From contig NZ_RCCE01000002.1 in assembly GCF_003663885.1 (NCBI RefSeq), positions 558,001 through 622,000 of the forward strand: a stretch of DNA of 64,000 nucleotides, in the 5' to 3' direction. The notes below the pieces were generated by a model that was given only the letters and a program-made list of their open reading frames with translations, was not told the origin of the DNA and ran no database searches. The DNA is from Litoreibacter meonggei. GTDB taxonomy: Bacteria > Pseudomonadota > Alphaproteobacteria > Rhodobacterales > Rhodobacteraceae. A program made the translations under genes and the position numbers. Below, piece by piece: positions 1 through 64,000 of this stretch. Within the stretch, counting starts at the first letter, position 1. Each line of letters begins with the position of its first letter.

Positions 1-1
1 A

Positions 2-1090
2 GAGGCGTTCGCGAAAGCCCTTGAGCACTGGCCCCTGCGCGGCATCCCTAATAACCCTGAAGGCTGGTTAATCACCGCTGCGCGGCGTGGGCGCATTGAT
101 GCAGCCCGTAAACACGCCCGCACCAAACCCCTGGAGCAGCATGCCGACTACATGGCGCGTTCCGATCAACATGATGAAATACCTGATGAACGCCTTAGCC
201 TCATGCTGGTCTGCGCACATCCCGCCTTGTCGTCGGCAATCCACGCCCCGCTCATGCTGCAATGCGTCCTTGGTTTAAGTTCCGAACGCATTGCGTTGGC
301 ATTTCAAACGCGACCGTCAACGATGGCGCAACGCTTGGTACGCGCGAAGTCCAAAATTCGAGATGCCGGGATCACATTTGAGCGGCCCGATCGTGACGCG
401 TTGCCAGACCGGATTTCGACTGTTCTAGAAGCAACGTACGCCGCCTACTCGATTGACTGGATGCTTTTTCCTGATGGGCGGGATTTGAGCCGCGAGGCGC
501 TGTTCCTTGCGGATCTTGTGGCGCACTTGAGCCCCGAAACACCTGAAGCTTTGGGTCTCAGCGCGTTGATCAGCTTCCTAAGTGCCCGCCAAGATGCTCG
601 ACTGAAGGACGGGATGCTCGTGCCGTTAGATGAGCAGAATATTGGCCTTTGGGACCATCGCATGATCGACCATGCCAACCGCATCTTGGCCAATGCCTCA
701 GTGGCGCGCCAGCTTGGGCGATTTCAGTTGGAGGCTTCAATACAAGCGGTACATGCAGCCCGCGCCACAACTGGGACGACCGATTGGGAGGCCGTGGCTC
801 AGCTTTATACGGGCCTGAATGCGTTGTTTCCAACGCTGGGAAGTCGCATCGGACAGGCCGCAGCTATAGCGCAAGCACGGTGCGCGAAGGACGGCTTGGC
901 TCTGTTGGACCAATTGCCCACGAGGCAGGTTGCCAATTTCCAACCCTACTGGGCTACCCGCGCCCAGCTTCTGCGCGATGATGCGCCTCAACAGGCTAAG
1001 CCATGCTATGATAAGGCCATTGCACTGTGCACAGAGCCACCTTTGCGTCGATGGCTAGAGGCGCAAGCGGCAACTCTAAAACTACACTAG
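2..1090 (+). CDS. ECF-type RNA polymerase sigma factor with long C-terminal extension (5' truncated)
   Basis: The reading frame is open from base 2, so the gene begins before the window; 362 residues are visible. The first part carries the end of sigma region 2 (GWLITAARRGRIDAARK). A region-4 helix-turn-helix follows around VLGLSSERIALAF...STMAQRLVRAK. The remaining roughly 230 residues are helical and TPR-like, as in the ECF42/DUF6596 group (formerly SigJ-like), where the extension replaces a classical anti-sigma factor. Such sigma factors are often found beside a YCII/DGPF-domain gene, which would lie outside the window. An internal ATG at 152 would cut off region 2 and is not the true start. 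The target promoters cannot be told from here. The stop codon interleaves with that of the convergent phosphatase gene in a shared CTAG. Confidence 0.85.
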   Translation, partial: EAFAKALEHWPLRGIPNNPEGWLITAARRGRIDAARKHARTKPLEQHADYMARSDQHDEIPDERLSLMLVCAHPALSSAIHAPLMLQCVLGLSSERIALAFQTRPSTMAQRLVRAKSKIRDAGITFERPDRDALPDRISTVLEATYAAYSIDWMLFPDGRDLSREALFLADLVAHLSPETPEALGLSALISFLSARQDARLKDGMLVPLDEQNIGLWDHRMIDHANRILANASVARQLGRFQLEASIQAVHAARATTGTTDWEAVAQLYTGLNALFPTLGSRIGQAAAIAQARCAKDGLALLDQLPTRQVANFQPYWATRAQLLRDDAPQQAKPCYDKAIALCTEPPLRRWLEAQAATLKLH

Positions 1091-1914
1091 GCAAGGAAGG
1101 CGAAGCGCTTTGCCAGTTCTGACCACAATTCTTCAGACGCCGCGGTCAACAACCTGCCTTCGCGCATGGTTGGGTGATAGTCGCGTCCGTCAAGAAGCCG
1201 AACCACACCGCCCGCTTCTTGATAAACTAAGACCCCTGCCGCATGGTCCCAAACGTTGAGCATCCCGGTCAGGTAAAACTGCGACGCTCCGCCCGCAAGC
1301 AGGCGGTATTCGTGACAAGCACAGCGCAAGGACTGCGTACGGCGGAAAGCGGAAAGCTGTGCCGCGATCCGGGCCTGTTCGGGTTTTGCGAAGAGGTACA
1401 TCCCGACATAACCGAAGCAGTCGGACAGTTCCGGTGGCGTATCAAGAGTAAGACGCCGGCGCTTTCCGTTGGCGCCGCAAAACCACGCTCCTCGCCCCTC
1501 GGTAGCGACTATCCAGTCATCATAGCTGGGGTCATAGAGCAGACCGAACACGATTTTTCCGTCCTCGATAACAGACAAGATGACGCCGTAAGTTGCTATT
1601 CCGTTGGCAAAATTCCATGTTCCGTCGATCGGATCGATCACCACCACTTGGCCCTGCCCCACGCGGTCGAGAATTGACTTATCGGCAGAAACAGCTTCTT
1701 CCCCCACAATCGCGGCGTTGGGCAAAAGCTCACGAACGGCGGCAGTGATAGCCAACTCCGCTGCGCGGTCGGCCACCGTCACAAGATCGTCTGGCGCAGA
1801 CTTGCTGTCGATATCCGAGACATCAAGGTTACGGAAAAGCGGCCTGATTTCTTTGGCGGCAACATCGCGGACGATTTGGATCAGGGCGTCCGACTGTTCA
1901 GAGGTGAGGTTCAT
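1087..1914 (-). CDS. Inositol monophosphatase family protein
   Basis: A 275-residue Mg2+-dependent sugar-phosphate phosphatase of the inositol monophosphatase fold. The metal-binding signature is present as GEEAVS (residues 71-76), IDPIDGTWNF (93-102) and a C-terminal WDHAAG motif, so the active site looks intact. Members hydrolyse inositol-1-phosphate, 3'-phosphoadenosine phosphate, histidinol phosphate or fructose-1,6-bisphosphate. The substrate cannot be fixed from sequence alone. In alphaproteobacteria many of this size are annotated as HisN-like histidinol phosphatase or as SuhB, so the name is kept general. The start overlaps the end of the upstream M3 peptidase gene by 4 nt, which suggests translational coupling in one transcript. 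Confidence 0.87.
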   Translation of the reverse strand: MNLTSEQSDALIQIVRDVAAKEIRPLFRNLDVSDIDSKSAPDDLVTVADRAAELAITAAVRELLPNAAIVGEEAVSADKSILDRVGQGQVVVIDPIDGTWNFANGIATYGVILSVIEDGKIVFGLLYDPSYDDWIVATEGRGAWFCGANGKRRRLTLDTPPELSDCFGYVGMYLFAKPEQARIAAQLSAFRRTQSLRCACHEYRLLAGGASQFYLTGMLNVWDHAAGVLVYQEAGGVVRLLDGRDYHPTMREGRLLTAASEELWSELAKRFAFLA

Positions 1915-3938
1915 GCGACGTTGTCCAATCCACGACCTTTTAACAGCGCATCCACGCCCGGAAGGCGGCCACGAAACTCGGTATAAAGCACGTCCGCGTC
2001 ACGAAGACCGCCAACTGAGAGAATGTGATCTTCCAATTTGCGCGCTGTCGCCTCATGAAACGCGCCACCCGCTTCCTCGAACGCAGCGAAGGCGTCCGCA
2101 TCCATCACCTCTGACCACATGTAGCTGTAATAGGCGGATGAATAGCCGTCGCCTGCAAAAACATGGGCGAAATGGGGCGTTGCGTGGCGCATGCGAATAG
2201 CGGGCGGCATCCCCATGCTTTCAAGGATTTCGGCCTGCATAGCCATCGGGTCTTCGGGCGCATCGCCGGTATGGAATTCGATATCGACCATCGCGGAAGC
2301 CACATATTCAACCGTCGAAAATCCCTGATCATAATTCGCCGCATCCAGCATGCGTTGCAGCATGTCGGCAGGCATCGGTTTGCCGGTTTTTGCGTGGGTT
2401 GCGTATTTTTGCAAGACCTCCGGCACTTCGAGCCAATGCTCGAACAGCTGGCTGGGCAGCTCCACAAAATCGCGCGCGACGGAGGTGCCAGAGATGGATT
2501 CATAAGTCACATTTGACAGCATCTGATGCAGCGCGTGGCCGAACTCGTGGAACAAGGTCCGCGCATCATCATAGCTCAGCAGCGCAGGGCTGCCCTTGGC
2601 GGGCTTTGCGAAGTTGCACACGTTAATAACATGGGGCCGGATGTCGCCGCGCAGCTTTTGCTGGGAGCGTAGCGCCGAGCACCAAGCGCCGGAGCGTTTG
2701 CCACCACGGGCGAAGTAGTCGCCGATAAACACGGCGATGTGCTCGCCGTTGCGGGTGACCTCCCACGCGCGGGCGTCGGGGTGGTGTAGCTTGACGTCGA
2801 GCGGTTTGAACTCAAGGCCAAACAGGCGGGTGGCGCAGTCAAACGCGGCCTCGATCATGCGGTCGAGTTGCAGGTAGGGTTTTAGCTCCGCCTCATCCAG
2901 ATCATGCTCGGCGGCGCGGCGTTTCTCGGAATAGTAGCGCCAGTCCCACGGCTCCAGCGCATCGTTCACGCCGTCATTATGCATCATCGCCGCAAGGCTT
3001 TGCGCGTCCAGATCGGCTTGCGCACGGGCGGGCTCCCAGACCTCCATCAGCAGCTTGCGCACCGCGTCGGGGGTCTTGGCCATCTCGGTTTCGAGCTTGT
3101 AGGTAGCGAAATCATCGTAGCCCAGCAGGTGCGCGCGTTCCTCGCGCAGTGTCAGGATTTCCGTGGCAATGGCGCGGTTGTCGGTCTCGCCGCCATTGGC
3201 ACCACGCGACGTCCACGCCTCGTAGGCGCGTTCGCGCAGGTCGCGGCGGGAGGAGAATTGCAGGAACGGCACGATGAGTGAGCGGGACAGGGTCACGACA
3301 TGGCCCTCCGCGCCTTGTTCCTCTGCCGCCGCTTTTGCGGTCGCGAGGACGAAATCGGGCAGGCCTTCCAAGTCCACCGCATCCAGTTCCATGTACCAAG
3401 CGCGTTCATCCGCCAGCAGGTTCTGGGTAAACCGCGTGCCAAGCACAGCGAGGCGTTCCTTGACCTGTTTCAGGCGATCGAACGCAAAGCCTTCCAACTG
3501 CGCACCGGCGCGGACCAGATTGCGGCGGGTGAGTTCCAGCACGCGCAGTTGCTCGGCGGTCAGGTCAAGATTGTCGCGGTCCTGCCAAAGCGCATCGACG
3601 CGGGCAAAGAGGTGGGGGTTCATCGACACCTCGGACCCCCACGCGGCCAGCTTGGGCGAAAACTCCCGCTGGAGCGCCTCTCGCGCGGGGTTACTGTCGA
3701 CGCCTGCCAGCGTGTAGAATGGCGACAGAACCTTGTGCAGCCCCTCGCCCATCAATTCCAACGCGTCGATGGTGTTGGCGAATGTGGGTGGGTCGGAATT
3801 CTCGATGATGGCGGCAAGTTCCGCACGGGCCTCGGTCAGGGCGGCCTCGAACCCCGGGGCAAAATCCTCGTCGGAAATGTCAGCGAAGGGTGGCAGGCCG
3901 AAGGATGTTTTCCAGTCAGCGAGAAGTGGGTTGGTCAT
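1911..3938 (-). CDS. M3 family zinc metallopeptidase (oligopeptidase A / peptidyl-dipeptidase Dcp type)
   Basis: A 675-residue cytoplasmic thimet-oligopeptidase-family enzyme that degrades short peptides released by proteases or by signal-peptide turnover. The zinc motif HEFGH is at about residues 464-468, inside a FHEFGHALHQML context, with the downstream glutamate-containing helix typical of M3. Length matches Dcp/PrlC (about 680). No signal peptide is present. Whether it acts as oligopeptidase A or as a dipeptidyl carboxypeptidase cannot be settled here. It lies 47 nt downstream of an ABC permease gene and overlaps the following phosphatase gene by 4 nt. All are on the minus strand, so an SBP-permease-peptidase-phosphatase transcript is likely. 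A functional link between peptide hydrolysis and amino-acid import is an inference only. Confidence 0.92.
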   Translation of the reverse strand: MTNPLLADWKTSFGLPPFADISDEDFAPGFEAALTEARAELAAIIENSDPPTFANTIDALELMGEGLHKVLSPFYTLAGVDSNPAREALQREFSPKLAAWGSEVSMNPHLFARVDALWQDRDNLDLTAEQLRVLELTRRNLVRAGAQLEGFAFDRLKQVKERLAVLGTRFTQNLLADERAWYMELDAVDLEGLPDFVLATAKAAAEEQGAEGHVVTLSRSLIVPFLQFSSRRDLRERAYEAWTSRGANGGETDNRAIATEILTLREERAHLLGYDDFATYKLETEMAKTPDAVRKLLMEVWEPARAQADLDAQSLAAMMHNDGVNDALEPWDWRYYSEKRRAAEHDLDEAELKPYLQLDRMIEAAFDCATRLFGLEFKPLDVKLHHPDARAWEVTRNGEHIAVFIGDYFARGGKRSGAWCSALRSQQKLRGDIRPHVINVCNFAKPAKGSPALLSYDDARTLFHEFGHALHQMLSNVTYESISGTSVARDFVELPSQLFEHWLEVPEVLQKYATHAKTGKPMPADMLQRMLDAANYDQGFSTVEYVASAMVDIEFHTGDAPEDPMAMQAEILESMGMPPAIRMRHATPHFAHVFAGDGYSSAYYSYMWSEVMDADAFAAFEEAGGAFHEATARKLEDHILSVGGLRDADVLYTEFRGRLPGVDALLKGRGLDNVA

Positions 3939-3985
3939 TCATGGCTCCTTTGCGCCTAACCTATGCGCTTGGGAGCAGGATGCAA

Positions 3986-4783
3986 TCAATCGTGGGTGGG
4001 TTGGCGCATGTGCCGCTCGAACCGGCGTAAAAGCAGGGACAGGGACACGGTCAATGTCAGGTAGATCAGGGCGACGACGTTGTAGGTCTCGAAATAGCGG
4101 AAATTGCCGGCGGCGGTGACCTTGCCCAACTGGGTTATGTCGCCCACTCCCAGAACCGAAACGAGGCTGGAGTCCTTTACCATCGCAACGAAATCGTTCC
4201 CTAAAGGGGGTAGGATCGTGCGGATCGCTTGTGGAAATACGATATACCGGAAGCGCTGCCAGCGGTTAAGGCCCAACGTATGCGCGGCCTCGATCTGGCC
4301 ATGGTCGACGGATTGCAAACCGGCGCGAAACACCTCGGCGATGAAGGCGGAATAGCCGATGGCGAGCGCCAGTGTGGCGCGCCAGAGCAGTGGGAAGTGA
4401 CGGGTGCGCATCAGCTCTGCGTCGAAGAAGGCTAGCACCCAGTTTGCCAACGCCACCAGCGCGGGGGCGACGACGAAGGCCGTATAGAGCAACAGGACGA
4501 TGATTGGAATGCCGCGCACGACCTCGATATAGAGGCGTGCGATTTGACGGATAATGATGCTGCGCGAGGTCGACATCAGCGCCAGCAGCAGTCCCAGCGC
4601 GGAGGCAAGCGCGAAGCCGACCAGCGTCACGATCACGGTGATCTTGATGCCCTTGGACAACGTGCCGAGCACCTGCGCATAGAGATCGTCGGCCACCACC
4701 TGATAGCCGAGATAAGCGACGACGCCCCCTAGCAGCACCAGCCAATAGGGGAAGTCGTCGGATTGCTTTACTGGCCCCAGCAC
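3986..4783 (-). CDS. Polar amino acid ABC transporter, permease subunit
   Basis: A 265-residue inner-membrane permease of the HisM/GlnP (His/Glu/Gln/Arg/opine) family. An N-terminal transmembrane helix is at about 13-30, a GIKITVIVTLVGFALAS core helix follows at 45-61, and further helices lie around 91-120 and 135-155. The cytoplasmic EAA loop begins at residue 166 (EAAHTLGLNRWQ) and docks the ATPase. Near the C-terminus is another membrane span. The gene starts 7 nt after the binding-protein gene, so the two surely form one transporter. No ATP-binding subunit follows. The next gene is an M3 peptidase, so the ATPase must be encoded elsewhere or shared. Confidence 0.92.
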   Translation of the reverse strand: MLGPVKQSDDFPYWLVLLGGVVAYLGYQVVADDLYAQVLGTLSKGIKITVIVTLVGFALASALGLLLALMSTSRSIIIRQIARLYIEVVRGIPIIVLLLYTAFVVAPALVALANWVLAFFDAELMRTRHFPLLWRATLALAIGYSAFIAEVFRAGLQSVDHGQIEAAHTLGLNRWQRFRYIVFPQAIRTILPPLGNDFVAMVKDSSLVSVLGVGDITQLGKVTAAGNFRYFETYNVVALIYLTLTVSLSLLLRRFERHMRQPTHD

Positions 4784-4790
4784 GACCGTT

Positions 4791-5579
4791 TTAGCCGCCG
4801 AGTTTGTAGTCCAGGAACCACTTCTTGTTCAGGGCTTCGAGCGTGCCGTCCTTGTCCATATCCGCAATGGCGGCGTTGATCGGTTCGACCAGGTCGGAGC
4901 CTTTGGGGAAGATGAAACCGAAATCCTCGGTGCCGAGTTTTTCGCCGACGATCTTCAACTTTCCCTCGGACGCGGAAGCGTAGCCATAGCCTGCGGTGCT
5001 GTCGGTCAGCACCAGATCAACGTCGCCCGTGCGCAGGGCTTGAACGCCTGCCCCGAAGGTCTCGAACTTGATGATGCGCGGGTTTTCCTCGTTGCCGTCA
5101 AGCACGTCATAGACGCCCACATAGAAGGGTGTCGTGCCGGGTTGCGCCGCCATCAGCAGGTCTTCGTCCGCCGCGAAAGAGGCCGCGTCACTGAACCGCT
5201 CCTCATCGCCGCGCACCAGCATAAGCATGGCGGAGGTCATGTATTTGTCGGAAAAGTCGACCTTTTCCTTGCGGTCGTCGCGGATGGTGATGCCGGTCAT
5301 GCCAAGGTCGTACTGGCCTTGCGACACGGCAGGGATCATCGCGTCCCAGCTGCTGTTTTCATAAACGACGGTGATGTTGATGCGCTTGGCGATCTCCGCC
5401 ATGGCGTCATATTCCCACCCGATGGGATTGCCGGTGCCCGGCTCGATGAATTGCAACGGCGGGTAGGCGTTTTCGGTCACGACGACGACTTCCTTGCCGT
5501 TCAGATCAGGCAGATGCCCGTCGGCGATGGCGGCAGTGGCGGTGAAGGCGGCGAGCGCCGCGGCGGCAAAACGAAGCAT
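4791..5579 (-). CDS. Amino acid ABC transporter, periplasmic substrate-binding protein
   Basis: A 262-residue family-3 (SBP_bac_3) binding protein. A clear Sec signal peptide has an Ala-rich core and probable cleavage after residue 19 (TAAIA|DG). The mature part shows the family pattern: a beta strand with [11 protein letters not shown], then [13 protein letters not shown], then the [14 protein letters not shown] and [12 protein letters not shown] ligand-pocket motifs. A C-terminal helix with LNKKWF ends the protein. It delivers a polar amino acid to the permease encoded 7 nt downstream. The ligand cannot be deduced. The gene is divergent from the alcohol dehydrogenase gene across 123 bp, which should contain both promoters. 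Confidence 0.92.
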
Positions 5580-5702
5580 GGGTCAGGTTCCCTGTTTGGT
5601 TGGACCTCGTGACCCTAAGTGACCCGCGCGGGGAATGGCAAGGCGGCTTGCATCTTTACGTGTGGCAGGACACGTTTCATTCAGGCTTTGGAGGAAACCT
5701 AG

Positions 5703-6863
5703 ATGACCATAGGACGCGTTCAATCCCCCCGCATCATTCGGATCGGTGGCGGCGTCGCGGCTGAGACTGCCGAAGTGCTCATTCAACTTGGGTTGTCAAA
5801 GCCGTTGATCGTGACGGATCAAAATTTGGTCGAGATAGGACACGTCGCCAAGGTGACCAATGTCTTGGATACGGCTGGCATCGCTTATGGAGTTTTCGAC
5901 GGCGTGATTGAAGACCCTACAGACGCTTGTTTGGACGAAGGCTTGGCGGTCCTGCGCGCCGGCGACTACGATTGTGTGATAGGACTGGGCGGCGGCTCCC
6001 CGATGGATACGGCGAAGGCCATATCGTTCATGTCGGTCAATCCCGGTCACGTGCGAGACTACAAGGCCCCGACGCAGATCGACAGATGCGGGCCACCGAC
6101 GATTTTAATCCCGACCACTGGCGGCACAGGCTCGGAATTGACGCGCTGGTGTGTGATCACCGACACGGTGAAGACCGAGAAATATAACCTGTCTGGGTTG
6201 GCGGCGGTCGCCACAGCAGCGATCATTGATTGGGAATTCACAATCACAAAACCGTGGCGGATTACGGCGGATACGGCGGTCGACAGCCTCACACACGCGA
6301 TGGAGGCCTACGTCTCGCGCCGTGCCTTCGCCTATACCGACGCCTTCGCCCTGTCGGCGATGCCACTGATCGCCAAGCATGTACGGGCAGCGTGTATGGA
6401 CGGCTCCAACACCAAGGCGCGCGAGGGATTGATGTTGGCGGCGTCTCAGGCGGGGATGGCGTTCTCGAACGCGTCAGTTGCGTTGGTTCACGGGATGAGC
6501 CGCCCCATCGGGGCGCATTTCCATGTGGCGCACGGCTTGTCCAATGCGATGCTTCTGCCCGCAGTCACGGAATTCTCTGTTACTCACGCGCAATCGCGAT
6601 ATGCCGATTGCGCACGGGTGATGGAGATGGCCACGAGCAGCGACAGTGATGCAGTGGCTTGCGGCAAGCTGGTCGAAGGATTGCGTCGGCTGAACGATGA
6701 TTTGCGCGTTCCCGCGCCATCAAAGCAAGGGCTGGACGAGCAGCGATACTTCGACACTCTGCAGATCATGGCCGAGCAGGCCTTGGCCTCCGGCTCGCCG
6801 CAAAACAACCCCCGCGTTCCGACGGCTGAGGAAATAGTGCGGTTGTATCAAGACATCTGGTAA
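5703..6863 (+). CDS. Iron-containing alcohol dehydrogenase
   Basis: A 386-residue group III (Fe-dependent) NAD(P)-linked alcohol dehydrogenase. The dinucleotide-binding GGGSPMDTAKA motif is at 96-106, and PTTGGTGSE at 137-145. The four expected metal ligands are visible: D194 and H198 (in VDSLTHAMEAY), H263 (LVHGMSRP) and H277 (HVAHGLSN). The enzyme interconverts an alcohol or diol with its aldehyde or ketone in the cytoplasm. The substrate is unknown; related proteins act on methanol, butanol, lactaldehyde/propanediol or hydroxyacids. A good ribosome site (GGAGG) lies just before the ATG. The next gene, ubiK, converges with an 11-nt gap. Confidence 0.92.
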   Translation: MTIGRVQSPRIIRIGGGVAAETAEVLIQLGLSKPLIVTDQNLVEIGHVAKVTNVLDTAGIAYGVFDGVIEDPTDACLDEGLAVLRAGDYDCVIGLGGGSPMDTAKAISFMSVNPGHVRDYKAPTQIDRCGPPTILIPTTGGTGSELTRWCVITDTVKTEKYNLSGLAAVATAAIIDWEFTITKPWRITADTAVDSLTHAMEAYVSRRAFAYTDAFALSAMPLIAKHVRAACMDGSNTKAREGLMLAASQAGMAFSNASVALVHGMSRPIGAHFHVAHGLSNAMLLPAVTEFSVTHAQSRYADCARVMEMATSSDSDAVACGKLVEGLRRLNDDLRVPAPSKQGLDEQRYFDTLQIMAEQALASGSPQNNPRVPTAEEIVRLYQDIW

Positions 6864-6874
6864 CGCGGGCGGCC

Positions 6875-7138
6875 TCAGGATTTCTTGGCGGCAGGCTTCT
6901 TCTTCGTCTCAAGCGCATCGAGGCGCGCTTTTAAAGCTTCGTTCTCTTCGCGGGCTTTCTGCGCCATGAGGCGGACTGCCTCGAATTCGTCACGGGTCAC
7001 GAAATCACGATCCGCCAGCCAACGGTCCATCATGCCTTTGATAGCATTGTCGGCCTCGCCCTTGGCGCCCTGCGCGACGCCCATTGCATTGGTCATCAGT
7101 TGCGACATGTCGTCAAAAAACTTGTTGCGGGTCTGCAT
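6875..7138 (-). CDS. ubiK: UbiK family accessory factor (BMFP domain)
   Basis: A small 87-residue protein of the BMFP/UbiK family (formerly YqiC). In Escherichia coli the homologue binds UbiJ and lipids and helps the soluble ubiquinone-biosynthesis complex in aerobic growth. The visible pattern fits: an N-terminal amphipathic stretch, a short linker, [25 protein letters not shown] coiled coil (about 47-76), and a Lys/Ala-rich tail ([10 protein letters not shown]). It is a trimer-forming coiled coil rather than an enzyme. The gene is transcribed divergently from lgt across about 90 bp. This is an arrangement I recall as common in Rhodobacterales. Confidence 0.85.
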
Positions 7139-7230
7139 CTGGTCACTCCTTCGTCATTGGCCTCTATATGGGTCGGGTTGCAGCCGCGCACAAGGTTGAC
7201 TTCGTCGCAGCCTCAGCGCACCAAACGGCC

Positions 7231-8115
7231 ATGACAATATTTGCCCTGCCCTTCCCCGAGATCGCGCCCGAGATTTTTACGATCGAATTGGGCGATTTTG
7301 CCTTCTCGCTGCGCTGGTATGCGCTGGCCTACATCGCCGGTCTGGTCATAGCGTGGCGCATCGTGGTCGGGTTGGTGAAACGCCCCGCTCTTTGGGGGGC
7401 AGATGGCGCGCCGATGACCAAAGAGCAACCCGAAGACTTGTTGACATGGATTATCCTCGGTGTCGTTCTGGGTGGTCGATTGGGCTATGTGATTTTCTAC
7501 AGTCCCGGTTACTACCTCTCCAATCCAGCCGAGATCCTGAAAGTTTGGGAGGGCGGCATGTCCTTCCACGGCGGCTTCCTTGGCGTGGTCGCCGCAGGAT
7601 TGCTCTATTGCTGGAAACACAAGCTGTCTGCGATGCGCGTCGGCGATGCCGTAGCTGTATCCGCCCCCATCGGATTGATGTTGGGGCGGATCGCGAACTT
7701 CATCAACGCAGAGCTTTGGGGCCGCCCGACCGATGTGCCGTGGGCCTTCGCGTTCCCCGGTCAAGCGGCGCAAGATTGTCCCGATGTTGTAGGGATATGT
7801 GCCCGTCACCCGTCGCAATTGTATGAAGCCGGTCTAGAAGGCTTGGTCCTTGCGGTGGTGATGCTGTGGCTCGCCTACCGTCGCGGCTGGCTCATGCGAC
7901 CGGGTGCCATGATCGGCGTATTTCTTACCGGGTATGGCTTGGCGCGCGGCTTCGTCGAATTCTTCCGCCAGCCGGACGCGCAATTCGTCAGCGACGGCAA
8001 CCCGCTGGGGCTGGCGTGGCATATCGGTGGCTACGGACTAACGATGGGACAGCTTCTGTCTATCCCGATGATCTTGCTGGGTGTGGCCCTGATCGCGCGG
8101 GCAAAACGCCCGTGA
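7231..8115 (+). CDS. lgt: Prolipoprotein diacylglyceryl transferase
   Basis: A 294-residue polytopic inner-membrane enzyme that transfers diacylglycerol from phosphatidylglycerol to the lipobox cysteine of prolipoproteins. The family hallmarks are present: HGGFLG (113-118, containing the essential histidine), the Lgt signature [15 protein letters not shown] (152-166) and RHPSQLYEA near residue 200. About seven membrane helices can be traced. I chose the ATG at 7231 because it gives the normal N-terminus ([13 protein letters not shown]). The open frame upstream to 7084 overlaps the divergent ubiK gene and has no family resemblance. The stop overlaps the GTG start of midA, so lgt-midA-pgeF are translationally coupled. 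Confidence 0.97.
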
Positions 8116-9176
8116 GTCCCTTGCGCGACCTGCTGGCGCGGCAAATCGCGACAGACGGCCCGATGAGTTTGGCCGACTACATGCAGACCTGCTTGCTGCA
8201 CCCCGACCACGGATACTACGCAACGCGAGACCCCTTTGGTGTCTCTGGCGACTTCATCACGGCCCCTGAAGTCAGCCAGATGTTTGGCGAGCTGCTTGGG
8301 CTATGCCTCGCACAAGCTTGGATGGATCAAGGGCAACCCGATGCCTATCTGGCGGAGCTTGGTCCGGGCCGTGGAACACTGATGAAAGACGTCTTGCGTG
8401 CCACCGCCCGCATTCCGAACTTCCCGCGCAAAGTTGTATTGGTCGAGGCAAGCGCACATCTGCGCAGCGTCCAAGCAGAGGCACTGGCAGGGATGGATGT
8501 AGACTGGGTCGATCACGCCTCCGCATTGCCGGATGGTCCGGTCCTGCTCATCGCCAACGAATTTTTCGACGCGCTTCCTATCCGCCAATTCGTGCGTGAC
8601 CACAAAGGCTGGTCCGAACGCCGTGTCGGGCTGCTAAACGAAGCGTTGGCATTCGGGTTGACCGAAGACACCCGCGTCGATGCCCTGTCCGATCGGCTCG
8701 CAGATACCGGCGTCGGGGATGTTGTGGAGGTTTGCCCCTCCGCCGCACCCATCATGACCGAAATCGCCGCAAGAATTTCGGATGGCGGCGCAGGGATCAT
8801 AATCGACTATGGCGACTGGCGCTCGTTGGGCGACACCTTCCAAGCGTTGGAGGATCATGCGCCCGTAGACCCGCTGGCCAACCCCGGACAATCTGACCTG
8901 ACGGCCCATGTTGACTTCGAGGCCCTGTCCAGCGCCGCCGCGTCCTGCCAAGTCAGCCCGATGACGCCGCAGGGGGTGCTGTTGGAACGCTTGGGCATCA
9001 CCACACGCGCACAAGCCTTGGGGCAACATCTGCAAGGTGAGGCGCTCGACCAACACATCGCTGCGCATCGGCGCTTGACGCATCCCGCAGAAATGGGGAC
9101 GCTGTTCAAGGCAATCGCGATTACCCCACGCGGTGCGGCCCTACCCCCAGGTTTTGACCTTGCGAGTTCGACATGA
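8112..9176 (+). CDS. MidA/NDUFAF7 family class I SAM-dependent methyltransferase (DUF185)
   Basis: A 354-residue methyltransferase of the family whose mitochondrial member NDUFAF7 dimethylates an arginine of the NDUFS2 subunit of complex I. A bacterial role in respiratory complex I assembly is therefore plausible but inferred. The diagnostic motifs are [15 protein letters not shown] (about residues 45-60) and the SAM-binding [10 protein letters not shown] (about 80-90). The start is a GTG at 8112 overlapping the lgt stop codon (GTGA). This gives the expected N-terminal [11 protein letters not shown]; the longer frame beginning at 7866 runs inside lgt and is spurious. The end overlaps the pgeF start by 4 nt. 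Confidence 0.93.
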
Positions 9177-9925
9177 CACTGGAGATTCTCACAGCAGACA
9201 GCCTTGCCCCGTTGCGGCACGGCTTTTTCACACGCAAAGGCGGCGCCTCCTCTGGTGTATTTGAGGGGCTGAACTGCGGGCAAGGATCGTCTGACCAAAC
9301 CGAAGCCGTGCTGACCAACCGCAGACGCGTGGCGCAGGCGATGCAAGTCGAACCCGACCAATTGGTGTCGGTCCATCAATGCCACTCGGCTGATGTCGTG
9401 GTGGTTGACGGGCCACTCGCCGAAAAACCTAAAGCCGACGGAATGGTGTGCGCGACCGAAGGCATTGCGCTTGGAATACTGACTGCCGACTGCCAGCCTG
9501 TGCTATTTTGTGATGCACAAGCGGGAGTGATTGGCGCGGCTCATGCCGGTTGGGGTGGGGCCATCGGTGGCGTTTTGGAAAACACCATTGACGCGATGGT
9601 GGAGTTGGGTGCTACGCGCGAAAATATTCAAGCGGTCATCGGGCCATGCATAAGCCAAGCAGCTTACGAGGTTGGACCAGAATACTTTGATCGCTTCTAT
9701 GACGAGAACCCAGACAACGCGCGCTTCTTCGCCAACGGCAATGGCGATAAGATGCAATTTGATTTGCCGGGCTATGGGCTACACCGGTTACGTTCTGCAG
9801 GGGTACACGCGGAATGGATACGGCATTGCTCATATTCAGATCCGACGCGGTTCTATTCCTATCGGCGCAGCGTTCATCAAAAAGAAGCAGACTATGGGCG
9901 CCTAATCTCGACAATCCGGCTTTAG
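9173..9925 (+). CDS. pgeF: Peptidoglycan editing factor PgeF (laccase-domain, YfiH family)
   Basis: A 250-residue member of the Cu-oxidase_4/YfiH family. It removes wrongly incorporated serine-containing precursors from the peptidoglycan pathway, and homologues bind Zn or Cu. The three catalytic/metal residues are in place: H71 (VHQCHSADV), C107 (LTADCQPVLF) and H124 (AAHAGWGG). Length is normal. The ATG overlaps the midA stop by 4 nt (ATGA), so it is the last gene of the lgt-midA-pgeF string. No clear terminator follows. The 3' flank contains a CtrA-like site belonging to the next unit. Confidence 0.95.
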   Translation: MTLEILTADSLAPLRHGFFTRKGGASSGVFEGLNCGQGSSDQTEAVLTNRRRVAQAMQVEPDQLVSVHQCHSADVVVVDGPLAEKPKADGMVCATEGIALGILTADCQPVLFCDAQAGVIGAAHAGWGGAIGGVLENTIDAMVELGATRENIQAVIGPCISQAAYEVGPEYFDRFYDENPDNARFFANGNGDKMQFDLPGYGLHRLRSAGVHAEWIRHCSYSDPTRFYSYRRSVHQKEADYGRLISTIRL

Positions 9926-9974
9926 ATCGTCGTTTGTTTCGTCAATCCTGACGATGGCAAGGCAAAGCATCGCC

Positions 9975-9989
9975 TTAATCACGCCTTAA
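9975..9989 (+). promoter_or_regulatory. Candidate CtrA binding site (TTAA-N7-TTAA)
   Basis: TTAA at 9975-9978 and TTAA at 9986-9989 are separated by exactly seven bases (TCACGCC). This matches the full CtrA recognition motif known from Caulobacter and conserved in Rhodobacterales. The half sites sit in a longer direct repeat, CGCCTTAA. A loose -10 (TACGAC, 10001-10006) follows at a spacing that would place CtrA over the -35 region. The downstream targets would be the small genes at 10014 and 10252. Confidence 0.45.
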
Positions 9990-10013
9990 ACTTCGGCTGC
10001 TACGACTCAGGTC

Positions 10014-10154
10014 ATGCAGCTGCTTATCTCAATTTCCTTTGAACTATTGGCCTTCGCCGTGCTTTGCTTTGCCGTCGTGTTACGCCACAATTATCTCCAA
10101 CGAAATCTTAGAAAACTTGCTGCACGACATGCTGATGCCCCATTGGCATGGTGA
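10014..10154 (+). CDS. Possible 46-residue single-span membrane protein
   Basis: A short frame from ATG 10014 encodes 46 residues. There is one hydrophobic segment (about residues 3-23, ISFELLAFAVLCFAVVL), followed by a basic Arg/His-rich tail (RHNYLQRNLRKLAARHA) that fits the positive-inside rule. The ribosome site is weak (CAGG, four bases before the ATG). I do not recognise the family. Support comes from the plausible topology and the CtrA-like site 25 bp upstream. It fills what would otherwise be a 326-bp gap between pgeF and the next small gene. It could equally be untranslated leader. Confidence 0.35.
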   Translation: MQLLISISFELLAFAVLCFAVVLRHNYLQRNLRKLAARHADAPLAW

Positions 10155-10251
10155 ATTGCTCCTGTCCCTCACCGGGACACGAATTCATCTGATGGGGCCG
10201 GAAAGCAGCGATCACGCCGCGGTGCCCCGACAAACCGAGACGGAGCAAGAC

Positions 10252-10464
10252 ATGGGCAAGAACAACCGCTGGATGACTTGGGTGCTGGCAGACAGCGCGC
10301 GTACTGATGTCACACTACCGTGGGCGCGTGGAACGCGACCAAACTGGAAGTCACGTTTGACAAACGAAACTCCCGATTTGGCGACAATTTTGCATGACGC
10401 GATGCCGGAGACCCGAGTTGTTTCTCGCAGCGCGCGTTTGCCTCGTCGGATTGCTGTGTCTTAA
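10252..10464 (+). CDS. Small conserved-looking hypothetical protein (70 aa)
   Basis: The frame is open from 10039. The ATG at 10252, preceded by GGAGCAAGA, gives a compact 70-residue protein beginning MGKNNRWMTWVLADS and continuing TLPWARGTRP. I recall similarly built short Roseobacter proteins with an N-terminal RWM and a PWxRG motif, but no function is known. There is no signal peptide or membrane span. The last 20 residues are Arg-rich. The upstream part of the open frame runs in a different frame from the candidate membrane peptide at 10014 and shows no protein-like pattern, so it is excluded. Confidence 0.55.
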   Translation: MGKNNRWMTWVLADSARTDVTLPWARGTRPNWKSRLTNETPDLATILHDAMPETRVVSRSARLPRRIAVS

Positions 10465-10559
10465 TCTTACCAAATTTAGGGTCGTGCAACTCAGCTGAAT
10501 TCATGGGCGCACGAACCCCTTCCACCCGAATATCGAAATCAATTGCGCCGCATATATTG

Positions 10560-12236
10560 CTATGCGTCGCCCGATTTTGTGGCCTCGTAAGCGTTTAAAA
10601 AAGGCTCCATATCCCTTTCAAACTTTTTCCAAGCACCGACCGACGACGAATACATCGGCTGGCGCACCTGTGTGGCGGAGAGTGTGCGGACTTCTCGCTT
10701 GGTTTCGTAGAACGACAAACACGCATCCTCCCACTCCAGCCCGACGGCTTCGACAAGCCCACGTGATTGTGCTTCTGGATCAGCAATCAAGCCTTCGTAC
10801 TTAATCTCATGGAATGATCCTGGCAACTGGACCCGCCAAAACTCCACCATTTCCTCAAATTGCCCAAGGAAAACGGCAATATGCTCTAAGTTGTTTGCAT
10901 ACCGATGCAGGCCATCGCGAAACTGGTTCTTGTAGATCGACAAGGCGTTGTCGCGAGGATCCCGACGCACCACCACGAAACGCGCCTTTGGCATCACCTT
11001 GGCCAAGAACCCCATGGTCGCGTAACTGGAAATCGACTTGTCAGTCACCATCGGCGCATCAGGGAAAAGTTCTTTCAATTCTGCTTCAAATTCATCAGCG
11101 GCGGCCGCGCATTTGGTTAAAAGCTCAAGGCCGTCGTCTTTCCATTCGCTCTCCGGCGTAACAATGAGGTCCGCGAATTTCGGTTGCACGATACCCAGTT
11201 CGCCACCGCCTTGAACCATCGAATGAGACGCCAATATCTGTTCGACCAACGTGGTGCCCGAGCGTGGCGCACCTGTGACGAATATCGGCGACGCATCACT
11301 GACAGGGCCGTCTAGATCCTTGAAGCGCTCAAACAAGTCGCGAATGCGCGCAGCACTCGCTTTGACGCTTGGGACATCATAGGGATAAGCCTTGGCAAGT
11401 GCGGCATTTGCCTGGTTGAGATAGCCAAACACACGGCCAAACTGGCCGCAGTCTTCCATTGCCTTAGCCAGTGCATATCCAAGCGCAGGAATGTCCTTGT
11501 CGCCGACACGCTTCGACTTCAATGCCGTCTTCATCTTCGGAATATTGGGATCATCAGCCTTCATTTTGGTCACAGACGCGTATAGCGCGTAGTGCCTTCC
11601 CACATTTGGGGCGATGTCTATTGCACGTTGCACGATGGCACGCGCCTCGTCGATCCGCCCCATGGACTGCAACAAACCCGCCTTACGAAATAGAATTGTC
11701 TCGTTGTTAGGGGCCAGTGCGAGGCCCTTATCAAACTGCTCCATCGCAAGGTCGAACTGCATCAGGCTGACTAGCGCGGCACCATATTCAGCAAAAACAC
11801 GAACCTGCCGGAACCCGCCATCTATTGCTGACCGGAAAAACGCCGCCGCATCCTTCCATTTCTCATCGCGAATTGCCGCAAGTCCCTCAAAGAATGCGAA
11901 AACAGGAGTTTTTCCCAGCACCGGCTGAGCGCGCTTGCGCAGCAGGTCAAAATTCTTTGGGTTTGGGTGGTTGCTCGCCATGTTGAGATAACTCACCCAA
12001 ATCGCAGGCTCAGTTGGGCGCAGCTTCAACGCCGCTTCGAAGCGGGCCGCCGCCTCGGCAACTTTCCCACGACGGGCGTATATCTCTGCAAGGTTGAAAC
12101 TGACCTCGGCCAATTGTGGCGCACTCTTCAACAGCCGCTTGTAGCCCTTCTCGGCCTCATCCAGCCGGCCTTTTTCCTGAGCGTGCCGTGCCTTCGCAAA
12201 AAGATCTTTGATCTGGTGGTTGCTTAGTGTTGCCAT
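10560..12236 (-). CDS. TPR-repeat sulfotransferase family protein
   Basis: A 558-residue two-part protein. Residues 1-290 form tandem tetratricopeptide-like helical repeats (for example around 10-75 and 148-215). Residues 315-550 form a sulfotransferase domain. The PAPS-binding signatures are both present: the P-loop-like TGAPRSGTT (321-329) and the 3'-phosphate motif RRDPRDNALSIYKNQF (424-439). The protein should therefore transfer sulfate from PAPS to a hydroxyl or amine on a peptide, glycan or lipid; the acceptor is unknown. There is no signal peptide. PAPS supply would come from the Sat-CysC enzyme encoded 3 kb away, a plausible but unproven connection. Confidence 0.9.
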   Translation of the reverse strand: MATLSNHQIKDLFAKARHAQEKGRLDEAEKGYKRLLKSAPQLAEVSFNLAEIYARRGKVAEAAARFEAALKLRPTEPAIWVSYLNMASNHPNPKNFDLLRKRAQPVLGKTPVFAFFEGLAAIRDEKWKDAAAFFRSAIDGGFRQVRVFAEYGAALVSLMQFDLAMEQFDKGLALAPNNETILFRKAGLLQSMGRIDEARAIVQRAIDIAPNVGRHYALYASVTKMKADDPNIPKMKTALKSKRVGDKDIPALGYALAKAMEDCGQFGRVFGYLNQANAALAKAYPYDVPSVKASAARIRDLFERFKDLDGPVSDASPIFVTGAPRSGTTLVEQILASHSMVQGGGELGIVQPKFADLIVTPESEWKDDGLELLTKCAAAADEFEAELKELFPDAPMVTDKSISSYATMGFLAKVMPKARFVVVRRDPRDNALSIYKNQFRDGLHRYANNLEHIAVFLGQFEEMVEFWRVQLPGSFHEIKYEGLIADPEAQSRGLVEAVGLEWEDACLSFYETKREVRTLSATQVRQPMYSSSVGAWKKFERDMEPFLNAYEATKSGDA

Positions 12237-12667
12237 GACTTCAAGTCTTCCTGCTCAATCCAATGATCTGCTAGCATCAGCCACCTCATATATCCAGTCT
12301 CGCCAAGCAACACCTTGCATCAAACCCGGCGTTACGCCTGCACTTTGGAGGGGCCGTTAGGGCGTGATCCTTGCCGGTTAGCTGACCTGTGCACGTCGGC
12401 AGGATTATACTCGAGTTTTGCTCGTAACGACCAAATTATTGCGATCCGATTCGGCCATGTTGAAATTTGAATTGTGGCAAACGTCGCGGCACCGACGGAA
12501 ACGGTGAAGCAGTATGCCCCGGCATTGTCTTTAGTGGTGCAACGACTAGGTGCAAAAAATTGACTTTGAGGCACGAAGACGGCCATTGTTGGCATAATGT
12601 TAACCAGCAATTCTGCGCGCCGGTGGGGACCGACGCAGTCACGCCCAGACCTGAACAGGGACGACGC
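12237..12667. other. 431-bp intergenic region between divergent sulfotransferase and Hint-protein genes
   Basis: No convincing gene is present. It must hold the promoters of both flanking, divergently transcribed genes. The best visible element for the rightward gene is an extended -10 (TGGCATAAT, 12590-12598) followed by a TTAACC half site at 12600-12605. A TTGACT at 12560 is too far upstream to pair with it. No strong inverted repeat or repeat family was seen. Confidence 0.5.
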
Positions 12668-13456
12668 ATGACCTATTCACCCAATGTCCCCTCGCATCTT
12701 GTGCCGTCGCAACTTGGTGCAGGACAGTCTGTAGCCTATCGCACTGCCGCCAGACCGCGCACCCGCGCTATGGCACGTCCCTACAACATCGCGTGGCTTA
12801 CCCCTGACGGCGAAGAACGGTACGACACCGTCGTCGCTCCCGCCCTTCCGGTAATTGAAAGCGCCTGCGCCAGCATGGCGCGCGGTGCCATTGTCAGCAC
12901 CGCGAACGGCCCCGTCGCAGTGGAAGATCTCTCGCCCGGCATGATGATTTCGACGTCGGAATACGGCCCCATTCCACTTCAATGGATCGGGTCCTACGAG
13001 ATGTCCCTTAGAGAAGCGCAAACCGCAGATCGTGGGGCTTTGTTTCGCGTAACATCGGATGCCTTTGGCTTGGCAAAGCCATCGCCGGATCTTCTGCTAG
13101 CGCCGCGTGCCCACATTCTGTTCCGGCACGCAAAATGCCGAGCATTGTTTGGCGTGGACTTGGCCTTTGCCCCCGTGCGCGCATTCGAGGATGGAGAGAC
13201 CATATTTTCCGTGCAACCGGCGTCACCTATTGCGGTTTTCAACCTTGGCTTCGATCGTCAGGCGACCATCAAGGTAAATGGGATTGAGTTGGAGAGCTTT
13301 CACCCCGGCCCACATACCGAGGCCTTGATAGACGAGGAGATGAAATATTCTCTGCTGCGCCTGTTCCCGCAAGCACGGGGATTGGATTTCTTCGGCCCGC
13401 AATTGATCAATCGGTTAACGACATTTGAAGTGCGTGCCCTGCGCGAGGGCAGTTAG
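12668..13456 (+). CDS. Hint-domain (Hedgehog/intein-type) protein
   Basis: A 262-residue protein of the Roseobacter-type Hint_2 family, usually linked to secreted or RTX-like proteins and to self-processing. The Hint module begins near residue 69 (MARGAIVSTANGPVAVEDLSPGM) and continues with PIPLQWIGS (101-109) and LLAPRAHILFRH. In the usual alignment the first Hint residue is Cys followed by Phe-x-x-Gly; here that position is S69, with C67 two residues earlier. The nucleophile may thus be Ser, or the site may be inactive. The ATG at 12668 gives a normal N-terminus; the open frame from 12467 is upstream leader. The 3' end interleaves with the Lrp gene stop. Confidence 0.85.
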   Translation: MTYSPNVPSHLVPSQLGAGQSVAYRTAARPRTRAMARPYNIAWLTPDGEERYDTVVAPALPVIESACASMARGAIVSTANGPVAVEDLSPGMMISTSEYGPIPLQWIGSYEMSLREAQTADRGALFRVTSDAFGLAKPSPDLLLAPRAHILFRHAKCRALFGVDLAFAPVRAFEDGETIFSVQPASPIAVFNLGFDRQATIKVNGIELESFHPGPHTEALIDEEMKYSLLRLFPQARGLDFFGPQLINRLTTFEVRALREGS

Positions 13457-13953
13457 GAAATCTGCGACAACCGCTCTTCGACAACCTCGAACGGCACTCC
13501 GGGATCATCCTTTGCGACCCGAATGACCAAAGATGTCTTCACGCTCGCCACGTTTTCAGCTGACGTCAATTCTTCGGTCAAGAAGCTCTGGAAGCTGCTC
13601 AAATCCGGTGCCACGCATTTCAGAATGAAGTCCACTTCACCATTCAGCATGTGGCATTCGCGGACCAGCGGCCAGTTTCGGCAGCGCTGTTCGAAAGCCG
13701 ATAGGTCCGCCTCCGCTTGGCTTTGCAGTCCCACCATCGCGAAGACTTTGACTTCAAATCCTAAGGCCCGACCTTCCACGTCTGCATGGTAACCTCGAAT
13801 ATATCCCGACTCTTCCAGAGTGCGCACACGGCGTAAACAGGGCGGCGCGGATATCCCCACGCGCTTTGCCAATTCGACATTGGTCATACGGCCATCAGCC
13901 TGAAGTTCGGCCAGAATCTTGCGATCTATTTCGTCGAGTTTCGAAACGGCCAT
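13453..13953 (-). CDS. Lrp/AsnC family transcriptional regulator
   Basis: A 166-residue feast/famine regulator. An N-terminal winged helix-turn-helix spans about residues 8-55 (LDEIDRKILAELQADGRMTNVELAKRVGIS is the classic opening). A C-terminal RAM/ligand-binding domain with the expected GYHADVEGRALGFEV and VRECHMLNGEVDFILK strands follows. Such proteins form octamers and respond to amino acids. The gene is divergent from trxB, and the 170-bp spacer contains an inverted repeat suitable as an operator. The regulated amino acid cannot be predicted. A role in controlling trxB is suggested only by position. Confidence 0.93.
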   Translation of the reverse strand: MAVSKLDEIDRKILAELQADGRMTNVELAKRVGISAPPCLRRVRTLEESGYIRGYHADVEGRALGFEVKVFAMVGLQSQAEADLSAFEQRCRNWPLVRECHMLNGEVDFILKCVAPDLSSFQSFLTEELTSAENVASVKTSLVIRVAKDDPGVPFEVVEERLSQIS

Positions 13954-13999
13954 GACCGACTCCCTTGTTTTGATTTGTCTTACCCCTCAGACACCTCAC

Positions 14000-14024
14000 G
14001 CGCAATAATATTTCAAGCTTGCGC
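14000..14024. promoter_or_regulatory. Inverted repeat, candidate Lrp-type operator
   Basis: GCGCAA (14000-14005) and TTGCGC (14019-14024) form a perfect 6-bp inverted repeat separated by 13 AT-rich bases (TAATATTTCAAGC). It lies between the divergent lrp-like and trxB genes. AT-rich centres flanked by short inverted arms are typical of Lrp/AsnC sites. The position would overlap the regulator's own promoter. Confidence 0.4.
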
Positions 14025-14124
14025 AACATATTAAATGATCTGCAAATGCAAGTTCCCCCCCTTTCGCTTGCTGCCCACCGCAATTATATCGGGCTGACCA
14101 CAATATTTGCCGAAGGATTCTGCA

Positions 14125-15066
14125 ATGTCTGCCACGCGCCACACCAAAGCTTTGATCATTGGCTCCGGCCCAGCAGGGTACACGGCGGGTGTTTACGCAT
14201 CTCGCGCGATGTTGGAGCCCATCCTGGTGCAGGGCATCGAACCTGGCGGCCAGCTCACAACAACCACAGAAGTTGAAAACTGGCCCGGCGACACCGAAGT
14301 TCAGGGTCCAGACTTGATGGTTCGGATGCAGGACCACGCCAAGGCGATGGGCTGCGAAGTCATCAGCGACATCATCACTAATCTCGATACAACGTCGCGC
14401 CCCTTCAAGGCGACAGGCGACAGCGGAACGCTCTATACGGCGGATGCTGTAATCCTCGCGACCGGCGCACGGGCGAAGTGGCTTGGGCTAGAAAGCGAAG
14501 AAAAATTCAAGGGGTTCGGCGTTTCAGCCTGCGCCACATGCGACGGCTTCTTTTATCGCGGGCAGGAGATTGTGGTAATCGGGGGTGGGAACACCGCAGT
14601 CGAGGAAGCTCTGTTCCTAACCAATTTTGCGTCCAAGGTAACGCTGATCCACCGCCGCGACGAGCTGCGCGCCGAGAAAATTCTAATCAACCGGCTGGAA
14701 AAAAACCCCAAGATTGAACCGCTATGGTTCCATGAGCTAGTTGAAGTGACAGGCACCGAGGCGCCGCTCAGCGTTGAAGGTGTCAAAGTCAAACACACCA
14801 AGACCGGCGAGATTTCCGAAATCCCCTGCAAAGGCGTGTTCGTCGCCATTGGCCACGCGCCGTCGAACGAGTTGGTCAAAGATGTTCTGGAAACCCATAT
14901 GGGTGGCTACGTCGTCACCAAGCCTGACAGCACCGAGACGTCAATTCCGGGAATATTTGCGGCAGGCGACTTAACCGACCACAAATACCGCCAAGCTGTC
15001 ACCAGCGCAGGTATGGGCTGCATGGCCGCCTTGGAAGCCGAGCGTTTTCTAGCCGAGAACGAATAG
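14125..15066 (+). CDS. trxB: Thioredoxin-disulfide reductase
   Basis: A 313-residue NADPH-dependent flavoenzyme that keeps thioredoxin reduced. The FAD-binding GSGPAGYTAGVYASRA is at 13-28, the redox-active CATC disulfide at C136-C139, and the NADPH-binding GGGNTAVEEA shortly after it. The C-terminal FAD motif GIFAAGD is also present. The ATG at 14125 was chosen because AAGGA lies six bases upstream; an in-frame TTG at 14107 would add six non-conserved residues. A short GC-rich hairpin with a small T run follows the stop codon. Confidence 0.97.
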   Translation: MSATRHTKALIIGSGPAGYTAGVYASRAMLEPILVQGIEPGGQLTTTTEVENWPGDTEVQGPDLMVRMQDHAKAMGCEVISDIITNLDTTSRPFKATGDSGTLYTADAVILATGARAKWLGLESEEKFKGFGVSACATCDGFFYRGQEIVVIGGGNTAVEEALFLTNFASKVTLIHRRDELRAEKILINRLEKNPKIEPLWFHELVEVTGTEAPLSVEGVKVKHTKTGEISEIPCKGVFVAIGHAPSNELVKDVLETHMGGYVVTKPDSTETSIPGIFAAGDLTDHKYRQAVTSAGMGCMAALEAERFLAENE

Positions 15067-15088
15067 CGCGGCTTTTCTGCCGCGTTTC
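15067..15088 (+). terminator. Probable rho-independent terminator of trxB
   Basis: CGCGGC (15067-15072), a TTTTCT loop, and GCCGCG (15079-15084) are followed by TTT and then CCCC. The stem is strong but the T run is short, so termination may be partial. Confidence 0.5.
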
Positions 15089-15198
15089 CCCTGTGATTTA
15101 CTATAACACTTGATAGTGGTCGGACATGAGCGCTAAACGCACTTCCATTGACGTTTGGTGGGGGGACGTCACTTGTGAGTTAAAAGAGAGTTTAAGAC

Positions 15199-16911
15199 AT
15201 GCAACCTACCAACTTGGCACCAATCCCTGAGCTATTCGTATCATATGACAGCGCTCAAAAACTAAAGCATGAGGCCGGCGCGTTGGTGTCATGGGACCTG
15301 ACGCCCCGCCAGATTTGCGACCTCGAGTTGTTGATGAATGGCGGCTTCAATCCGCTAAAGGGCTTCTTGACCGAAGACGACTATAACGGCGTCGTCGAAA
15401 ACATGCGCCTGTCCTCGGGCGAACTCTGGCCAATGCCGATCACTCTGGACGTGGGCGATGATTTCGCAAACTCCATCGAAGTGGGGCAGGACATCGCACT
15501 GCGCGACCAAGAGGGCGTGATCCTTGCCATGATGTCGGTCACCGACAAATGGGAACCAAACAAAGCGCGCGAAGCTGAGAAGGTCTTTGGCGCTGACGAC
15601 AGCGCGCACCCTGCCGTCAACTACCTGCATAACCAAGCTGGCAAAATCTACCTCGGCGGCCCGATCACCGGCATCCAGCAACCCGTACACTATGATTTCC
15701 GTGCACGCCGCGATACGCCCAACGAATTACGCGCATATTTCCGCAAAATGGGCTGGCGCAAGGTTGTGGCCTTCCAGACTCGCAATCCACTGCACCGTGC
15801 GCATCAGGAACTGACCTTCCGCGCCGCTAAAGAGGCACAAGCCAACCTGCTGATTCACCCGGTTGTGGGCCTGACCAAACCCGGTGACATTGATCACTTT
15901 ACGCGCGTTCGTTGCTACGAGGCCGTGTTGGATCAATATCCGGCATCTACGACCTCTATGAGCTTGCTGAACCTCGCCATGCGTATGGCTGGCCCACGCG
16001 AAGCAGTTTGGCATGGCCTGATCCGCAAGAACCACGGCTGCACACATTTCATTGTTGGCCGCGACCACGCGGGGCCCGGATCAAACTCTGCCGGCGAAGA
16101 TTTCTATGGCCCCTACGACGCACAAGACCTGTTCCGCGAACATCAAGAAGAGATGGGCATCGAAATGGTCGACTTTAAGCACATGGTCTATGTGCAAGAA
16201 CGCGCCCAGTACGAGCCCAACGACGAGATTGCTGACAAAGAGAACGTGACGGTTCTAAACATCTCGGGCACCGAGTTGCGGCGCCGTTTGGCAGAAGGCC
16301 TGGAAATCCCGGAATGGTTCTCCTTCCCACAAGTTGTCGAAGAGCTTCGCAAGTCTCGCCCGCCACGCGCGAACCAGGGCTTCACCGTGTTCTTCACCGG
16401 TTTCTCCGGCTCCGGGAAATCTACCATTGCGAATGCGTTGATGGTCAAACTGATGGAAATGGGTGGCCGCCCGGTCACGCTGCTGGATGGCGATATCGTT
16501 CGTAAGAACCTGTCATCCGAGTTGGGCTTCTCGAAAGAGCACCGCGACCTCAACATCCGCCGCATCGGCTACGTGGCCTCCGAGATCACCAAGAACGGCG
16601 GCATCGCAATCTGTGCGCCAATCGCGCCTTATGCTACGACACGTCGTGCCGTGCGCGAGGACATTGAAGCCTTCGGGGCCTTCATCGAAGTCCACGTCGC
16701 GACTTCTATCGAAGAATGCGAACGCCGTGACCGCAAGGGGCTCTACAAGCTGGCGCGCGAAGGCAAGATCAAGGAATTCACCGGTATCTCTGATCCATAT
16801 GACGTTCCCGTAGACCCAGAACTGAGCGTTGAAACCGAGAATGTCGATGTCGACAACTGCGCGCATCAGGTGATCCTGAAGCTGGAGTCGATGGGCCTGA
16901 TCAAAGGCTAA
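15199..16911 (+). CDS. Bifunctional sulfate adenylyltransferase / adenylylsulfate kinase
   Basis: A 570-residue fusion that converts sulfate to APS (ATP sulfurylase) and then to PAPS (APS kinase). The ATP sulfurylase part fills residues 1 to about 385 and has the catalytic QTRNPLHRAHQE motif near 193-204 and GRDHAGPG around 290. The kinase part begins about residue 390, with the P-loop GFSGSGKST (around 400-408) and LDGDIVRKNL. Activated sulfate feeds cysteine synthesis or sulfotransferases, such as the TPR-sulfotransferase encoded upstream. No reductase (cysH, cysI) is in the window. A 130-bp leader with an ACTAT/ATAGT inverted repeat precedes the ATG, and a good terminator follows. Confidence 0.95.
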   Translation: MQPTNLAPIPELFVSYDSAQKLKHEAGALVSWDLTPRQICDLELLMNGGFNPLKGFLTEDDYNGVVENMRLSSGELWPMPITLDVGDDFANSIEVGQDIALRDQEGVILAMMSVTDKWEPNKAREAEKVFGADDSAHPAVNYLHNQAGKIYLGGPITGIQQPVHYDFRARRDTPNELRAYFRKMGWRKVVAFQTRNPLHRAHQELTFRAAKEAQANLLIHPVVGLTKPGDIDHFTRVRCYEAVLDQYPASTTSMSLLNLAMRMAGPREAVWHGLIRKNHGCTHFIVGRDHAGPGSNSAGEDFYGPYDAQDLFREHQEEMGIEMVDFKHMVYVQERAQYEPNDEIADKENVTVLNISGTELRRRLAEGLEIPEWFSFPQVVEELRKSRPPRANQGFTVFFTGFSGSGKSTIANALMVKLMEMGGRPVTLLDGDIVRKNLSSELGFSKEHRDLNIRRIGYVASEITKNGGIAICAPIAPYATTRRAVREDIEAFGAFIEVHVATSIEECERRDRKGLYKLAREGKIKEFTGISDPYDVPVDPELSVETENVDVDNCAHQVILKLESMGLIKG

Positions 16912-16934
16912 TCTGCATAGTTCACAATTGAAAC

Positions 16935-16959
16935 GGGCTCCCGATTGGGAGCCCTTTTT
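16935..16959 (+). terminator. Rho-independent terminator of sat-cysC
   Basis: An 8-bp perfect stem, GGGCTCCC (16935-16942) with GGGAGCCC (16947-16954), has a GATT tetraloop and is followed directly by TTTTT. It is a textbook terminator for the gene ending at 16911 and separates it from the convergent DUF1150/hsp20 unit. Confidence 0.92.
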
Positions 16960-16984
16960 AGTTTCGACTTGGGAATACTCATAC

Positions 16985-17215
16985 TCAGTGAACGGTCACC
17001 GGCGAAAAGTCATTTTGGCGCGCCAGCATGAAGGCCATTTCGCGATCCTTCACCAAAGCAAGGCGCTCCCCGTCTGGCGCATGAACCGCATAAAGCTGAT
17101 CAACGCCCGACATCTCGGATTGCACTTCTTCCGGCAAATCCGCGAAATCGACAGGGCGTACGTAAACGATCCGGTCGGTGCCGCCCAAAGTTTTCAGGTC
17201 AACTTGTGTGTCCAT
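16985..17215 (-). CDS. DUF1150 family protein
   Basis: A 76-residue protein recognised as DUF1150 from its IVYVRPVDFADLP (about 17-29) and YAVHAPDGERLALVKDREMAF (about 42-62) pattern. The family is confined to alphaproteobacteria and I recall it next to small heat-shock protein genes; its function is not known. It follows hsp20 with 5 nt between them, so it should be co-transcribed and heat-induced. There are no membrane spans or cysteines. A chaperone partner or regulator role is speculation from position. Confidence 0.88.
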   Translation of the reverse strand: MDTQVDLKTLGGTDRIVYVRPVDFADLPEEVQSEMSGVDQLYAVHAPDGERLALVKDREMAFMLARQNDFSPVTVH

Positions 17216-17220
17216 GACGA

Positions 17221-17631
17221 TTATCCTTTATTGATCTTGATGGTTTGCACGATTGTATCGGGCACGGCCCGTTTCAGATCGACGTGAAGCAGCCCATTCT
17301 CGGTTGCGGCGCCAGCAACTTCGACACCATCTGCCAGCACGAATGCCTTTTGAAATTGTCGTGCAGCAATCCCGCGATGCAGGAAAATTCGCTCATCATC
17401 TGCATCAGCCTGCCTGCCCCGCACGATCAGCTGGCGGTCTTCGACGGTGATCGACAGGTCATCTTCGCCGAACCCGGCGACCGCAAGCGTAATGCGGTAA
17501 GCGTTGTCTGCGGATTGTTCGATATTGAACGGCGGATAGCCGTTCTCGGATTTGGCGGTGCGTTCTACCAGCCGTTCCAACTGGTCAAAGCCCAGCAAAA
17601 AAGGGTACGACCCCAAGGTCAATTTCGTCAT
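17221..17631 (-). CDS. Small heat-shock protein, Hsp20 family
   Basis: A 136-residue alpha-crystallin-type chaperone that holds unfolding proteins without ATP. A short N-terminal arm (LGSYPFLLGFDQLERL) is followed by the alpha-crystallin domain from about residue 35 to 125, including YPPFNIEQ and the conserved AGFGEDDLSITVEDRQLIVRG region (split here by VAG at 51-54), then a short C-terminal extension with an I-x-V/I-like motif. The gene is IbpA-like. Upstream lie a sigma-32-type promoter and a hairpin that hides the AGGA ribosome site, both described separately. It is followed by the DUF1150 gene. Confidence 0.94.
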   Translation of the reverse strand: MTKLTLGSYPFLLGFDQLERLVERTAKSENGYPPFNIEQSADNAYRITLAVAGFGEDDLSITVEDRQLIVRGRQADADDERIFLHRGIAARQFQKAFVLADGVEVAGAATENGLLHVDLKRAVPDTIVQTIKINKG

Positions 17632-17636
17632 GGCAC

Positions 17637-17689
17637 AGTCCTAGATGTTTAAGCGACTTTGCGAAGTATGGCCCCCGAAAGCAGCCATA
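17637..17689 (-). ncRNA. Candidate ROSE-type RNA thermometer in the hsp20 5' leader
   Basis: On the minus-strand transcript, AGUCGCU (17658-17652) can pair with AGGACU (17642-17637) across a 9-nt loop, leaving one bulged G. The paired AGGA is the ribosome site, seven bases before the hsp20 ATG. This is the defining ROSE feature: a U(U/C)GCU motif pairing with AGGA around a bulged G. An upstream helix, UAUGGC/GCCAUA (17689-17684 with 17672-17667), gives the multi-hairpin layout expected. Melting of the first helix on warming would free the ribosome site. Confidence 0.65.
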
Positions 17690-17697
17690 AGAATAAA

Positions 17698-17724
17698 ATG
17701 GGGGCTGTTTGTCGATGAATCAAG
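17698..17724 (-). promoter_or_regulatory. Sigma-32 (RpoH) type heat-shock promoter for hsp20-DUF1150
   Basis: On the minus strand a -35 element CTTGATT (17724-17718) and a -10 element CCCCCAT (17704-17698) are separated by 13 bases. The RpoH consensus is CTTGAAA, 13-15 bases, CCCCAT. Transcription would start near 17691 and give a leader of about 60 nt, the length expected for a ROSE element. Confidence 0.65.
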
Positions 17725-17821
17725 AGCGATATGCGCGAAACACTGGACAGCAAGCGCGCACACCCCCACATTGCAGATGACCTCAGCAAAGAGCACTAAG
17801 CCCGTGAAATCATCCGAAAAC

Positions 17822-18022
17822 ATGAGCAAGAACGATGTTCTTCGCGTGAAGCTCGAAGTCCTCAAACGAGAGCATCGTGATCTGGACGAGGCTATTGCAG
17901 CATTGCAGGAAAAGTCGGCGCCCGATCAGCTGACACTTCGTCGGCTGAAAAAGCAAAAACTGTCGCTGAAGGACCGCATCGCGGCCCTCGACGACGAGCT
18001 TACCCCAGATATTATTGCGTGA
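17822..18022 (+). CDS. YdcH family protein (DUF465)
   Basis: A 66-residue, highly charged helical hairpin protein. The DUF465 pattern is clear: LKREHRDLDEAIAAL (about 14-28) then LRRLKKQKLSLKDRIAAL (about 38-55). The family is widespread in proteobacteria as short YdcH-like proteins without a proven function. The ATG at 17822 is the simplest start; the frame is open further upstream to 17645, but that part overlaps the leader of hsp20 and does not look coding. A GTG at 17804 is an alternative start. It stands 57 bp upstream of purE. Confidence 0.78.
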   Translation: MSKNDVLRVKLEVLKREHRDLDEAIAALQEKSAPDQLTLRRLKKQKLSLKDRIAALDDELTPDIIA

Positions 18023-18079
18023 GCAGCGCCAGCCGTTATAAGGGCGGCTTCCATCCGGCATCCTGAGAGCGGTCCCATC

Positions 18080-18574
18080 ATGACACAAGCACCCATCCCC
18101 GTTGGTATTATCATGGGCAGCCAGTCCGACTGGCCCACCATGAAGGAAGCCGCCGATATGCTTGATGCGCTTGGTATCCCTTACGAAGCCAAAATCGTAT
18201 CCGCCCATCGCACACCCGACCGGCTCTGGGACTACGGCAAAACCGCCGTTGATCGGGGTTTCCAGGTGATTATTGCAGGCGCTGGTGGTGCCGCGCACTT
18301 GCCCGGAATGATGGCGTCCAAGACCCGCATTCCGGTGATCGGCGTTCCGGTTCAAACCAAAGCCCTCTCTGGCGTAGACAGCCTTTACTCAATCCTGCAA
18401 ATGCCGCGCGGCTATCCTGTGGCGACAATGGCCATCGGCGCTGCCGGAGCTGCAAATGCGGGCCTGATGGCCGCTGGTATTCTGGCTCTACAAGACAGCG
18501 ATCTGGCCGCGCGTTTGGACAAATGGCGCGCTGACCTGTCGGCCTCCATACCGCAGGAGCCTAGCAATGACTAA
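18080..18574 (+). CDS. purE: 5-(carboxyamino)imidazole ribonucleotide mutase
   Basis: A 164-residue class I PurE that moves the carboxyl group of N5-CAIR to C4, forming CAIR in de novo purine synthesis. The substrate motifs are intact: [11 protein letters not shown] (about 10-20), SAHRTPDR (about 41-48, with the catalytic His) and [15 protein letters not shown] (about 70-84). Length is normal for the octameric enzyme. The coding sequence overlaps purK by 8 nt, and the two enzymes act in succession. The ATG at 18080 lies about 15 bases after a GAGAGCGG stretch that may serve as ribosome site. Confidence 0.97.
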
Positions 18575-19640
18575 GCCCCTGCCCACAGGCGCAACCATCG
18601 GAATTCTGGGCGGTGGCCAGTTGGGCCGGATGCTGTCGGTTGCCGCGTCGCGGCTTGGGTTCAAAACCTGCGTTTTCGAGCCGGGCGGCGACTGTCCTGC
18701 CTCACATGTGGCGAACTACCATTTCCAAGCGTCCTATGATGACACCGAAGCCCTGCGCAAATTTGGCGAAGCGGTCGATGTCATCACATACGAATTCGAG
18801 AACATCCCCACCTCAGCACTCGATCAGCTAGAGGCCCTGTGCGAAGTCCGCCCGAACCGGCGCGCCTTGACGATTAGCCAAGACCGCATGAACGAGAAGG
18901 CTTTCCTGCAAGAGATCGGCCTGAACGTCGCGCCCTTCATGGCCGTCGATACGCTCGAAGATATGCACAAAGCGGTGGCCGAAGTTGGCGCGCCGTCAAT
19001 CCTGAAGACCCGCACCTTGGGCTATGACGGAAAAGGCCAAGCACGCTTGCGTGACGCGGGCGATGCGGATGCAGCGTTCGCGGCCATGAACGGGGCCAGC
19101 GCGGTGTTGGAAGGCTTCGTAGATTTCTCCTGCGAGATTTCCGTCATTGGTGCGCGCGCTGCGGACGGTCAGGTCGCCTGTTTCGACCCGGGCGAAAACG
19201 TGCATCGCGACGGCATACTCGACACAACCACGGTTCCCGCATCCGTGCCCGCTGCCTTGCGCACTGACGCGGTTCTAATGGCGGGACGCATATTGAATGC
19301 GTTGGATTACGTGGGCGTTTTGGGGGTCGAGCTATTCGTCACCCCAGCGGGCCTGATCGTCAACGAGATCGCCCCTCGCGTGCACAATTCCGGACACTGG
19401 ACGCAAAACGGATGCGTCATTGACCAGTTCGAGCAGCATATACGCGCCGTCGCGGGCTGGCCGCTGGGTGATGGCAGCAGACATGCAGATGTTGTGATGG
19501 AAAACCTGATCGGCGCGGATATGGACAAAGTGCCGGAGCTTTCCGCCGACCCAGCCGTCGCCTTGCACCTCTACGGCAAAGCCGACGCCAAGACGGGGCG
19601 CAAGATGGGCCATATCAACCGGATCAGCCCGAAAACCTAG
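18567..19640 (+). CDS. purK: 5-(carboxyamino)imidazole ribonucleotide synthase
   Basis: A 357-residue ATP-grasp enzyme that makes N5-CAIR from AIR, bicarbonate and ATP, supplying PurE. It opens with the family motif [13 protein letters not shown] (11-23). The ATP-grasp core contains [13 protein letters not shown] (about 146-158), and a C-terminal metal-binding [14 protein letters not shown] (about 266-279) is complete. The overlap with purE by 8 nt shows coupling. The stop codon shares CTAG with the convergent lipase gene, so no terminator fits between them. Confidence 0.97.
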
Positions 19641-20497
19641 TTGTCCGAGCTTTCGGTCCCAAGGGTCTGCTCAACGGTCTCTGTCACCGCGTCTCCGACA
19701 TCGCTGGCCGCGTCGACCACGGCATCGCCAACCTCCTCGGCGACCTGTGAAACGGTCTCTCCGACGCCTTCAGCAACGCCGGTGACCACATCGGTCAAAG
19801 TCAGGTCTCTGTCGAATTTACCTTCTTCCAAGAACTTGATGGTTTCCGCCACAACCATCGGGGCATTCATCATGAAAGTATGTGTGACAGGGAAAACCAT
19901 GTGGTCACTCATCCCCTCGATCTTGGTGCTTTCGACCGATACTTTGCCATCATCAGGCCCGTCGATCAGAACTGAATAAAACGGGTTAAGCGTTTGCGTC
20001 CCCGCAATAACACCCAACGGAAAATCAACCGGCCCCAGTGTATTTGGCAACGAATCCGGCCCCGTATGAAGCTGCGCGCCCGCAGGGCCGTTCACCCATT
20101 CAAACGGCTCCCACGAACTCAACTGGTCCACAAGCTCGGACCCTTTGTTTGGCGGGGCAAGCATGACCACCCGCCCCAAACTGGGCAGATCGTTCTCCTT
20201 GAGCCATGCTCGAACAAGGATACCGCCCATGGAATGCGTAACAAAATGAACCGGAGTATTACTGTCACATTCAGCAATCGCCGCCGGAATCGTCTCGTTC
20301 GCCAGATCCTTGATCGTTTCGGTCGTGGATGGATAGGACGGGTTAACCGTTTGGAAGCCGCTTGCCTGAAGGCTTTGCTCCATTACCGACAGTGAGAAGT
20401 TGCTTCGCGCAAGCCCGTGCAACAGCACAACACAATCTGCCATAGCGGCAGACGGAAACAGCAGACAAAGGAGGGCGAGCGATCTCATGAGTGTCAT
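19637..20497 (-). CDS. Secreted alpha/beta hydrolase (lipase/esterase-like) with 11-residue-repeat tail
   Basis: A 286-residue protein with a Sec signal peptide ([17 protein letters not shown], cleavage near residue 20). The oxyanion-loop motif [10 protein letters not shown] is at 23-32. The nucleophile elbow T87-H88-S89-M90-G91 is typical of triacylglycerol lipases, and H199 or H206 may complete the triad. It probably cleaves lipid esters in the periplasm or outside. From about residue 234 the C-terminus consists of tandem 11-residue repeats (VGETV at 245, VGDAV at 256 and 267), predicted to be an amphipathic helix. The ORF also has an ATG (M4) three codons downstream that could be the true start. 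Confidence 0.82.
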
Positions 20498-20695
20498 ATA
20501 GTCCTTTGCATATCCCGATACACCAAGGCTTTGTTACAATGTTGCGTCATTTGAGCACGAGATAGGAATTTTCCCCGTATTTGAGGCGTGAAACCCGCCA
20601 AGACAACCGCCAATCGAACATGCTCCTGTTGACAAGCCTTACGTCGCGACCACATGTAACCGCTGATCGAAGTAGTCGTTTAAGGAGAGGCAGAT

Positions 20696-23296
20696 ATGCC
20701 CGTAGTTGTCGTCGAGTCGCCCGCAAAGGCTAAGACAATCAACAAATATCTCGGCCCCGACTACACGGTGCTTGCCTCTTACGGCCACGTCCGTGACCTT
20801 CCGCCAAAGGACGGCTCCGTCGATCCCGACAATGATTTCGACATGTTGTGGGAAGTCGCCAGCGATTCCAAAAAACACGTCAAAGCCATCGCCGACGCGC
20901 TGAAAGACGACAACAACCTGATTCTCGCAACCGACCCCGACCGCGAAGGCGAAGCGATTTCGTGGCACCTTGAAGAGACCCTGCGCAAGCGCAAGGTGAT
21001 CAAAAAGGACACCCCCGTCAGCCGCGTCGTTTTCAACGCCATCACCAAAACCGCCGTCACCGAGGCGATGAAAAACCCGCGCAAGGTGGACCAGCCTTTG
21101 GTGGACGCCTATCTGGCCCGCCGCGCGCTGGACTATCTGGTGGGCTTCAAACTATCGCCCGTATTGTGGCGCCGCCTGCCGGGTGCGAAATCCGCGGGCC
21201 GCGTGCAATCGGTGTGCCTGCGCCTGATCGTCGACCGCGAGATGGAGATCGAGAAGTTCAACGCTCAGGAATACTGGACCGTTAAAGCTATGCTCGCCAA
21301 TTCGCGCGGGCAGGAATATGAGGCCCGCCTGACCGTGCTCGCAGGCAAAAAGCTCGACAAGTTCGACATCGCCAACGACACCGCCGCCGAGCTGGCCGTC
21401 GCCGCCGTAAATTCGCGTGATCTGAAGGTCACCAGCGTCGAGGCCAAGCCCGGCTCGCGCAACCCGTCCGCGCCGTTCATGACCTCCACCTTGCAGCAGG
21501 AAGCCAGCCGCAAGTTCGGCATGGGCGCACGGCAAACCATGAGCGCAGCACAGCGTCTCTATGAGGCCGGCCACATCACCTATATGCGGACCGATGGCAT
21601 CGACATGGCGCCAGAAGCGGTCCACGCCGCCCGCGACGCGATCAAGGACAAGTTTGGCGACAAATACGTCCCGTCAGAGCCGCGCATGTACAAAAACAAA
21701 GCCAAGAACGCGCAAGAGGCCCACGAATGTATCCGCCCGACCGTGTTGTCGGCGGATACCGAGAGCTTGAAGATCATGGATGCGGATCAGCGCAAGCTCT
21801 ATGACCTGATCTACAAGCGCACCATCGCCTCGCAAATGGCCGCCGCCAAACTGGAACGGACGACCGTCCTGATCGGCTCTGGCGACGGTCAGGTTGAATT
21901 GCGCGCGTCCGGTCAGGTGATGATTTTCGACGGCTTCCTCAAGGTCTACGAAGAAGGCCGCGACGACGCTGTCATCGACGATGACGACAAGTCGCTGCCG
22001 CAGATCAGCGAAGGCGAAGCGGCACCCAAGAAGTCGGTCACACCAGAGCAACACTTCACCCAACCGCCCCCCCGCTACACAGAGGCGACCTTGGTCAAGC
22101 GCATGGAAGAACTGGGCATTGGCCGCCCGTCGACCTACGCGTCGATTGTGACCACGATCCAAGACCGCGATTACGTGGTCAAAGAGAAGAACCGCCTGAT
22201 CCCCGAGGATAAGGGGCGTTTGGTGACGGTCTTCCTGTCCAACTTCTTCAGCAAATATGTGGAATACGATTTCACCGCAGCACTTGAGGAAGAACTCGAC
22301 GACGTCTCCGCAGGCGAGCGGAACTACAAGAACGTGCTTGAACGCTTCTGGCGCGACTTCTCGGTCGCGATTGCCGAGGCGCTGGACCTGTCCATCACCG
22401 AAGTGCTGGAAAAGATCAACGACGTGCTGGCCCCGCACATCTTCCCACCGAACGAGGAAGGCACCGATCCGCGCCTATGCCCGAACTGCGGCGAAGGTCG
22501 TTTGTCAATGCGCACCGCGCGTTCCGGCGGCGCATTCATCGGCTGCTCCAGATACCCCGAGTGCAAATACACCCGCCCCTTCGGCCCGCCCAATGCGGAG
22601 CTGGAAGCCAGCGCCATTCCCCCCGAAGGCAAGTTGCTGGGCGAGGATGACGGCGACAAGATCTGGATTCACAAAGGCCGCTTTGGCCCCTACGCCCAGC
22701 GTGGCGAGGTAACCGAAGAGAACAAAAAGCCAAACCGCCAGTCGATCCCCAAAGAATGGCCGCCAGAAGACATCGACCTTGCGCAGGCCGTGCGCTTGCT
22801 GTCCCTGCCGCGCCTGATCGGGCCGCACCCTGAAGACGGGGTGAATGTCTGGGCCAATATTGGCCGCTATGGGCCGTATATCAAACACGCTGAAAGCACG
22901 TCAGATCGCGGTGGCACCAACGCCAATCTCGAAAGCCTCGAAGAAGTCTTCGATGTCGGCATGAACCGCGCGGTGCAATTGCTGGCCGAAAAAGTCGCCT
23001 CTCGTGGCGGTCGCGGTGCGGCAGCCAAAACCCTTCGCGATATGGGTGAACACCCTGACGAGGGCGGTGCAATTTCCATCATGGAAGGCAAATACGGGCC
23101 TTACGTGAAATGGGAAAAAGTGAATGCCACCGTCCCTAAAGACATTGCTCCAGACGATCTGACTGTGGATCAAGCGATCCAGTTGATCGTCGAGAAGCAG
23201 TCCAAGGGCGGCAAAAAGCGCAAGGCGCCAGCCAAGAAGAAGGCCCCTGCGAAGAAGAAAGCCGCTGCGAAGAAAAAACCGGCCGCGAAAAAATGA
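20696..23296 (+). CDS. topA: DNA topoisomerase I (type IA)
   Basis: An 866-residue enzyme that relaxes negative supercoils. The TOPRIM domain starts at the N-terminus with VVVESPAKAKTINKYLG (3-19) and contains the acidic DPDREGEAISWHLE. The catalytic tyrosine is Y296 in the HITYMRTDG motif, and the second conserved block RYTEATLVKRMEELGIGRPSTY is present. One four-cysteine zinc-finger unit (CPNC...CSRYPEC) is at about 595-625, followed by topoisomerase C-terminal repeats with GPYAQRG and GPYIKHA. The last 30 residues are a Lys/Ala/Pro-rich tail of repeated PAKKK units, histone-H1-like. The stop overlaps the next small gene by 4 nt. Confidence 0.97.
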   Translation: MPVVVVESPAKAKTINKYLGPDYTVLASYGHVRDLPPKDGSVDPDNDFDMLWEVASDSKKHVKAIADALKDDNNLILATDPDREGEAISWHLEETLRKRKVIKKDTPVSRVVFNAITKTAVTEAMKNPRKVDQPLVDAYLARRALDYLVGFKLSPVLWRRLPGAKSAGRVQSVCLRLIVDREMEIEKFNAQEYWTVKAMLANSRGQEYEARLTVLAGKKLDKFDIANDTAAELAVAAVNSRDLKVTSVEAKPGSRNPSAPFMTSTLQQEASRKFGMGARQTMSAAQRLYEAGHITYMRTDGIDMAPEAVHAARDAIKDKFGDKYVPSEPRMYKNKAKNAQEAHECIRPTVLSADTESLKIMDADQRKLYDLIYKRTIASQMAAAKLERTTVLIGSGDGQVELRASGQVMIFDGFLKVYEEGRDDAVIDDDDKSLPQISEGEAAPKKSVTPEQHFTQPPPRYTEATLVKRMEELGIGRPSTYASIVTTIQDRDYVVKEKNRLIPEDKGRLVTVFLSNFFSKYVEYDFTAALEEELDDVSAGERNYKNVLERFWRDFSVAIAEALDLSITEVLEKINDVLAPHIFPPNEEGTDPRLCPNCGEGRLSMRTARSGGAFIGCSRYPECKYTRPFGPPNAELEASAIPPEGKLLGEDDGDKIWIHKGRFGPYAQRGEVTEENKKPNRQSIPKEWPPEDIDLAQAVRLLSLPRLIGPHPEDGVNVWANIGRYGPYIKHAESTSDRGGTNANLESLEEVFDVGMNRAVQLLAEKVASRGGRGAAAKTLRDMGEHPDEGGAISIMEGKYGPYVKWEKVNATVPKDIAPDDLTVDQAIQLIVEKQSKGGKKRKAPAKKKAPAKKKAAAKKKPAAKK

Positions 23297-23457
23297 CCAA
23301 GGGGCTGCTGCTTTTGCTGGCAGTCTTTTGCGTGCTGGTCGGGTTGCTGGTTTGGGCGAAATCACGCCCTGCCCCGCACACTGCCTTGTTAGAGCGCCCC
23401 ACGATGGACGCTATCGCCCCGCAGACCTTGAATTTGCGCCACGTGTGGCCGACATAG
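23293..23457 (+). CDS. Small single-span membrane protein (54 aa), hypothetical
   Basis: An ATG overlapping the topA stop (ATGA) opens a 54-codon frame. There is an N-terminal transmembrane helix (residues 5-21, LLLLLAVFCVLVGLLVW) followed by a basic, Pro-rich tail. The overlapping start makes translational coupling to topA likely, which is the main support. I do not recognise the family and it has no catalytic features. A nitroreductase gene begins 27 nt downstream. The frame is too short for most gene callers and may be unannotated in related genomes. Confidence 0.55.
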   Translation: MTKGLLLLLAVFCVLVGLLVWAKSRPAPHTALLERPTMDAIAPQTLNLRHVWPT

Positions 23458-23484
23458 GGTCCAATCAACGGGGACCAATTCCAT

Positions 23485-24063
23485 ATGCCAACGCCAAACC
23501 CAGACGCTCTCGCGTTCTTGCTGACCCGCCGCTCGCGTCCGCATAAAACGCTCACCGGCCCTGCCCCCGACCGCGACGCGCTGCTCCCCTTGCTGACCGC
23601 AGCGGCCCGCACACCGGATCACGGCAAGCTGGAGCCATGGCGCTTCATCGTGCTGGAGCAACCAGCCCTGCACCGGCTTGCCGCTTTGACCCGCAAACGC
23701 GGGGCCGACTTGCAGCTGGACCCTGATCAAATCGAGAAAATTTCTGGAATGTTCGAGACCGCCCCGCTGTCGGTTGCCGTCGTCGCCTCCCCGAAAGCAT
23801 CCGAGAAAATTCCCGAAATTGAACAAACGCTTAGCGCAGGAGCGGTGTGCCTCGCCCTTTTGAACGCAGCACTTGCCGCAGGGTGGGGCGCAAACTGGCT
23901 GACCGGCTGGACCGCCTTCGACCGTCCGTTTCTGAACGAGGGGCTCGATCTAAACGAGCCGGAATATGTCGCTGGCTTCATTCACATGGGCACCGAGACA
24001 TCCACGCCACCTGACCGCCCCCGCCCGGACATAACCGCCATCACAACGTGGACCCGCACATGA
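23485..24063 (+). CDS. Nitroreductase family protein
   Basis: A 192-residue FMN-dependent NAD(P)H oxidoreductase of the nitroreductase fold. The N-terminal FMN-binding FLLTRRSRPHKTLTGPAP (about 11-28) and the AARTPDHGKLEPWRFIVL stretch (about 40-57) match the YdjA-like subgroup. The C-terminal GWGANWLTGW and HMGTET motifs also fit. Members are small homodimers that reduce quinones or nitro compounds; the physiological substrate is unknown. The stop overlaps the ATG of the following CysZ-like gene (ATGA). Confidence 0.9.
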   Translation: MPTPNPDALAFLLTRRSRPHKTLTGPAPDRDALLPLLTAAARTPDHGKLEPWRFIVLEQPALHRLAALTRKRGADLQLDPDQIEKISGMFETAPLSVAVVASPKASEKIPEIEQTLSAGAVCLALLNAALAAGWGANWLTGWTAFDRPFLNEGLDLNEPEYVAGFIHMGTETSTPPDRPRPDITAITTWTRT

Positions 24064-24746
24064 TTTTCTCCGACTTCGTCAAAGCTCTGGGCCAAATCGG
24101 CGACGGGCGCTTCTTGAAGGTGCTGCTCACGGGCGTCGGCCTGACGCTGGCGCTGCTCTTTGCGTTCACAGTGGCCTTCGCGTGGACCGTCGGGCTCGTG
24201 GTGCCAGACAGCTTCTCGCTGCCGTGGATCGGCGAGATCACATGGATCGACAATGTCCTGTCATGGGCCGTCGTGCCTGTCATGCTCGGGGCGTCGGTGT
24301 TCTTGATGGTGCCGGTCGCATCCGCGTTTACAGGGTTGTTTCTGGATCAAGTCGTGGACGCCGTCGAAGCGGAGCACTACCCGAACCAACCCGCCGTATC
24401 CCCTTTACCCTTAGGCGAAGCACTCACCGAAAGCGCAAAGTTCCTCGGCGTCCTTATCGCGGTGAACATCGCCGCACTGGTGCTTTATGTGATCTTCCCG
24501 CCCTTCGCGCCGCTAATCTTCTGGGGTGTGAACGGGCTGCTCCTTGGCCGCGAGTACGCCACGCTCGTAGCTCAACGCAGGCTGGGTACGGCTGGCGCGC
24601 GCGAATTCCGCAAACGCAATGGGTGGCAAATCTGGATGGCAGGAACGCTCATGGCCATTCCTTTGACCATCCCCTTCGTGAACCTGCTGATCCCAATCCT
24701 AGGCGTTGCCAGCTTCACGCATCTGTTCCACCGGCTGTCGCGCTAA
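24060..24746 (+). CDS. EI24/CysZ-like integral membrane protein
   Basis: A 228-residue polytopic protein of the EI24 domain family, which includes the sulfate permease CysZ. Hydrophobic segments are at about 22-48, 70-95 and 140-175, with a fourth near the C-terminus. The family-type block GLFLDQVVDAVEAEHYP follows the second segment. The start at 24060 overlaps the nitroreductase stop codon; the longer frame from 24048 is inside that gene. A sulfate-uptake role is possible because the window contains sat-cysC, but Roseobacter members of this family are poorly characterised. Confidence 0.82.
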   Translation: MIFSDFVKALGQIGDGRFLKVLLTGVGLTLALLFAFTVAFAWTVGLVVPDSFSLPWIGEITWIDNVLSWAVVPVMLGASVFLMVPVASAFTGLFLDQVVDAVEAEHYPNQPAVSPLPLGEALTESAKFLGVLIAVNIAALVLYVIFPPFAPLIFWGVNGLLLGREYATLVAQRRLGTAGAREFRKRNGWQIWMAGTLMAIPLTIPFVNLLIPILGVASFTHLFHRLSR

Positions 24747-24753
24747 GGCAGGC

Positions 24754-25029
24754 CTAGCTGTCTGGGCCGAACCGTTTGTAAAGGTTCATCGTGTCCGCAT
24801 TGATGTAGCCATAAATGATCGCCAGACACAGCGGCGCCCAAATCACGATCGTGATCAATGTGGTGATCGCAAATTTGCGCTTCATCCGCGGGTTCGCCGG
24901 TGCCGAGCGCGGCGTTCCGGGTGAAACCTCTCCCATCTCGCTTTGGCTGGGTGTGCCGAAGGGCAGGACGCAAAACAGCACCAGAAACCAGACGACGGCG
25001 AACACCACGATGGCGGAGGTTATGGCCAT
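24754..25029 (-). CDS. DUF1467 family membrane protein
   Basis: A 91-residue protein with two transmembrane helices (about 3-22 and 55-75). Between them is the DUF1467 signature, PFGTPSQSEMGEVSPGTPRSAPANP, split by the loop at 24-47. The C-terminal helix carries IYGYIN. The family is alphaproteobacterial and of unknown function. The start codon overlaps the stop of the mce gene by one base, so the two are co-transcribed. I recall this mce-DUF1467 arrangement as common in the group. Confidence 0.88.
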   Translation of the reverse strand: MAITSAIVVFAVVWFLVLFCVLPFGTPSQSEMGEVSPGTPRSAPANPRMKRKFAITTLITIVIWAPLCLAIIYGYINADTMNLYKRFGPDS

Positions 25030-25433
25030 CAGGCTTGCTCCAGCTCGACCAGGGTTCCGGTGAAGTCCTTGGGATGCAGGAATAACACGGGTTTGCCGTG
25101 CGCCCCGATCTTCGGCTCGCCATTGCCCAACACGCGGGCACCGCTGTCTTTCAGGCGGTCACGTGCTTCAATGATGTCATCGACTTCGTAGCAGATATGG
25201 TGAATGCCGCCAGACGGGTTTTTGTCGAGGAAACCCTGAATGGGGCTGTTTTCACCCAGCGGATAAAGAAGCTCGATCTTGGTGTTCGGGAGTTCGATAA
25301 AGACGACCGTCACACCGTGATCAGGCTCGTCCTGAGGGGCGCCAACATTTGCACCCAATGTGTCTTTGTACTGCGCGCAGGCCGCATCAAGGTCCGGCAC
25401 TGCAATTGCCACATGGTTCAGTCTGCCGATCAT
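25029..25433 (-). CDS. mce: Methylmalonyl-CoA epimerase
   Basis: A 134-residue VOC-fold metalloenzyme that interconverts (2R)- and (2S)-methylmalonyl-CoA in propionyl-CoA breakdown. Two beta-alpha-beta-beta-beta units are visible, the first from LNHVAIAVPDLDAA (5-18, H7 a metal ligand), the second from GIHHICYEVDDI (about 75-86). The C-terminal FLHPKDFTGTLVELEQ matches the family. Length is normal. Carboxylase and mutase partners are not in the window. Confidence 0.93.
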   Translation of the reverse strand: MIGRLNHVAIAVPDLDAACAQYKDTLGANVGAPQDEPDHGVTVVFIELPNTKIELLYPLGENSPIQGFLDKNPSGGIHHICYEVDDIIEARDRLKDSGARVLGNGEPKIGAHGKPVLFLHPKDFTGTLVELEQA

Positions 25434-25604
25434 AGCACTCTCCGTCAGATGTCAGTTTAATTCGAGTGGTTATGGCCGTGGGATCGCGGCACCGCAAGCA
25501 TCTACGGGTGCGTAAAATCCGCGCTGTTCACCTTCTGTTAGCCACCGCGGGTCAAGCATGGGTGTACACGCCGACTCACCCTCTCGCTACCGGAGGCCAA
25601 AAAA

Positions 25605-26327
25605 ATGCCAGATGACTACGCCTACATGACCCTAACAACCCATCCGACCGCCCAACGCCCGCTTCTGGGCCTCACGGTTCTTGTGGTCGAGGATAGCCGC
25701 TTTGCCTCGGAGGCCGTTCGACTACTGTGCATTCGCTCCGGCGCGCGTATCCGCAGGGCCGATAGCTTGACCGCCGCGCATCGGCATCTGCGGGTCTACC
25801 GACCCTCGGTTGTTATCGTGGATTTGGGGCTACCCGATGGCTCTGGCGTCGATCTGATCGCGGAACTGGCACAAGAAGACAAGGCAGCGCGTCCCGTCAT
25901 GATCGCGACCAGTGGTGCAGATGGTGATGGCTTGGCAGAGGCTGCGCTTGCAGCCGGTGCCCACGAGTTTTTGCCCAAGCCCATTGCGTCTGTCTGCGCA
26001 TTTCAGCAGACAATTCTCAAGCATCTACCACAGAACATGCATCCAACGGGCCCGCGCCAGCTCAACCACGAAATCGTCGCCCCCGACCCGATCGCATTGA
26101 ACGAAGATCTGTCCCATTTGGACGAACTGCTCGGAAGTGGTTTGGATGCGTTGCCCTATGTCGCACCGTTTCTTCAAGGTCTCTCCCGGCTTACCAACGA
26201 CGCGGAACTGGCGGGCGTATCTAAAAAGCTTACACAGGCGCAAACCAGTGCCATAGGTCGGCGGGATGCCATTCAGGCCACCCGCGACCTTATTCAGAGG
26301 CGCCTTAAAGTCCGCGAACTGGTCTAG
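25605..26327 (+). CDS. Response regulator receiver protein with C-terminal helical region
   Basis: A 240-residue protein. Residues 23-138 form a receiver domain with acidic pocket VVEDS (E29, D30), phosphoacceptor D73 in VIVDLGLP, a conserved Thr/Ser at about 102-103 and K125 in FLPKPI. Residues 140-240 are helical and resemble no DNA-binding or enzymatic output domain I know. No histidine kinase gene is nearby. It may act by protein contact, as in single-domain regulators. The ribosome site GGAGG lies 9 bases before the ATG. The 3' end shares CTAG with the convergent acetyltransferase gene. Confidence 0.88.
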   Translation: MPDDYAYMTLTTHPTAQRPLLGLTVLVVEDSRFASEAVRLLCIRSGARIRRADSLTAAHRHLRVYRPSVVIVDLGLPDGSGVDLIAELAQEDKAARPVMIATSGADGDGLAEAALAAGAHEFLPKPIASVCAFQQTILKHLPQNMHPTGPRQLNHEIVAPDPIALNEDLSHLDELLGSGLDALPYVAPFLQGLSRLTNDAELAGVSKKLTQAQTSAIGRRDAIQATRDLIQRRLKVRELV

Positions 26328-27037
26328 ACGTCTGGATCACTCGCCGCGCGGACAAGCGCTGTCAACGCACCCAGCCCTTCGATTTGCCGTCCATCCGCGT
26401 CGAAGTTCGACGGGGCCAGCCACGCCGTAAAGGCCTCCTTTAACGCGGGCCATTCGGCATCAATGCACGCAAACCAGGCGGTGTCGCGATTGCGGCCTTT
26501 CACGATAGACGCCTGCCGGAACACACCTTCGTAGCTGAACCCGTAGCGCTGTGCCGCGCGGCGTGAGCCCAAGTTCGCCGCATCGCATTTCCATTCAAAC
26601 CGGCGATACCCGGCTTCAAAGGCCCATTGCATCATCAGAAAAATTGCCTCGGTGGCGGCCACGGTGCGTTGCAACTCGGATGAGAAGTTAATGTGCCCCA
26701 CTTCGATAGAGCCGACCTCCGGCGAAATCCTCAAATAGCTGGCAACGCCGCTGAAACGGCCTGTGGCATGGGGATTTATCGCATAGAAGAACGGGTCATC
26801 GCCTCGCGTAACGTCGCGCGCCCATCTGTGATAGGCTGCTGCCGAAGCGAATGGGCCGTAAGGCAGATAATCCCAAATCGCGTCATTGGCTGAGTTCGCC
26901 CGATGTAAATCCGCCGCATGGCGGTCCGGCGCAAACCTCTCCAGCCGGACATACTGTCCTTCCAGCACACTTGCATCTGGTCGCTGAGGAGCGACCCAAC
27001 TTGCAAGCGGGCGATCGCCAATGCTACTTTTCTTCAT
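26324..27037 (-). CDS. GNAT family N-acetyltransferase (RimJ/RimL type)
   Basis: A 237-residue acetyltransferase of the GNAT_3 (RimL-like) group. The N-terminal part has VRLERFAPDRHAADLHRAN (about 30-48). The core shows IEVGHINFSSELQRTVAATEAIFLMMQWAFE and the substrate-side signature RRFEWKCDAANLGSRRAAQRYGFSYEG, both split over residues 125-200. RimJ/RimL act on ribosomal protein termini, but many relatives modify free amino acids or antibiotics, so the acceptor is unknown. It would use acetyl-CoA in the cytoplasm. The gene ends on the shared CTAG with the response regulator gene. Confidence 0.88.
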   Translation of the reverse strand: MKKSSIGDRPLASWVAPQRPDASVLEGQYVRLERFAPDRHAADLHRANSANDAIWDYLPYGPFASAAAYHRWARDVTRGDDPFFYAINPHATGRFSGVASYLRISPEVGSIEVGHINFSSELQRTVAATEAIFLMMQWAFEAGYRRFEWKCDAANLGSRRAAQRYGFSYEGVFRQASIVKGRNRDTAWFACIDAEWPALKEAFTAWLAPSNFDADGRQIEGLGALTALVRAASDPDV

Positions 27038-27248
27038 ATGTTAGACCCCGGTAATTCCCGTACATGAACCTATTCAGCATCAATCCCCACCTGTAAGGGT
27101 CTATTATGCTTCATTTTACTCCGAATTCACCTCCGTGAAACCCAGATCGAGACGCAATACTGCCACGATTGGGCGGCACTACTAGTCGAAAGTACAACTG
27201 GCCCGAAACTATCTTCGGAAACCAAACTAGGAACTATGGAGTAGATTT

Positions 27249-27437
27249 ATGATTAAGTCGTTCACCACATTTTTGCACAGCGAAGACGGTGCTGCCGTCG
27301 TAGACATGACAATGCTTATGGCCGCGCTGGTCGGACTGGCCCTCGCCGTCTCGGCAACTGTTTCCAACGGCATGGAAGACCTGAGTGGCGATCTGTCCAC
27401 GACAATGATCGACCACGACGTCAATCCCGCCTTCTGA
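27249..27437 (+). CDS. Flp-type pilin-like small protein, orphan
   Basis: A 62-residue protein with the layout of a Flp/Fap type IVb pilin. It has a short N-terminus, an acidic HSEDGAAVVDMTML stretch (about 10-24) and a single hydrophobic helix MLMAALVGLALAVSATV (about 23-39), then a polar tail. The expected prepilin cleavage would be at G14, before the hydrophobic helix, with D/E nearby. No tad/cpa assembly genes are in the window. GGAG stands nine bases before the ATG. It may be a structural pilin encoded away from its machinery, or a decayed copy. Confidence 0.6.
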   Translation: MIKSFTTFLHSEDGAAVVDMTMLMAALVGLALAVSATVSNGMEDLSGDLSTTMIDHDVNPAF

Positions 27438-27444
27438 ATCGGCC

Positions 27445-28674
27445 TCAGGCCAGCAGGCCGGGGTCTCGCCCGAGTTGAAGACCTGGGAACACCACCGTTT
27501 CCAGAGTCCTTCTCTCCAGCCCGTACATCCCGTGCATGAGCCACGCTAGGTATGATCTGACATCAGAGGTCGGCATCAGATCGCGCCGCGCATAGAGCGC
27601 CGCTTCGTTCAGCCCCGGCCACTTGCCGTACACGTGTCCACCACGTATGGCACCACCCGCCAAAATCATCGCACCACCGGTTCCGTGGTCCGTTCCTCGT
27701 GTGCCGTTTTCGCGGGCAGTGCGACCAAATTCGGTCACAGCTACAACGGCCGTTTTGTCCCAACGTGGTCCGAGTTCACTTTTTAACCTGAGGATCGCAT
27801 CCTGCAAGTTGCCCAAAGCTCTGGAAATCCCCCGTGTCTGTGCGCGATGCGTGTCCCAACCGCTCAAGGAAAACGCCGCAATACGTGCCTCTTCATTCAG
27901 GCGGCGTGCGGCAAAACTTGCCAACACTGATGCATCCCCCGCGGTGCTCGCCTCTTGCACGGCGGCGCGCATGTCCTTACTCGAAAGTCCGAAGCTATCG
28001 TCGCTCGCAAGACCCAAGCTCTCCGCAATCGCGATCGCATCCATGCTGGTGTCGTGAAACAACGGGTCGTCATGATAGATTTCTTCGAGCAGTAAACGCG
28101 CTTGCGGCGACATATCCAAGCGTCCTTCCGGCGACCAGCTAGAAACCGGCGCACGTCCGGACACCAATTTCATATCAGCGCGCCCAATCGCAAAAGCAGT
28201 CTCTGACCCAGCGCCGGGCAACACCTGCAACATCCGGTTGAGCCAACCATCCCGCGCCTGCGCCCCGCTAACATCTGCGCCGGTTCCAGCCTCCAACAGG
28301 TCTTGCCCGTCGAAATGGCTTCGTTTGTCGCGATAAGGCGTCGAAACGGCATGCGCGGCGGCAAGGTCTCCTTGCTTCCACAGCGGCATTAGTCCAGCCA
28401 ATGCGGGATGCAGCGCGAAATAGCCATCCAAATCCGTGGCAGCGCTTTCCCGCGGCACCCCCAAACCAGGCCGGTAGCGATGCAACAATGGGTCGGCAAT
28501 CGGGCGCACCACGTCCAGCCCGTCCATCGCACCGCGCAGAATAATAACCACAAGCCTGTTGTCGCCCGGCGCCTGTGCAAAGGTCATCGGCGTCATCAAC
28601 GGACTAGCCGCCGCCGAACATCCCAACACCGAGGCGCGTAACAAGAACCCGCGCCGAGACACTGCGTCAGACAT
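27445..28674 (-). CDS. DUF1501 domain-containing protein, Tat-exported
   Basis: A 409-residue protein with a twin-arginine signal (SRRGFLLRASVLG, residues 6-18) and hydrophobic region to about 35. It is therefore folded before export to the periplasm. The DUF1501 family (sulfatase/alkaline-phosphatase-like fold) is recognised from LVVIILRGAMDGLDVVRP (about 41-58), HFDGQDLLEAGTG and the C-terminal TEFGRTARENGTRGTDHGTG block. Function is unknown. The gene follows the DUF1800 gene after 3 nt. This DUF1800-DUF1501 pairing is widespread in bacteria and implies a shared role. Confidence 0.93.
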   Translation of the reverse strand: MSDAVSRRGFLLRASVLGCSAAASPLMTPMTFAQAPGDNRLVVIILRGAMDGLDVVRPIADPLLHRYRPGLGVPRESAATDLDGYFALHPALAGLMPLWKQGDLAAAHAVSTPYRDKRSHFDGQDLLEAGTGADVSGAQARDGWLNRMLQVLPGAGSETAFAIGRADMKLVSGRAPVSSWSPEGRLDMSPQARLLLEEIYHDDPLFHDTSMDAIAIAESLGLASDDSFGLSSKDMRAAVQEASTAGDASVLASFAARRLNEEARIAAFSLSGWDTHRAQTRGISRALGNLQDAILRLKSELGPRWDKTAVVAVTEFGRTARENGTRGTDHGTGGAMILAGGAIRGGHVYGKWPGLNEAALYARRDLMPTSDVRSYLAWLMHGMYGLERRTLETVVFPGLQLGRDPGLLA

Positions 28675-28677
28675 GCG

Positions 28678-30054
28678 CTACCTCCTTTGAAACGCGGGTG
28701 AGGCAAGGATCAACCCCACACCCTCGCGTCGCGTTTCTGCCGCGCGTGCGGCGAAAATAACCCTGTCGTCCGCGACACTGCCAAGCGCCGCACCAACAAA
28801 GTCGCGCGGATCGGGAAGGCCACGAAAAAACGCAGAAGGCGCGGCCATCGCCCACTGGATACGTGCCGCCAACCCTTGTGGCGTCACCCACGCCTCAGCC
28901 TCCTCTGGCCATCCATCGGGGCCCGTTGGCCTGTACAATTGCTGCCCCATCGCAGCCAATGGACTAATCAGATAAGCACTCCGCTTCGAGCGGTTGAGCT
29001 TTTTCAAAGACGCGGGCGGTATTTCCAACACCCGCATCGCGGAGGCGATGAAATCTATCGGCTGCTTCACCTTTTGACCAAAGCTTTCCCACGAGAAGGG
29101 ATGGCGCAGCAGTACTTCGTAAACTGCTTTCAACTCGCCGCCGGTTGCTGCATAGGCATCTGCCATATCCGCAATCATGCCCTCGTCCGGCGTGTCTGAA
29201 GTAAAATGCACCGCCAGCTTGTGCGAAATATGTCGAACAGTGTCAGGATGACGCGCCACATCGTCCAGAAACGCCATAACGTCGTCAACCGCAGGCGATC
29301 CGCCGCCATAGCTCTGCCCCAGCACAATCTCCGCCCCGGGTTCCACTATCCTTGGGCGAAACACAAAGCCGCTGCTGATCTCTGTGGTCATGCCGGTCAA
29401 TAGCTCGGCCAATTGTCGTACATCACTCTGCGCATATGCGCCTCCAACACCCAAGGTGTGCAGTTCCAACAACTCACGAGCGAGGTTTTCATTCAGGCCG
29501 CGCCTACCCTTCGCAGCCCGCGAATTCGGCCCGACGGACATGTTCTGATCCAGATAATCCAACATCATCGGACTGGTCATGACAGCTTTCAACATGTCGG
29601 AAAATCGACCGGAAATATGCGGTCGGATCGCGTCCTCGACATAGGCAGGCACCGCGTTGCGCGTTAGATTGTTTCTCCCGACAACGGTGAAATGATCGGC
29701 CCAAAAGCGGGTCAGGCGTTCTCGGAAGGGTTGGTGAGTTGTGATGGAGCGCGACAATACAGGCGCAATCTCCCCCTGCAGACGAAAGTTCAACTTCCGG
29801 CGCGCGCGTTTGTAGGCGTTCAAAAGCTCATCGGCGTCAGGACCATTCCGCCCGCGCCGCGATGCGACTTGAAGTGTACGAACCTCGGCAAACTCACCAT
29901 GCAGGTCAGCCAACGGCGTCACCGGAAACTCTTGTGCCGCCAAATCAGGCCCGCTCAGTTGTTCCAAGACATCTTCAACCGACGAGGGCGGTGCGACTTT
30001 AGCTGCCAGCCCTTCGCCGAAGCGAATGGCGGCAATGTCGGGTGTGAACGCCAT
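28678..30054 (-). CDS. DUF1800 domain-containing protein
   Basis: A 458-residue protein of the DUF1800 family. The most recognisable motifs are PFRERLTRFWADHFTV (about 115-130), the catalytic-looking LNENLARELLELHTLGV (about 188-204) and the C-terminal PFSWESFGQKVKQPIDF block. No obvious signal peptide is seen. It is the first gene of a two-gene unit with DUF1501, 3 nt apart. The family has no established activity. A 9-bp inverted repeat lies 25 bp upstream of the ATG and may regulate the pair. Confidence 0.93.
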   Translation of the reverse strand: MAFTPDIAAIRFGEGLAAKVAPPSSVEDVLEQLSGPDLAAQEFPVTPLADLHGEFAEVRTLQVASRRGRNGPDADELLNAYKRARRKLNFRLQGEIAPVLSRSITTHQPFRERLTRFWADHFTVVGRNNLTRNAVPAYVEDAIRPHISGRFSDMLKAVMTSPMMLDYLDQNMSVGPNSRAAKGRRGLNENLARELLELHTLGVGGAYAQSDVRQLAELLTGMTTEISSGFVFRPRIVEPGAEIVLGQSYGGGSPAVDDVMAFLDDVARHPDTVRHISHKLAVHFTSDTPDEGMIADMADAYAATGGELKAVYEVLLRHPFSWESFGQKVKQPIDFIASAMRVLEIPPASLKKLNRSKRSAYLISPLAAMGQQLYRPTGPDGWPEEAEAWVTPQGLAARIQWAMAAPSAFFRGLPDPRDFVGAALGSVADDRVIFAARAAETRREGVGLILASPAFQRR

Positions 30055-30078
30055 GGGGCGGCTCTTTCCTCAAATCGG

Positions 30079-30108
30079 TTGCCTCAGTTTAACGTATCAC
30101 TGAGGCAA
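30079..30108. promoter_or_regulatory. Inverted repeat upstream of the DUF1800-DUF1501 unit
   Basis: TTGCCTCAG (30079-30087) and CTGAGGCAA (30100-30108) form a perfect 9-bp inverted repeat with a 12-base spacer. It is located between the aspS stop and the DUF1800 start on the minus strand. No T run follows on either strand, so an operator is more likely than a terminator. Confidence 0.45.
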
Positions 30109-30156
30109 ATCCGTTGAAAAAAGATTGACTGCCACCCCGCCTAGCAAAAAATCGCC

Positions 30157-31932
30157 TTAGTCCTGTGGAATGACCCGCAGGCCCAGTTCCATCAGCTGAT
30201 CCGACATCGGCTCGGATGGCGCGTTCATCATCAGATCTTCGGCGCGTTGGTTCATCGGGAACAGGATCACTTCGCGAATGTTCGCCTCGTCCGCCAGCAG
30301 CATCACGATGCGGTCGATCCCCGCCGCACAGCCGCCGTGGGGCGGTGCGCCGTATTTGAACGCGTTGACCATGCCGCCGAAGCGCTTGCGCACTTCCTCT
30401 TCGCCGTAGCCCGCCAACTCAAACGCCTTGAACATGATCTCCGGCTTGTGGTTCCGGATCGCGCCCGAAATCAGCTCGTAGCCGTTGCAGGCCAAGTCGT
30501 ACTGGTAGCCCAACACCTCCAACGGATCACCGTCCAGCGCCGCCATGCCACCTTGTGGCATCGAAAACGGGTTGTGCGAAAAGTCGATCTTGCCGGTTTC
30601 TTCGTGTGCTTCATACATCGGGAAGTCCACGATCCACGCGAAGGCAAAGCGGTCCAGATCGGTCAGTTTCAGCTCGTTGCCAATCTCGACACGCGCACGG
30701 CCTGCGACGGCTTCAAACGAGGACGGCTTGCCACCCAAGAAGAACGCCGCATCGCCGACGCCAAGGCCAAGCTGCTGGCGGATCGCTTCGGTGCGTTCTG
30801 GGCCGATGTTTTTGGCCAAAGGTCCGGCAGCTTCCATGCCTTCGCCTTGGTCGCGCCAGAAGATATACCCCATCCCCGGCAACCCTTCCTTCTGCGCAAA
30901 CGCATTCATCCGGTCGCAGAACTTGCGCGAGCCACCTTTCGGCGCAGGAATGGCGCGAATTTCGGTGCCGTCTTGCTCCAAAATCTTCGCAAAGATCGCA
31001 AAGCCGGAGCCTTTGAAATGCTCCGACACCACCTGCATCTTGATCGGGTTGCGCAGGTCGGGCTTGTCGGTGCCATACCACAATGCCGCGTCCTTGTAGG
31101 AAATCTGCTCCCACTCGCTATCCACCTTGCGGCCTCCGCCGAACTCTTCAAATACGCCCTGAACAACCGGCTGGATCGTGTCGAACACGTCCTGCTGCTC
31201 CACAAAGCTCATCTCAAGGTCAAGCTGGTAGAAATCGGTGGGGGAGCGGTCGGCGCGCGGGTCTTCATCACGGAAACACGGGGCGATCTGGAAATACTTG
31301 TCGAAGCCCGACACCATCAACAGCTGTTTGAACTGCTGCGGCGCTTGCGGCAGCGCATAGAACTTGCCCGGATGCAGGCGCGACGGCACCAAAAAGTCGC
31401 GCGCACCTTCTGGGCTGGAAGCTGTAATGATCGGCGTCTGGAATTCCTTGAAGTCCAAGTCCCACATCCGCTTGCGCATTGAGGACACAACGTCCGAACG
31501 CAAGATCATGTTGCGCTGCAACTTCTCGCGGCGCAGGTCCAGAAAGCGGTATTTCAGCCGCGTCTCTTCTGGGTATTCCTGATCGCCAAACACCATCAAC
31601 GGCAACTCGTCCGACGCCCCCAGAACTTCGATGTCGCGAATGAAAACTTCGACCTCGCCGGTCGGCAGTTTCGAGTTCACCAACTCCGGCGCACGGGCCA
31701 TGACGTTACCATCAATGCGAATACACCACTCAGAGCGTACTTTCTCCACGTCCTTGAACACAGGGCTGTCGGGATCGGCCAGCACTTGCGTCACGCCATA
31801 ATGGTCGCGCAGGTCGATAAAGAGGATGCCGCCATGGTCGCGCACCCGATGCACCCACCCCGAAAGACGAACAGTGTCGCCCACATTAGCGGCGGTCAGG
31901 TCGGCACAGGTGTGGCTGCGGTAAGCATGCAT
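30157..31932 (-). CDS. aspS: Aspartate--tRNA ligase
   Basis: A 591-residue class II aminoacyl-tRNA synthetase. The N-terminal OB-fold anticodon-binding domain (about 1-105) contains [15 protein letters not shown]. Class II motif 2 appears as [19 protein letters not shown] (about 217-235), and motif 3 as [17 protein letters not shown] near 540. The GAD insertion domain lies between them, as in bacterial AspRS. In alphaproteobacteria lacking asparagine synthesis this enzyme can be non-discriminating, which the sequence alone does not settle. The start ATG is followed by [11 protein letters not shown]. Confidence 0.97.
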
Positions 31933-32119
31933 GATAGGGGCCCTCTTTGGCGTAAATCAGTATCGGCCCGATACACATGCCCGCGCCTGTAAAGTCAAGC
32001 AAACGAGGCGCAAATAAGCTGTGCAATCGAATTAATTGACAACCGGACGGGAATCCGGCCCTTTGCGCGCTAACTTGCCGACAGCACTCGGTCAAAAACA
32101 AATAATGGGAAAGCAATAT

Positions 32120-33373
32120 ATGTGGGACAGACTACTTGGCACCTTGCTCAAGCAGCTCATTAAAGAAGGCCACCTGACCGTCCACCTCAACTCCGGTGCA
32201 ACCATAACTGCCGGCAATGGCGCGCGCCCCGATGTGACCGTTCGCTTTTCTGACGATGCCCTCCCGGGCAAGCTGATCCGCAACCCCGAGCTTGCCATGG
32301 GGGAGGCCTACATGGACGGAACCCTCACCATCGACAACGACGATGTGCGTGGTTTCCTGACGCTCGTTGTACGCAACTTTCAGCAGGGAAATTTGCCTTG
32401 GGTTCAGACCGTTGCGCGCAATTTACGAATTGCCAAGCGCAAATGGGATCAATGGATTCCGCACGCGATCGCCAAGAAAAATGCCGAACACCACTACGAC
32501 ATTTCCACCCCGTTCTATTACCTGTTTCTGGACGAAGACCGGCAATACACCTGCGCATATTACAAGGATCCGTCCTTCACGCTAGAGCAGGCTCAGGTCG
32601 CAAAAAAGGCGCATCTCGCGGGCAAATTGCTGATCAAACCGGGCATGAAAATCCTCGACATCGGCTCCGGTTGGGGCGGTCTCGCGATTACCTTGGCGAA
32701 AGAATACGGCGCACAAGTTGTCGGTGTGACGCTGTCTGACGAGCAACGAAAGGCCGCTATTCAACGTGCGGAAGAAGCTGGCGTCTCGCATTTGGTCGAA
32801 TTTCGGCTGCAAGATTACCGTGACGTTACGGAACAATTCGACCGGATTGTTTCCGTAGGGATGCTGGAACATGTCGGCCAGCCGCAATACCCGACCTATT
32901 TCCGCCAGATCGAAAAGAATCTGAAGGAAGACGGTGTCGCGCTGATCCACTTCATCGGGCGCACAGGTCCTCCCGGCAACCTGTCACCATGGTTCCAGAA
33001 ATACATTTTCCCCGGCGGCTACACACCATCGCTGTCCGAAGTGGTCAGCGTCGTCGAGAAAACGGAGCTGGAAGCGGCAGATATCGAGGTCTGGCGCACC
33101 CATTATGACCGCACGCTGTATGACTGGCTGATCCGCTTCGAGGATCGCTTGGACGAGGTCCGCGCCATGGGCTACGACGCGCGCTTCATCCGCATGTGGC
33201 GATACTACCTGATCGCGTCGGAGCTCAGCCTGTCAGACATGCCCCATGTTTTGTACCATGTGCAGTTGCACAAACATCAGACCACAGTGCCGATCACGCG
33301 GGATTATCTCTATGTGGACGGTGCGCCAGAGCCGCATTCCGCATTTCCGGACGGGTTTGTGCCAGAAAAATAA
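32120..33373 (+). CDS. Cyclopropane-fatty-acyl-phospholipid synthase family protein
   Basis: A 417-residue SAM-dependent enzyme that modifies unsaturated acyl chains of membrane phospholipids. The SAM-binding ILDIGSGWGGLAI motif is at about 177-189, followed by VVGVTLSDEQ and the substrate-side VSVGMLEHVG and HFIGR. The start was placed at ATG 32120 because GGGAAAG lies six bases upstream and the N-terminus (MWDRLLGTLLKQL) is typical. An ATG at 32105 is possible, and the open frame to 32036 is leader. In Rhodobacter a cfa homologue belongs to the singlet-oxygen (sigma-E) response, but no sigma-E-like promoter is visible here. A folded element follows the gene. Confidence 0.92.
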   Translation: MWDRLLGTLLKQLIKEGHLTVHLNSGATITAGNGARPDVTVRFSDDALPGKLIRNPELAMGEAYMDGTLTIDNDDVRGFLTLVVRNFQQGNLPWVQTVARNLRIAKRKWDQWIPHAIAKKNAEHHYDISTPFYYLFLDEDRQYTCAYYKDPSFTLEQAQVAKKAHLAGKLLIKPGMKILDIGSGWGGLAITLAKEYGAQVVGVTLSDEQRKAAIQRAEEAGVSHLVEFRLQDYRDVTEQFDRIVSVGMLEHVGQPQYPTYFRQIEKNLKEDGVALIHFIGRTGPPGNLSPWFQKYIFPGGYTPSLSEVVSVVEKTELEAADIEVWRTHYDRTLYDWLIRFEDRLDEVRAMGYDARFIRMWRYYLIASELSLSDMPHVLYHVQLHKHQTTVPITRDYLYVDGAPEPHSAFPDGFVPEK

Positions 33374-33380
33374 TGCGCCA

Positions 33381-33438
33381 CGGGCAGCCAGACTTTCATG
33401 GAAAGTCTGGCCCCAATTTCTCATCGAGAAATTGCCCG
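33381..33438. repeat. Compound inverted-repeat element (three-way-junction-like) between cfa and carB
   Basis: Two perfect hairpins stand back to back. CCAGACTTTC / GAAAGTCTGG (33388-33397 with 33401-33410) has a 3-base loop, and AATTTCTC / GAGAAATT (33415-33422 with 33426-33433) also has a 3-base loop. An outer stem, CGGGC (33381-33385) with GCCCG (33434-33438), closes both. No T run follows, so this is not a simple terminator. The compact symmetrical build resembles REP/BIME-type repeats. Confidence 0.6.
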
Positions 33439-33569
33439 GCACCGACCATATGTTCCGCCACTCCGTTCGAAGCAGGCAAAGATTCTCAAATCCCTTTCCT
33501 ACATGCCCTTGCGCCCACTTGGTGGACTCCTTAAACCCACGATAATTTGCGCAATCTGGGGTCCGTGAC

Positions 33570-36500
33570 ATGCCGAAAAGAACCGATATCAAATCCATCA
33601 TGATCATCGGCGCAGGCCCCATCGTTATCGGGCAGGCTTGCGAGTTCGACTATTCCGGCGCTCAGGCCTGCAAGGCCCTGCGCGAAGAAGGCTACCGCGT
33701 CATTCTGGTGAACTCGAACCCCGCCACGATCATGACCGACCCCGACATGGCCGACGCCACCTATATCGAGCCGATCACCCCCGAGGTCGTCGCCAAGATC
33801 ATCGAAAAAGAACGCCCCGACGCGTTGCTGCCCACCATGGGCGGCCAGACCGGCCTGAACACCTCGCTTGCGCTCGAAGAAATGGGCGTACTGAAGAAAT
33901 ACAACGTCGAGATGATCGGCGCAAAGCGCGAGGCCATCGAGATGGCCGAGGATCGCAAACTGTTCCGCGAAGCCATGGATCGCCTTGGCCTCGAAAACCC
34001 CAAAGCCACTATCGCCAACACCATGCAAGAATGCATGGACGCGATCGAATATGTCGGCCTGCCCGCCATCATCCGCCCCGCCTTCACCCTTGGCGGCACC
34101 GGCGGCGGCGTGGCGTATAACCGCGACGACTACGAACACTTCTGTAAAACCGGTCTCGACGCCTCCCCCGTTAACCAAATCCTGATCGACGAGTCGCTGC
34201 TGGGCTGGAAAGAGTTCGAGATGGAGGTCGTGCGCGACCATGCCGATAACGCGATCATCGTCTGCGCCATCGAAAACGTCGACCCGATGGGCGTCCACAC
34301 TGGCGACAGTATCACCGTGGCCCCCGCCCTGACGCTGACCGACAAAGAATACCAAGCCATGCGCAACGCCTCCATCGCCGTTCTGCGCGAGATCGGCGTC
34401 GAAACTGGCGGCTCCAACGTGCAATGGGCCGTGAACCCCGCCGACGGCCGCATGGTGGTGATCGAAATGAACCCCCGCGTGTCGCGCTCCTCCGCGTTGG
34501 CCTCCAAGGCGACCGGTTTCCCGATCGCCAAGATCGCGGCGAAACTGGCGGTAGGCTTCACGCTGGACGAGCTGGACAACGACATCACTGGCGTGACACC
34601 CGCCAGCTTCGAGCCGACAATCGACTATGTCGTCACCAAAATCCCGCGCTTCGCCTTTGAGAAATTCCCCGGCTCCGAGCCTTACCTGACCACCGCAATG
34701 AAATCCGTGGGCGAGGTCATGGCGATTGGCCGGACCATCCACGAGTCCATGCAAAAGGCGCTCGCCTCCATGGAAACCGGCCTCACCGGATTTGACGAGC
34801 CAAAGGTCCCCGGCATGCCAGCGCCCGACGCGCAGGTGTATAAGGATCAGGACGGCACCCGTTTCCTTGTCGGAAAAGACGCCGCCGCGCAGGAAGCCAT
34901 AGACAAGGCCATCACCCGCGAGCTGGCCAAGCAAACCCCCGACCGCATCCGCGTCATCGCCCACGCCATGCGCTACGGCTTCTCGGATGACGAGATCAAC
35001 CAGATCACCGCCTACGATCCGTGGTTCCTCGCCCGCATTCGAGAAATCATCGAGGCCGAGGACATCGTCCGCAAGGACGGCCTGCCCGCGTCCGACGACG
35101 GCCTCCGCTCCCTCAAAATGCTCGGCTTCTCCGACGCCCGCCTTGCCATCCTGACAGGTCAAACCGAAAAAGACGTCCGCCGCGCCCGCCAGAACCTCGG
35201 CGTCGTCGCCTGCTTCAAGCGCATCGACACCTGCGCCGCGGAGTTCGAGGCGCAGACCCCCTACATGTATTCTACCTACGAGAGCCCAATGATGGGCGAG
35301 GTCGAATGCGAGGCCCGCCCCTCCGACGCCAAGAAAGTCGTCATCCTCGGCGGTGGCCCCAACCGTATCGGCCAGGGGATCGAGTTCGACTATTGCTGCG
35401 TCCACGCCTGCTACGCGCTGACCGCGCAGGGCTACGAGACCATCATGATCAACTGCAATCCGGAAACCGTCTCCACCGATTACGACACCTCCGACCGCCT
35501 CTATTTCGAGCCGCTCACCTTCGAGCACGTTATGGAAATCCTCCGCGTGGAGCTTGAAAACGGCACCCTCCACGGCGTCATCGTGCAGTTCGGCGGCCAA
35601 ACCCCGCTGAAAATCGCGCAAGCCTTGGCCGACGAGGGCATCCCGATCCTCGGCACCTCGCCAGACGCCATCGACCTCGCCGAAGACCGCGAACGCTTCC
35701 AGCAGCTTGTCCAGAAACTCGGCCTCAAGCAGCCCCATAACGGCCTCGCCCATTCCGACGAGGAGGCCTTCGAGAAGGCCAAGGAAATCGGCTTCCCGCT
35801 GGTGATCCGCCCCTCCTACGTCCTCGGCGGTCGCGCCATGGAAATCGTCCGCGATCAGGCGCAACTCGAACGCTATATCTCGGAGGCCGTTGTGGTCTCC
35901 GGCGACAGCCCCGTGCTGCTCGACAGCTACCTGTCCGGCGCGGTGGAGGTCGATGTCGACGCGCTCTGCGATGGGGAAACCGTCCATGTCGCGGGCATCA
36001 TGCAGCATATCGAGGAGGCCGGCGTGCATTCCGGCGACAGCGCCTGCTCCCTGCCCCCCTACTCGCTGTCCGACGACATCATCCAGCAGCTTCGCGACCA
36101 GACCAAGGCGCTGGCATTGGCGCTCAACGTGGTCGGCCTGATGAACGTCCAATTCGCCATCAAAAACAACGAGATATACCTGATCGAGGTTAACCCCCGC
36201 GCCTCGCGCACCGTGCCTTTCGTCGCCAAGGCCATCGGCTCCCCCATCGCGTCTATCGCGGCGCAGGTCATGGCCGGTGCCAAGCTGGGCGACTTCAACC
36301 TGATCGACCCGATCATCGACACTTACGCGGTGAAAGAGGCCGTCCTCCCCTTCGCCCGCTTCCCCGGCGTCGACACGATCCTCGGCCCCGAAATGCGCTC
36401 GACCGGAGAGGTCATGGGCTCCGACAAGACCTTCCACATGGCCTTCCTCAAGGCGCAAATGGGCGCAGGCACCGACCTGCCGCTGAACGGCAAAGGCAAG

Positions 36501-36881
36501 GTTTTCATCTCCATCCGCAACGAGGACAAGACCCCCGACATGCTGGAGGCCGCGCGCGAGCTATCCGCCCTCGGCCACCCCCTCGTCGCCACCCGCGGCA
36601 CGGCGGCGTGGCTGGTGGAGCAAGGTTTGGAATGCGAGACGGTCAACAAGGTCTATGAAGGCCGCCCGAACGTCGTCGACCAGATGAAGGACAAGATGAT
36701 CTCGCTGGTGCTGAACACGACCGAGGGTTCTCAGGCCGTCGAAGACAGCCGCGAAATCCGCAGCATCGCCCTTTATGACAAAATCCCCTACTTCACCACC
36801 GCCGCCGCCGCCCATGCCTGTGCGCTGGCGATGAAAGCACGGGTTGAGGGGGAGATTGAGGTGAGGGCGTTGCAGGGGTAG
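33570..36881 (+). CDS. carB: Carbamoyl-phosphate synthase large subunit
   Basis: A 1103-residue enzyme that makes carbamoyl phosphate for arginine and pyrimidine synthesis, with CarA supplying ammonia. The two homologous ATP-grasp halves are evident: [19 protein letters not shown] (about 12-30) opens the first, and [19 protein letters not shown] (about 592-610) the second. The metal-binding [12 protein letters not shown] and [13 protein letters not shown] blocks lie near the end of each half. An MGS-like allosteric domain occupies about 960-1103. carA is not in the window. The gene shows very strong C/G third-position bias, which creates long mirror frames on the other strand. Confidence 0.98.
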
Positions 36882-36899
36882 CAATTGTAAGCCTTATGA

Positions 36900-36909
36900 G
36901 ACTAGTCTG
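36900..36909. promoter_or_regulatory. Perfect 10-bp palindrome before the ImmA/IrrE-DUF4411 pair
   Basis: AGACTAGTCT is a perfect palindrome at 36900-36909, six bases before the ATG at 36915 and 19 bp after the carB stop. It sits where an autoregulatory operator would block transcription or translation start of the island. No other strong ribosome site is seen. Confidence 0.35.
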
Positions 36910-36914
36910 ACAGT

Positions 36915-38042
36915 ATGGCCCGAACAACAATCTCAATCAGCACTAATGCGCTTGAATGGGCGATGAAGCGCATGGGCCAAAGCCCCCGCGACTTGGAGAA
37001 TGATTTTCCGAAGATCGAGGAATGGCTACTAGGAGACACCTCCCCAACTTTTCCTCAGGTTGAGGCTCTAGCGCAGGCTCTCGGCCTTCCTTCCGCCGTT
37101 CTTTTCGCGAGATCGCCACCTGATTTACCTGACCCGACCAAGTCTTTTCGAAGTCTACCAATGAGCTATCGGAGAAAACTACCTAGGCATCTAATGAAAC
37201 GGATCATTGCCGCGCAAAGTTACCAAATTAGCACCCAAGAGGTTTTTGGCCCCGAAAATCAAAGGCTAAATCGGAAGGTGCTTGATGCAATTAGGAAAGG
37301 TAAAAATGCGAGACATGCCGCTGCCGCAGCGAGATCAATATTTGGCGTCAGCTTTGAAGAACAAAGGTCTTGGAATGGTGACGCTGGCGAGGCACTCGCA
37401 AAGTGGCGCACCATGTTTTTTGAGGCTGGCATATTTGTCTTCCTAGACGCACTTAAATCAAATGATGTCAGTGGGTTTTGCCTCTATGACAAAAATTTTC
37501 CAATTATTGTGCTAAACAATTCTCATGCCAAAAGCAGACAGATTTTCACTCTATTTCACGAGCTCGCGCATATTGGCAAAGAAGTCGGTGGAATCGATAG
37601 TTTGAAAGTCGATCCAGACAGGCTTGATGAAAAACACTCGGGGATTGAGAGATATTGTGATAATTTTGCCGCTGAATTTCTAGCTCCAATTTCAGAACTT
37701 AAACGACTGGTACACAATCGCCCAGACGCGAAAGATATTGAGGAAATCGCTAGATCTCTAAAAATTAGTCGTCTCGTCGTTCTGAGAAGTTTTTTCTCCG
37801 AAGGACTCGTAGATAGGCAAGATTATTCCAAGTTGATGCAACTCTGGATTAAATCAGGAAGCAATTCAGGCTCAGGGGGAAACTACTACAATACAAAGCG
37901 TGCATATCTCGGAAACGAATTCCTAAGCCGTGTATTTCAACTCTACAACAGTGCCAGAATTGACAATGAAGACGCATCTCGTCTCTTAGATGTAGCACCC
38001 AAGAATTTAGAGGGTCTTCGCCCGCGGGGCTTGGGCATCTGA
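36915..38042 (+). CDS. HTH-ImmA/IrrE family metallo-endopeptidase
   Basis: A 375-residue two-domain protein of the COG2856 type. The first 65 residues look like a divergent XRE helix-turn-helix (LEWAMKRMGQSPRDLENDF then QVEALAQALGLPSAVLF). A linker follows, and then the ImmA/IrrE zinc peptidase domain with HELAH at 215-219 and a distal acidic helix (IERYCDNFAAEFL, E245 a likely third ligand). In known systems such proteases cleave a repressor or antitoxin to switch gene expression. The gene ends in TGATG, overlapping the start of the PIN-like gene by one base. The DNA is much AT-richer than its neighbours and uses different codons, which points to horizontal acquisition. Confidence 0.9.
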   Translation: MARTTISISTNALEWAMKRMGQSPRDLENDFPKIEEWLLGDTSPTFPQVEALAQALGLPSAVLFARSPPDLPDPTKSFRSLPMSYRRKLPRHLMKRIIAAQSYQISTQEVFGPENQRLNRKVLDAIRKGKNARHAAAAARSIFGVSFEEQRSWNGDAGEALAKWRTMFFEAGIFVFLDALKSNDVSGFCLYDKNFPIIVLNNSHAKSRQIFTLFHELAHIGKEVGGIDSLKVDPDRLDEKHSGIERYCDNFAAEFLAPISELKRLVHNRPDAKDIEEIARSLKISRLVVLRSFFSEGLVDRQDYSKLMQLWIKSGSNSGSGGNYYNTKRAYLGNEFLSRVFQLYNSARIDNEDASRLLDVAPKNLEGLRPRGLGI

Positions 38043-38503
38043 TGTATGTATTCGACACAAATTCTCTGATCAAACTGAACGGCTTCAGCAAGGACGTGTT
38101 TGTATCACTGTGGGATGAGATTGCTACACTGGTCGAAGACGGTGACCTAACATCCACTCGGGAAGTTCTACGCGAAGTCGCTGACCGAGACGATGAGGTG
38201 CATTTGTGGTGCAAATCAAACAAGGACCTGTTTGTGACGCCTGACGATAGCGAAGTTGCCATTGTAGGCGAAATAATGTCGATGTCTAAATTCGTTGCTC
38301 ACATGCCGAAACAAACATTTCTTTCGTCCCGTCCGTTCGCTGACCCATATGTAATTGCACGAGCCGAATGCCTGAATTGGACGGTGGTGTCGGAAGAAAA
38401 AGAAAAGAAAAGCTCAGCAAAGATTCCTAATATCTGCCAGCATTTTGGCGTCCAATGCGTCAATCTAGATGATTTTATGAAATCTCAGGGCTGGCAGTTC
38501 TAA
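38042..38503 (+). CDS. DUF4411 family PIN-like protein, putative toxin
   Basis: A 153-residue protein of the DUF4411 family, related to PIN-domain RNases. The N-terminal YVFDTNSLIKL gives the first acidic residue (D5). TREVLREVADRD supplies E41/E45, and SSRPFADPYVIARA supplies D101, the usual three acidic positions of a PIN active site. The C-terminal VVSEEKEKKS replaces the usual fourth acidic motif. It is coupled to the ImmA/IrrE gene by a one-base stop/start overlap and shares its AT-rich composition. The pair therefore looks like a toxin-antitoxin-like or defence module. RNase activity is an inference. Confidence 0.82.
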   Translation: MYVFDTNSLIKLNGFSKDVFVSLWDEIATLVEDGDLTSTREVLREVADRDDEVHLWCKSNKDLFVTPDDSEVAIVGEIMSMSKFVAHMPKQTFLSSRPFADPYVIARAECLNWTVVSEEKEKKSSAKIPNICQHFGVQCVNLDDFMKSQGWQF

Positions 38504-38535
38504 GTCTCCCCATTCCCCACCAAAGGAGTTCCAAC

Positions 38536-38817
38536 ATGCGCCACATCACCCTCGCCGCCACGGCCCTCGCCCTCACCGCCTGCTCCCCGTTCCCCGAGAC
38601 CACCCTGCCGTTTTTCGGTGACGGCTACCGCGCCGAGGGGGACCTGTGCCGCCGGATTGGCGAGGACGATTTCACCAACCAGTTCCTCGACGATGCCGCC
38701 GATCTGGTGGGCTGTCCGGCGGATATGGAAAATCTCGGAGTGTTCGTGACGGAAACCGGCGCCAAAGAGGTGGCCCTGATTGATGGTTACCGGCTCTATT
38801 CGGTGCCGAGACGCTAA
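38536..38817 (+). CDS. Small putative lipoprotein (93 aa)
   Basis: A 93-residue protein with a lipoprotein signal peptide. It has RH at the N-terminus, a hydrophobic stretch, and a lipobox LALTAC ending at C16, so the mature protein of about 78 residues should be lipid-anchored. The mature part is acidic and contains four more regions without known domain features, including two cysteines (C34 and C55) that could form a disulfide. AAGGAG is a good ribosome site just before the ATG. Base use returns to the GC-rich norm here, marking the right edge of the preceding AT-rich island. No function is recognised. Confidence 0.72.
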   Translation: MRHITLAATALALTACSPFPETTLPFFGDGYRAEGDLCRRIGEDDFTNQFLDDAADLVGCPADMENLGVFVTETGAKEVALIDGYRLYSVPRR

Positions 38818-38846
38818 AGCCGCGGCCCGAAAACCTGCCATACACA

Positions 38847-38876
38847 TTGCCGACGCTTTGCCGACACGTTGCAGAC
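38847..38876. repeat. Three short direct repeats at 11-bp period
   Basis: TTGCCGAC at 38847, TTGCCGAC at 38858 and TTGCAGAC at 38869 follow each other at 11-bp spacing, about one helical turn. They lie between the 3' ends of the convergent lipoprotein and CII-like genes, a place where operators are not expected. The role is unknown. Confidence 0.5.
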
Positions 38877-38896
38877 GCCGGTTTTTAAGCGGAAAA

Positions 38897-39349
38897 TCAG
38901 GTAACTTCTTCTTCCAGATGCAGCTTCATTTCGACCAGAACTTTTTGTAGCTCCAAGGTCTCCGACAGCATCCGCTTGGCCTCGGTCACCGTGATAATTC
39001 CGTCCGAGATGGACAGGTTGTACTCGCCCATCAGCATCGCAAAGCGCTGCGCCAGGGCCACCACGTTGCTGTTCACCGACTCCGCATTGCCCTTGCGGCC
39101 GGTATCAACTTCGAGCGTGTTCCCGTTGATCTCGGCCAAGGCCTGCGTCACATGCGGAAAGCTCGCCGCAGCTTCCAGAGAGGCCACCGCATCCAACGGC
39201 ATATAGCGATCCGCGTGCTCCTCGGACTCGGAATAATACCGCCCAAGCGTCGCTTTGGAGCGCCCGGTCAGCTTGCAAGCCGCCTCCACGCCCACATCTT
39301 TCACCAACGCTTCGGTGTGTTTCTTAAGATACCGGTTCATCTTGGTCAT
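38897..39349 (-). CDS. CII-like helix-turn-helix protein, phage-regulator family
   Basis: A 150-residue protein whose N-terminal half contains an apparent helix-turn-helix (GVEAACKLTGRSKATLGRYY, about 20-39). An alpha-helical C-terminus (AKRMLSETLELQKVLVEM) could oligomerise. The pattern resembles phage CII-type regulators (CP76 family). Similar proteins occur as stable chromosomal genes in Rhodobacterales, so it need not mark a prophage. No other phage genes are near. DNA targets are unknown. The 260-bp region upstream is shared with the divergent tdk gene. Confidence 0.6.
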   Translation of the reverse strand: MTKMNRYLKKHTEALVKDVGVEAACKLTGRSKATLGRYYSESEEHADRYMPLDAVASLEAAASFPHVTQALAEINGNTLEVDTGRKGNAESVNSNVVALAQRFAMLMGEYNLSISDGIITVTEAKRMLSETLELQKVLVEMKLHLEEEVT

Positions 39350-39443
39350 AGTCGTGTCTTTCCCTTAGCCGCATGGCTCTATCGGGGAATAGCCCAAAGC
39401 CTTTCCCCTGCGCAATTGTTTTCCCCCACGGTAGGTCTGAGTT

Positions 39444-39540
39444 GTCCCTTGGGTATAGGGACACACGGGGGTGTGTTGTGCTGAACACGACCTCTTAGGT
39501 GAGGGGCGTCGATGTATGCGCTGCCGGGTAATCAGCGCAT
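39444..39540 (+). promoter_or_regulatory. Cluster of three hairpins in the divergent CII-like/tdk spacer
   Basis: Three inverted repeats stand in a row upstream of tdk. GTCCCT/AGGGAC (39444-39449 with 39457-39462) is followed by ACACAC/GTGTGT (39461-39466 with 39471-39476, GGGG loop). Then comes ATGCGCTG/CAGCGCAT (39516-39523 with 39533-39540, 9-base loop). The first two share two bases and cannot both fold fully. They may form a structured leader for tdk or operators for either gene. Confidence 0.45.
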
Positions 39541-39610
39541 GCCTTGATAGCTTTCCCTAGCACGTCCCTCACCGCCTTGCTCCTTACAAGCGGCTTTGCT
39601 ACGAGACGAC

Positions 39611-40192
39611 ATGGCAAAACTGTATTTTCACTATTCCACAATGAACGCGGGTAAGTCGACGCTCCTTTTACAAGCGGCGCACAACTATCAGGAAATGGGG
39701 ATGGAGACCTACCTTCTGACCGCAGATTTTGATGACCGCTCCGGCACGGGGCAGATCGGGTCACGGATTGGCTTAGCGAAAGACGCGGATATTTACGGCA
39801 AGGCGGATGACTTGTTTGAGATGATTTCCGCCCGTTTGGGCAAAGGGCCAATTGCCTGCGTCATGGTCGACGAGGCCCAATGGCTCTCCAAAGCACAGGT
39901 TTGGCAACTTGCCCGCGCCGTCGACGACCTAAAAGTACCGGTGATGAGTTATGGACTGCGTGTCGATTTTAGAGGCGAGCTTTTCCCCGGATCCGCCACA
40001 CTGTTGGCTCTTGCTGACGAGTTACGTGAGGTCCGGACCATCTGCCATTGCGGCAAGAAGGCCACCATGGTGATCCGCAAGGGCGCTGACGGGAAAGCCT
40101 TGGTGGATGGCGACCAGGTTCAGGTCGGCGGGAACGAGACCTACGTTTCCCTGTGCCGGAAGCATTTCCGCGAGGCCATCGGGGACCGCTAG
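39611..40192 (+). CDS. tdk: Thymidine kinase
   Basis: A 193-residue type II thymidine kinase that salvages thymidine with ATP. The P-loop is STMNAGKST (9-17). The catalytic acidic motif VMVDEAQWL contains E88, and the thymidine-binding lasso region has SYGLRVDFRGELFPGS (113-128). A zinc site is formed by C145, C147, C182 and H185. The ATG at 39611 gives the usual MAKLYFHYS start; the TTG at 39596 is unneeded. The 3' end shares CTAG with the convergent 2-hydroxyacid dehydrogenase gene. Confidence 0.96.
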   Translation: MAKLYFHYSTMNAGKSTLLLQAAHNYQEMGMETYLLTADFDDRSGTGQIGSRIGLAKDADIYGKADDLFEMISARLGKGPIACVMVDEAQWLSKAQVWQLARAVDDLKVPVMSYGLRVDFRGELFPGSATLLALADELREVRTICHCGKKATMVIRKGADGKALVDGDQVQVGGNETYVSLCRKHFREAIGDR

Positions 40193-41133
40193 ACAGGGTT
40201 CGGCAAATTCTTGCCCGCCGCAAAGGCGATTAAGTTGTCGAGCGCCATCATCCCCATGCCAGTGCGCACCTCCAGCGTGTTCGTCCCGAGATGGGGTAGC
40301 AGAACGACATTTTCCATAGCGAGCAGCTCGTCAGGCACCTTGGGCTCGTTTTCATAGACGTCCAGACCCGCGCCGCCTAGCGCGCCTGCTTGCAGCGCAG
40401 CGATCAGCGCTGCTTCGTCCACCACATCGCCACGGGATATGTTGACGAAAATCGCATGCGGCTGCATCGTCTCGAAAACGGATTTGCCAATCAGGTGCCG
40501 CGTGGCAGGCCCACCCGGCGTGGCTGCAACGACCACGTCTGCGGCCTGCGCGACAGCCTCCATGCTGTCCAATTGATCCGCGCCGTCCACATCTTTGCGC
40601 GACCTGTTGGCGTAAACAATCTTGCAGCCGAACCCGTTACGGCAACGGTTCGCAATCGCTTGGCCGATCCGCCCCATCCCGATAATACCGACTGTCTTGC
40701 CGGTCAGGTGTAGCCCCAACATTTGCGTGGGCTGCCAGCCTGTCCACTTGCCAGAGCGCACCATCCGCTCCCCCTCGCCCGCGCGCCGTGCGGCCATCAG
40801 CATCAGCGTCATGGCGATGTCGGCGGTGGCATCCGTCACAGCGCCCGGCGTGTTGGTGACTTCGATGCCCTGCGCCTTTGCCGCGTCCACGTCGATATGG
40901 TTGAAGCCGACACCGAAATTGGCCAGCAGCTTGGTGCGCGGCGTCGCGGCAGAGATCGCGGCGGCAGTGAATTGGTCGCCCAAGGTCGGCAGGATCAGAT
41001 CGTAGGTCTCCAACGCCTCGGTCACCTCTGCTTCGGTCATCGGGTCGGAGGTCTCGCGCAAAGTCACGTCGAACTCGGCACGAGCCTTGTCCAAGACGGC
41101 ATCCGGCAGCAATCGGGAGACAAGGAGTTTCAT
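40189..41133 (-). CDS. D-isomer-specific 2-hydroxyacid dehydrogenase (glyoxylate/hydroxypyruvate reductase type)
   Basis: A 314-residue NAD(P)H-dependent dehydrogenase. The nucleotide-binding motif GIIGMGRIGQAIANR is at about 147-161. The catalytic Arg lies in VNISRGDVVDEAAL (about 231-244), the Glu in LDVYENEP, and the His in LLPHLGTNT. This GRHPR-like layout suggests reduction of glyoxylate or hydroxypyruvate in the cytoplasm, but phosphonate or other 2-hydroxyacid specificities are possible. It overlaps csaA by one base and ends the ybjN-proC-csaA cluster. Confidence 0.92.
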   Translation of the reverse strand: MKLLVSRLLPDAVLDKARAEFDVTLRETSDPMTEAEVTEALETYDLILPTLGDQFTAAAISAATPRTKLLANFGVGFNHIDVDAAKAQGIEVTNTPGAVTDATADIAMTLMLMAARRAGEGERMVRSGKWTGWQPTQMLGLHLTGKTVGIIGMGRIGQAIANRCRNGFGCKIVYANRSRKDVDGADQLDSMEAVAQAADVVVAATPGGPATRHLIGKSVFETMQPHAIFVNISRGDVVDEAALIAALQAGALGGAGLDVYENEPKVPDELLAMENVVLLPHLGTNTLEVRTGMGMMALDNLIAFAAGKNLPNPV

Positions 41134-41471
41134 CAGTAAAGCCTTCCGCCAATCGGCACGTCTTTGTCTGGGGTCAGGAGCACGACCTCATCGTCCTCGT
41201 CAGGCACGCCAAGAACCAGAATTTCGGACATAAATTTTCCAATCTGGCGCGGTGGGAAGTTGACGACCGCCATCACCTTTTTGCCGGGCAACTCCTCTAC
41301 ACTGTAGTGCTTGGTGATCTGTGCAGAGCTTTTCCGCTCACCAAGTTCAGGCCCGAAATCCACCCAGAGTTTGATCGCGGGCTTGCGCGCTTCGGGATAG
41401 GGTTCGGCCTTGGTGACGACACCCACGCGGATGTCGACCTTCATGAAGTCGTCGAATGAAATCTCTGCCAC
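41133..41471 (-). CDS. csaA: tRNA-binding protein CsaA-like
   Basis: A 112-residue homodimeric OB-fold protein of the CsaA/EMAP-II-like tRNA-binding family. The typical KVDIRVGVVTKAEPYPEARKP (about 11-31), split by V14-V19, is followed by VDFGPELGERKSSAQITKHYS and a VVNFPPRQIGKFMSEILVLG block. Bacillus CsaA has chaperone-like activity and binds tRNA; the role in proteobacteria is unclear. The gene lies 3 nt after proC and overlaps the dehydrogenase start by one base, so it is inside an operon. Confidence 0.88.
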   Translation of the reverse strand: MAEISFDDFMKVDIRVGVVTKAEPYPEARKPAIKLWVDFGPELGERKSSAQITKHYSVEELPGKKVMAVVNFPPRQIGKFMSEILVLGVPDEDDEVVLLTPDKDVPIGGRLY

Positions 41472-41474
41472 CGC

Positions 41475-42287
41475 TTACTTCCCCAACTCGCGCCCGCGCT
41501 CGGTCGCGGCCTTCACGGCATCGCCCAGCAGTTTGGGGAAGCCCTTTTCCTCGTCCATCAACACGTTCAAAGCCGCCGCTGTGGTGCCGTTAGGGCTGGT
41601 GACGTTGACCCGTAGCTGTGCGGGGCTTTCCTCGGCGGCTTCCGCCAATGCGCCTGCACCGGCCACTGTCGCCTTTGCCAGTTGCATCGCCAGTTCAGGT
41701 GCCAACCCTTGCGCCTCGCCTGCTGCGGCCATGGTTTCAATCAAGTGAAACACATAAGCGGGGCCGGAGCCGGAGACGCCGGTCACCGCATCAATCTGGG
41801 CTTCGGTTTCCAGCCGCACGACCTGACCCACGGCCTTCAACAACCCTTCAGCTAAATCCAGATCTGCCGCAGTTGCGTGAGTGTTGCCAATGATCGCGGT
41901 GATACCCCGACCGACCGCAGCGGGCGTATTCGGCATGGAGCGCACGATGGGTGTCTGCCCCCCGAGTGCTTCTTCGAAATGCGCAATCGACGTGCCGGCG
42001 GCAATAGACAAAAACAGTGTGGTTCCGTTGCCCAGAGCCGCCATGCTTGGCAGTGCGTCGCCCATCATCTGCGGCTTTACTGCCAGCAGGGCGATGGCCG
42101 GATCGTCGGGCAAATCTTCGTTGATATGAACGCCGTGCGCCTTCACCCAATCCGACGGGTTCGGGTCCAGCACGTAGACGGCACCTGCGTCAATGCCACC
42201 TTTCAGCCAGCCCTCTAGCAGGGCCGAGCCCATCTTTCCGCAGCCCAGCAATACCAGCCCGCGCGTGTTGATCTCGGTAAAATCCAT
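41475..42287 (-). CDS. proC: Pyrroline-5-carboxylate reductase
   Basis: A 270-residue enzyme that reduces pyrroline-5-carboxylate to proline, the last step of proline synthesis. The N-terminal Rossmann motif is VLLGCGKMGSALLEGWL (about 11-27). The central SMPNTPAAVGRGITAI block and the C-terminal family signature (VTGVSGSGPAYVFHLIE, about 159-175) are also present. The ATG at 42287 was chosen because the family starts close before the Rossmann motif; a codon at 42314 adds nine unsupported residues. It sits 30 nt after ybjN. Confidence 0.95.
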   Translation of the reverse strand: MDFTEINTRGLVLLGCGKMGSALLEGWLKGGIDAGAVYVLDPNPSDWVKAHGVHINEDLPDDPAIALLAVKPQMMGDALPSMAALGNGTTLFLSIAAGTSIAHFEEALGGQTPIVRSMPNTPAAVGRGITAIIGNTHATAADLDLAEGLLKAVGQVVRLETEAQIDAVTGVSGSGPAYVFHLIETMAAAGEAQGLAPELAMQLAKATVAGAGALAEAAEESPAQLRVNVTSPNGTTAAALNVLMDEEKGFPKLLGDAVKAATERGRELGK

Positions 42288-42317
42288 GAAGCCCCCGTCT
42301 GTCGTCAGAGGCAAATG

Positions 42318-42821
42318 TTAGGCGCGCCCGTAGGCTTCCGCAATGGCAACATTCATCGCATCTTGCGGGGTCCGGTCGCCCCAGCACACCAGCTGGAACG
42401 CGGGATAGAACCGCTCCGACGCCATAATCGCTGCCGACAGCATTCGATCGACCTGATCTGCGCCCGCGTCACGGCCGCCTGACAGGATTAGCCCGTAGCG
42501 GTACACCATGAGGCGTTGTGCATGCCAGTAGGTGAAGGCGCCTGTCCAACACGTATCATTCGCGCGGTTCATCATGTCGTACAGAGCTGGAAGCTTGTCT
42601 TCCGGTGGCTCCATCTCGAAGGTCGAGACCAGCCGAAGCGTCTCGTCATGGTGCGACCAAGCCAGCGTGATGGAATAGGTCCGCCATTGCCCCTCGATCG
42701 CCATGGCGATTTGGTCTTCCGCGATGCGGTCAAATTCCCACTCGTGATGGGCTGCTAAGGTTTCCACCAAGTCAATTGGGTGCAAATCCTCAGTCTCAAG
42801 ATAGTGTTCTAAGCTCGACAT
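42318..42821 (-). CDS. YbjN domain-containing protein
   Basis: A 167-residue protein of the YbjN family, which has a fold like type III secretion chaperones. The pattern LAAHHEWEFDRIAEDQIAMAIEGQWRTYSITLAW runs from residue 24 to 58 and is followed by the characteristic LMVYRYGLILSGG. In Escherichia coli YbjN affects motility and stress tolerance, without a known mechanism. The ATG at 42821 has GAGGGAC eight bases upstream; the open frame to 42908 lacks family resemblance. I recall it next to proC as a recurring neighbour in Rhodobacterales. Confidence 0.85.
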   Translation of the reverse strand: MSSLEHYLETEDLHPIDLVETLAAHHEWEFDRIAEDQIAMAIEGQWRTYSITLAWSHHDETLRLVSTFEMEPPEDKLPALYDMMNRANDTCWTGAFTYWHAQRLMVYRYGLILSGGRDAGADQVDRMLSAAIMASERFYPAFQLVCWGDRTPQDAMNVAIAEAYGRA

Positions 42822-42948
42822 GCTCGGTCCCTCTTTCGGAGCGCACGTTGGGGAGATGCCTGCGCCCCAATAGGCTGCGTTCCTTACTACAGGTCGCTTG
42901 TTGTCCACGGCCCTTACCTAGATGTTGTGATGTATGGGACTCGCTGTA

Positions 42949-42995
42949 AAGACTTTATTTAGTCTTACCCACAACACATTGTGGTCCCTGTGGGT
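42949..42995 (-). promoter_or_regulatory. Overlapping hairpins between the ThiF-like gene and ybjN
   Basis: AAGACT/AGTCTT (42949-42954 with 42961-42966) makes one hairpin. Next to it CCACAA/TTGTGG (42969-42974 with 42979-42984) competes with ACCCACA/TGTGGGT (42967-42973 with 42989-42995), since both use the same left arm. The location just after the ThiF-like stop and 130 bp before ybjN allows a terminator or attenuator role. No T run is present. Confidence 0.4.
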
Positions 42996-43003
42996 GAATG
43001 CCA

Positions 43004-44041
43004 CTATCTGGCGGGTTGTCCACAGACCGTGCAAGCAGGGTCTTTCTTGAGGTTGATCAGGCGTGTCTCGGCATAGAGCGCATCATAAATCAGCATTTGC
43101 CCCCGCAGCGGCGCGCCTGCGCCCGTGACGTGCTTGATCGCCTCTACCGCCATCATTGAGCCGACCACGCCGGGCAACGCGCCGACCACGCCTGCCTCGG
43201 AGCAAGACGGCGCCAACCCCGCCGCCGCCGCGCTCGGGAAAACACAGGCGTAACAGGGGCCATCACTTGCGGGATGGAACAGGCTCAATTGGCCTTCCCA
43301 TTGCGTAATCGCTCCGGAAATCAACGGCTTGCCCAGTTGAACGGCAGCTCGGTTCACCAGATAGCGAGTATCGGCATTGTCGCAACCGTCAAGGATCAGA
43401 TCATAGTCTGCGAACAAGTCGGCGGCCATATCCTCGGTCAGGCGACGGTTATAGGGCCGTATCATCACGAACGGATTTTGCGCCTGCATCGCTTCTTGGG
43501 CCGAGAACACCTTGGGCATCCCCACCCGCGCGTCGGTATGGATCACCTGACGTTGCAGGTTGGAGCTGTCGACGACGTCATCATCAATCACGCCGATGGT
43601 CCCGACCCCCGCCGCCGCCAGGTATTGCAGCGCCGGAGCGCCAAGACCGCCAGCTCCCACGACCAACACGCGGGCTTTCTTCATTTTCTTCTGCCCCGGT
43701 CCGCCGATCTCCCGCAAAACAATGTGGCGGGCGTAGCGGTTCAACTCCGCTTCGGTGAACTTGTCGGGATTTGCGGGTTCGGGCACATCCTCGACCGAAC
43801 GTCGCCGCAAGCGGGTTAGCAGTGCGCGGTAGCCCACGAAGATCACGGCAACGCCAGCGAAAATCGCCCAGCCCTGCAACGATCCCGTGGCGTCCTTTAC
43901 GGGGTTGCCGGCAGGCAGGGTCAACTGAAAAAACAGAACCAATGCGAAGAGCGCGACCAGCGCCATGATTTGTAACCGCTTGGGCAATCCAAAGCGCCCC
44001 GCCAGCAAAATCGTTGCGGCAAGGACCAGCACCAACACCAT
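43004..44041 (-). CDS. Membrane-anchored HesA/MoeB/ThiF family protein
   Basis: A 345-residue protein. Residues 1 to about 70 hold two or three hydrophobic helices (VLVLVLAATILLAGRFGL then IMALVALFALVLFF). An E1-like adenylyltransferase domain follows from about 100, with YARHIVLREIGGPGQ, the nucleotide-binding VVGAGGLGAPALQYLAAAGVG (split at Y121) and zinc-site cysteines in PCYACVF and CTVCG. MoeB and ThiF activate the C-terminal glycine of MoaD or ThiS for sulfur transfer. A membrane anchor is unusual for them. The ATG at 44041 begins one base after the dut stop; the frame to 44191 lies inside dut. Confidence 0.87.
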   Translation of the reverse strand: MVLVLVLAATILLAGRFGLPKRLQIMALVALFALVLFFQLTLPAGNPVKDATGSLQGWAIFAGVAVIFVGYRALLTRLRRRSVEDVPEPANPDKFTEAELNRYARHIVLREIGGPGQKKMKKARVLVVGAGGLGAPALQYLAAAGVGTIGVIDDDVVDSSNLQRQVIHTDARVGMPKVFSAQEAMQAQNPFVMIRPYNRRLTEDMAADLFADYDLILDGCDNADTRYLVNRAAVQLGKPLISGAITQWEGQLSLFHPASDGPCYACVFPSAAAAGLAPSCSEAGVVGALPGVVGSMMAVEAIKHVTGAGAPLRGQMLIYDALYAETRLINLKKDPACTVCGQPAR

Positions 44042-44042
44042 C

Positions 44043-44510
44043 TCAGCCGCGCCCTGTAGATCCGAAACCGCCAATGCCGCGCGCGGTATCAGACAGGCCG
44101 TGCGCCAGCTCGAAGCGGCCTTGCACCACGGGGGCAACGACCATCTGCGCAATGCGGTCGCCATGGGCGACGGTGAACTGTTCCGTGCCAAGGTTGATCA
44201 GGATCACGCCCAACGGCCCGCGATAGTCGCTGTCGATCGTACCCGGCGTGTTCGGCAGGCTGATCCCGTGTTTCAGCGCAAGGCCGGAGCGCGGACGGAT
44301 TTGCACCTCGAATCCTTCGGGTATTTCGACCCGCAAGCCGGTCGGCACTAACGCACGGCCCATCGGAAGCAAGGTCAGGCCCGTTGATCGGTCTGGCTGC
44401 GCCAAGTTGGCTCGTAGGTCAGCGCCCGCCGCGCCGTCGGTTTCATACGCGGGCAGGCCCAATGCGGGGTCTGCCTCGTCCGTCCACGTGAATCGCAAAA
44501 CGGGTGTCAC
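44043..44510 (-). CDS. dut: Deoxyuridine 5'-triphosphate nucleotidohydrolase
   Basis: A 155-residue trimeric dUTPase that hydrolyses dUTP to dUMP, keeping uracil out of DNA and feeding dTMP synthesis. The five motifs are present: [20 protein letters not shown] (about 73-82), [13 protein letters not shown] (about 90-102), [11 protein letters not shown] and the C-terminal [10 protein letters not shown] that closes the active site. The start overlaps coaBC by 4 nt, so the gene lies in a coaBC-dut-thiF transcript. Confidence 0.97.
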
Positions 44511-45703
44511 GCCAGCGCCCCGGCAATCTTCGCAGCAATCTTCGCGGCCACCTGATCTTTGGTCAGACGCGGCCAGCTTTCGGCGCCCTCGTCTGAGATG
44601 ATGGTCACCGCGTTCTCACTCCCGCCCATGATCCCCGTCTCGGGACTCACGTCATTTGCCACGATCCAGTCGCAGCCTTTGCGTTTGCGCTTGGCCGTGG
44701 CGTTGGCCTGCACATCGTCGGTTTCCGCTGCGAAGCCCACGACCAGTTTGGGGCGGTCTTTCTTCATCTGGGAAACACCTGCCAGAATGTCGGGATTCTC
44801 GGTAAATTCCAACGCAGGGGCGTTTCCGGAGCCGTCTTTTTTCATCTTAGAGCCCGACGCATTCGCCACGCGCCAGTCCGCCACGGCCGCGGCAAACACC
44901 GCCGCATCCGCTGGCAACGCCGCATCGACCGCTTCTTTCATCTCGCTTGCGGTCTGCACTTTCACCACCTTCACGCCCAAGGGCGGGGGCACATCCGCAG
45001 GCCCCGTCACGAAGGTCACGTTGGCCCCCAACGCGGCCAAGCTACGGGCAATCGCAGTGCCTTGCGCACCCGATGAGCGGTTCGCGATGTAACGCACCGG
45101 ATCAATTGGTTCGTGCGTTGGGCCAGACGTCACCAGCACATGCTTGCCTTTCAACGGGCCATCCAGCAGCGCGGCCTCAACCGCATCGACGATAGCCAAT
45201 GGCTCGGACATGCGACCCGGACCATGCTCACCGCAGGCCATGTCGCCCACATCGGGGCCGACGGTCAGCACACCGTCGCCTTTCAAGGTCGCCAGATTGC
45301 GCTGCGTCGCAGGATGCTCCCACATACGCACATTCATTGCGGGAGCGATCAGCACGCGTTTGTCGGTCGCCATCAACAGCGTGGAGGCCAGATCATTTGC
45401 CAAGCCACCCGCCATCTTGCCCATCAGGTCGGCCGTTGCGGGGGCAACAACCACCAGATCAGCGGCGCGGGACAACTCGATATGGCCCATCTCGGCCTCA
45501 TCCGTCAGGTCGAATAGATCGCGGTAGACCTTCTGCCCTGCGAGGGCAGAGGTGCTAAGCGGCGTCACAAATTCCTCAGCCGCACGGGTCAATACAGGCG
45601 TCACCGTCGCCCCGCGTTCGCGCAAGCGGCGGATCAGGTCCAGCGACTTGAACGCCGCGATCCCTCCGCCCACGATCAGAAGTATCCGTTTACCTGCAAG
45701 CAT
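44507..45703 (-). CDS. coaBC: Bifunctional phosphopantothenoylcysteine decarboxylase / phosphopantothenate--cysteine ligase
   Basis: A 398-residue enzyme for two steps of coenzyme A synthesis. The N-terminal flavin domain (CoaC) starts with [18 protein letters not shown] (4-21) and contains [14 protein letters not shown], with the conserved His/Asn motifs. The C-terminal CoaB part contains [25 protein letters not shown], split around residues 190-215, and the K-rich [10 protein letters not shown] block. The ATG at 45703 gives the usual beginning MLAGKRILL; the frame to 45802 is leader. It heads a coaBC-dut-thiF string. Confidence 0.96.
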
Positions 45704-45758
45704 GTTGCACCCCGCTTTCTTGCGAACAAGTGTTAGGACAGCGCGGCGCAGGGGGCAA

Positions 45759-46601
45759 TCAGTTGCTTGAAAAGACCTCGCAGGGATCGCCTTTGCCGGC
45801 ATCGAAGAATCTGGTCATAATCCAGCGATCATAGGGCGGTGAAATTTCGCCGGTGACCAACTGACCAACTGAAATCGAGGCGGCATCCGGCGCGACCCGG
45901 CGCAGATAGGTCGGAATTCCCCAATCCGTGCGCGCATGACCGTTGCCAGTGATAACTAAGACCGGTCCACCTGTTTCTTTCAACGCCTGCAAGGTCACTT
46001 TTGCGAAGCTGGCGTCACGCAATCGCTGTGCCTCGACCATTCCCGACACCGTATCAGTGGGCAACATGTTGCAGTGCGCGGCGGCCTGCATTGCTTCACG
46101 CGCAGATTGTTCCCCAGTCGTCAACGCCATATCCAACCCATATTTGGCAGCGCTCTCAAACTGAGACGCGGCCCCGTCAGCTATCGCCGCACGAACTTGG
46201 TCGCGCGGGACTGCCGCGCCATAGATACGCGCCTGCGGAGCCGCCGCAAAAATTGGGTAATACATATGGAAAGACGGCCATTCACCTCGCGCCGACCACT
46301 CCAAGGCTGCGTCGAGCTCCGCGATAGTCGACGATCCGGCAGCTTGTCCGGCCTCGGCCTGCTCGGCTGTTAGCATCTCAAAAACCACCGCGGAGGGGTA
46401 GATTGCGCGGGCAATCGCCGCTTGGTTGGCATGATGTATCGGGTTGTCGTGCTGTTCGCCCACAATTACTACATCTGCTGCACCCAAGGTTTCAAATGCC
46501 GAATTTGTAAGAGCTTCGGCGTTCACAGAGGTACAAATCGAAAGAGCTGCCACTCCCCTAGTGAGCCAGGAAATGCAGCACTTCCGTATTTTGCGATTCA
46601 A
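45759..46601 (-). CDS. ChaN family (haem/iron-associated) exported protein
   Basis: A protein of about 280 residues of the ChaN/Cofac_haem_bdg family, whose Campylobacter member ChaN binds haem at the outer membrane. The mature domain starts with VVIVGEQHDNPIHHANQ and includes WSARGEWPSFHMYYPIF and VLVITGNGHARTDWG, the usual blocks. The start is uncertain. TTG at 46601 gives a well-formed Sec signal (NRKIRK basic end, GVAALSICTSVNA core, cleavage VNA-EA) but overlaps rpoH2 by 44 nt. A GTG at 46553 would shorten the signal. The gene follows rpoH2 and probably shares its promoter. Confidence 0.8.
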   Translation of the reverse strand: MNRKIRKCCISWLTRGVAALSICTSVNAEALTNSAFETLGAADVVIVGEQHDNPIHHANQAAIARAIYPSAVVFEMLTAEQAEAGQAAGSSTIAELDAALEWSARGEWPSFHMYYPIFAAAPQARIYGAAVPRDQVRAAIADGAASQFESAAKYGLDMALTTGEQSAREAMQAAAHCNMLPTDTVSGMVEAQRLRDASFAKVTLQALKETGGPVLVITGNGHARTDWGIPTYLRRVAPDAASISVGQLVTGEISPPYDRWIMTRFFDAGKGDPCEVFSSN

Positions 46602-47442
46602 GTGATTTGCGCATCTTGGCAAAGGCGGCAGCCTCCAGTTGGCGCACGCGTTCTTTGGACAGGCCAAGCTCATTACCCAGACTTTCCAGAGTCCGAGGCC
46701 GGTCCAGTAACTTGCGTTCACGCACGATGAATTGCTCACGATCGTTCAACTCTGTCATAGCGTCGACCAGCCATCCACGCAATGTATCGTTGTCGTGCGA
46801 ATGCTCTACTGTTTCAGCAGCTTGCGGGCCATCATCCTCAAGTGCATCAATCCATTCGCGCCCCTCGTCCTCGGTTGATTGCGTGGCATTCAACGAGAAG
46901 TCCGAGCCGGACAAGCGGCCCTCCATCATCTCTACGTCGTGCAGCGGCACACCTACCTCAGTCGAGATTTTTTGCCGCAGCTGATGGCGGTCAATCGGTT
47001 CTCCGCGCGCGGCGGCCTCGCGCTCCAGTCGAGCTTGAACACGGCGTAGATTGAAAAACAGTGACTTTTGCGACGAGGTTGACCCCGTGCGCACCATCGA
47101 CCAGTTGCGCATCACATGATCTTGGATCGACGCCTTGATCCACCACACTGCATAGGTCGAGAAGCGCACCCCGCGGTCGGGATCAAACTTGTCGGCGGCC
47201 TTCATCAGGCCAAGCCCTGCCTCTTGGATCAGGTCGTTCATCGGCGCACCATAACGGCGAAACTTGGAGGCCATGGAAATCGCAAGGCGCATGTAGGCTG
47301 TGATCAACCGATGCAACGCGGCTTCATCCCGCTCGTCACGCCACGCATAGGCCAAACGCAACTCCGTCTCAGCGTCCAAAAGCTCTGCCTTCATCGCCGT
47401 GCGCGAAAGCACATTGTCAGATGGTCTTGTGTCTAGTGCCAT
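46558..47442 (-). CDS. rpoH2: RNA polymerase sigma-32 factor, RpoH2 type
   Basis: A 294-residue alternative sigma factor. Regions 2 and 4 are complete: region 2 holds HRLITAYMRLAISMASKFRRYG (split at M50-I54), DLIQEAGLGLMKAADKFDP and the FSTYAVWWIKASIQDHVMRNWS recognition helix; region 4 is LGLSKERVRQLEAAAFAKMRKSL near the C-terminus. The QKSLFFNLRR RpoH box follows region 2. Rhodobacterales carry two RpoH proteins. This one resembles RpoHII, which in Rhodobacter sphaeroides drives oxidative/photo-oxidative genes under sigma-E control. ATG 47442 has GGGGGTGAGA upstream; MGV at 47457 is an alternative. Confidence 0.88.
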   Translation of the reverse strand: MALDTRPSDNVLSRTAMKAELLDAETELRLAYAWRDERDEAALHRLITAYMRLAISMASKFRRYGAPMNDLIQEAGLGLMKAADKFDPDRGVRFSTYAVWWIKASIQDHVMRNWSMVRTGSTSSQKSLFFNLRRVQARLEREAAARGEPIDRHQLRQKISTEVGVPLHDVEMMEGRLSGSDFSLNATQSTEDEGREWIDALEDDGPQAAETVEHSHDNDTLRGWLVDAMTELNDREQFIVRERKLLDRPRTLESLGNELGLSKERVRQLEAAAFAKMRKSLESQNTEVLHFLAH

Positions 47443-47495
47443 AAGTCTCACCCCCATAAGTCGATTTGGCTTGGCTCTGGTCTGGCCTTTTGTGA

Positions 47496-47525
47496 TGAAT
47501 ACGCGGCAAATGCGCATACGGATCA
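47496..47525 (-). promoter_or_regulatory. Candidate sigma-E (RpoE/ChrR) promoter for rpoH2
   Basis: On the minus strand TGATCC (47525-47520) is followed by 18 bases and then TATTCA (47501-47496). Published Rhodobacter sigma-E promoters have a TGATCC-type -35 and a TAA/TAT-type -10 at 18 or 19 bases. The predicted transcript starts about 47 nt before the rpoH2 ATG. The divergent cobU gene begins 22 bp to the right. Confidence 0.6.
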
Positions 47526-47546
47526 AAACGAGTTGGAGGAATTAAG

Positions 47547-48095
47547 ATGGCCGGACTACCCTCCCTGACGATGATGCTTGGTGGTGCCGCGTCCGGAAAA
47601 TCAGCTTTTGCGGAGCGGGCGATTGCCGAAACCAGTTCAGACAAGGCGAAGATCTACATAGCGACGGCTCAGGCTTTCGACGATGAAATGCGGGCCAAGA
47701 TATCGGATCACAGGCAAGCCCGTGCCGCCGATGGGTGGAACACCGTCGAGGAACCCTTGCTCGCGACCGCAGCGCTGGAACGCGCGGCAAAGGATCAGGT
47801 GATCCTTCTGGATTGCGCCACGCTTTGGCTAACCAACCAACTTCTGGCGGGGGCTGATTTATACGCCGAATCTGACAAACTTGTACGGGCGCTTGTCGCT
47901 TCGCCTGCGCAGGTCGTCGTGGTCACCAACGAGGTCGGCCAGGGCATCGTGCCGGAACACGCCATGTCACGTCAGTTTCGTGAGGCACAGGGCAAGCTTA
48001 ATCAGGGTATCGCCCGTGAGGCGCAACTTGTCGTGCAAGTCATCGCGGGCCTGCCTTTAGTGTTGAAAGGCGCACTGCCCGAGGGGGTGTCGTGA
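47547..48095 (+). CDS. cobU: Bifunctional adenosylcobinamide kinase / adenosylcobinamide-phosphate guanylyltransferase
   Basis: A 182-residue enzyme of the lower-ligand (nucleotide loop) assembly of cobalamin. The P-loop GGAASGKS is at 12-19, and the residue that is guanylylated, H55, lies in ISDHRQAR. The NEVGQGIVP and SRQFREAQGKLNQ motifs are typical. It phosphorylates adenosylcobinamide and then attaches GMP. GGAGGAATT precedes the ATG. The next gene, a histidine phosphatase, overlaps by 4 nt. Other cob genes are not in the window, and no cobalamin riboswitch is visible. Confidence 0.95.
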   Translation: MAGLPSLTMMLGGAASGKSAFAERAIAETSSDKAKIYIATAQAFDDEMRAKISDHRQARAADGWNTVEEPLLATAALERAAKDQVILLDCATLWLTNQLLAGADLYAESDKLVRALVASPAQVVVVTNEVGQGIVPEHAMSRQFREAQGKLNQGIAREAQLVVQVIAGLPLVLKGALPEGVS

Positions 48096-48673
48096 AAACC
48101 ACCCGCCTTTGGTGGGTTCGCCACGGCCCGACACATGAAAAGGCCTTTACCGGATGGCGGGACGTTCCCGCCGATTTGTCCGATACGGACAAGATTGCCC
48201 GCCTGCATGCCTATCTGCCAAGTAACGCGGCCTTGGTGTCTTCCGACCTGACCCGCGCCCGCTCAACCGCCGATGTGATCGGTCTTGGCCGCACGCGCCT
48301 GCCGCATGATCCCGACTTGAGAGAGCTTGATTTCGGCGTCTGGGACGGCCTCCACTTCTCGAAGGTCGCAGATATGCACCCCGAGCTGTCCCGCGCCTAT
48401 TGGGAAACGCCGGGCGACGTGAAGCCACCGGAGGGCGAAAGCTGGAACGATCTGCACGCGCGCCTTACCCCCAAAGTTGAGGCCCTTCACGACAGCGAGC
48501 ATGTTGATGTCGTGATCGTGGCTCATATGGGGGTCATCATGTCCCAGATCGAACGCGCCCTTGGGGTCACGCCCTACGCTGCGATGTCGCACCAGATTGA
48601 GCCGCTCTCGGTGACCCGCATAGATATCGGCCCCAATGGCTGGCGAGCAGACGTGATCAATCATCAACCGTGA
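48092..48673 (+). CDS. Histidine phosphatase family protein, possible alpha-ribazole phosphatase
   Basis: A 193-residue phosphoglycerate-mutase-like phosphatase. The catalytic RHG motif is at 10-12 (WWVRHGPTHEKAF), with LRELDFGVWDGLHF and the second His in VVIVAHMGVIMSQIE. The overlap with cobU by 4 nt suggests that it serves as CobC, removing phosphate from alpha-ribazole-5'-phosphate (or the equivalent intermediate) in cobalamin assembly. Histidine phosphatases are versatile, so the role rests on context. Confidence 0.82.
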   Translation: MKTTRLWWVRHGPTHEKAFTGWRDVPADLSDTDKIARLHAYLPSNAALVSSDLTRARSTADVIGLGRTRLPHDPDLRELDFGVWDGLHFSKVADMHPELSRAYWETPGDVKPPEGESWNDLHARLTPKVEALHDSEHVDVVIVAHMGVIMSQIERALGVTPYAAMSHQIEPLSVTRIDIGPNGWRADVINHQP

Positions 48674-48734
48674 TGGGCCTGCCCCACAATTCTTTATTTC
48701 CGTAGCGCGCCGACCTCAGGCTAACCTCTCTATC

Positions 48735-49415
48735 ATGACTTATGATCTTCTTATCGGCGACCGCTCCTATTCCAGCTGGTCGCTCCGGGGTTGGCTTCTG
48801 TTCGCGAAGTTCAATGTCGACGTGACCATACATGACACGCGGTTCTATATTCCTCAGTTTCAGGAAGACCTGAAACCGTTCGCCCCCGCCCGCACGGTGC
48901 CGGTGATGCGACTGCCCGAAGGCGGTGTTGTGATGGATAGCCTCGGGATGGCCGAAACATTGGCGGAGCGGCATCCGGATAAGGGCTACTGGCCCGAAAA
49001 CACGCAAGCGCGCGCCTTGGCACGTGGCATGGTCGCCGAGATGCACAGCGGCTACGGCGCTTTGCGTTCTGCCTGTCCGATGAATTTGCGGCAGAGCTTC
49101 ATTGATTTTCCTGTCTCCGAGGAGGTGGCAGCCGACCTTGCCCGCATCGAACAGCTATGGGCAGCCGCCCGCAACCTTGCGACTGATGGGCCTTGGTTGT
49201 TCGGGCAATACTCGATCGCGGATGCGTTCTTCGCCCCGGTCGCGGCGCGCATGGCGGGATATGGGTTGCCAATCGGTGAAGCCTCGAAACCTTATGTCGT
49301 GGAAACGATTTCCGATCCGGTCTTCCTAGAGTGGCGCAGGCGCGGACTTCAAGATGCGCCTCAGTCCAATTACGATCTGCCTTACTCGGCGGGTAAATGG
49401 CCCGGTCCGGACTGA
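48735..49415 (+). CDS. Glutathione S-transferase family protein
   Basis: A 226-residue protein with an N-terminal thioredoxin-like domain (about 1-80, YDLLIGDRSYSSWSLRGWLLF at 3-23, split at S12; PVMRLPEGGVVMDSLGMAE) and a C-terminal helical domain. The C-terminal IADAFFAPVAARM stretch is the hydrophobic N-capping box region. The SYSSWSLRG motif resembles the zeta/YfcF-like group. The likely role is detoxification or reduction with glutathione, whose synthetase gene (gshB) lies 1.6 kb away. The exact substrate is unknown. Confidence 0.9.
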   Translation: MTYDLLIGDRSYSSWSLRGWLLFAKFNVDVTIHDTRFYIPQFQEDLKPFAPARTVPVMRLPEGGVVMDSLGMAETLAERHPDKGYWPENTQARALARGMVAEMHSGYGALRSACPMNLRQSFIDFPVSEEVAADLARIEQLWAAARNLATDGPWLFGQYSIADAFFAPVAARMAGYGLPIGEASKPYVVETISDPVFLEWRRRGLQDAPQSNYDLPYSAGKWPGPD

Positions 49416-49479
49416 GATAAACCTCGCGTTAACCAAACACCCGCCACTGTGTGCCCAAGGGTTTAGCACCGAGGGTTAA

Positions 49480-50982
49480 TTGGTTACGCGCACATACACA
49501 GTCGCCTTCGAGGGCATCGAAGCCCGGCTGGTCGAGGTGCAATGCGCCGTGACCGCCGGACTTCCGTCGTTTTCAATCGTGGGCCTCGCGGACAAAGCCG
49601 TCAGCGAGGCCCGTGACAGGGTCCGCGCAGCCCTCACCGCAATGTCCATTGCCATGCCGTCCAAGCGCGTGACGGTAAATTTATCCCCTGCCGACATGCC
49701 AAAAGAAGGGTCGCATTTCGACCTGCCCATCGCACTTGCCCTGCTCGCCGCTCTGGACATCCTTCCCGCCGAAGACGTGCAAAACACCGTCGCCTTGGGC
49801 GAGCTGTCGCTGGATGGGTCGTTGGTCCCTGTCATCGGAACTCTGCCGGCAGCACTGACAGCAGCGGAACAGGAGTGCAGCTTGCTATGCCCCGAGCAAT
49901 GCGGGGCGGAGGCCGCGTGGGTTGATGCGGCGCGTGTATTCGGTGCTGCGTCATTGTTGGAGGTGGTGCAGCACTATACCGGTCAAAAACCCCTTGCCGT
50001 CGCAACGCCCGGCGAGGTCACCCGCCCCAAACACAGCAAGGACCTGCGGGACGTCAAAGGGCAGGAACGCGCCAAACGGGCGCTGGAGATTGCCGCTGCG
50101 GGTCGCCATCACCTGCTTTTGGTCGGCACTCCGGGGTCTGGCAAATCCATGTTGGCGGCACGCCTGCCGGGAATACTACCACCCCTATCACCCGAAGAGG
50201 CGTTGGAGACCTCAATGATCCACTCTCTCGCGGGGCTGTTGGAGGATGGCGGCATATCGCGTGAACGCCCGTTCAGAACTCCGCATCACACAGCCTCCAT
50301 GGCCGCAATCGTCGGAGGTGGGCGCGGCGCGAAACCCGGGGAAATCTCGTTGGCGCATAACGGTGTGCTGTTTATGGACGAGTTTCCCGAGTACCCCCGT
50401 GCAGTGCTCGAAACCCTGCGCCAACCCATCGAGACGGGCGATGTGGTCGTCGCCCGTGCAAATGCCCATGTGCGTTACCCCTGCAAATTCATGCTGGTCG
50501 CCGCTGCGAACCCGTGCAAATGCGGCTACATGACCGACGCGGCACAGGCATGCTCCCGCGCGCCGTTATGTGGGGAGGATTATCTGGGCCGCATATCGGG
50601 GCCGTTGATGGACCGGTTTGACCTGCGACTGGACGTCCCGCCGGTTGCCTTCACGGATTTGGACCTGCCTGCATCTGGGGATACCTCAGCGCAAGTCGCC
50701 GCGCGTGTAGAAACCGCGCGAGAAGTACAGCGCGCACGGTTTGACGCTTATCCGGGTGTCAGGGTGAACGCCGACGCAGAAGGCGAATTGTTAAAGGAAA
50801 TCGCGACGCCCGACGCAGAGGGGGCTGCGTTGCTAACACGGGCTGCCGAACATTACCGACTGTCTGCCCGCAGCTACCACCGCGTGCTGCGCGTGGCGCG
50901 CACAATTGCAGATTTGGAGGCAAGCGCGGACGTTGCTTCTCGCCATATTGCGGAAGCCGTCAGCTACCGCGTCGCGTCCTGA
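49480..50982 (+). CDS. comM: YifB/ComM-type Mg-chelatase-like AAA+ ATPase
   Basis: A 500-residue AAA+ protein. The N-terminal ChlI-like domain (about 1-170) has FEGIEARLVEVQC and LPSFSIVGLADKAVSEARDRV, split at 30-50. The ATPase core has the Walker A motif GTPGSGKSM (about 217-225) and the Walker B motif LFMDEFPE. A four-cysteine cluster, PCKCGYMTD..CSRAPLCGED, and a C-terminal Mg-chelatase domain follow. In naturally transformable bacteria ComM is a branch-migration helicase. The TTG at 49480 (preceded by GAGGG) gives the standard LVTRTYTVAFEG start. TTAACC half sites flank the promoter region. Confidence 0.93.
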   Translation: MVTRTYTVAFEGIEARLVEVQCAVTAGLPSFSIVGLADKAVSEARDRVRAALTAMSIAMPSKRVTVNLSPADMPKEGSHFDLPIALALLAALDILPAEDVQNTVALGELSLDGSLVPVIGTLPAALTAAEQECSLLCPEQCGAEAAWVDAARVFGAASLLEVVQHYTGQKPLAVATPGEVTRPKHSKDLRDVKGQERAKRALEIAAAGRHHLLLVGTPGSGKSMLAARLPGILPPLSPEEALETSMIHSLAGLLEDGGISRERPFRTPHHTASMAAIVGGGRGAKPGEISLAHNGVLFMDEFPEYPRAVLETLRQPIETGDVVVARANAHVRYPCKFMLVAAANPCKCGYMTDAAQACSRAPLCGEDYLGRISGPLMDRFDLRLDVPPVAFTDLDLPASGDTSAQVAARVETAREVQRARFDAYPGVRVNADAEGELLKEIATPDAEGAALLTRAAEHYRLSARSYHRVLRVARTIADLEASADVASRHIAEAVSYRVAS

Positions 50983-51924
50983 TCAGTCGCGTTTTGCCTC
51001 TATCACCTCCCAAATCTTCGCTGTGATATTCACATCGTCAAACCGTTCCAGTTCCTGAATGCCAGTGGGCGAGGTCACGTTGATCTCGGTCAGCCATCCC
51101 CCGATCACGTCGATGCCTACGAACACCTGACCGTGGCTTTTCAAATCAGCCCCGATCCGCGCGCATATTTCGCGGTCCCGCTCGGTCAGACCAACTTTTT
51201 CAGGGCGCCCGCCAACATGCATGTTTGAACGCGTCTCGCCCTTGGCAGGGACACGGTTGATCGCACCAACCGGCTCCCCATCAATCAGGATGATGCGCTT
51301 GTCGCCCTTGGCCACATCGGGCAGGAACTTCTGCATGATCAACGGCTCTCGGTTGATCCCCACAAACAGTTCGTGCAGCGAGTTCAGGTTGCGATCATCT
51401 GGTGTCAGGCGGAACACGCCTGCCCCGCCATTTCCATAAAGCGGCTTGAGAATAACATCGCCATGGCGCTCTTTGAATGCCTTCAAGGTCGTCAAGTCAC
51501 GTGCAATTGCAGTCGGAGGGGTCAGGTCAGGATAATCCAGAACCTTCAGCTTTTCCGGCCAGTTGCGTACCCAAGTCGGATCATTCACCACCAGCGTGCC
51601 GGGATGGATACGGTCCAGCATATGCGTGGTTGTGATATAGCCCATATCAAACGGCGGGTCTTGGCGCAGCCAGACCACGTCCCAATCAGCAAGATTGATC
51701 CGTTGTCTTTCACCAAGCTCGAAATGGTCGCCTTTGACGCGGCGCACGGTCAATGGCCAGCCAACCGCATAAACCTCGCCCTCCTCATAGGACAGGGCAT
51801 CCGGTGTATAGTAAAACAGCTCATGCCCGCGTGCTTGCGCTTCCTCGGCGATACGGAAACTGGAATCTCCGTCGATATCAATGTTATCAATCGGATCCAT
51901 TTGAATGGCGACCTTCAGGCCCAT
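50983..51924 (-). CDS. gshB: Glutathione synthetase
   Basis: A 313-residue ATP-grasp enzyme that joins gamma-glutamylcysteine and glycine. The N-terminal [19 protein letters not shown] (7-25) is diagnostic of bacterial Gsh[21 protein letters not shown], the ATP-grasp [10 protein letters not shown] and [19 protein letters not shown] blocks, and the C-terminal [19 protein letters not shown] are complete. The final codon abuts the comM stop directly (no gap). In this neighbourhood comM, gshB, yraN and rsmI form the arrangement I recall as common in Rhodobacterales. Confidence 0.96.
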
Positions 51925-52038
51925 GCGCTGTCCTTCCGTGGTTTAGGGCCGATAAAAGCCCGCACCCGTTAAATGCGGCAGGCAGGTCAGGCTTTCAATC
52001 CATTATCTGCGAACACCCATCGGCATTCTTGCGCACAT

Positions 52039-52404
52039 TCAGGTTACGAGCGCATTTTCGATGATCTCGACGCGGCCAGTCCCGTCGACCAACGCCACAT
52101 CGAAGCGCATATCGGTATCTTGTCCTGCGGGCTCATTGGAAACGAACTCGCTCGCCGCTTGAAATAGTCGCGTCATTTGTCCGGCCAGCAATCTTTCAGC
52201 GGCTCTCGAATGGGTGCGGCTTTGTTTGACCTCAATGAAAACAACTTTGCCGCCCCAGCGCATCACAAGGTCGATCTCTCCACCACGCGCTCGAAACCTA
52301 TGTGCGGCGAATTTGTATCCGCGCCTTAAATAATCACGCGCCACGCTCCGCTCGGCCTCAATCCCTGCGTGGTATCCCATTCGGCCACGCGCAGATCGCG
52401 ACAT
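52039..52404 (-). CDS. YraN family (UPF0102) protein
   Basis: A 121-residue protein of the YraN family, predicted to have a restriction-endonuclease-like fold. GYHAGIEAERSVARDYLRRGY is at 10-30, split at S20, followed by the putative catalytic RARGGEIDLVMRWGGKVVFIEVKQS, in which GGEIDLV and the FIEVK pair are the conserved core. A role in replication or repair is suspected but unproven. The gene follows rsmI by two bases, a conserved order in proteobacteria. Confidence 0.9.
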   Translation of the reverse strand: MSRSARGRMGYHAGIEAERSVARDYLRRGYKFAAHRFRARGGEIDLVMRWGGKVVFIEVKQSRTHSRAAERLLAGQMTRLFQAASEFVSNEPAGQDTDMRFDVALVDGTGRVEIIENALVT

Positions 52405-52406
52405 CG

Positions 52407-53273
52407 CTATTTTCCTTCTTTTTCCAATCTAAGCGCGGCTTGGTAAACCTGCCTGCGCGGCTGGCCGGTTGTCGTCACGACCTGCGCCACTGCGTCTTTC
52501 AGAGATCCCGCGGCCATCGCCTCTTTCAGCAAGATGTCGGTGTCCTTTTCATCGAACGAACTGACCTCGCCACGGGCGACCAAAACAACCACTTCACCTT
52601 TTAGCGTGACTCCATCAAGTTCATCCACCAATGCTGCCAAGGTGCCGCGCCGGACTTCTTCGAACTTTTTAGTCAACTCACGTGCGACGACAGCATCACG
52701 TGTCTCGCCATAAACTTCGACCAGATCAGCTAACATTTTATGAACCCGCTTCGGGCTTTCGTAAAAAACAAGCGTTCCGGGTACTTCTGCCAGTGACCTC
52801 AGAAAGCTCTGCCGTTGGCCCTTTGAGGTGGGTGCGAACCCTGCGAAAAAGAAGGCGTCGGTCGCGAGGCCGCTGACTGATAGCGCCGCTAAAACTGCAG
52901 ATGGCCCCGGCGCGGCGGTGACCAAGTACCCTTCTGCGGTTACGGCGCGACCCAATTGATAACCGGGATCAGCAACAAGTGGCGTGCCCGCCTCGGACGC
53001 ATAAGCCACCGACTTTCCCTCTGCCAGTGCCCTGAGCAATTTGGGCCGCGCAGATGCGCCGTTGTGGTCGTGATAGGCCACCATCGGACGCCCCTCCAAA
53101 GCGATTCCATGAATATCCATCAATCGGCGCAAAGTTCGGGTGTCTTCAGCGGCCAAAACATCAGCCGACGCCAAAATATCAAGCGCGCGCAGCGTGATGT
53201 CACGTGCGGTGCCGATCGGAGTGGCTATGAAATACAGGCCAGACGCCAGATTTACGCGATTTGCAGCCGTCAT
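52407..53273 (-). CDS. rsmI: 16S rRNA (cytidine(1402)-2'-O)-methyltransferase
   Basis: A 288-residue SAM-dependent enzyme of the tetrapyrrole-methylase-like fold that methylates the ribose of C1402 of 16S rRNA. The N-terminal GLYFIATPIGTARDITLRALD (12-32), split at residue 22, is diagnostic. The central motifs VAYASEAGTPLVADPGYQLG and AAPGPSAVLAALSVSGL are present, as is FVAFY-type FYESPKRV. It heads the minus-strand unit with yraN. The gene is divergent from the PBP activator gene, and the spacer contains the 14-bp palindromic site noted separately. Confidence 0.95.
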   Translation of the reverse strand: MTAANRVNLASGLYFIATPIGTARDITLRALDILASADVLAAEDTRTLRRLMDIHGIALEGRPMVAYHDHNGASARPKLLRALAEGKSVAYASEAGTPLVADPGYQLGRAVTAEGYLVTAAPGPSAVLAALSVSGLATDAFFFAGFAPTSKGQRQSFLRSLAEVPGTLVFYESPKRVHKMLADLVEVYGETRDAVVARELTKKFEEVRRGTLAALVDELDGVTLKGEVVVLVARGEVSSFDEKDTDILLKEAMAAGSLKDAVAQVVTTTGQPRRQVYQAALRLEKEGK

Positions 53274-53329
53274 CAGCCCTACCCTTCGTCTTCACGTTTA
53301 CTTGACACTCCATACCTCGTATTCAGTTT

Positions 53330-53343
53330 GCCACAAGTGTGGC
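53330..53343. promoter_or_regulatory. 14-bp inverted repeat in the rsmI / PBP-activator spacer
   Basis: GCCACA (53330-53335) and TGTGGC (53338-53343) are separated by two bases (AG). They lie in the 112-bp divergent spacer, 43 bp before the ATG of the activator gene. A dyad of this form is a plausible binding site for a dimeric regulator; no assignment can be made. Confidence 0.3.
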
Positions 53344-53385
53344 TGTGCCGGCGGCCATTTGGTGGGGACTTATGGAGTGATTAAC

Positions 53386-54564
53386 ATGTTCAACCTTTTG
53401 GGAAGCGCCCGCAAGGGCGCGCGTGCCGTTTTGGCGATTGCCGCAGCCGTCGCGCTGTCGGCCTGCGATGTCGACCTGCGCGACGTCGGTGGCGGTGGTG
53501 GTGGCACCAAGTCTGACGGCAACGCAGTCGACGTGGCGCTTCTGGTGCCTTACGGCTCTGCCACTCCGGGCGACGAGGGCTTGGCACGTGCGCTGGAAAA
53601 CGCAGCACGGTTGGCCATTGCTGATTTGGGTTCCGGAAAGATTAATTTAACAGTCTACAACACCGCCGGTCAGGCAGGGACGGCGGCATCCGCGGCGTCT
53701 CAGGCCGTCGCGGCTGGCGCTGATATCATCCTCGGGCCGCTCCGCTCTGACGCGGCGAACGCCGCTGCAGTTGCGGTGTCAGGATCCAAGGTCAACGTCA
53801 TTTCCTTCTCCAACAATACCTCGATCGCAGGGGGTAACCTCTTCGTTCTGGGCAACACCTTTGACAGCATTGCGTCGCGCCTTATGACGTATGCTGGCTC
53901 GCAAGGTCGCAACCGTGTCGTCGTGGTCTATCCGCGCACACCGGTTGGTCAGATCGCGCGCTCGGCCATCGTGAAAGCCACTGCAGGCACCAACGTGCAA
54001 GTGGTTGGCGATGGTTCGTTCGAATTCAGCGAGCAAGGTATCGTATCCGCGATCCCGACCATCGCGAATACAATCAAGGAGTCGGGCGCAACTGCGGTGA
54101 TGCTGACCTCGAACAGCACGGGCGCGCTACCGTTGCTGGCGCAATTGCTTCCCGAAAAAGGCGTTAGCCCCGCAGTGACGAAATATATCGGGTTGACCCG
54201 TTGGGATGTGCCCGCCCAAACCCTGTCATTGCCCGGAGTTCAAGGCGGTTGGTTCGCCCTTCCTGACCCTGCCCCGGTGGCTCAGTTCAACAGCCGTTAT
54301 GCCAGCGCATATGGCGATAACGCACATCCATTGTCGGGCTTGGCATATGATGGCATTGCCGCTGTAGGGGCTCTGGCCGCCAAAAAGCTTGCAATGACCA
54401 AGGGAAACCTGACGCAATCCTCTGGCTTCAAGGGCGTGAACGGGGTATTCCGCTTCAAAGCCGACGGCACAAATCAACGTGCTATGGCGGTTGCCCAAGT
54501 GACGAACAATCAGGTCCAGATTATTGATCCCGCACCAAAATCCTTCGGCTTCGGCGGTTTCTAA
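53386..54564 (+). CDS. Penicillin-binding protein activator (LpoA-like) lipoprotein
   Basis: A 392-residue lipoprotein. The signal has two basic residues, a long Ala-rich core, and lipobox LSAC with the lipidated C27. The rest is a periplasmic-binding-protein-like domain of the Peripla_BP_6/LpoA type. ARLAIADLGSGKINLTVYNTAGQ and VAAGADIILGPLRSDAANAAA are the recognisable blocks (about 70-130). The Gly-rich stretch after the lipid anchor is a flexible linker. In E. coli LpoA stimulates PBP1a. The ATG at 53386 is chosen because it gives the lipobox; the frame from 53140 runs inside rsmI. Confidence 0.88.
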   Translation: MFNLLGSARKGARAVLAIAAAVALSACDVDLRDVGGGGGGTKSDGNAVDVALLVPYGSATPGDEGLARALENAARLAIADLGSGKINLTVYNTAGQAGTAASAASQAVAAGADIILGPLRSDAANAAAVAVSGSKVNVISFSNNTSIAGGNLFVLGNTFDSIASRLMTYAGSQGRNRVVVVYPRTPVGQIARSAIVKATAGTNVQVVGDGSFEFSEQGIVSAIPTIANTIKESGATAVMLTSNSTGALPLLAQLLPEKGVSPAVTKYIGLTRWDVPAQTLSLPGVQGGWFALPDPAPVAQFNSRYASAYGDNAHPLSGLAYDGIAAVGALAAKKLAMTKGNLTQSSGFKGVNGVFRFKADGTNQRAMAVAQVTNNQVQIIDPAPKSFGFGGF

Positions 54565-54580
54565 GCCCGGCCAATCTGAT

Positions 54581-57343
54581 ATGAAACTTTCTGCGCCGGG
54601 CGAATTGATCCGCCCGGCGCACGAAATTCTGGACGTGGATGCCTTGTTCGCAAGGCTAGACGCGGATCTTTCCGACTGCACAGATGCCAAAGCGATGCGG
54701 GCAGCAACTGTTGCGGCATTGTCCGACGTGCAGATCGCGGGACGTGAAATCATTGCAGACGCCTTTTCACAGTCTCCGTTGGCCGCTCGACGGGTTTGCC
54801 GATCCTACAGTTATCTGACAGACGGTTTGGTGCGTGGTGCGTTTCATGTTGCCTGTAAGCATCTGCACCCGATCTCCAACCCGACCGAATCCGAACGGCT
54901 TGCGGTGGTGGCTGTGGGTGGCTACGGACGCGGCGAGATGGCCCCGTTCTCGGATGTGGATTTGCTGTTTCTGACTCCGTACAAAATCACGCCTTGGGCC
55001 GAGAGTATCATCGAGTCGATGCTGTATATCCTGTGGGACCTGAAGCTGAAGGTCGGCCACGCTTCGCGAACGGTGAAAGACTGCCTGCGGCTAGGCCGCG
55101 AGGATTTCACTATCCGCACCGCACTTCTGGAGCACCGCCTTGTCGACGGCCACACTCCTTTGGCCGAGGAGTTGGACGCTCAGCTTTGGGGCAAACTTTT
55201 CAAAAACACGGGTGCGGAATTCGTCGAAGCGAAGCTTGAAGAACGCGAAGCACGCCTGAAAAAGCACGGCGGTCAGCGCTACATCGTGGAGCCCAACGTC
55301 AAAGAAGGCAAAGGCGGCTTGCGCGACCTGCAATCACTTTACTGGATTGCCAAATACGTCAAGCGGGTGAAAAAAGTTTCCACGCTGGTACGCTTGAAGG
55401 TTTTCACGCAAGACGAGTTGGACAATTTTCGCTTCGCCGACCGCTTCCTCTGGGCCACGCGATCCCACATGCACTTGATCGCCAACCGCGCGACCGAACA
55501 GCTGACTTTTGATCTGCAAGTAGAAGTGGCGGAGCGCATGGGCTACGTGGACACAGGCGGGCGCCGCGCGGTCGAGCATTTCATGCAAGACTACTTTCGC
55601 CACGCCACTCGCGTAGGGGAGCTTACACGTATTCTGCTAACCGATTTGGAAGCCCGCCACGTCAAACAAGAACCCGCCATCATCGGCTTCCTACGCAATG
55701 CCCGCCGCAAGCGGTTGAAACCAGGCTACAAACTCCGGCAAAACCGCATCTCCGTGGTCAATAGACGCAATTTCCTGAAGGATCCCCGCAACTTGCTGCG
55801 CGTCTTCGAGGAAGCACTGCGCACCGGCTATCTGATCCACCCGGATCTAATGCGCCTGATTGCCTCCAACTTGGACATGATCCGCGGTCTTGAAGGGGAC
55901 AAAGACGCTTCGCGCATCTTTCTCGACACATTGCTCAAACATGGCAATCCGGAACGCGCCCTGCGCCGGATGAACGAGCTTGGAGTTTTGGGCGCGTTCA
56001 TCCCAGATTTTCAGACCATCGTCGCGATGATGCAGTTCAACATGTATCATTCCTACACGGTGGATGAGCACATCATTCAGACGATCTCTCACCTTGCGCA
56101 GATAGAGCGTGAGGAGTTGATCGAGGAGCTTCCCGTCGCCTCTTCCATCCTGAAACGGGGAGTAAATCGCAAAGTCATCTACGTTGCGCTGCTTCTCCAT
56201 GACATTGGCAAAGGCCGTGCCGAAGATCATTCCATCCTTGGTGCCAAAATGGCCCGCTACATTGCGCCAAGGCTCGGGCTGAACAAAGAGGAATGTGACA
56301 CTGTTGAATGGCTGGTCCGCTACCATCTGGTCATGTCTGACATGGCCCAGAAACGAGACATTGCCGACCCACGAACGGTTCGTGATTTTGCCAAGGCCGT
56401 GAAGTCAGTCAAGCGGCTCGACCTGCTATGCGTTCTGACGGTTTGCGATATTCGCGGTGTTGGTCCAGACGTTTGGAACAACTGGAAAGCGTCCTTAATC
56501 CGCGCTCTGTATCGCCAAACGAAGCGCGGGCTGGAAGACGGGATGGAGGCATTGAACCGCGAGGAACGTGGCTCGGAAGCCAAGAAAAACCTTCGAGCAG
56601 CTTTGCCAGATTGGGAAAAGAAAGACCTCACCCGCGAAATCGCGCGCCATTACCCGCCTTACTGGCAAGGGCTACATGTTACTGCGCATGTCGATTTCGC
56701 CAAGCTGCTCCGCGATATTCCGACCGACGAAATTCGCATCGAACTGACCCCTGACGACGATCGCGACGCCACCCGAGCCTGTTTCGCCATGGCTGACCAC
56801 CCGGGCATCTTCGCTCGTATGTGTGGTGCGCTGGCTCTCGTGGGCGCAAACGTCGTCGATGCACGCACCTATACCTCGAAAGACGGCTTTGCGACGGCAG
56901 TGTTCTGGATACAGGACGGCGACGGGCATCCTTATGACATAACGCGACTGCCGCGCATGAAGACGATGATTCACAAAACTCTGATGGGCGAGGTACTGGC
57001 CCGCGAGGCTTTGGCGCCGCGCGACAAAATCAAGAAGCGGGAGCGCCCCTTCGTGGTGCCAACCTCGGTGACCTTCGACAACGAAGGTTCGGAGATTTAC
57101 ACCATCATCGAGGTCGACACCCGCGACCGTCCCGGTCTGCTTTATGACCTCAGCCGTACTTTGTCCGAATCCAACATCCAAATAGCGTCGGCGGTGATCG
57201 CGACCTACGGCGCGCAAGTGGTGGATACGTTCTACGTGAAAGATATGTTTGGCTTGAAATTCCACTCTGCGTCCAAGCAAGCAGCCATTGAACGCAAGTT
57301 GCGTGAAGCCATCACCCGCGGCTCCAAGCGGGCACGGGAATGA
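54581..57343 (+). CDS. glnD: [Protein-PII] uridylyltransferase/uridylyl-removing enzyme
   Basis: A 920-residue nitrogen sensor. The nucleotidyltransferase domain carries GGYGRGEMAPFSDVDLLFL (about 115-133) with the GxxDxD metal site. The HD domain that removes UMP has LLLHDIGKGRAEDHS near 535-550. Two ACT domains follow near 735 and 845 (HPGIFARMCGAL and RDRPGLLYDLSRTL), which bind glutamine. It modifies PII proteins (GlnB/GlnK). The ATG at 54581 begins 16 nt after the activator gene; the frame from 54524 is an extension into that gene. The end overlaps murJ by 4 nt. Confidence 0.97.
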   Translation: MKLSAPGELIRPAHEILDVDALFARLDADLSDCTDAKAMRAATVAALSDVQIAGREIIADAFSQSPLAARRVCRSYSYLTDGLVRGAFHVACKHLHPISNPTESERLAVVAVGGYGRGEMAPFSDVDLLFLTPYKITPWAESIIESMLYILWDLKLKVGHASRTVKDCLRLGREDFTIRTALLEHRLVDGHTPLAEELDAQLWGKLFKNTGAEFVEAKLEEREARLKKHGGQRYIVEPNVKEGKGGLRDLQSLYWIAKYVKRVKKVSTLVRLKVFTQDELDNFRFADRFLWATRSHMHLIANRATEQLTFDLQVEVAERMGYVDTGGRRAVEHFMQDYFRHATRVGELTRILLTDLEARHVKQEPAIIGFLRNARRKRLKPGYKLRQNRISVVNRRNFLKDPRNLLRVFEEALRTGYLIHPDLMRLIASNLDMIRGLEGDKDASRIFLDTLLKHGNPERALRRMNELGVLGAFIPDFQTIVAMMQFNMYHSYTVDEHIIQTISHLAQIEREELIEELPVASSILKRGVNRKVIYVALLLHDIGKGRAEDHSILGAKMARYIAPRLGLNKEECDTVEWLVRYHLVMSDMAQKRDIADPRTVRDFAKAVKSVKRLDLLCVLTVCDIRGVGPDVWNNWKASLIRALYRQTKRGLEDGMEALNREERGSEAKKNLRAALPDWEKKDLTREIARHYPPYWQGLHVTAHVDFAKLLRDIPTDEIRIELTPDDDRDATRACFAMADHPGIFARMCGALALVGANVVDARTYTSKDGFATAVFWIQDGDGHPYDITRLPRMKTMIHKTLMGEVLAREALAPRDKIKKRERPFVVPTSVTFDNEGSEIYTIIEVDTRDRPGLLYDLSRTLSESNIQIASAVIATYGAQVVDTFYVKDMFGLKFHSASKQAAIERKLREAITRGSKRARE

Positions 57344-58881
57344 GCCAGCCTAATCGCCTTTTGCGCGGCTTTGCGACAGTCGGCATGTGGACTTTGCTGT
57401 CACGCATCTTGGGTTTTGTGCGCGATGTGCTGATAGCAGGCTTTCTTGGTGCCGGTCCTGTGGCAGAAGCCTTCCTGATCGCCTTCTCCCTGCCCAACAT
57501 GTTCCGCCGTTTCTTCGCCGAAGGGGCCTTCAACATGGCCTTCGTGCCGATGTTCTCCAAAAAGGTGGAATCCGGTGATGACCCGCTGACGTTCGCCCGC
57601 GATGCATTCACCGGTTTAGGTACGCTGCTGATCGTTTTCACCGTCATCGCGCAGATATTCATGCCCGCTTTGGTACTACTCATGGCGTCCGGTTTCGTCG
57701 CGGACGAGCGGTTCGAACTCGCCACACTTTTTGGCCGCATTGCCTTCCCATATATCCTGTTTATTTCGCTCGCAGCTCTTCTTTCGGGGGTCCTGAACGC
57801 AACAGGCCGCTTCGTGGCCGCGGCCGCTGCTCCGGTATTGCTGAACGTGCTTTTTATCACTGCGTTAAGTGCGGCTTGGGCTATGGATGCCGACATCGGA
57901 CTCACCCTTGCATGGACCGTCCCTATCGCGGGGATCGCGCAACTCGCACTTGTCTGGTGGGCCGCTGCGCGCGCAGGCTATCGCCTGATCCCCCGTCGCC
58001 CGCGCCTGACACCGGAACTCAAACGCCTCGCCATCATCGCCGCCCCCGCCGCCCTTGCGGGGGGCGTGGTGCAGGTCAACTTGCTCGTGGGCCGCAACGT
58101 GGCAAGCTGGACGGAGGGCGCAATCGCGTGGGTCAACTACGCCGACCGCCTGTATCAACTCCCCTTGGGCGTGGTCGCCATCGCCATCGGCGTCGTGCTG
58201 TTGCCGGAACTGTCACGCCGCTTGCAAGCCGACGACGTGGCAGGCGGGCAAGACGCCTTCAGCCGTGCGGGCGAAGTCGCCCTTGCCCTAACCGTTCCGT
58301 GCTCGGTCGCGCTCATGGTCATCCCGTCGCCCATGATTTCCGTTCTATTCGAACGAGGCCGTTTCACCGCTGAGGATACCGCCGCCACCGCGCTGGCCGT
58401 CGCCATCTACGGCATGGGGCTGCCTGCGTTCGTGTTGCAAAAGATTTTCCAGCCGCTCTACTTCGCCCGCGAAGACACCAAACGACCGTTCTACTTCGCC
58501 GTGGCGTCCATGGTCATCAACGTCGTCGTCGCCGTGGGCCTTTGGGCGTGGCTCGACTACCTCGCCGCCGCGCTTGCCACCTCGCTGGCGGGTTGGGGCA
58601 TGGCGTGGCTGCTATGGCGCTATTCCCGCGACTTCGGGCAAGCCGCCGCGTTCGATGCCCGCTTCCGCACCCGCGCGCCGCGCATCATTGCGGCGTCCGT
58701 GCTGATGGGGGCGTTTTTGTACGGAGCGCATATCCTGCTTGAGCCCCTCTTCGAGATGGGCGCATGGCGCTATCTGGCGTTGGCAATCCTGTTGGTCACC
58801 GGCGGACTGTTCTACGCGACCGCTGGTCGCCTCCTCGGCGCGTTCACACCGTCCGATCTGAAGCGCAGCCTCAAACGCTAA
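57340..58881 (+). CDS. murJ: Lipid II flippase MurJ
   Basis: A 513-residue MOP-superfamily membrane protein with about 14 transmembrane helices that moves lipid II across the inner membrane for peptidoglycan synthesis. The N-terminal FATVGMWTLLSRILGFVRD (10-28), followed by LPNMFRRFFAEGAFNMAFVP (about 50-69), is the strongest signature. EGAIAWVNYADRLYQLPLG, the central block, is present near 256-274. The start overlaps the glnD stop by 4 nt; the glnD-murJ order is typical of Rhodobacterales. The stop interleaves with the convergent rhomboid gene. Confidence 0.96.
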   Translation: MSQPNRLLRGFATVGMWTLLSRILGFVRDVLIAGFLGAGPVAEAFLIAFSLPNMFRRFFAEGAFNMAFVPMFSKKVESGDDPLTFARDAFTGLGTLLIVFTVIAQIFMPALVLLMASGFVADERFELATLFGRIAFPYILFISLAALLSGVLNATGRFVAAAAAPVLLNVLFITALSAAWAMDADIGLTLAWTVPIAGIAQLALVWWAAARAGYRLIPRRPRLTPELKRLAIIAAPAALAGGVVQVNLLVGRNVASWTEGAIAWVNYADRLYQLPLGVVAIAIGVVLLPELSRRLQADDVAGGQDAFSRAGEVALALTVPCSVALMVIPSPMISVLFERGRFTAEDTAATALAVAIYGMGLPAFVLQKIFQPLYFAREDTKRPFYFAVASMVINVVVAVGLWAWLDYLAAALATSLAGWGMAWLLWRYSRDFGQAAAFDARFRTRAPRIIAASVLMGAFLYGAHILLEPLFEMGAWRYLALAILLVTGGLFYATAGRLLGAFTPSDLKRSLKR

Positions 58882-59567
58882 CGCTGGCGCATTTTCGTGA
58901 GAACGCGCGCCCAGCCACCGGGGCTGACTAAAAAGGACATTAGGAACCCAACGACAAAGCCGGCAACGTCAGCCACCCAATCGTAGCCGCCACCAAACAG
59001 CAGGCCGAACACCAGCTGGAACGCCATCAGAAATCCAATTAGTGTAAATGCCCGCATCGAGTTTGCGCCGACCGCCGCGAGGTTCACCCAAAGCAGAAAC
59101 GTAAACGCGCCAATTAGCCCATATGCGCCGGGATACGCCCCGAACAATGGCCGCTGCGTATTGGTTACCAAAGCGAAAATCAGCGCTGCAAAGATGGAGC
59201 TGACCATAAACACGGCGATAAATGACAGCGTAGAGAAGACCTCTCCCACCGCCTTGCCGATCGCCAGAACGATGACCACCGCGAACGCCGCATGGGTGAA
59301 GTTTCCGTGGATAAACGGATAGGTCACGAAGCGCTGCATATGCTCGATCGGGAAGTAGCGCTTCTCCAGCATCGCCTCCCAGATCGGACCGAAGAATGAG
59401 TAGTCCTCGAGGGCGGTCAACCGCCACCCGACCGCTTGCGCGCCGCCGATAAGGCCACTGCCTCCTGCTTGGAAGATGACCTCTATGAAGGCAATGACCG
59501 CCGCCAAAGCAATCACCACTGGTGGCAAGGCATTAAACGGGGATGCGTCTGCGTTTTCGTTATACAT
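58878..59567 (-). CDS. Rhomboid-family membrane protein lacking the catalytic Ser and His
   Basis: A 229-residue protein with the rhomboid six-helix arrangement. The loop with FIHGNFTHAAF (85-95) retains the histidines of the second helix. The two catalytic positions are changed. Where active rhomboids have GxSG this protein has G143-A-Y145-P, and where they have His in an AHxxG helix it has D200 (VADVAGFVVG). It should therefore fold but not cleave. The ATG at 59567 gives a normal short N-terminus; the open frame upstream to 60161 is antisense to trpS. Related inactive rhomboids act as chaperone or adaptor proteins. Confidence 0.8.
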   Translation of the reverse strand: MYNENADASPFNALPPVVIALAAVIAFIEVIFQAGGSGLIGGAQAVGWRLTALEDYSFFGPIWEAMLEKRYFPIEHMQRFVTYPFIHGNFTHAAFAVVIVLAIGKAVGEVFSTLSFIAVFMVSSIFAALIFALVTNTQRPLFGAYPGAYGLIGAFTFLLWVNLAAVGANSMRAFTLIGFLMAFQLVFGLLFGGGYDWVADVAGFVVGFLMSFLVSPGGWARVLTKMRQR

Positions 59568-59645
59568 GGGACCTGCTCTGGTTGACCTCTTGTTGGCCCA
59601 TGGGTAAGCGACAAGGACCCAGAAATCCAGACGGAGATACAGACC

Positions 59646-60665
59646 ATGGCAGACACCGCCTTCCAACCGCGAGTGTTCTCGGGCATCCAGCCGTCCGGCG
59701 GCCTGACCCTTGGCAACTACCTTGGCGCATTGAAACGCTTTGTTGATATGCAAGACGAGGGGAATTTCGAGACGATCTACTGCATGGTGGATTTGCACGC
59801 GATCACCGTCTGGCAAGACCCCGAAACCCTGAAACGGAACACGCGGGAGCTGTGCGCGGGCTTTATCGCTTCCGGCGTGGACCCTGAAAAGTCGATCCTG
59901 TTCAACCAAAGCCAAGTGCCGGAACACGCACAACTGGCCTGGATTTTCAACACCGTCGCCCGCATGGGCTGGTTGAACCGGATGACGCAGTTCAAGGACA
60001 AGGCGGGCAAGAACCGCGAAAACGCCTCCGTAGGCCTGTTTGCCTACCCGTCGCTGATGGCGGCTGACATTCTGATCTATCACGCGACGCATGTTCCGGT
60101 GGGCGACGATCAGAAACAGCATCTGGAACTGACCCGCGACATTGCCGCCAAGTTCAACCATGACTACGGCGTGGACTTCTTCCCGATTACCGAGCCTGTG
60201 ATCGAAGGGGCCGCCACCCGCGTGATGTCCTTGCGTGACGGATCCAAGAAGATGTCGAAATCCGACCCGTCCGACATGAGCCGGATCAACATGACCGACG
60301 ATGCGGACACGATCGCAGCCAAGCTGCGGAAGGCGCGCACCGATCCCGATGCTTTGCCGTCAGAGGTTAAAGGCCTCGAAGACCGCCCCGAAGCCCGCAA
60401 CCTGATCAACATCTACGCGGCTTTCGCCGACATGACGCCAGAGCAGGTTCTGGCCGACGTCGGCGGCAAGCAGTTCTCCGAATTCAAGCCGATGCTGGCG
60501 GAACTGGCGGTGGCCAAGCTGTCCCCCATCTCGGCGGAAATGTCGCGATTGATGCAGGATCAGGACGAGATCGACAAAATCCTGCGTCGCGGTGCCGAGC
60601 GGGCGCGGGAGATCACGGCGCCCATCCTTGCCAAGACCTATGACATCGTCGGGATGGTGCGATAG
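59646..60665 (+). CDS. trpS: Tryptophan--tRNA ligase
   Basis: A 339-residue class I aminoacyl-tRNA synthetase. The HIGH-like motif is TLGNYLG (in [15 protein letters not shown], about 15-29), and the KMSKS loop is intact at about residues 202-206 (GSKKMSKSD). The tryptophan-pocket [15 protein letters not shown] is also present. Length is typical of bacterial TrpRS. It starts 79 bp from the divergent rhomboid gene. A terminator-like hairpin is found about 100 bp after the stop. Confidence 0.97.
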
Positions 60666-60762
60666 CGAACTGTCACAAAGTCGATTCAGAATCGCCCCAT
60701 AACGCTATCAGAAGCCCTGCGCCCTCATCTCGTCCCGATTGCAGCGCGCGGACTTTCTCCTT

Positions 60763-60799
60763 TGCCCCCGATCCCTCCCCGTGGTCGGGGGCATTCTTT
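60763..60799 (+). terminator. Rho-independent terminator downstream of trpS
   Basis: TGCCCCCGA (60763-60771) and TCGGGGGCA (60785-60793) form a 9-bp GC-rich stem with a 13-base loop, followed by TTCTTT. It lies 97 bp after the trpS stop and about 80 bp before the next gene. The intervening 97 bp holds nothing recognisable. Confidence 0.75.
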
Positions 60800-60880
60800 A
60801 TCTGACGCACATAATCCGCGCGCCAATGCGCCTGTCGCTGAACGTGTTAATGCATATGTTGGCAGGGAAAGGATATTTCC

Positions 60881-61369
60881 ATGTCTAAATCCGCGCCCAA
60901 ACTTGGCCACGTGCATCTTCAGGTCTCTGATCTGGAACGCTCAATCGCCTTCTACCGCGACGTCGTCGGGCTGGAGGTCCAGCAAAGCGATGACCGTGCC
61001 GCATTTTTGTCTTTCGGTGGCTATCACCACCATCTTGCTCTCAACACATGGCGCTCCAAAGGTGCGAACCCCGCACCGCGCGGCCATCCGGGCCTGTTCC
61101 ACAGCGCATTTTTGTATCCCGACCGCGCGTCACTTGGCCAAGCCATAATCCGCGCCGTGGATAACGGGTATCAACTCGATGGGGCGGCAGATCATGGCGT
61201 CAGCGAGGCGGTTTACATGTCCGATCCCGACGGTAACGGGGTCGAGCTGTACCGCGATCGTGCCGAAACCGACTGGCCCCGCGACGCTGGCGGCAAACTT
61301 GCCATGACCAACGACCCGCTCGATGTAGACGCGCTCGTGCGTGAAGGTCAAAAAGGTCTGGACGCCTGA
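60881..61369 (+). CDS. VOC family (glyoxalase/dioxygenase superfamily) protein
   Basis: A 162-residue vicinal-oxygen-chelate protein. The first beta-alpha-beta-beta-beta unit opens with LGHVHLQVSDLERSIAFYRD (7-26), giving an N-terminal metal ligand H9 or H11. The second has VSEAVYMSDPDGNGVELYRDR with the likely C-terminal ligand E120. It resembles CatE/catechol-2,3-dioxygenase-like or glyoxalase-like proteins; the reaction is unknown. AAGGA lies eight bases before the ATG. It is separated from trpS by the terminator and is likely the start of a new unit. Confidence 0.88.
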   Translation: MSKSAPKLGHVHLQVSDLERSIAFYRDVVGLEVQQSDDRAAFLSFGGYHHHLALNTWRSKGANPAPRGHPGLFHSAFLYPDRASLGQAIIRAVDNGYQLDGAADHGVSEAVYMSDPDGNGVELYRDRAETDWPRDAGGKLAMTNDPLDVDALVREGQKGLDA

Positions 61370-61411
61370 CCTAACTCATCCTAGCCTACCCACGACACGA
61401 GGGAGAACACT

Positions 61412-62272
61412 ATGGCGACCGGCACCAATATCCGCACCTATTTCAACGGCACGTGGCACGCGGGCGACGTTCCTGTCATGCGGGCGGCGGACCATGCGAT
61501 GTGGTTGGGGACCTCTGTTTTTGACGGTGCACGGTATTTCGAGGGTGTTTCGCCCGACCTCTATGCGCATTGCGAGCGCGTCAACCGCTCCGCCAAGGCG
61601 CTAATGATCACGCCGACGCATACCGCCGAGCAGATGGTCGAGATCGTGCAAGAAGGTCTCGCCGCCTATCCCAAGACCGCCGCCGTCTACATTCGGCCAA
61701 TGTATTGGGCCATCGCGGGCGACGAGCTGGGCATCGTTCCGAAACCTGATGAGACCGGCTTCGCCATCTGTCTCGAGGAAATCCCGATGGCCCCGCAAGG
61801 CGCTGCAACGACACTGACCACAACGCAATTTTGCCGCCCGACCCTGTCGTCGAGCGTGGTTAACGCAAAGGCCGGCTGCCTTTACCCGAACAACGCCCGC
61901 ATGTTGTCGGAGGCTCGCGCCAAAGGCTTCGGTAACGCTCTGGTCGCCGACGCTTTAGGCAATGTCGCCGAAACTGCGACCGCCAACGTCTTCATGGTGC
62001 GCGACGGTGAGATATTCACGCCCGTTCCTAACGGCACTTTCCTCGCGGGGATTACCCGCGCGCGTCATATCTCGAACTTGGCCAAGGACGGCACCAAGGT
62101 GCACGAAACGGTGCTCAGCTTCCAAGACTTCCGCGAGGCGGATGAAGTTTTCCTGTCCGGCAACATGATGAAAGTCACGCCCGTCAAGGAATTCGACGGC
62201 ACGCATTACCAGTCCGGCCCTGTCACCAAGAAGGTCCGCGAGATGTATTGGGACTGGGCGCTGTCCGAATGA
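61412..62272 (+). CDS. ilvE: Branched-chain amino acid aminotransferase
   Basis: A 286-residue class IV PLP enzyme. The fold-type IV motifs are visible: GTSVFDGARYFEGVSPDLYAHCERV (split at 33-57), and the Schiff-base lysine K153 in VVNAKAGCLYPNNARMLSEA. The C-terminal GNVAETATANVFMVRDG is the PLP-glutamate region. It probably makes valine, leucine and isoleucine; D-amino-acid aminotransferase or aminodeoxychorismate lyase activity cannot be fully excluded, as family IV sequences are similar. GGGAG lies 8 bases before the ATG. Confidence 0.87.
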   Translation: MATGTNIRTYFNGTWHAGDVPVMRAADHAMWLGTSVFDGARYFEGVSPDLYAHCERVNRSAKALMITPTHTAEQMVEIVQEGLAAYPKTAAVYIRPMYWAIAGDELGIVPKPDETGFAICLEEIPMAPQGAATTLTTTQFCRPTLSSSVVNAKAGCLYPNNARMLSEARAKGFGNALVADALGNVAETATANVFMVRDGEIFTPVPNGTFLAGITRARHISNLAKDGTKVHETVLSFQDFREADEVFLSGNMMKVTPVKEFDGTHYQSGPVTKKVREMYWDWALSE

Positions 62273-62338
62273 CGCTAAAGCATGTATTGCGCGACGCCTG
62301 CGCTTGCAGCATGATCTGCACCGTGGAGGGCCTTGGCC

Positions 62339-62794
62339 ATGCGTAAGTTTCTTGTTGTGCTCGATGACAGTCGCGAATGTCTGAACGCTATGCGTTTCGC
62401 AGCTATGCGCGCCGCCCGAACTGGCGGTGGGGTCGAAATCTTAGCGGTGATTCCACCGGACGAATTCAACCACTGGGTTGGCGTCGGCGAGATCATGCGC
62501 CAAGAGGCCCGCGACCGGATCATTGCCCATTTCGAAGTCTTCGCCAAATGGATGCGCGACAAGCAAGGGGTCGACCCCGAACTGGTCATCCGTGAGGGCG
62601 AGGCAGTGCCAGAGATTTTAGCGCAGGTAACCGATGATCCCGATGTGGGCGTTTTGGTGTTAGGTGCTGGGACGGGCAACAAAGGTCCGGGCCCGCTTGT
62701 CACCGAGCTGACACGAAGGTCGGGCACGTTGCCGATGCCTGTTACTATTGTTCCGGGCGAGATGACAAAAGAGCAATTGGAAGCGGTCAGCTAG
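62339..62794 (+). CDS. Universal stress protein (UspA family)
   Basis: A 151-residue USP domain. It begins with FLVVLDDSRECLNAMRFAAM (4-23), and the ATP-binding type GxxG loop appears as VLVLGAGTGNKGPG near residue 105-118, followed by MPVTIVPG. Unlike MJ0577-type proteins, the usual G-2X-G-9X-G-S/T spacing is partly degenerate, so nucleotide binding is uncertain. GGAGGG (62325-62330) is eight bases before ATG 62339, which is why this start was preferred over the TTG at 62333. Confidence 0.88.
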   Translation: MRKFLVVLDDSRECLNAMRFAAMRAARTGGGVEILAVIPPDEFNHWVGVGEIMRQEARDRIIAHFEVFAKWMRDKQGVDPELVIREGEAVPEILAQVTDDPDVGVLVLGAGTGNKGPGPLVTELTRRSGTLPMPVTIVPGEMTKEQLEAVS

Positions 62795-62810
62795 GCCTAC
62801 CCTTGGCTAC

Positions 62811-62827
62811 TTTAGAATAATTCCAAT
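62811..62827. promoter_or_regulatory. Candidate Irr (ICE) box upstream of the nifU-like gene
   Basis: TTTAGAA (62811-62817), three bases, TTCCAAT (62821-62827). The Irr recognition motif of alphaproteobacteria (ICE) is close to TTTAGAA-N3-TTCTAAA; the left half is perfect and the right half matches five of seven. It ends four bases before the -35 of the likely promoter, so it could repress or activate according to iron/haem status. Confidence 0.45.
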
Positions 62828-62830
62828 CTA

Positions 62831-62859
62831 TTGACTTCGCGCTAATGGAGTCTCATATC
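62831..62859 (+). promoter_or_regulatory. Probable housekeeping promoter of the nifU-like gene
   Basis: TTGACT (62831-62836) and CATATC (62854-62859) are separated by 17 bases. This gives a good -35 and a moderate -10, with transcription starting about 20 nt before the ATG at 62887. Confidence 0.5.
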
Positions 62860-62886
62860 TACAGTCTACATCAAAGAGGCCCAGCC

Positions 62887-63450
62887 ATGTTCATCCAGAC
62901 AGAATCCACTCCGAACCCAGCTACTTTGAAGTTTCTTCCGGGTCAGACCGTGTTGGAAATGGGAACTGCTGATTTTCCGTCTGCCGACACTGCTGGAAAA
63001 TCACCTCTCGCCAACCGCATTTTCGCGGTCGAAGGGGTTACCGGCGTTTTCCTTGGCAATGACTTCGTAACTGTGACCAAATCCGACGCGACGGAATGGG
63101 ACCACGTCAAACCCGCCATTCTTGGCGCGGTGATGGAGCATTTCCAATCCGGCCAACCTGCCCTTGAGGGCGACAGCGACGCCTCCGGCGGCCACGCGGA
63201 ACATACCGGTGAAGACGGCGCGATTGTGGACCAGATCAAAGAGCTGCTCGACACCCGCGTGCGCCCTGCCGTGGCGCAAGATGGCGGCGACATCACCTTC
63301 CACGGGTTCGAGCGCGGCGTGGTCTACCTGCACATGCAAGGTGCCTGCGCCGGCTGCCCCTCGTCCACGTTGACCCTGAAAATGGGTATCGAAAACCTGC
63401 TGCGCCACTACATCCCCGAAGTGGTTGAGGTTCGCCCCGTCGCGGCCTAA
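62887..63450 (+). CDS. NifU family iron-sulfur carrier (NfuA-like)
   Basis: A 187-residue protein. The N-terminal Nfu_N domain opens with MFIQTESTPNPATLKFLPGQ (1-20). A C-terminal NifU domain carries the cluster-binding motif C154-A-G-C157 in GACAGCPSSTLT. Such proteins store and deliver Fe-S clusters to apoproteins. The length and two-domain design match alphaproteobacterial/mitochondrial NFU1-like proteins. The ATG at 62887 gives the diagnostic start; the frame to 62845 is leader. The gene is preceded by the Irr-like site and followed within 10 bp by tsaB. Confidence 0.93.
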   Translation: MFIQTESTPNPATLKFLPGQTVLEMGTADFPSADTAGKSPLANRIFAVEGVTGVFLGNDFVTVTKSDATEWDHVKPAILGAVMEHFQSGQPALEGDSDASGGHAEHTGEDGAIVDQIKELLDTRVRPAVAQDGGDITFHGFERGVVYLHMQGACAGCPSSTLTLKMGIENLLRHYIPEVVEVRPVAA

Positions 63451-63459
63451 AGCAGGCTC

Positions 63460-64000
63460 ATGGCTGACCAACTGACATTGGCATTCGACACATCGGCCGC
63501 GCATTGCGCGGCCGCTTTGCTATCGGGCGATACCGTTCTGGTGTCGCGCGTCGAGGAGATGCAAAAAGGCCAAGCCGAGCGCCTCATGCCGCTACTGGAA
63601 GAGGTCCTGTCAGAGGCGGGCAAAAAATGGTCCGACCTTGATCGCATTGGCGTGGGCATTGGCCCCGGCAACTTCACTGGCATCCGTATTTCGGTTAGTG
63701 CTGCACGCGGGCTGGCTCTGTCCCTAGGCATCCCTGCAATTGGCGTCAGCGCGCTGGAGGCGATGGCGTTCACGCCTGCCCAAAACCGTCAGACGCTTGC
63801 CGTTCTGGATGCACGTCAAGGCAATGTCTATACACAGCTTTTCGCCGAAGGCGGGCAAGCGCTCGACACCCCGATGCTGCGTACCGAGGATGAAATCCGC
63901 TTAGGTTCCCCGCAGGGAACTTCTTATATTGTGGGTCATAACAGCACCTCACTGGCCGCGCGGCTTGGGGCCGACGCGGTCGAGGCCCGCGCCAAAGACC
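63460..64000 (+). CDS. tsaB: tRNA threonylcarbamoyladenosine biosynthesis protein TsaB (3' truncated)
   Basis: The first 180 codons of tsaB are in the window, which ends inside the gene. The N-terminal LTLAFDTSAAHCAAAL (about 5-20) is the ASKHA-fold beginning, and GIGPGNFTGIRISVSAARGLAL (about 68-89) is the family signature. TsaB forms the TsaBDE complex that makes t6A37 in tRNAs decoding ANN codons. ATG 63460 has AGCAGG upstream. It follows the nifU-like gene by nine bases, so it may be co-transcribed. The truncation is a window effect. Confidence 0.94.
   Translation, partial: MADQLTLAFDTSAAHCAAALLSGDTVLVSRVEEMQKGQAERLMPLLEEVLSEAGKKWSDLDRIGVGIGPGNFTGIRISVSAARGLALSLGIPAIGVSALEAMAFTPAQNRQTLAVLDARQGNVYTQLFAEGGQALDTPMLRTEDEIRLGSPQGTSYIVGHNSTSLAARLGADAVEARAKD

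Follow-up and report, generated by a model that had tools for sequence, protein, structure and literature searches.

A probable short two-hairpin ROSE-like RNA thermometer in the hsp20 leader of Litoreibacter meonggei and other Rhodobacteraceae

Introduction

Does the short leader of the small heat-shock gene hsp20 in Litoreibacter meonggei (Rhodobacteraceae) sense temperature, and, if so, to which of the known RNA thermometers is it closest? The question is raised by a stretch of 64,000 nucleotides (contig NZ_RCCE01000002.1, positions 558,001 to 622,000), which is called the window below. The original prediction placed a ROSE-type thermometer of the design known from rhizobia behind a sigma-32 promoter at this gene.

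In a survey of 2005, more than 40 ROSE-type elements were recorded before small heat-shock protein (sHSP) genes of alpha- and gammaproteobacteria (cited in PMC4166951). In Nautella sp. R11, ibpA and hspD were likewise reported to be preceded by typical ROSE-like motifs (PMC3230580). This strain, like the bacterium considered here, belongs to the Roseobacter clade and carries the motifs at sHSP genes; they very probably represent the same element as that described in this work.

The hsp20 Leader and Its Promoter

The features named in the original prediction are all present on the minus strand, where it had placed them, and the positions given below refer to this strand unless indicated otherwise. 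The hsp20 gene (17221–17631), encoding a small heat-shock protein of 136 amino acids (Pfam PF00011, E 4.1e-17), begins with ATG at 17631–17629. This start puts the element in the 5' untranslated region, provided that the element is transcribed, as we infer. A DUF465 gene (17822–18022, plus strand, presumed start at 17822) is divergent from hsp20 and about 190 bp apart from it, and a PF00731 (purE-type) gene is oriented divergently in the same way. The open reading frame 17645–18022 in the program-made list is longer than the DUF465 gene only mechanically and overlaps the hsp20 leader.

A sigma-32 (RpoH)-like promoter occupies 17698–17724 and consists, as predicted, of CTTGATT (17724–17718), a 13-nt spacer and CCCCCAT (17704–17698). 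A similar pair, CTTG-N(14-20)-CCCAT-like, was found upstream of hsp20 in 127 of 138 distinct stretches from the family and in 0.9% of shuffled sequences (65/6900). The gap between CTTG and CCCAT is 18 nt in 114 of the 127 promoter-bearing stretches, and a looser count, in which TTG alone was allowed, gave 134/138. The distance from the end of the -10 match to the hsp20 ATG in the family stretches has a median of 67 nt (59–93). We take the CTTG...CCCAT pair upstream of hsp20 to be the sigma-32 consensus.

Two hairpins are predicted in the window leader, with the Shine-Dalgarno sequence (SD) inside the last one, and both were returned by RNAfold. This arrangement agrees with that of ROSE-like thermometers, which comprise two to four hairpins and carry the SD in the final one. 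Hairpin I (17667–17689) has the form UAUGGCU-(G)-CU..GG-(G)-GGCCAUA; its outer helix is formed by UAUGGC (17689–17684) and GCCAUA (17672–17667), and the pairing continues inward beyond the unpaired G 17682. Hairpin II (17633–17662), the putative sensing hairpin, can be written as GCA-A-AGUC(G)CU / AGGACU-G-UGC. Its core is composed of AGUCGCU (17658–17652) and AGGACU (17642–17637), G17654 remaining unpaired in the predicted fold, and is extended outward by GCA/UGC (17662–17660 / 17635–17633). In this fold, the anti-SD UCGCU (17656–17652) is opposite the SD AGGA (17642–17639), which is located 7 nt upstream of the ATG. Thus, the proposed AGUCGCU/AGGACU hairpin with one bulged G over the hsp20 ribosome site is also obtained with RNAfold, and its motif recurs in the family as described below.

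Conservation of the Motif

The motif UYGCU, followed after 3–20 nt by AGG[AG], was found in 132 of the 135 distinct Rhodobacteraceae hsp20 leaders examined, among the matches listed. The set was obtained by adding 80 further loci to a first one, in which 73 of 76 leaders have the motif, and contained 156 loci before the removal of duplicates. Hsp20 matches with higher scores supplied most of this set (the better part of 360 genomes and the best 80 of 466), and close Hsp20 orthologs are over-represented in it. The same motif occurs in 1.6% of shuffled leaders (246/15200) and before none of 50 long open reading frames of the window used as control genes, whose starts were mechanical and from which those within 80 nt of either window end were skipped. 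Three of the 135 family leaders are without it: L054, where the variant CUGCU is kept, L055 and L063. In the genomes of the latter two (G028 and G034), hsp20 is present, and its product is 62% and 53% identical to that of the window, respectively; in a relative from the same genus (G010), the identity amounts to 98%.

Outside the family, in the same class, 57 of 73 ortholog leaders have the motif and 16 do not, the frequency in shuffles of the same 130-nt stretches being 3.7%; one locus at a contig end (L244) and three repeats (L221, L227 and L230) were omitted from this class set. Leaders of second, lower-scoring Hsp20 genes (paralogs) contain it in 22 of 24 cases, six of the 24 leaders being from the family. 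The second hsp20 of the window genome itself (leader L067, G000:C3) has UUGCU..AGGA before its start and a hairpin-I-like match further upstream.

Comparison with Known ROSE Elements

An Rfam search had been recommended as a check of the predicted ROSE element, and it gave no support in the window. No match at the gathering score was found in the whole window, and at E ≤ 10 the region 17500–17900 gave only a chance microRNA match and none to the ROSE models RF00435, RF01832 or RF02523. The hsp20 leader is therefore not filed as a member of any of these three families. As a positive control, the E. coli ibpA leader was matched by ROSE_2 at 100.4 bits. Among 20 other leaders, ROSE_3 scored 25.9 bits in L057 and 22.0 bits in L076 (cut-off 43), and the paralog leader L070 gave the only ROSE_2 match among the sequences studied here, at 22.9 bits, below the cut-off. 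A search with RF02523 over 142 genomes of the class yielded none above the cut-off and 11 genomes with weak matches at E ≤ 0.1, one of which (G052) is an hsp20 leader; weak matches were also found in 2 of 14 control genomes. RF00435 gave no match in 58 genomes of the class, but none of the 14 control genomes was matched by it either, so that its silence carries no weight.

The consensus structures themselves are similar to the leader under study. In ROSE_3 (RF02523), as in the hsp20 leader, both hairpin I (GAUGCCG/CGGGUC) and hairpin II (CUcGCu/GgAG) have an unpaired G. ROSE_2 (RF01832), the family of E. coli ibpA, likewise has a UCGCU/AGGA hairpin with a bulged G, and the hairpin that precedes its sensing one also contains an unpaired G, as hairpin I does here.

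The unpaired G 17682 of hairpin I (UYGCC/GGRR in the family), a feature absent from the original prediction, is, accordingly, common to the ROSE_2 and ROSE_3 consensus structures. It is kept in a hairpin that presumably does not melt. The main text of the Pseudomonas study considered next makes no use of the word "bulged" (PMC3669281).

By its published description, the classical rhizobial ROSE (RF00435) has the same SD/anti-SD core as the hsp20 leader, but it comprises three to four hairpins, whereas two are predicted here (PMC3669281). Closest is the ibpA thermometer of Pseudomonas, which likewise consists of a leader of about 60 nt, behind a sigma-32 promoter and before an sHSP gene, with an unpaired AUG and two hairpins: hairpin I is GC-rich, and in hairpin II the SD faces U(U/C)GCU (PMC3669281). 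Such leaders of 61–62 nt, which sit behind sigma-32 promoters, provided 4.3- and 6.4-fold heat induction. It was reported that hairpin II melts between 25 and 42 °C, whereas hairpin I does not, that breaking four pairs of hairpin I led to derepression, and that hairpin II alone still gave heat control (PMC3669281). The differences are that Pseudomonas belongs to another bacterial class, that hsp20 is followed by larA here, and that the hairpin II loop of the window has 9 nt. Consequently, the ROSE-like signature in the original prediction stands, while the specifically rhizobial design does not, the closest match being the short two-hairpin element of Pseudomonas ibpA.

Predicted Folding and Opening

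The folding energy of the window leader is unremarkable (z -1.85, 12 of 200 shuffles being as good), and that of hairpin II alone is ordinary (z 0.01). Since neither value stands out, the case for the element is a comparative one.

According to RNAfold, the hsp20 SD of the window is unpaired with a probability of 0.08–0.15 at 15–47 °C, and no melting of the leader is predicted by 47 °C. In 131 leaders, the SD is predicted to be less accessible at 20 °C than in 22 control open reading frames (0.19 vs 0.39 unpaired, p 3e-4). Between 20 and 42 °C, its predicted unpaired fraction rises only slightly, from 0.19 to 0.24, and this rise does not differ significantly from that of the controls (p 0.11). 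The established E. coli ibpA ROSE, taken as a positive control, behaves in the same manner, with 0.01 unpaired at 20 °C and 0.05 at 47 °C. The energy model thus misses the melting of a proven element too, and the predicted opening is not evidence either way.

This bears on another explanation, namely a fixed hairpin that masks the SD and lowers translation at all temperatures, or answers a small RNA or a protein, heat control being left entirely to sigma-32. Such a mask would fit both the sigma-32-like promoter and the near lack of predicted opening by 47 °C, but the latter is shared with the E. coli ROSE. Moreover, tested ROSE-like elements are defined by U(U/C)GCU whose bulged G lies opposite the SD, and deletion of the bulged G in the one at oppF lowered heat induction (PMC11342760). 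A mask of this kind is, in our opinion, unlikely, and the thermometer is preferred.

Both hairpins were also altered in silico. When G17654 was removed, the SD closed (0.00–0.01 unpaired). Removal of the 5' arm of hairpin I reduced the anti-SD:SD pairing from 0.85 to 0.53 in 114 leaders, which fits an insulating role for hairpin I. Capture of the anti-SD by the GGGG arm of hairpin I after this removal was considered but not supported: the mean pairing was 0.09, and 7% of these leaders, all of which have the pattern required for it, exceeded 0.5.

Structure Models and Covariation

When a MAFFT alignment of 60 leaders was analysed by RNAalifold with no structure supplied, hairpin I was recovered with its unpaired G (column 23). 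Its family consensus is GGUYGCCG..CGGGGCC, the unpaired G corresponding to 17682 in the window. Hairpin II was missed in this unaided analysis of the 60 leaders, because in some rows its 3' strand is misaligned. The bulged G of the anti-SD strand is G in 60/60 aligned leaders, and in 13 of 14 leader stretches RNAfold returned the core of hairpin II, this G being unpaired; the remaining one, L041, had been cut into hairpin I.

Both hairpins were represented in a covariance model (R1), which was built from 60 family leaders, including that of the window. The window leader, being in this training set, scored 41.6 bits, and the next match in the window 9.1. In 41 genomes, R1 gave 22 matches at E ≤ 1e-6, all of them hsp20 leaders, many of which had helped to build the model. 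At this threshold, the hsp20 leader was found in 22 of 25 family genomes, G019, G021 and G024 showing weak matches only; at E ≤ 1e-4, 93 of 100 family sources match, and L028, L029, L032, L042, L047, L048 and L099 are missed.

Beside the 22 strong matches, 39 weak ones (E 3e-4 to 0.1) were present in the 41 genomes, at least 4 of them before hsp20. Seven of the remaining 35 were inspected as candidates for further targets and taken as chance matches, six being within a long open frame or lacking the anti-SD/SD core. The seventh, L181 (763–829, minus strand; E 3e-4), is a second R1 match in genome G017 and has the core GUCGCUU..AAGGAU. It is probably also due to chance, the frame after the core being antisense to an open frame of 274 codons, which presumably resembles a penicillin-binding protein.

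Compensating changes were sought in a 93-row alignment. In this alignment, which is biased towards the structure, having been fitted to it, 90.4% of cells pair, and 34–64% do so when the structure is slid along it. Double-sided changes are found in 11 of 16 pairs (126 cells vs 54 in shuffles). With a tree-based null, in which the substitutions of each column are redistributed over a tree, four of the nine hairpin I pairs are significant (E < 0.05, 16 pairs being tested). None of the hairpin II pairs reaches significance singly within the family (best p 0.016, with E 0.25, and 0.017), its core being nearly free of substitutions. When all column pairs were tested, one true pair, 11-42 of hairpin I, passed E < 0.05; so did the non-pair 102-104 at the start codon, whose signal is probably an alignment effect.

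A wider comparison is provided by the clamp, the base pair that flanks the UYGCU/AGGR core on its outer side. It was read on motif-anchored leaders, the anchoring being independent of the clamp. Of 134 family leaders, 123 have G-C at this position and 7 have A-U. Outside the family, C-G is present in 44 of 57 leaders, and the 22 leaders of second genes include 10 with A-U and 5 with G-U. A standard pair is present in 199 of 213 leaders, compared with 120 after permutation over all leaders and 181 after permutation within groups; none of 2000 within-group permutations, which ignore relatedness, reached 199 (maximum 189). Outside the family, an SD of the AGGAGG type makes G more likely at the 3' position of the clamp. 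For the next pair outward, the number of leaders with a standard pair falls to 119 of 213.

Taken as a check of the proposed structure, the alignment of relatives is partly affirmative: hairpin I, including the predicted UAUGGC/GCCAUA helix that RNAfold and RNAalifold both recover, covaries, and hairpin II is conserved, but no pair of the latter is significant within the family. The AGUCGCU/AGGACU helix without conservation or covariation, named beforehand as the outcome that would speak against the element, was not what was found, as the core is conserved and the clamp switches class-wide. That the conserved bases are DNA- or protein-binding signals, such as a repressor site or SD spacing, with hairpins as by-products, is very improbable: the hairpin II core is indeed almost invariant, as a binding site would be, and in the first known ROSE the conserved bases had initially been interpreted as a transcription-factor site (PMC4166951), but hairpin I shows compensating changes, the clamp switches between G-C, C-G and A-U, and the signal is lost in slid structures.

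Proposed Mode of Action

Summarizing these data, it may be concluded that the hsp20 5' leader is, in all likelihood, a short, two-hairpin ROSE-like RNA thermometer, whose melting and effect on translation we infer from tested ROSE elements. At the level of sequence, the ROSE-like reading is supported by the motif, the bulged G, the position before an sHSP gene, the promoter, the conservation, the covariation of hairpin I and the switching clamp.

Transcription would start near 17690 from the sigma-32 promoter. At growth temperature, hairpin II would pair the SD AGGA with UCGCU, so that ribosome loading is inefficient and Hsp20 is synthesized only in small amounts; the bulged G17654 would weaken the helix over the SD, by analogy with the oppF element. 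On heating, sigma-32 would raise the mRNA level and hairpin II would open, allowing Hsp20 to be translated. Hairpin I would remain folded and aid the correct folding of hairpin II.

The hsp20-larA Operon

Downstream of hsp20, 5 nt after its stop codon, a larA homolog (DUF1150; 16985–17215; Pfam PF06620, E 3.1e-23) is located on the same strand. In Caulobacter, the DUF1150 protein is LarA, a sigma-32-controlled activator of the Lon protease encoded in an operon with sHSP2, and its last five residues, with V86, V88 and H89, form a Lon degron (PMC10665427). The window LarA ends in VTVH, resembling this degron (V-x-V-H), and at least 96 of 110 family loci encode a DUF1150 protein ending in VH. The operon is followed by a terminator-like hairpin (16935–16954, both strands match; consensus scan) with a perfect 8-pair stem, which lies between larA and the converging gene of an ATP-sulfurylase/APS-kinase fusion.

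A DUF1150 gene was found downstream of hsp20 on the same strand in 110/110 family loci, not all of which are from distinct genomes, and in 105 of them its start codon is separated from the hsp20 stop by -10 to 30 nt. Outside the family, 27 loci were searched with the window LarA as a single query: a DUF1150 match follows hsp20 at a distance of 63–203 nt in 15 of them, and in 12 no match was found within 1.5 kb. A tight hsp20-larA operon as a class-wide feature was not supported by these 27 loci and is claimed for the family only.

The SD of larA is predicted to be open (0.91 unpaired in the window; mean 0.61 over 94 distinct of 108 loci examined, 6 being without an SD-like string), and translational coupling of larA to hsp20 is therefore not needed. 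The hsp20 SD is predicted to be mostly covered and that of larA open, which suggests that the thermometer may gate only Hsp20, with larA on its own open ribosome site. In this split gate, a tentative and rather doubtful prediction, Hsp20 would need both sigma-32 and heat, and LarA sigma-32 alone. If so, a single promoter would serve two outputs that follow different logic: under proteotoxic stress in the absence of heat, Lon activity would rise and the holdase would not, and on heating both would rise. A link between a thermometer and the larA operon was not found in print in a literature search on LarA, Lon protease and thermometers judged by title, and the Caulobacter paper (PMC10665427) does not use the term "thermometer" in its main text.

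Conclusions

Judged from comparative evidence, the element in the hsp20 leader is, very probably, a new and widely conserved representative of the short two-hairpin ROSE-like kind. It would extend the design tested in Pseudomonas and rhizobia to the Rhodobacteraceae (132/135 leaders examined) and to the wider class (57/73). Marine bacteria in warming water would thereby have a direct translational heat switch on a main small chaperone.
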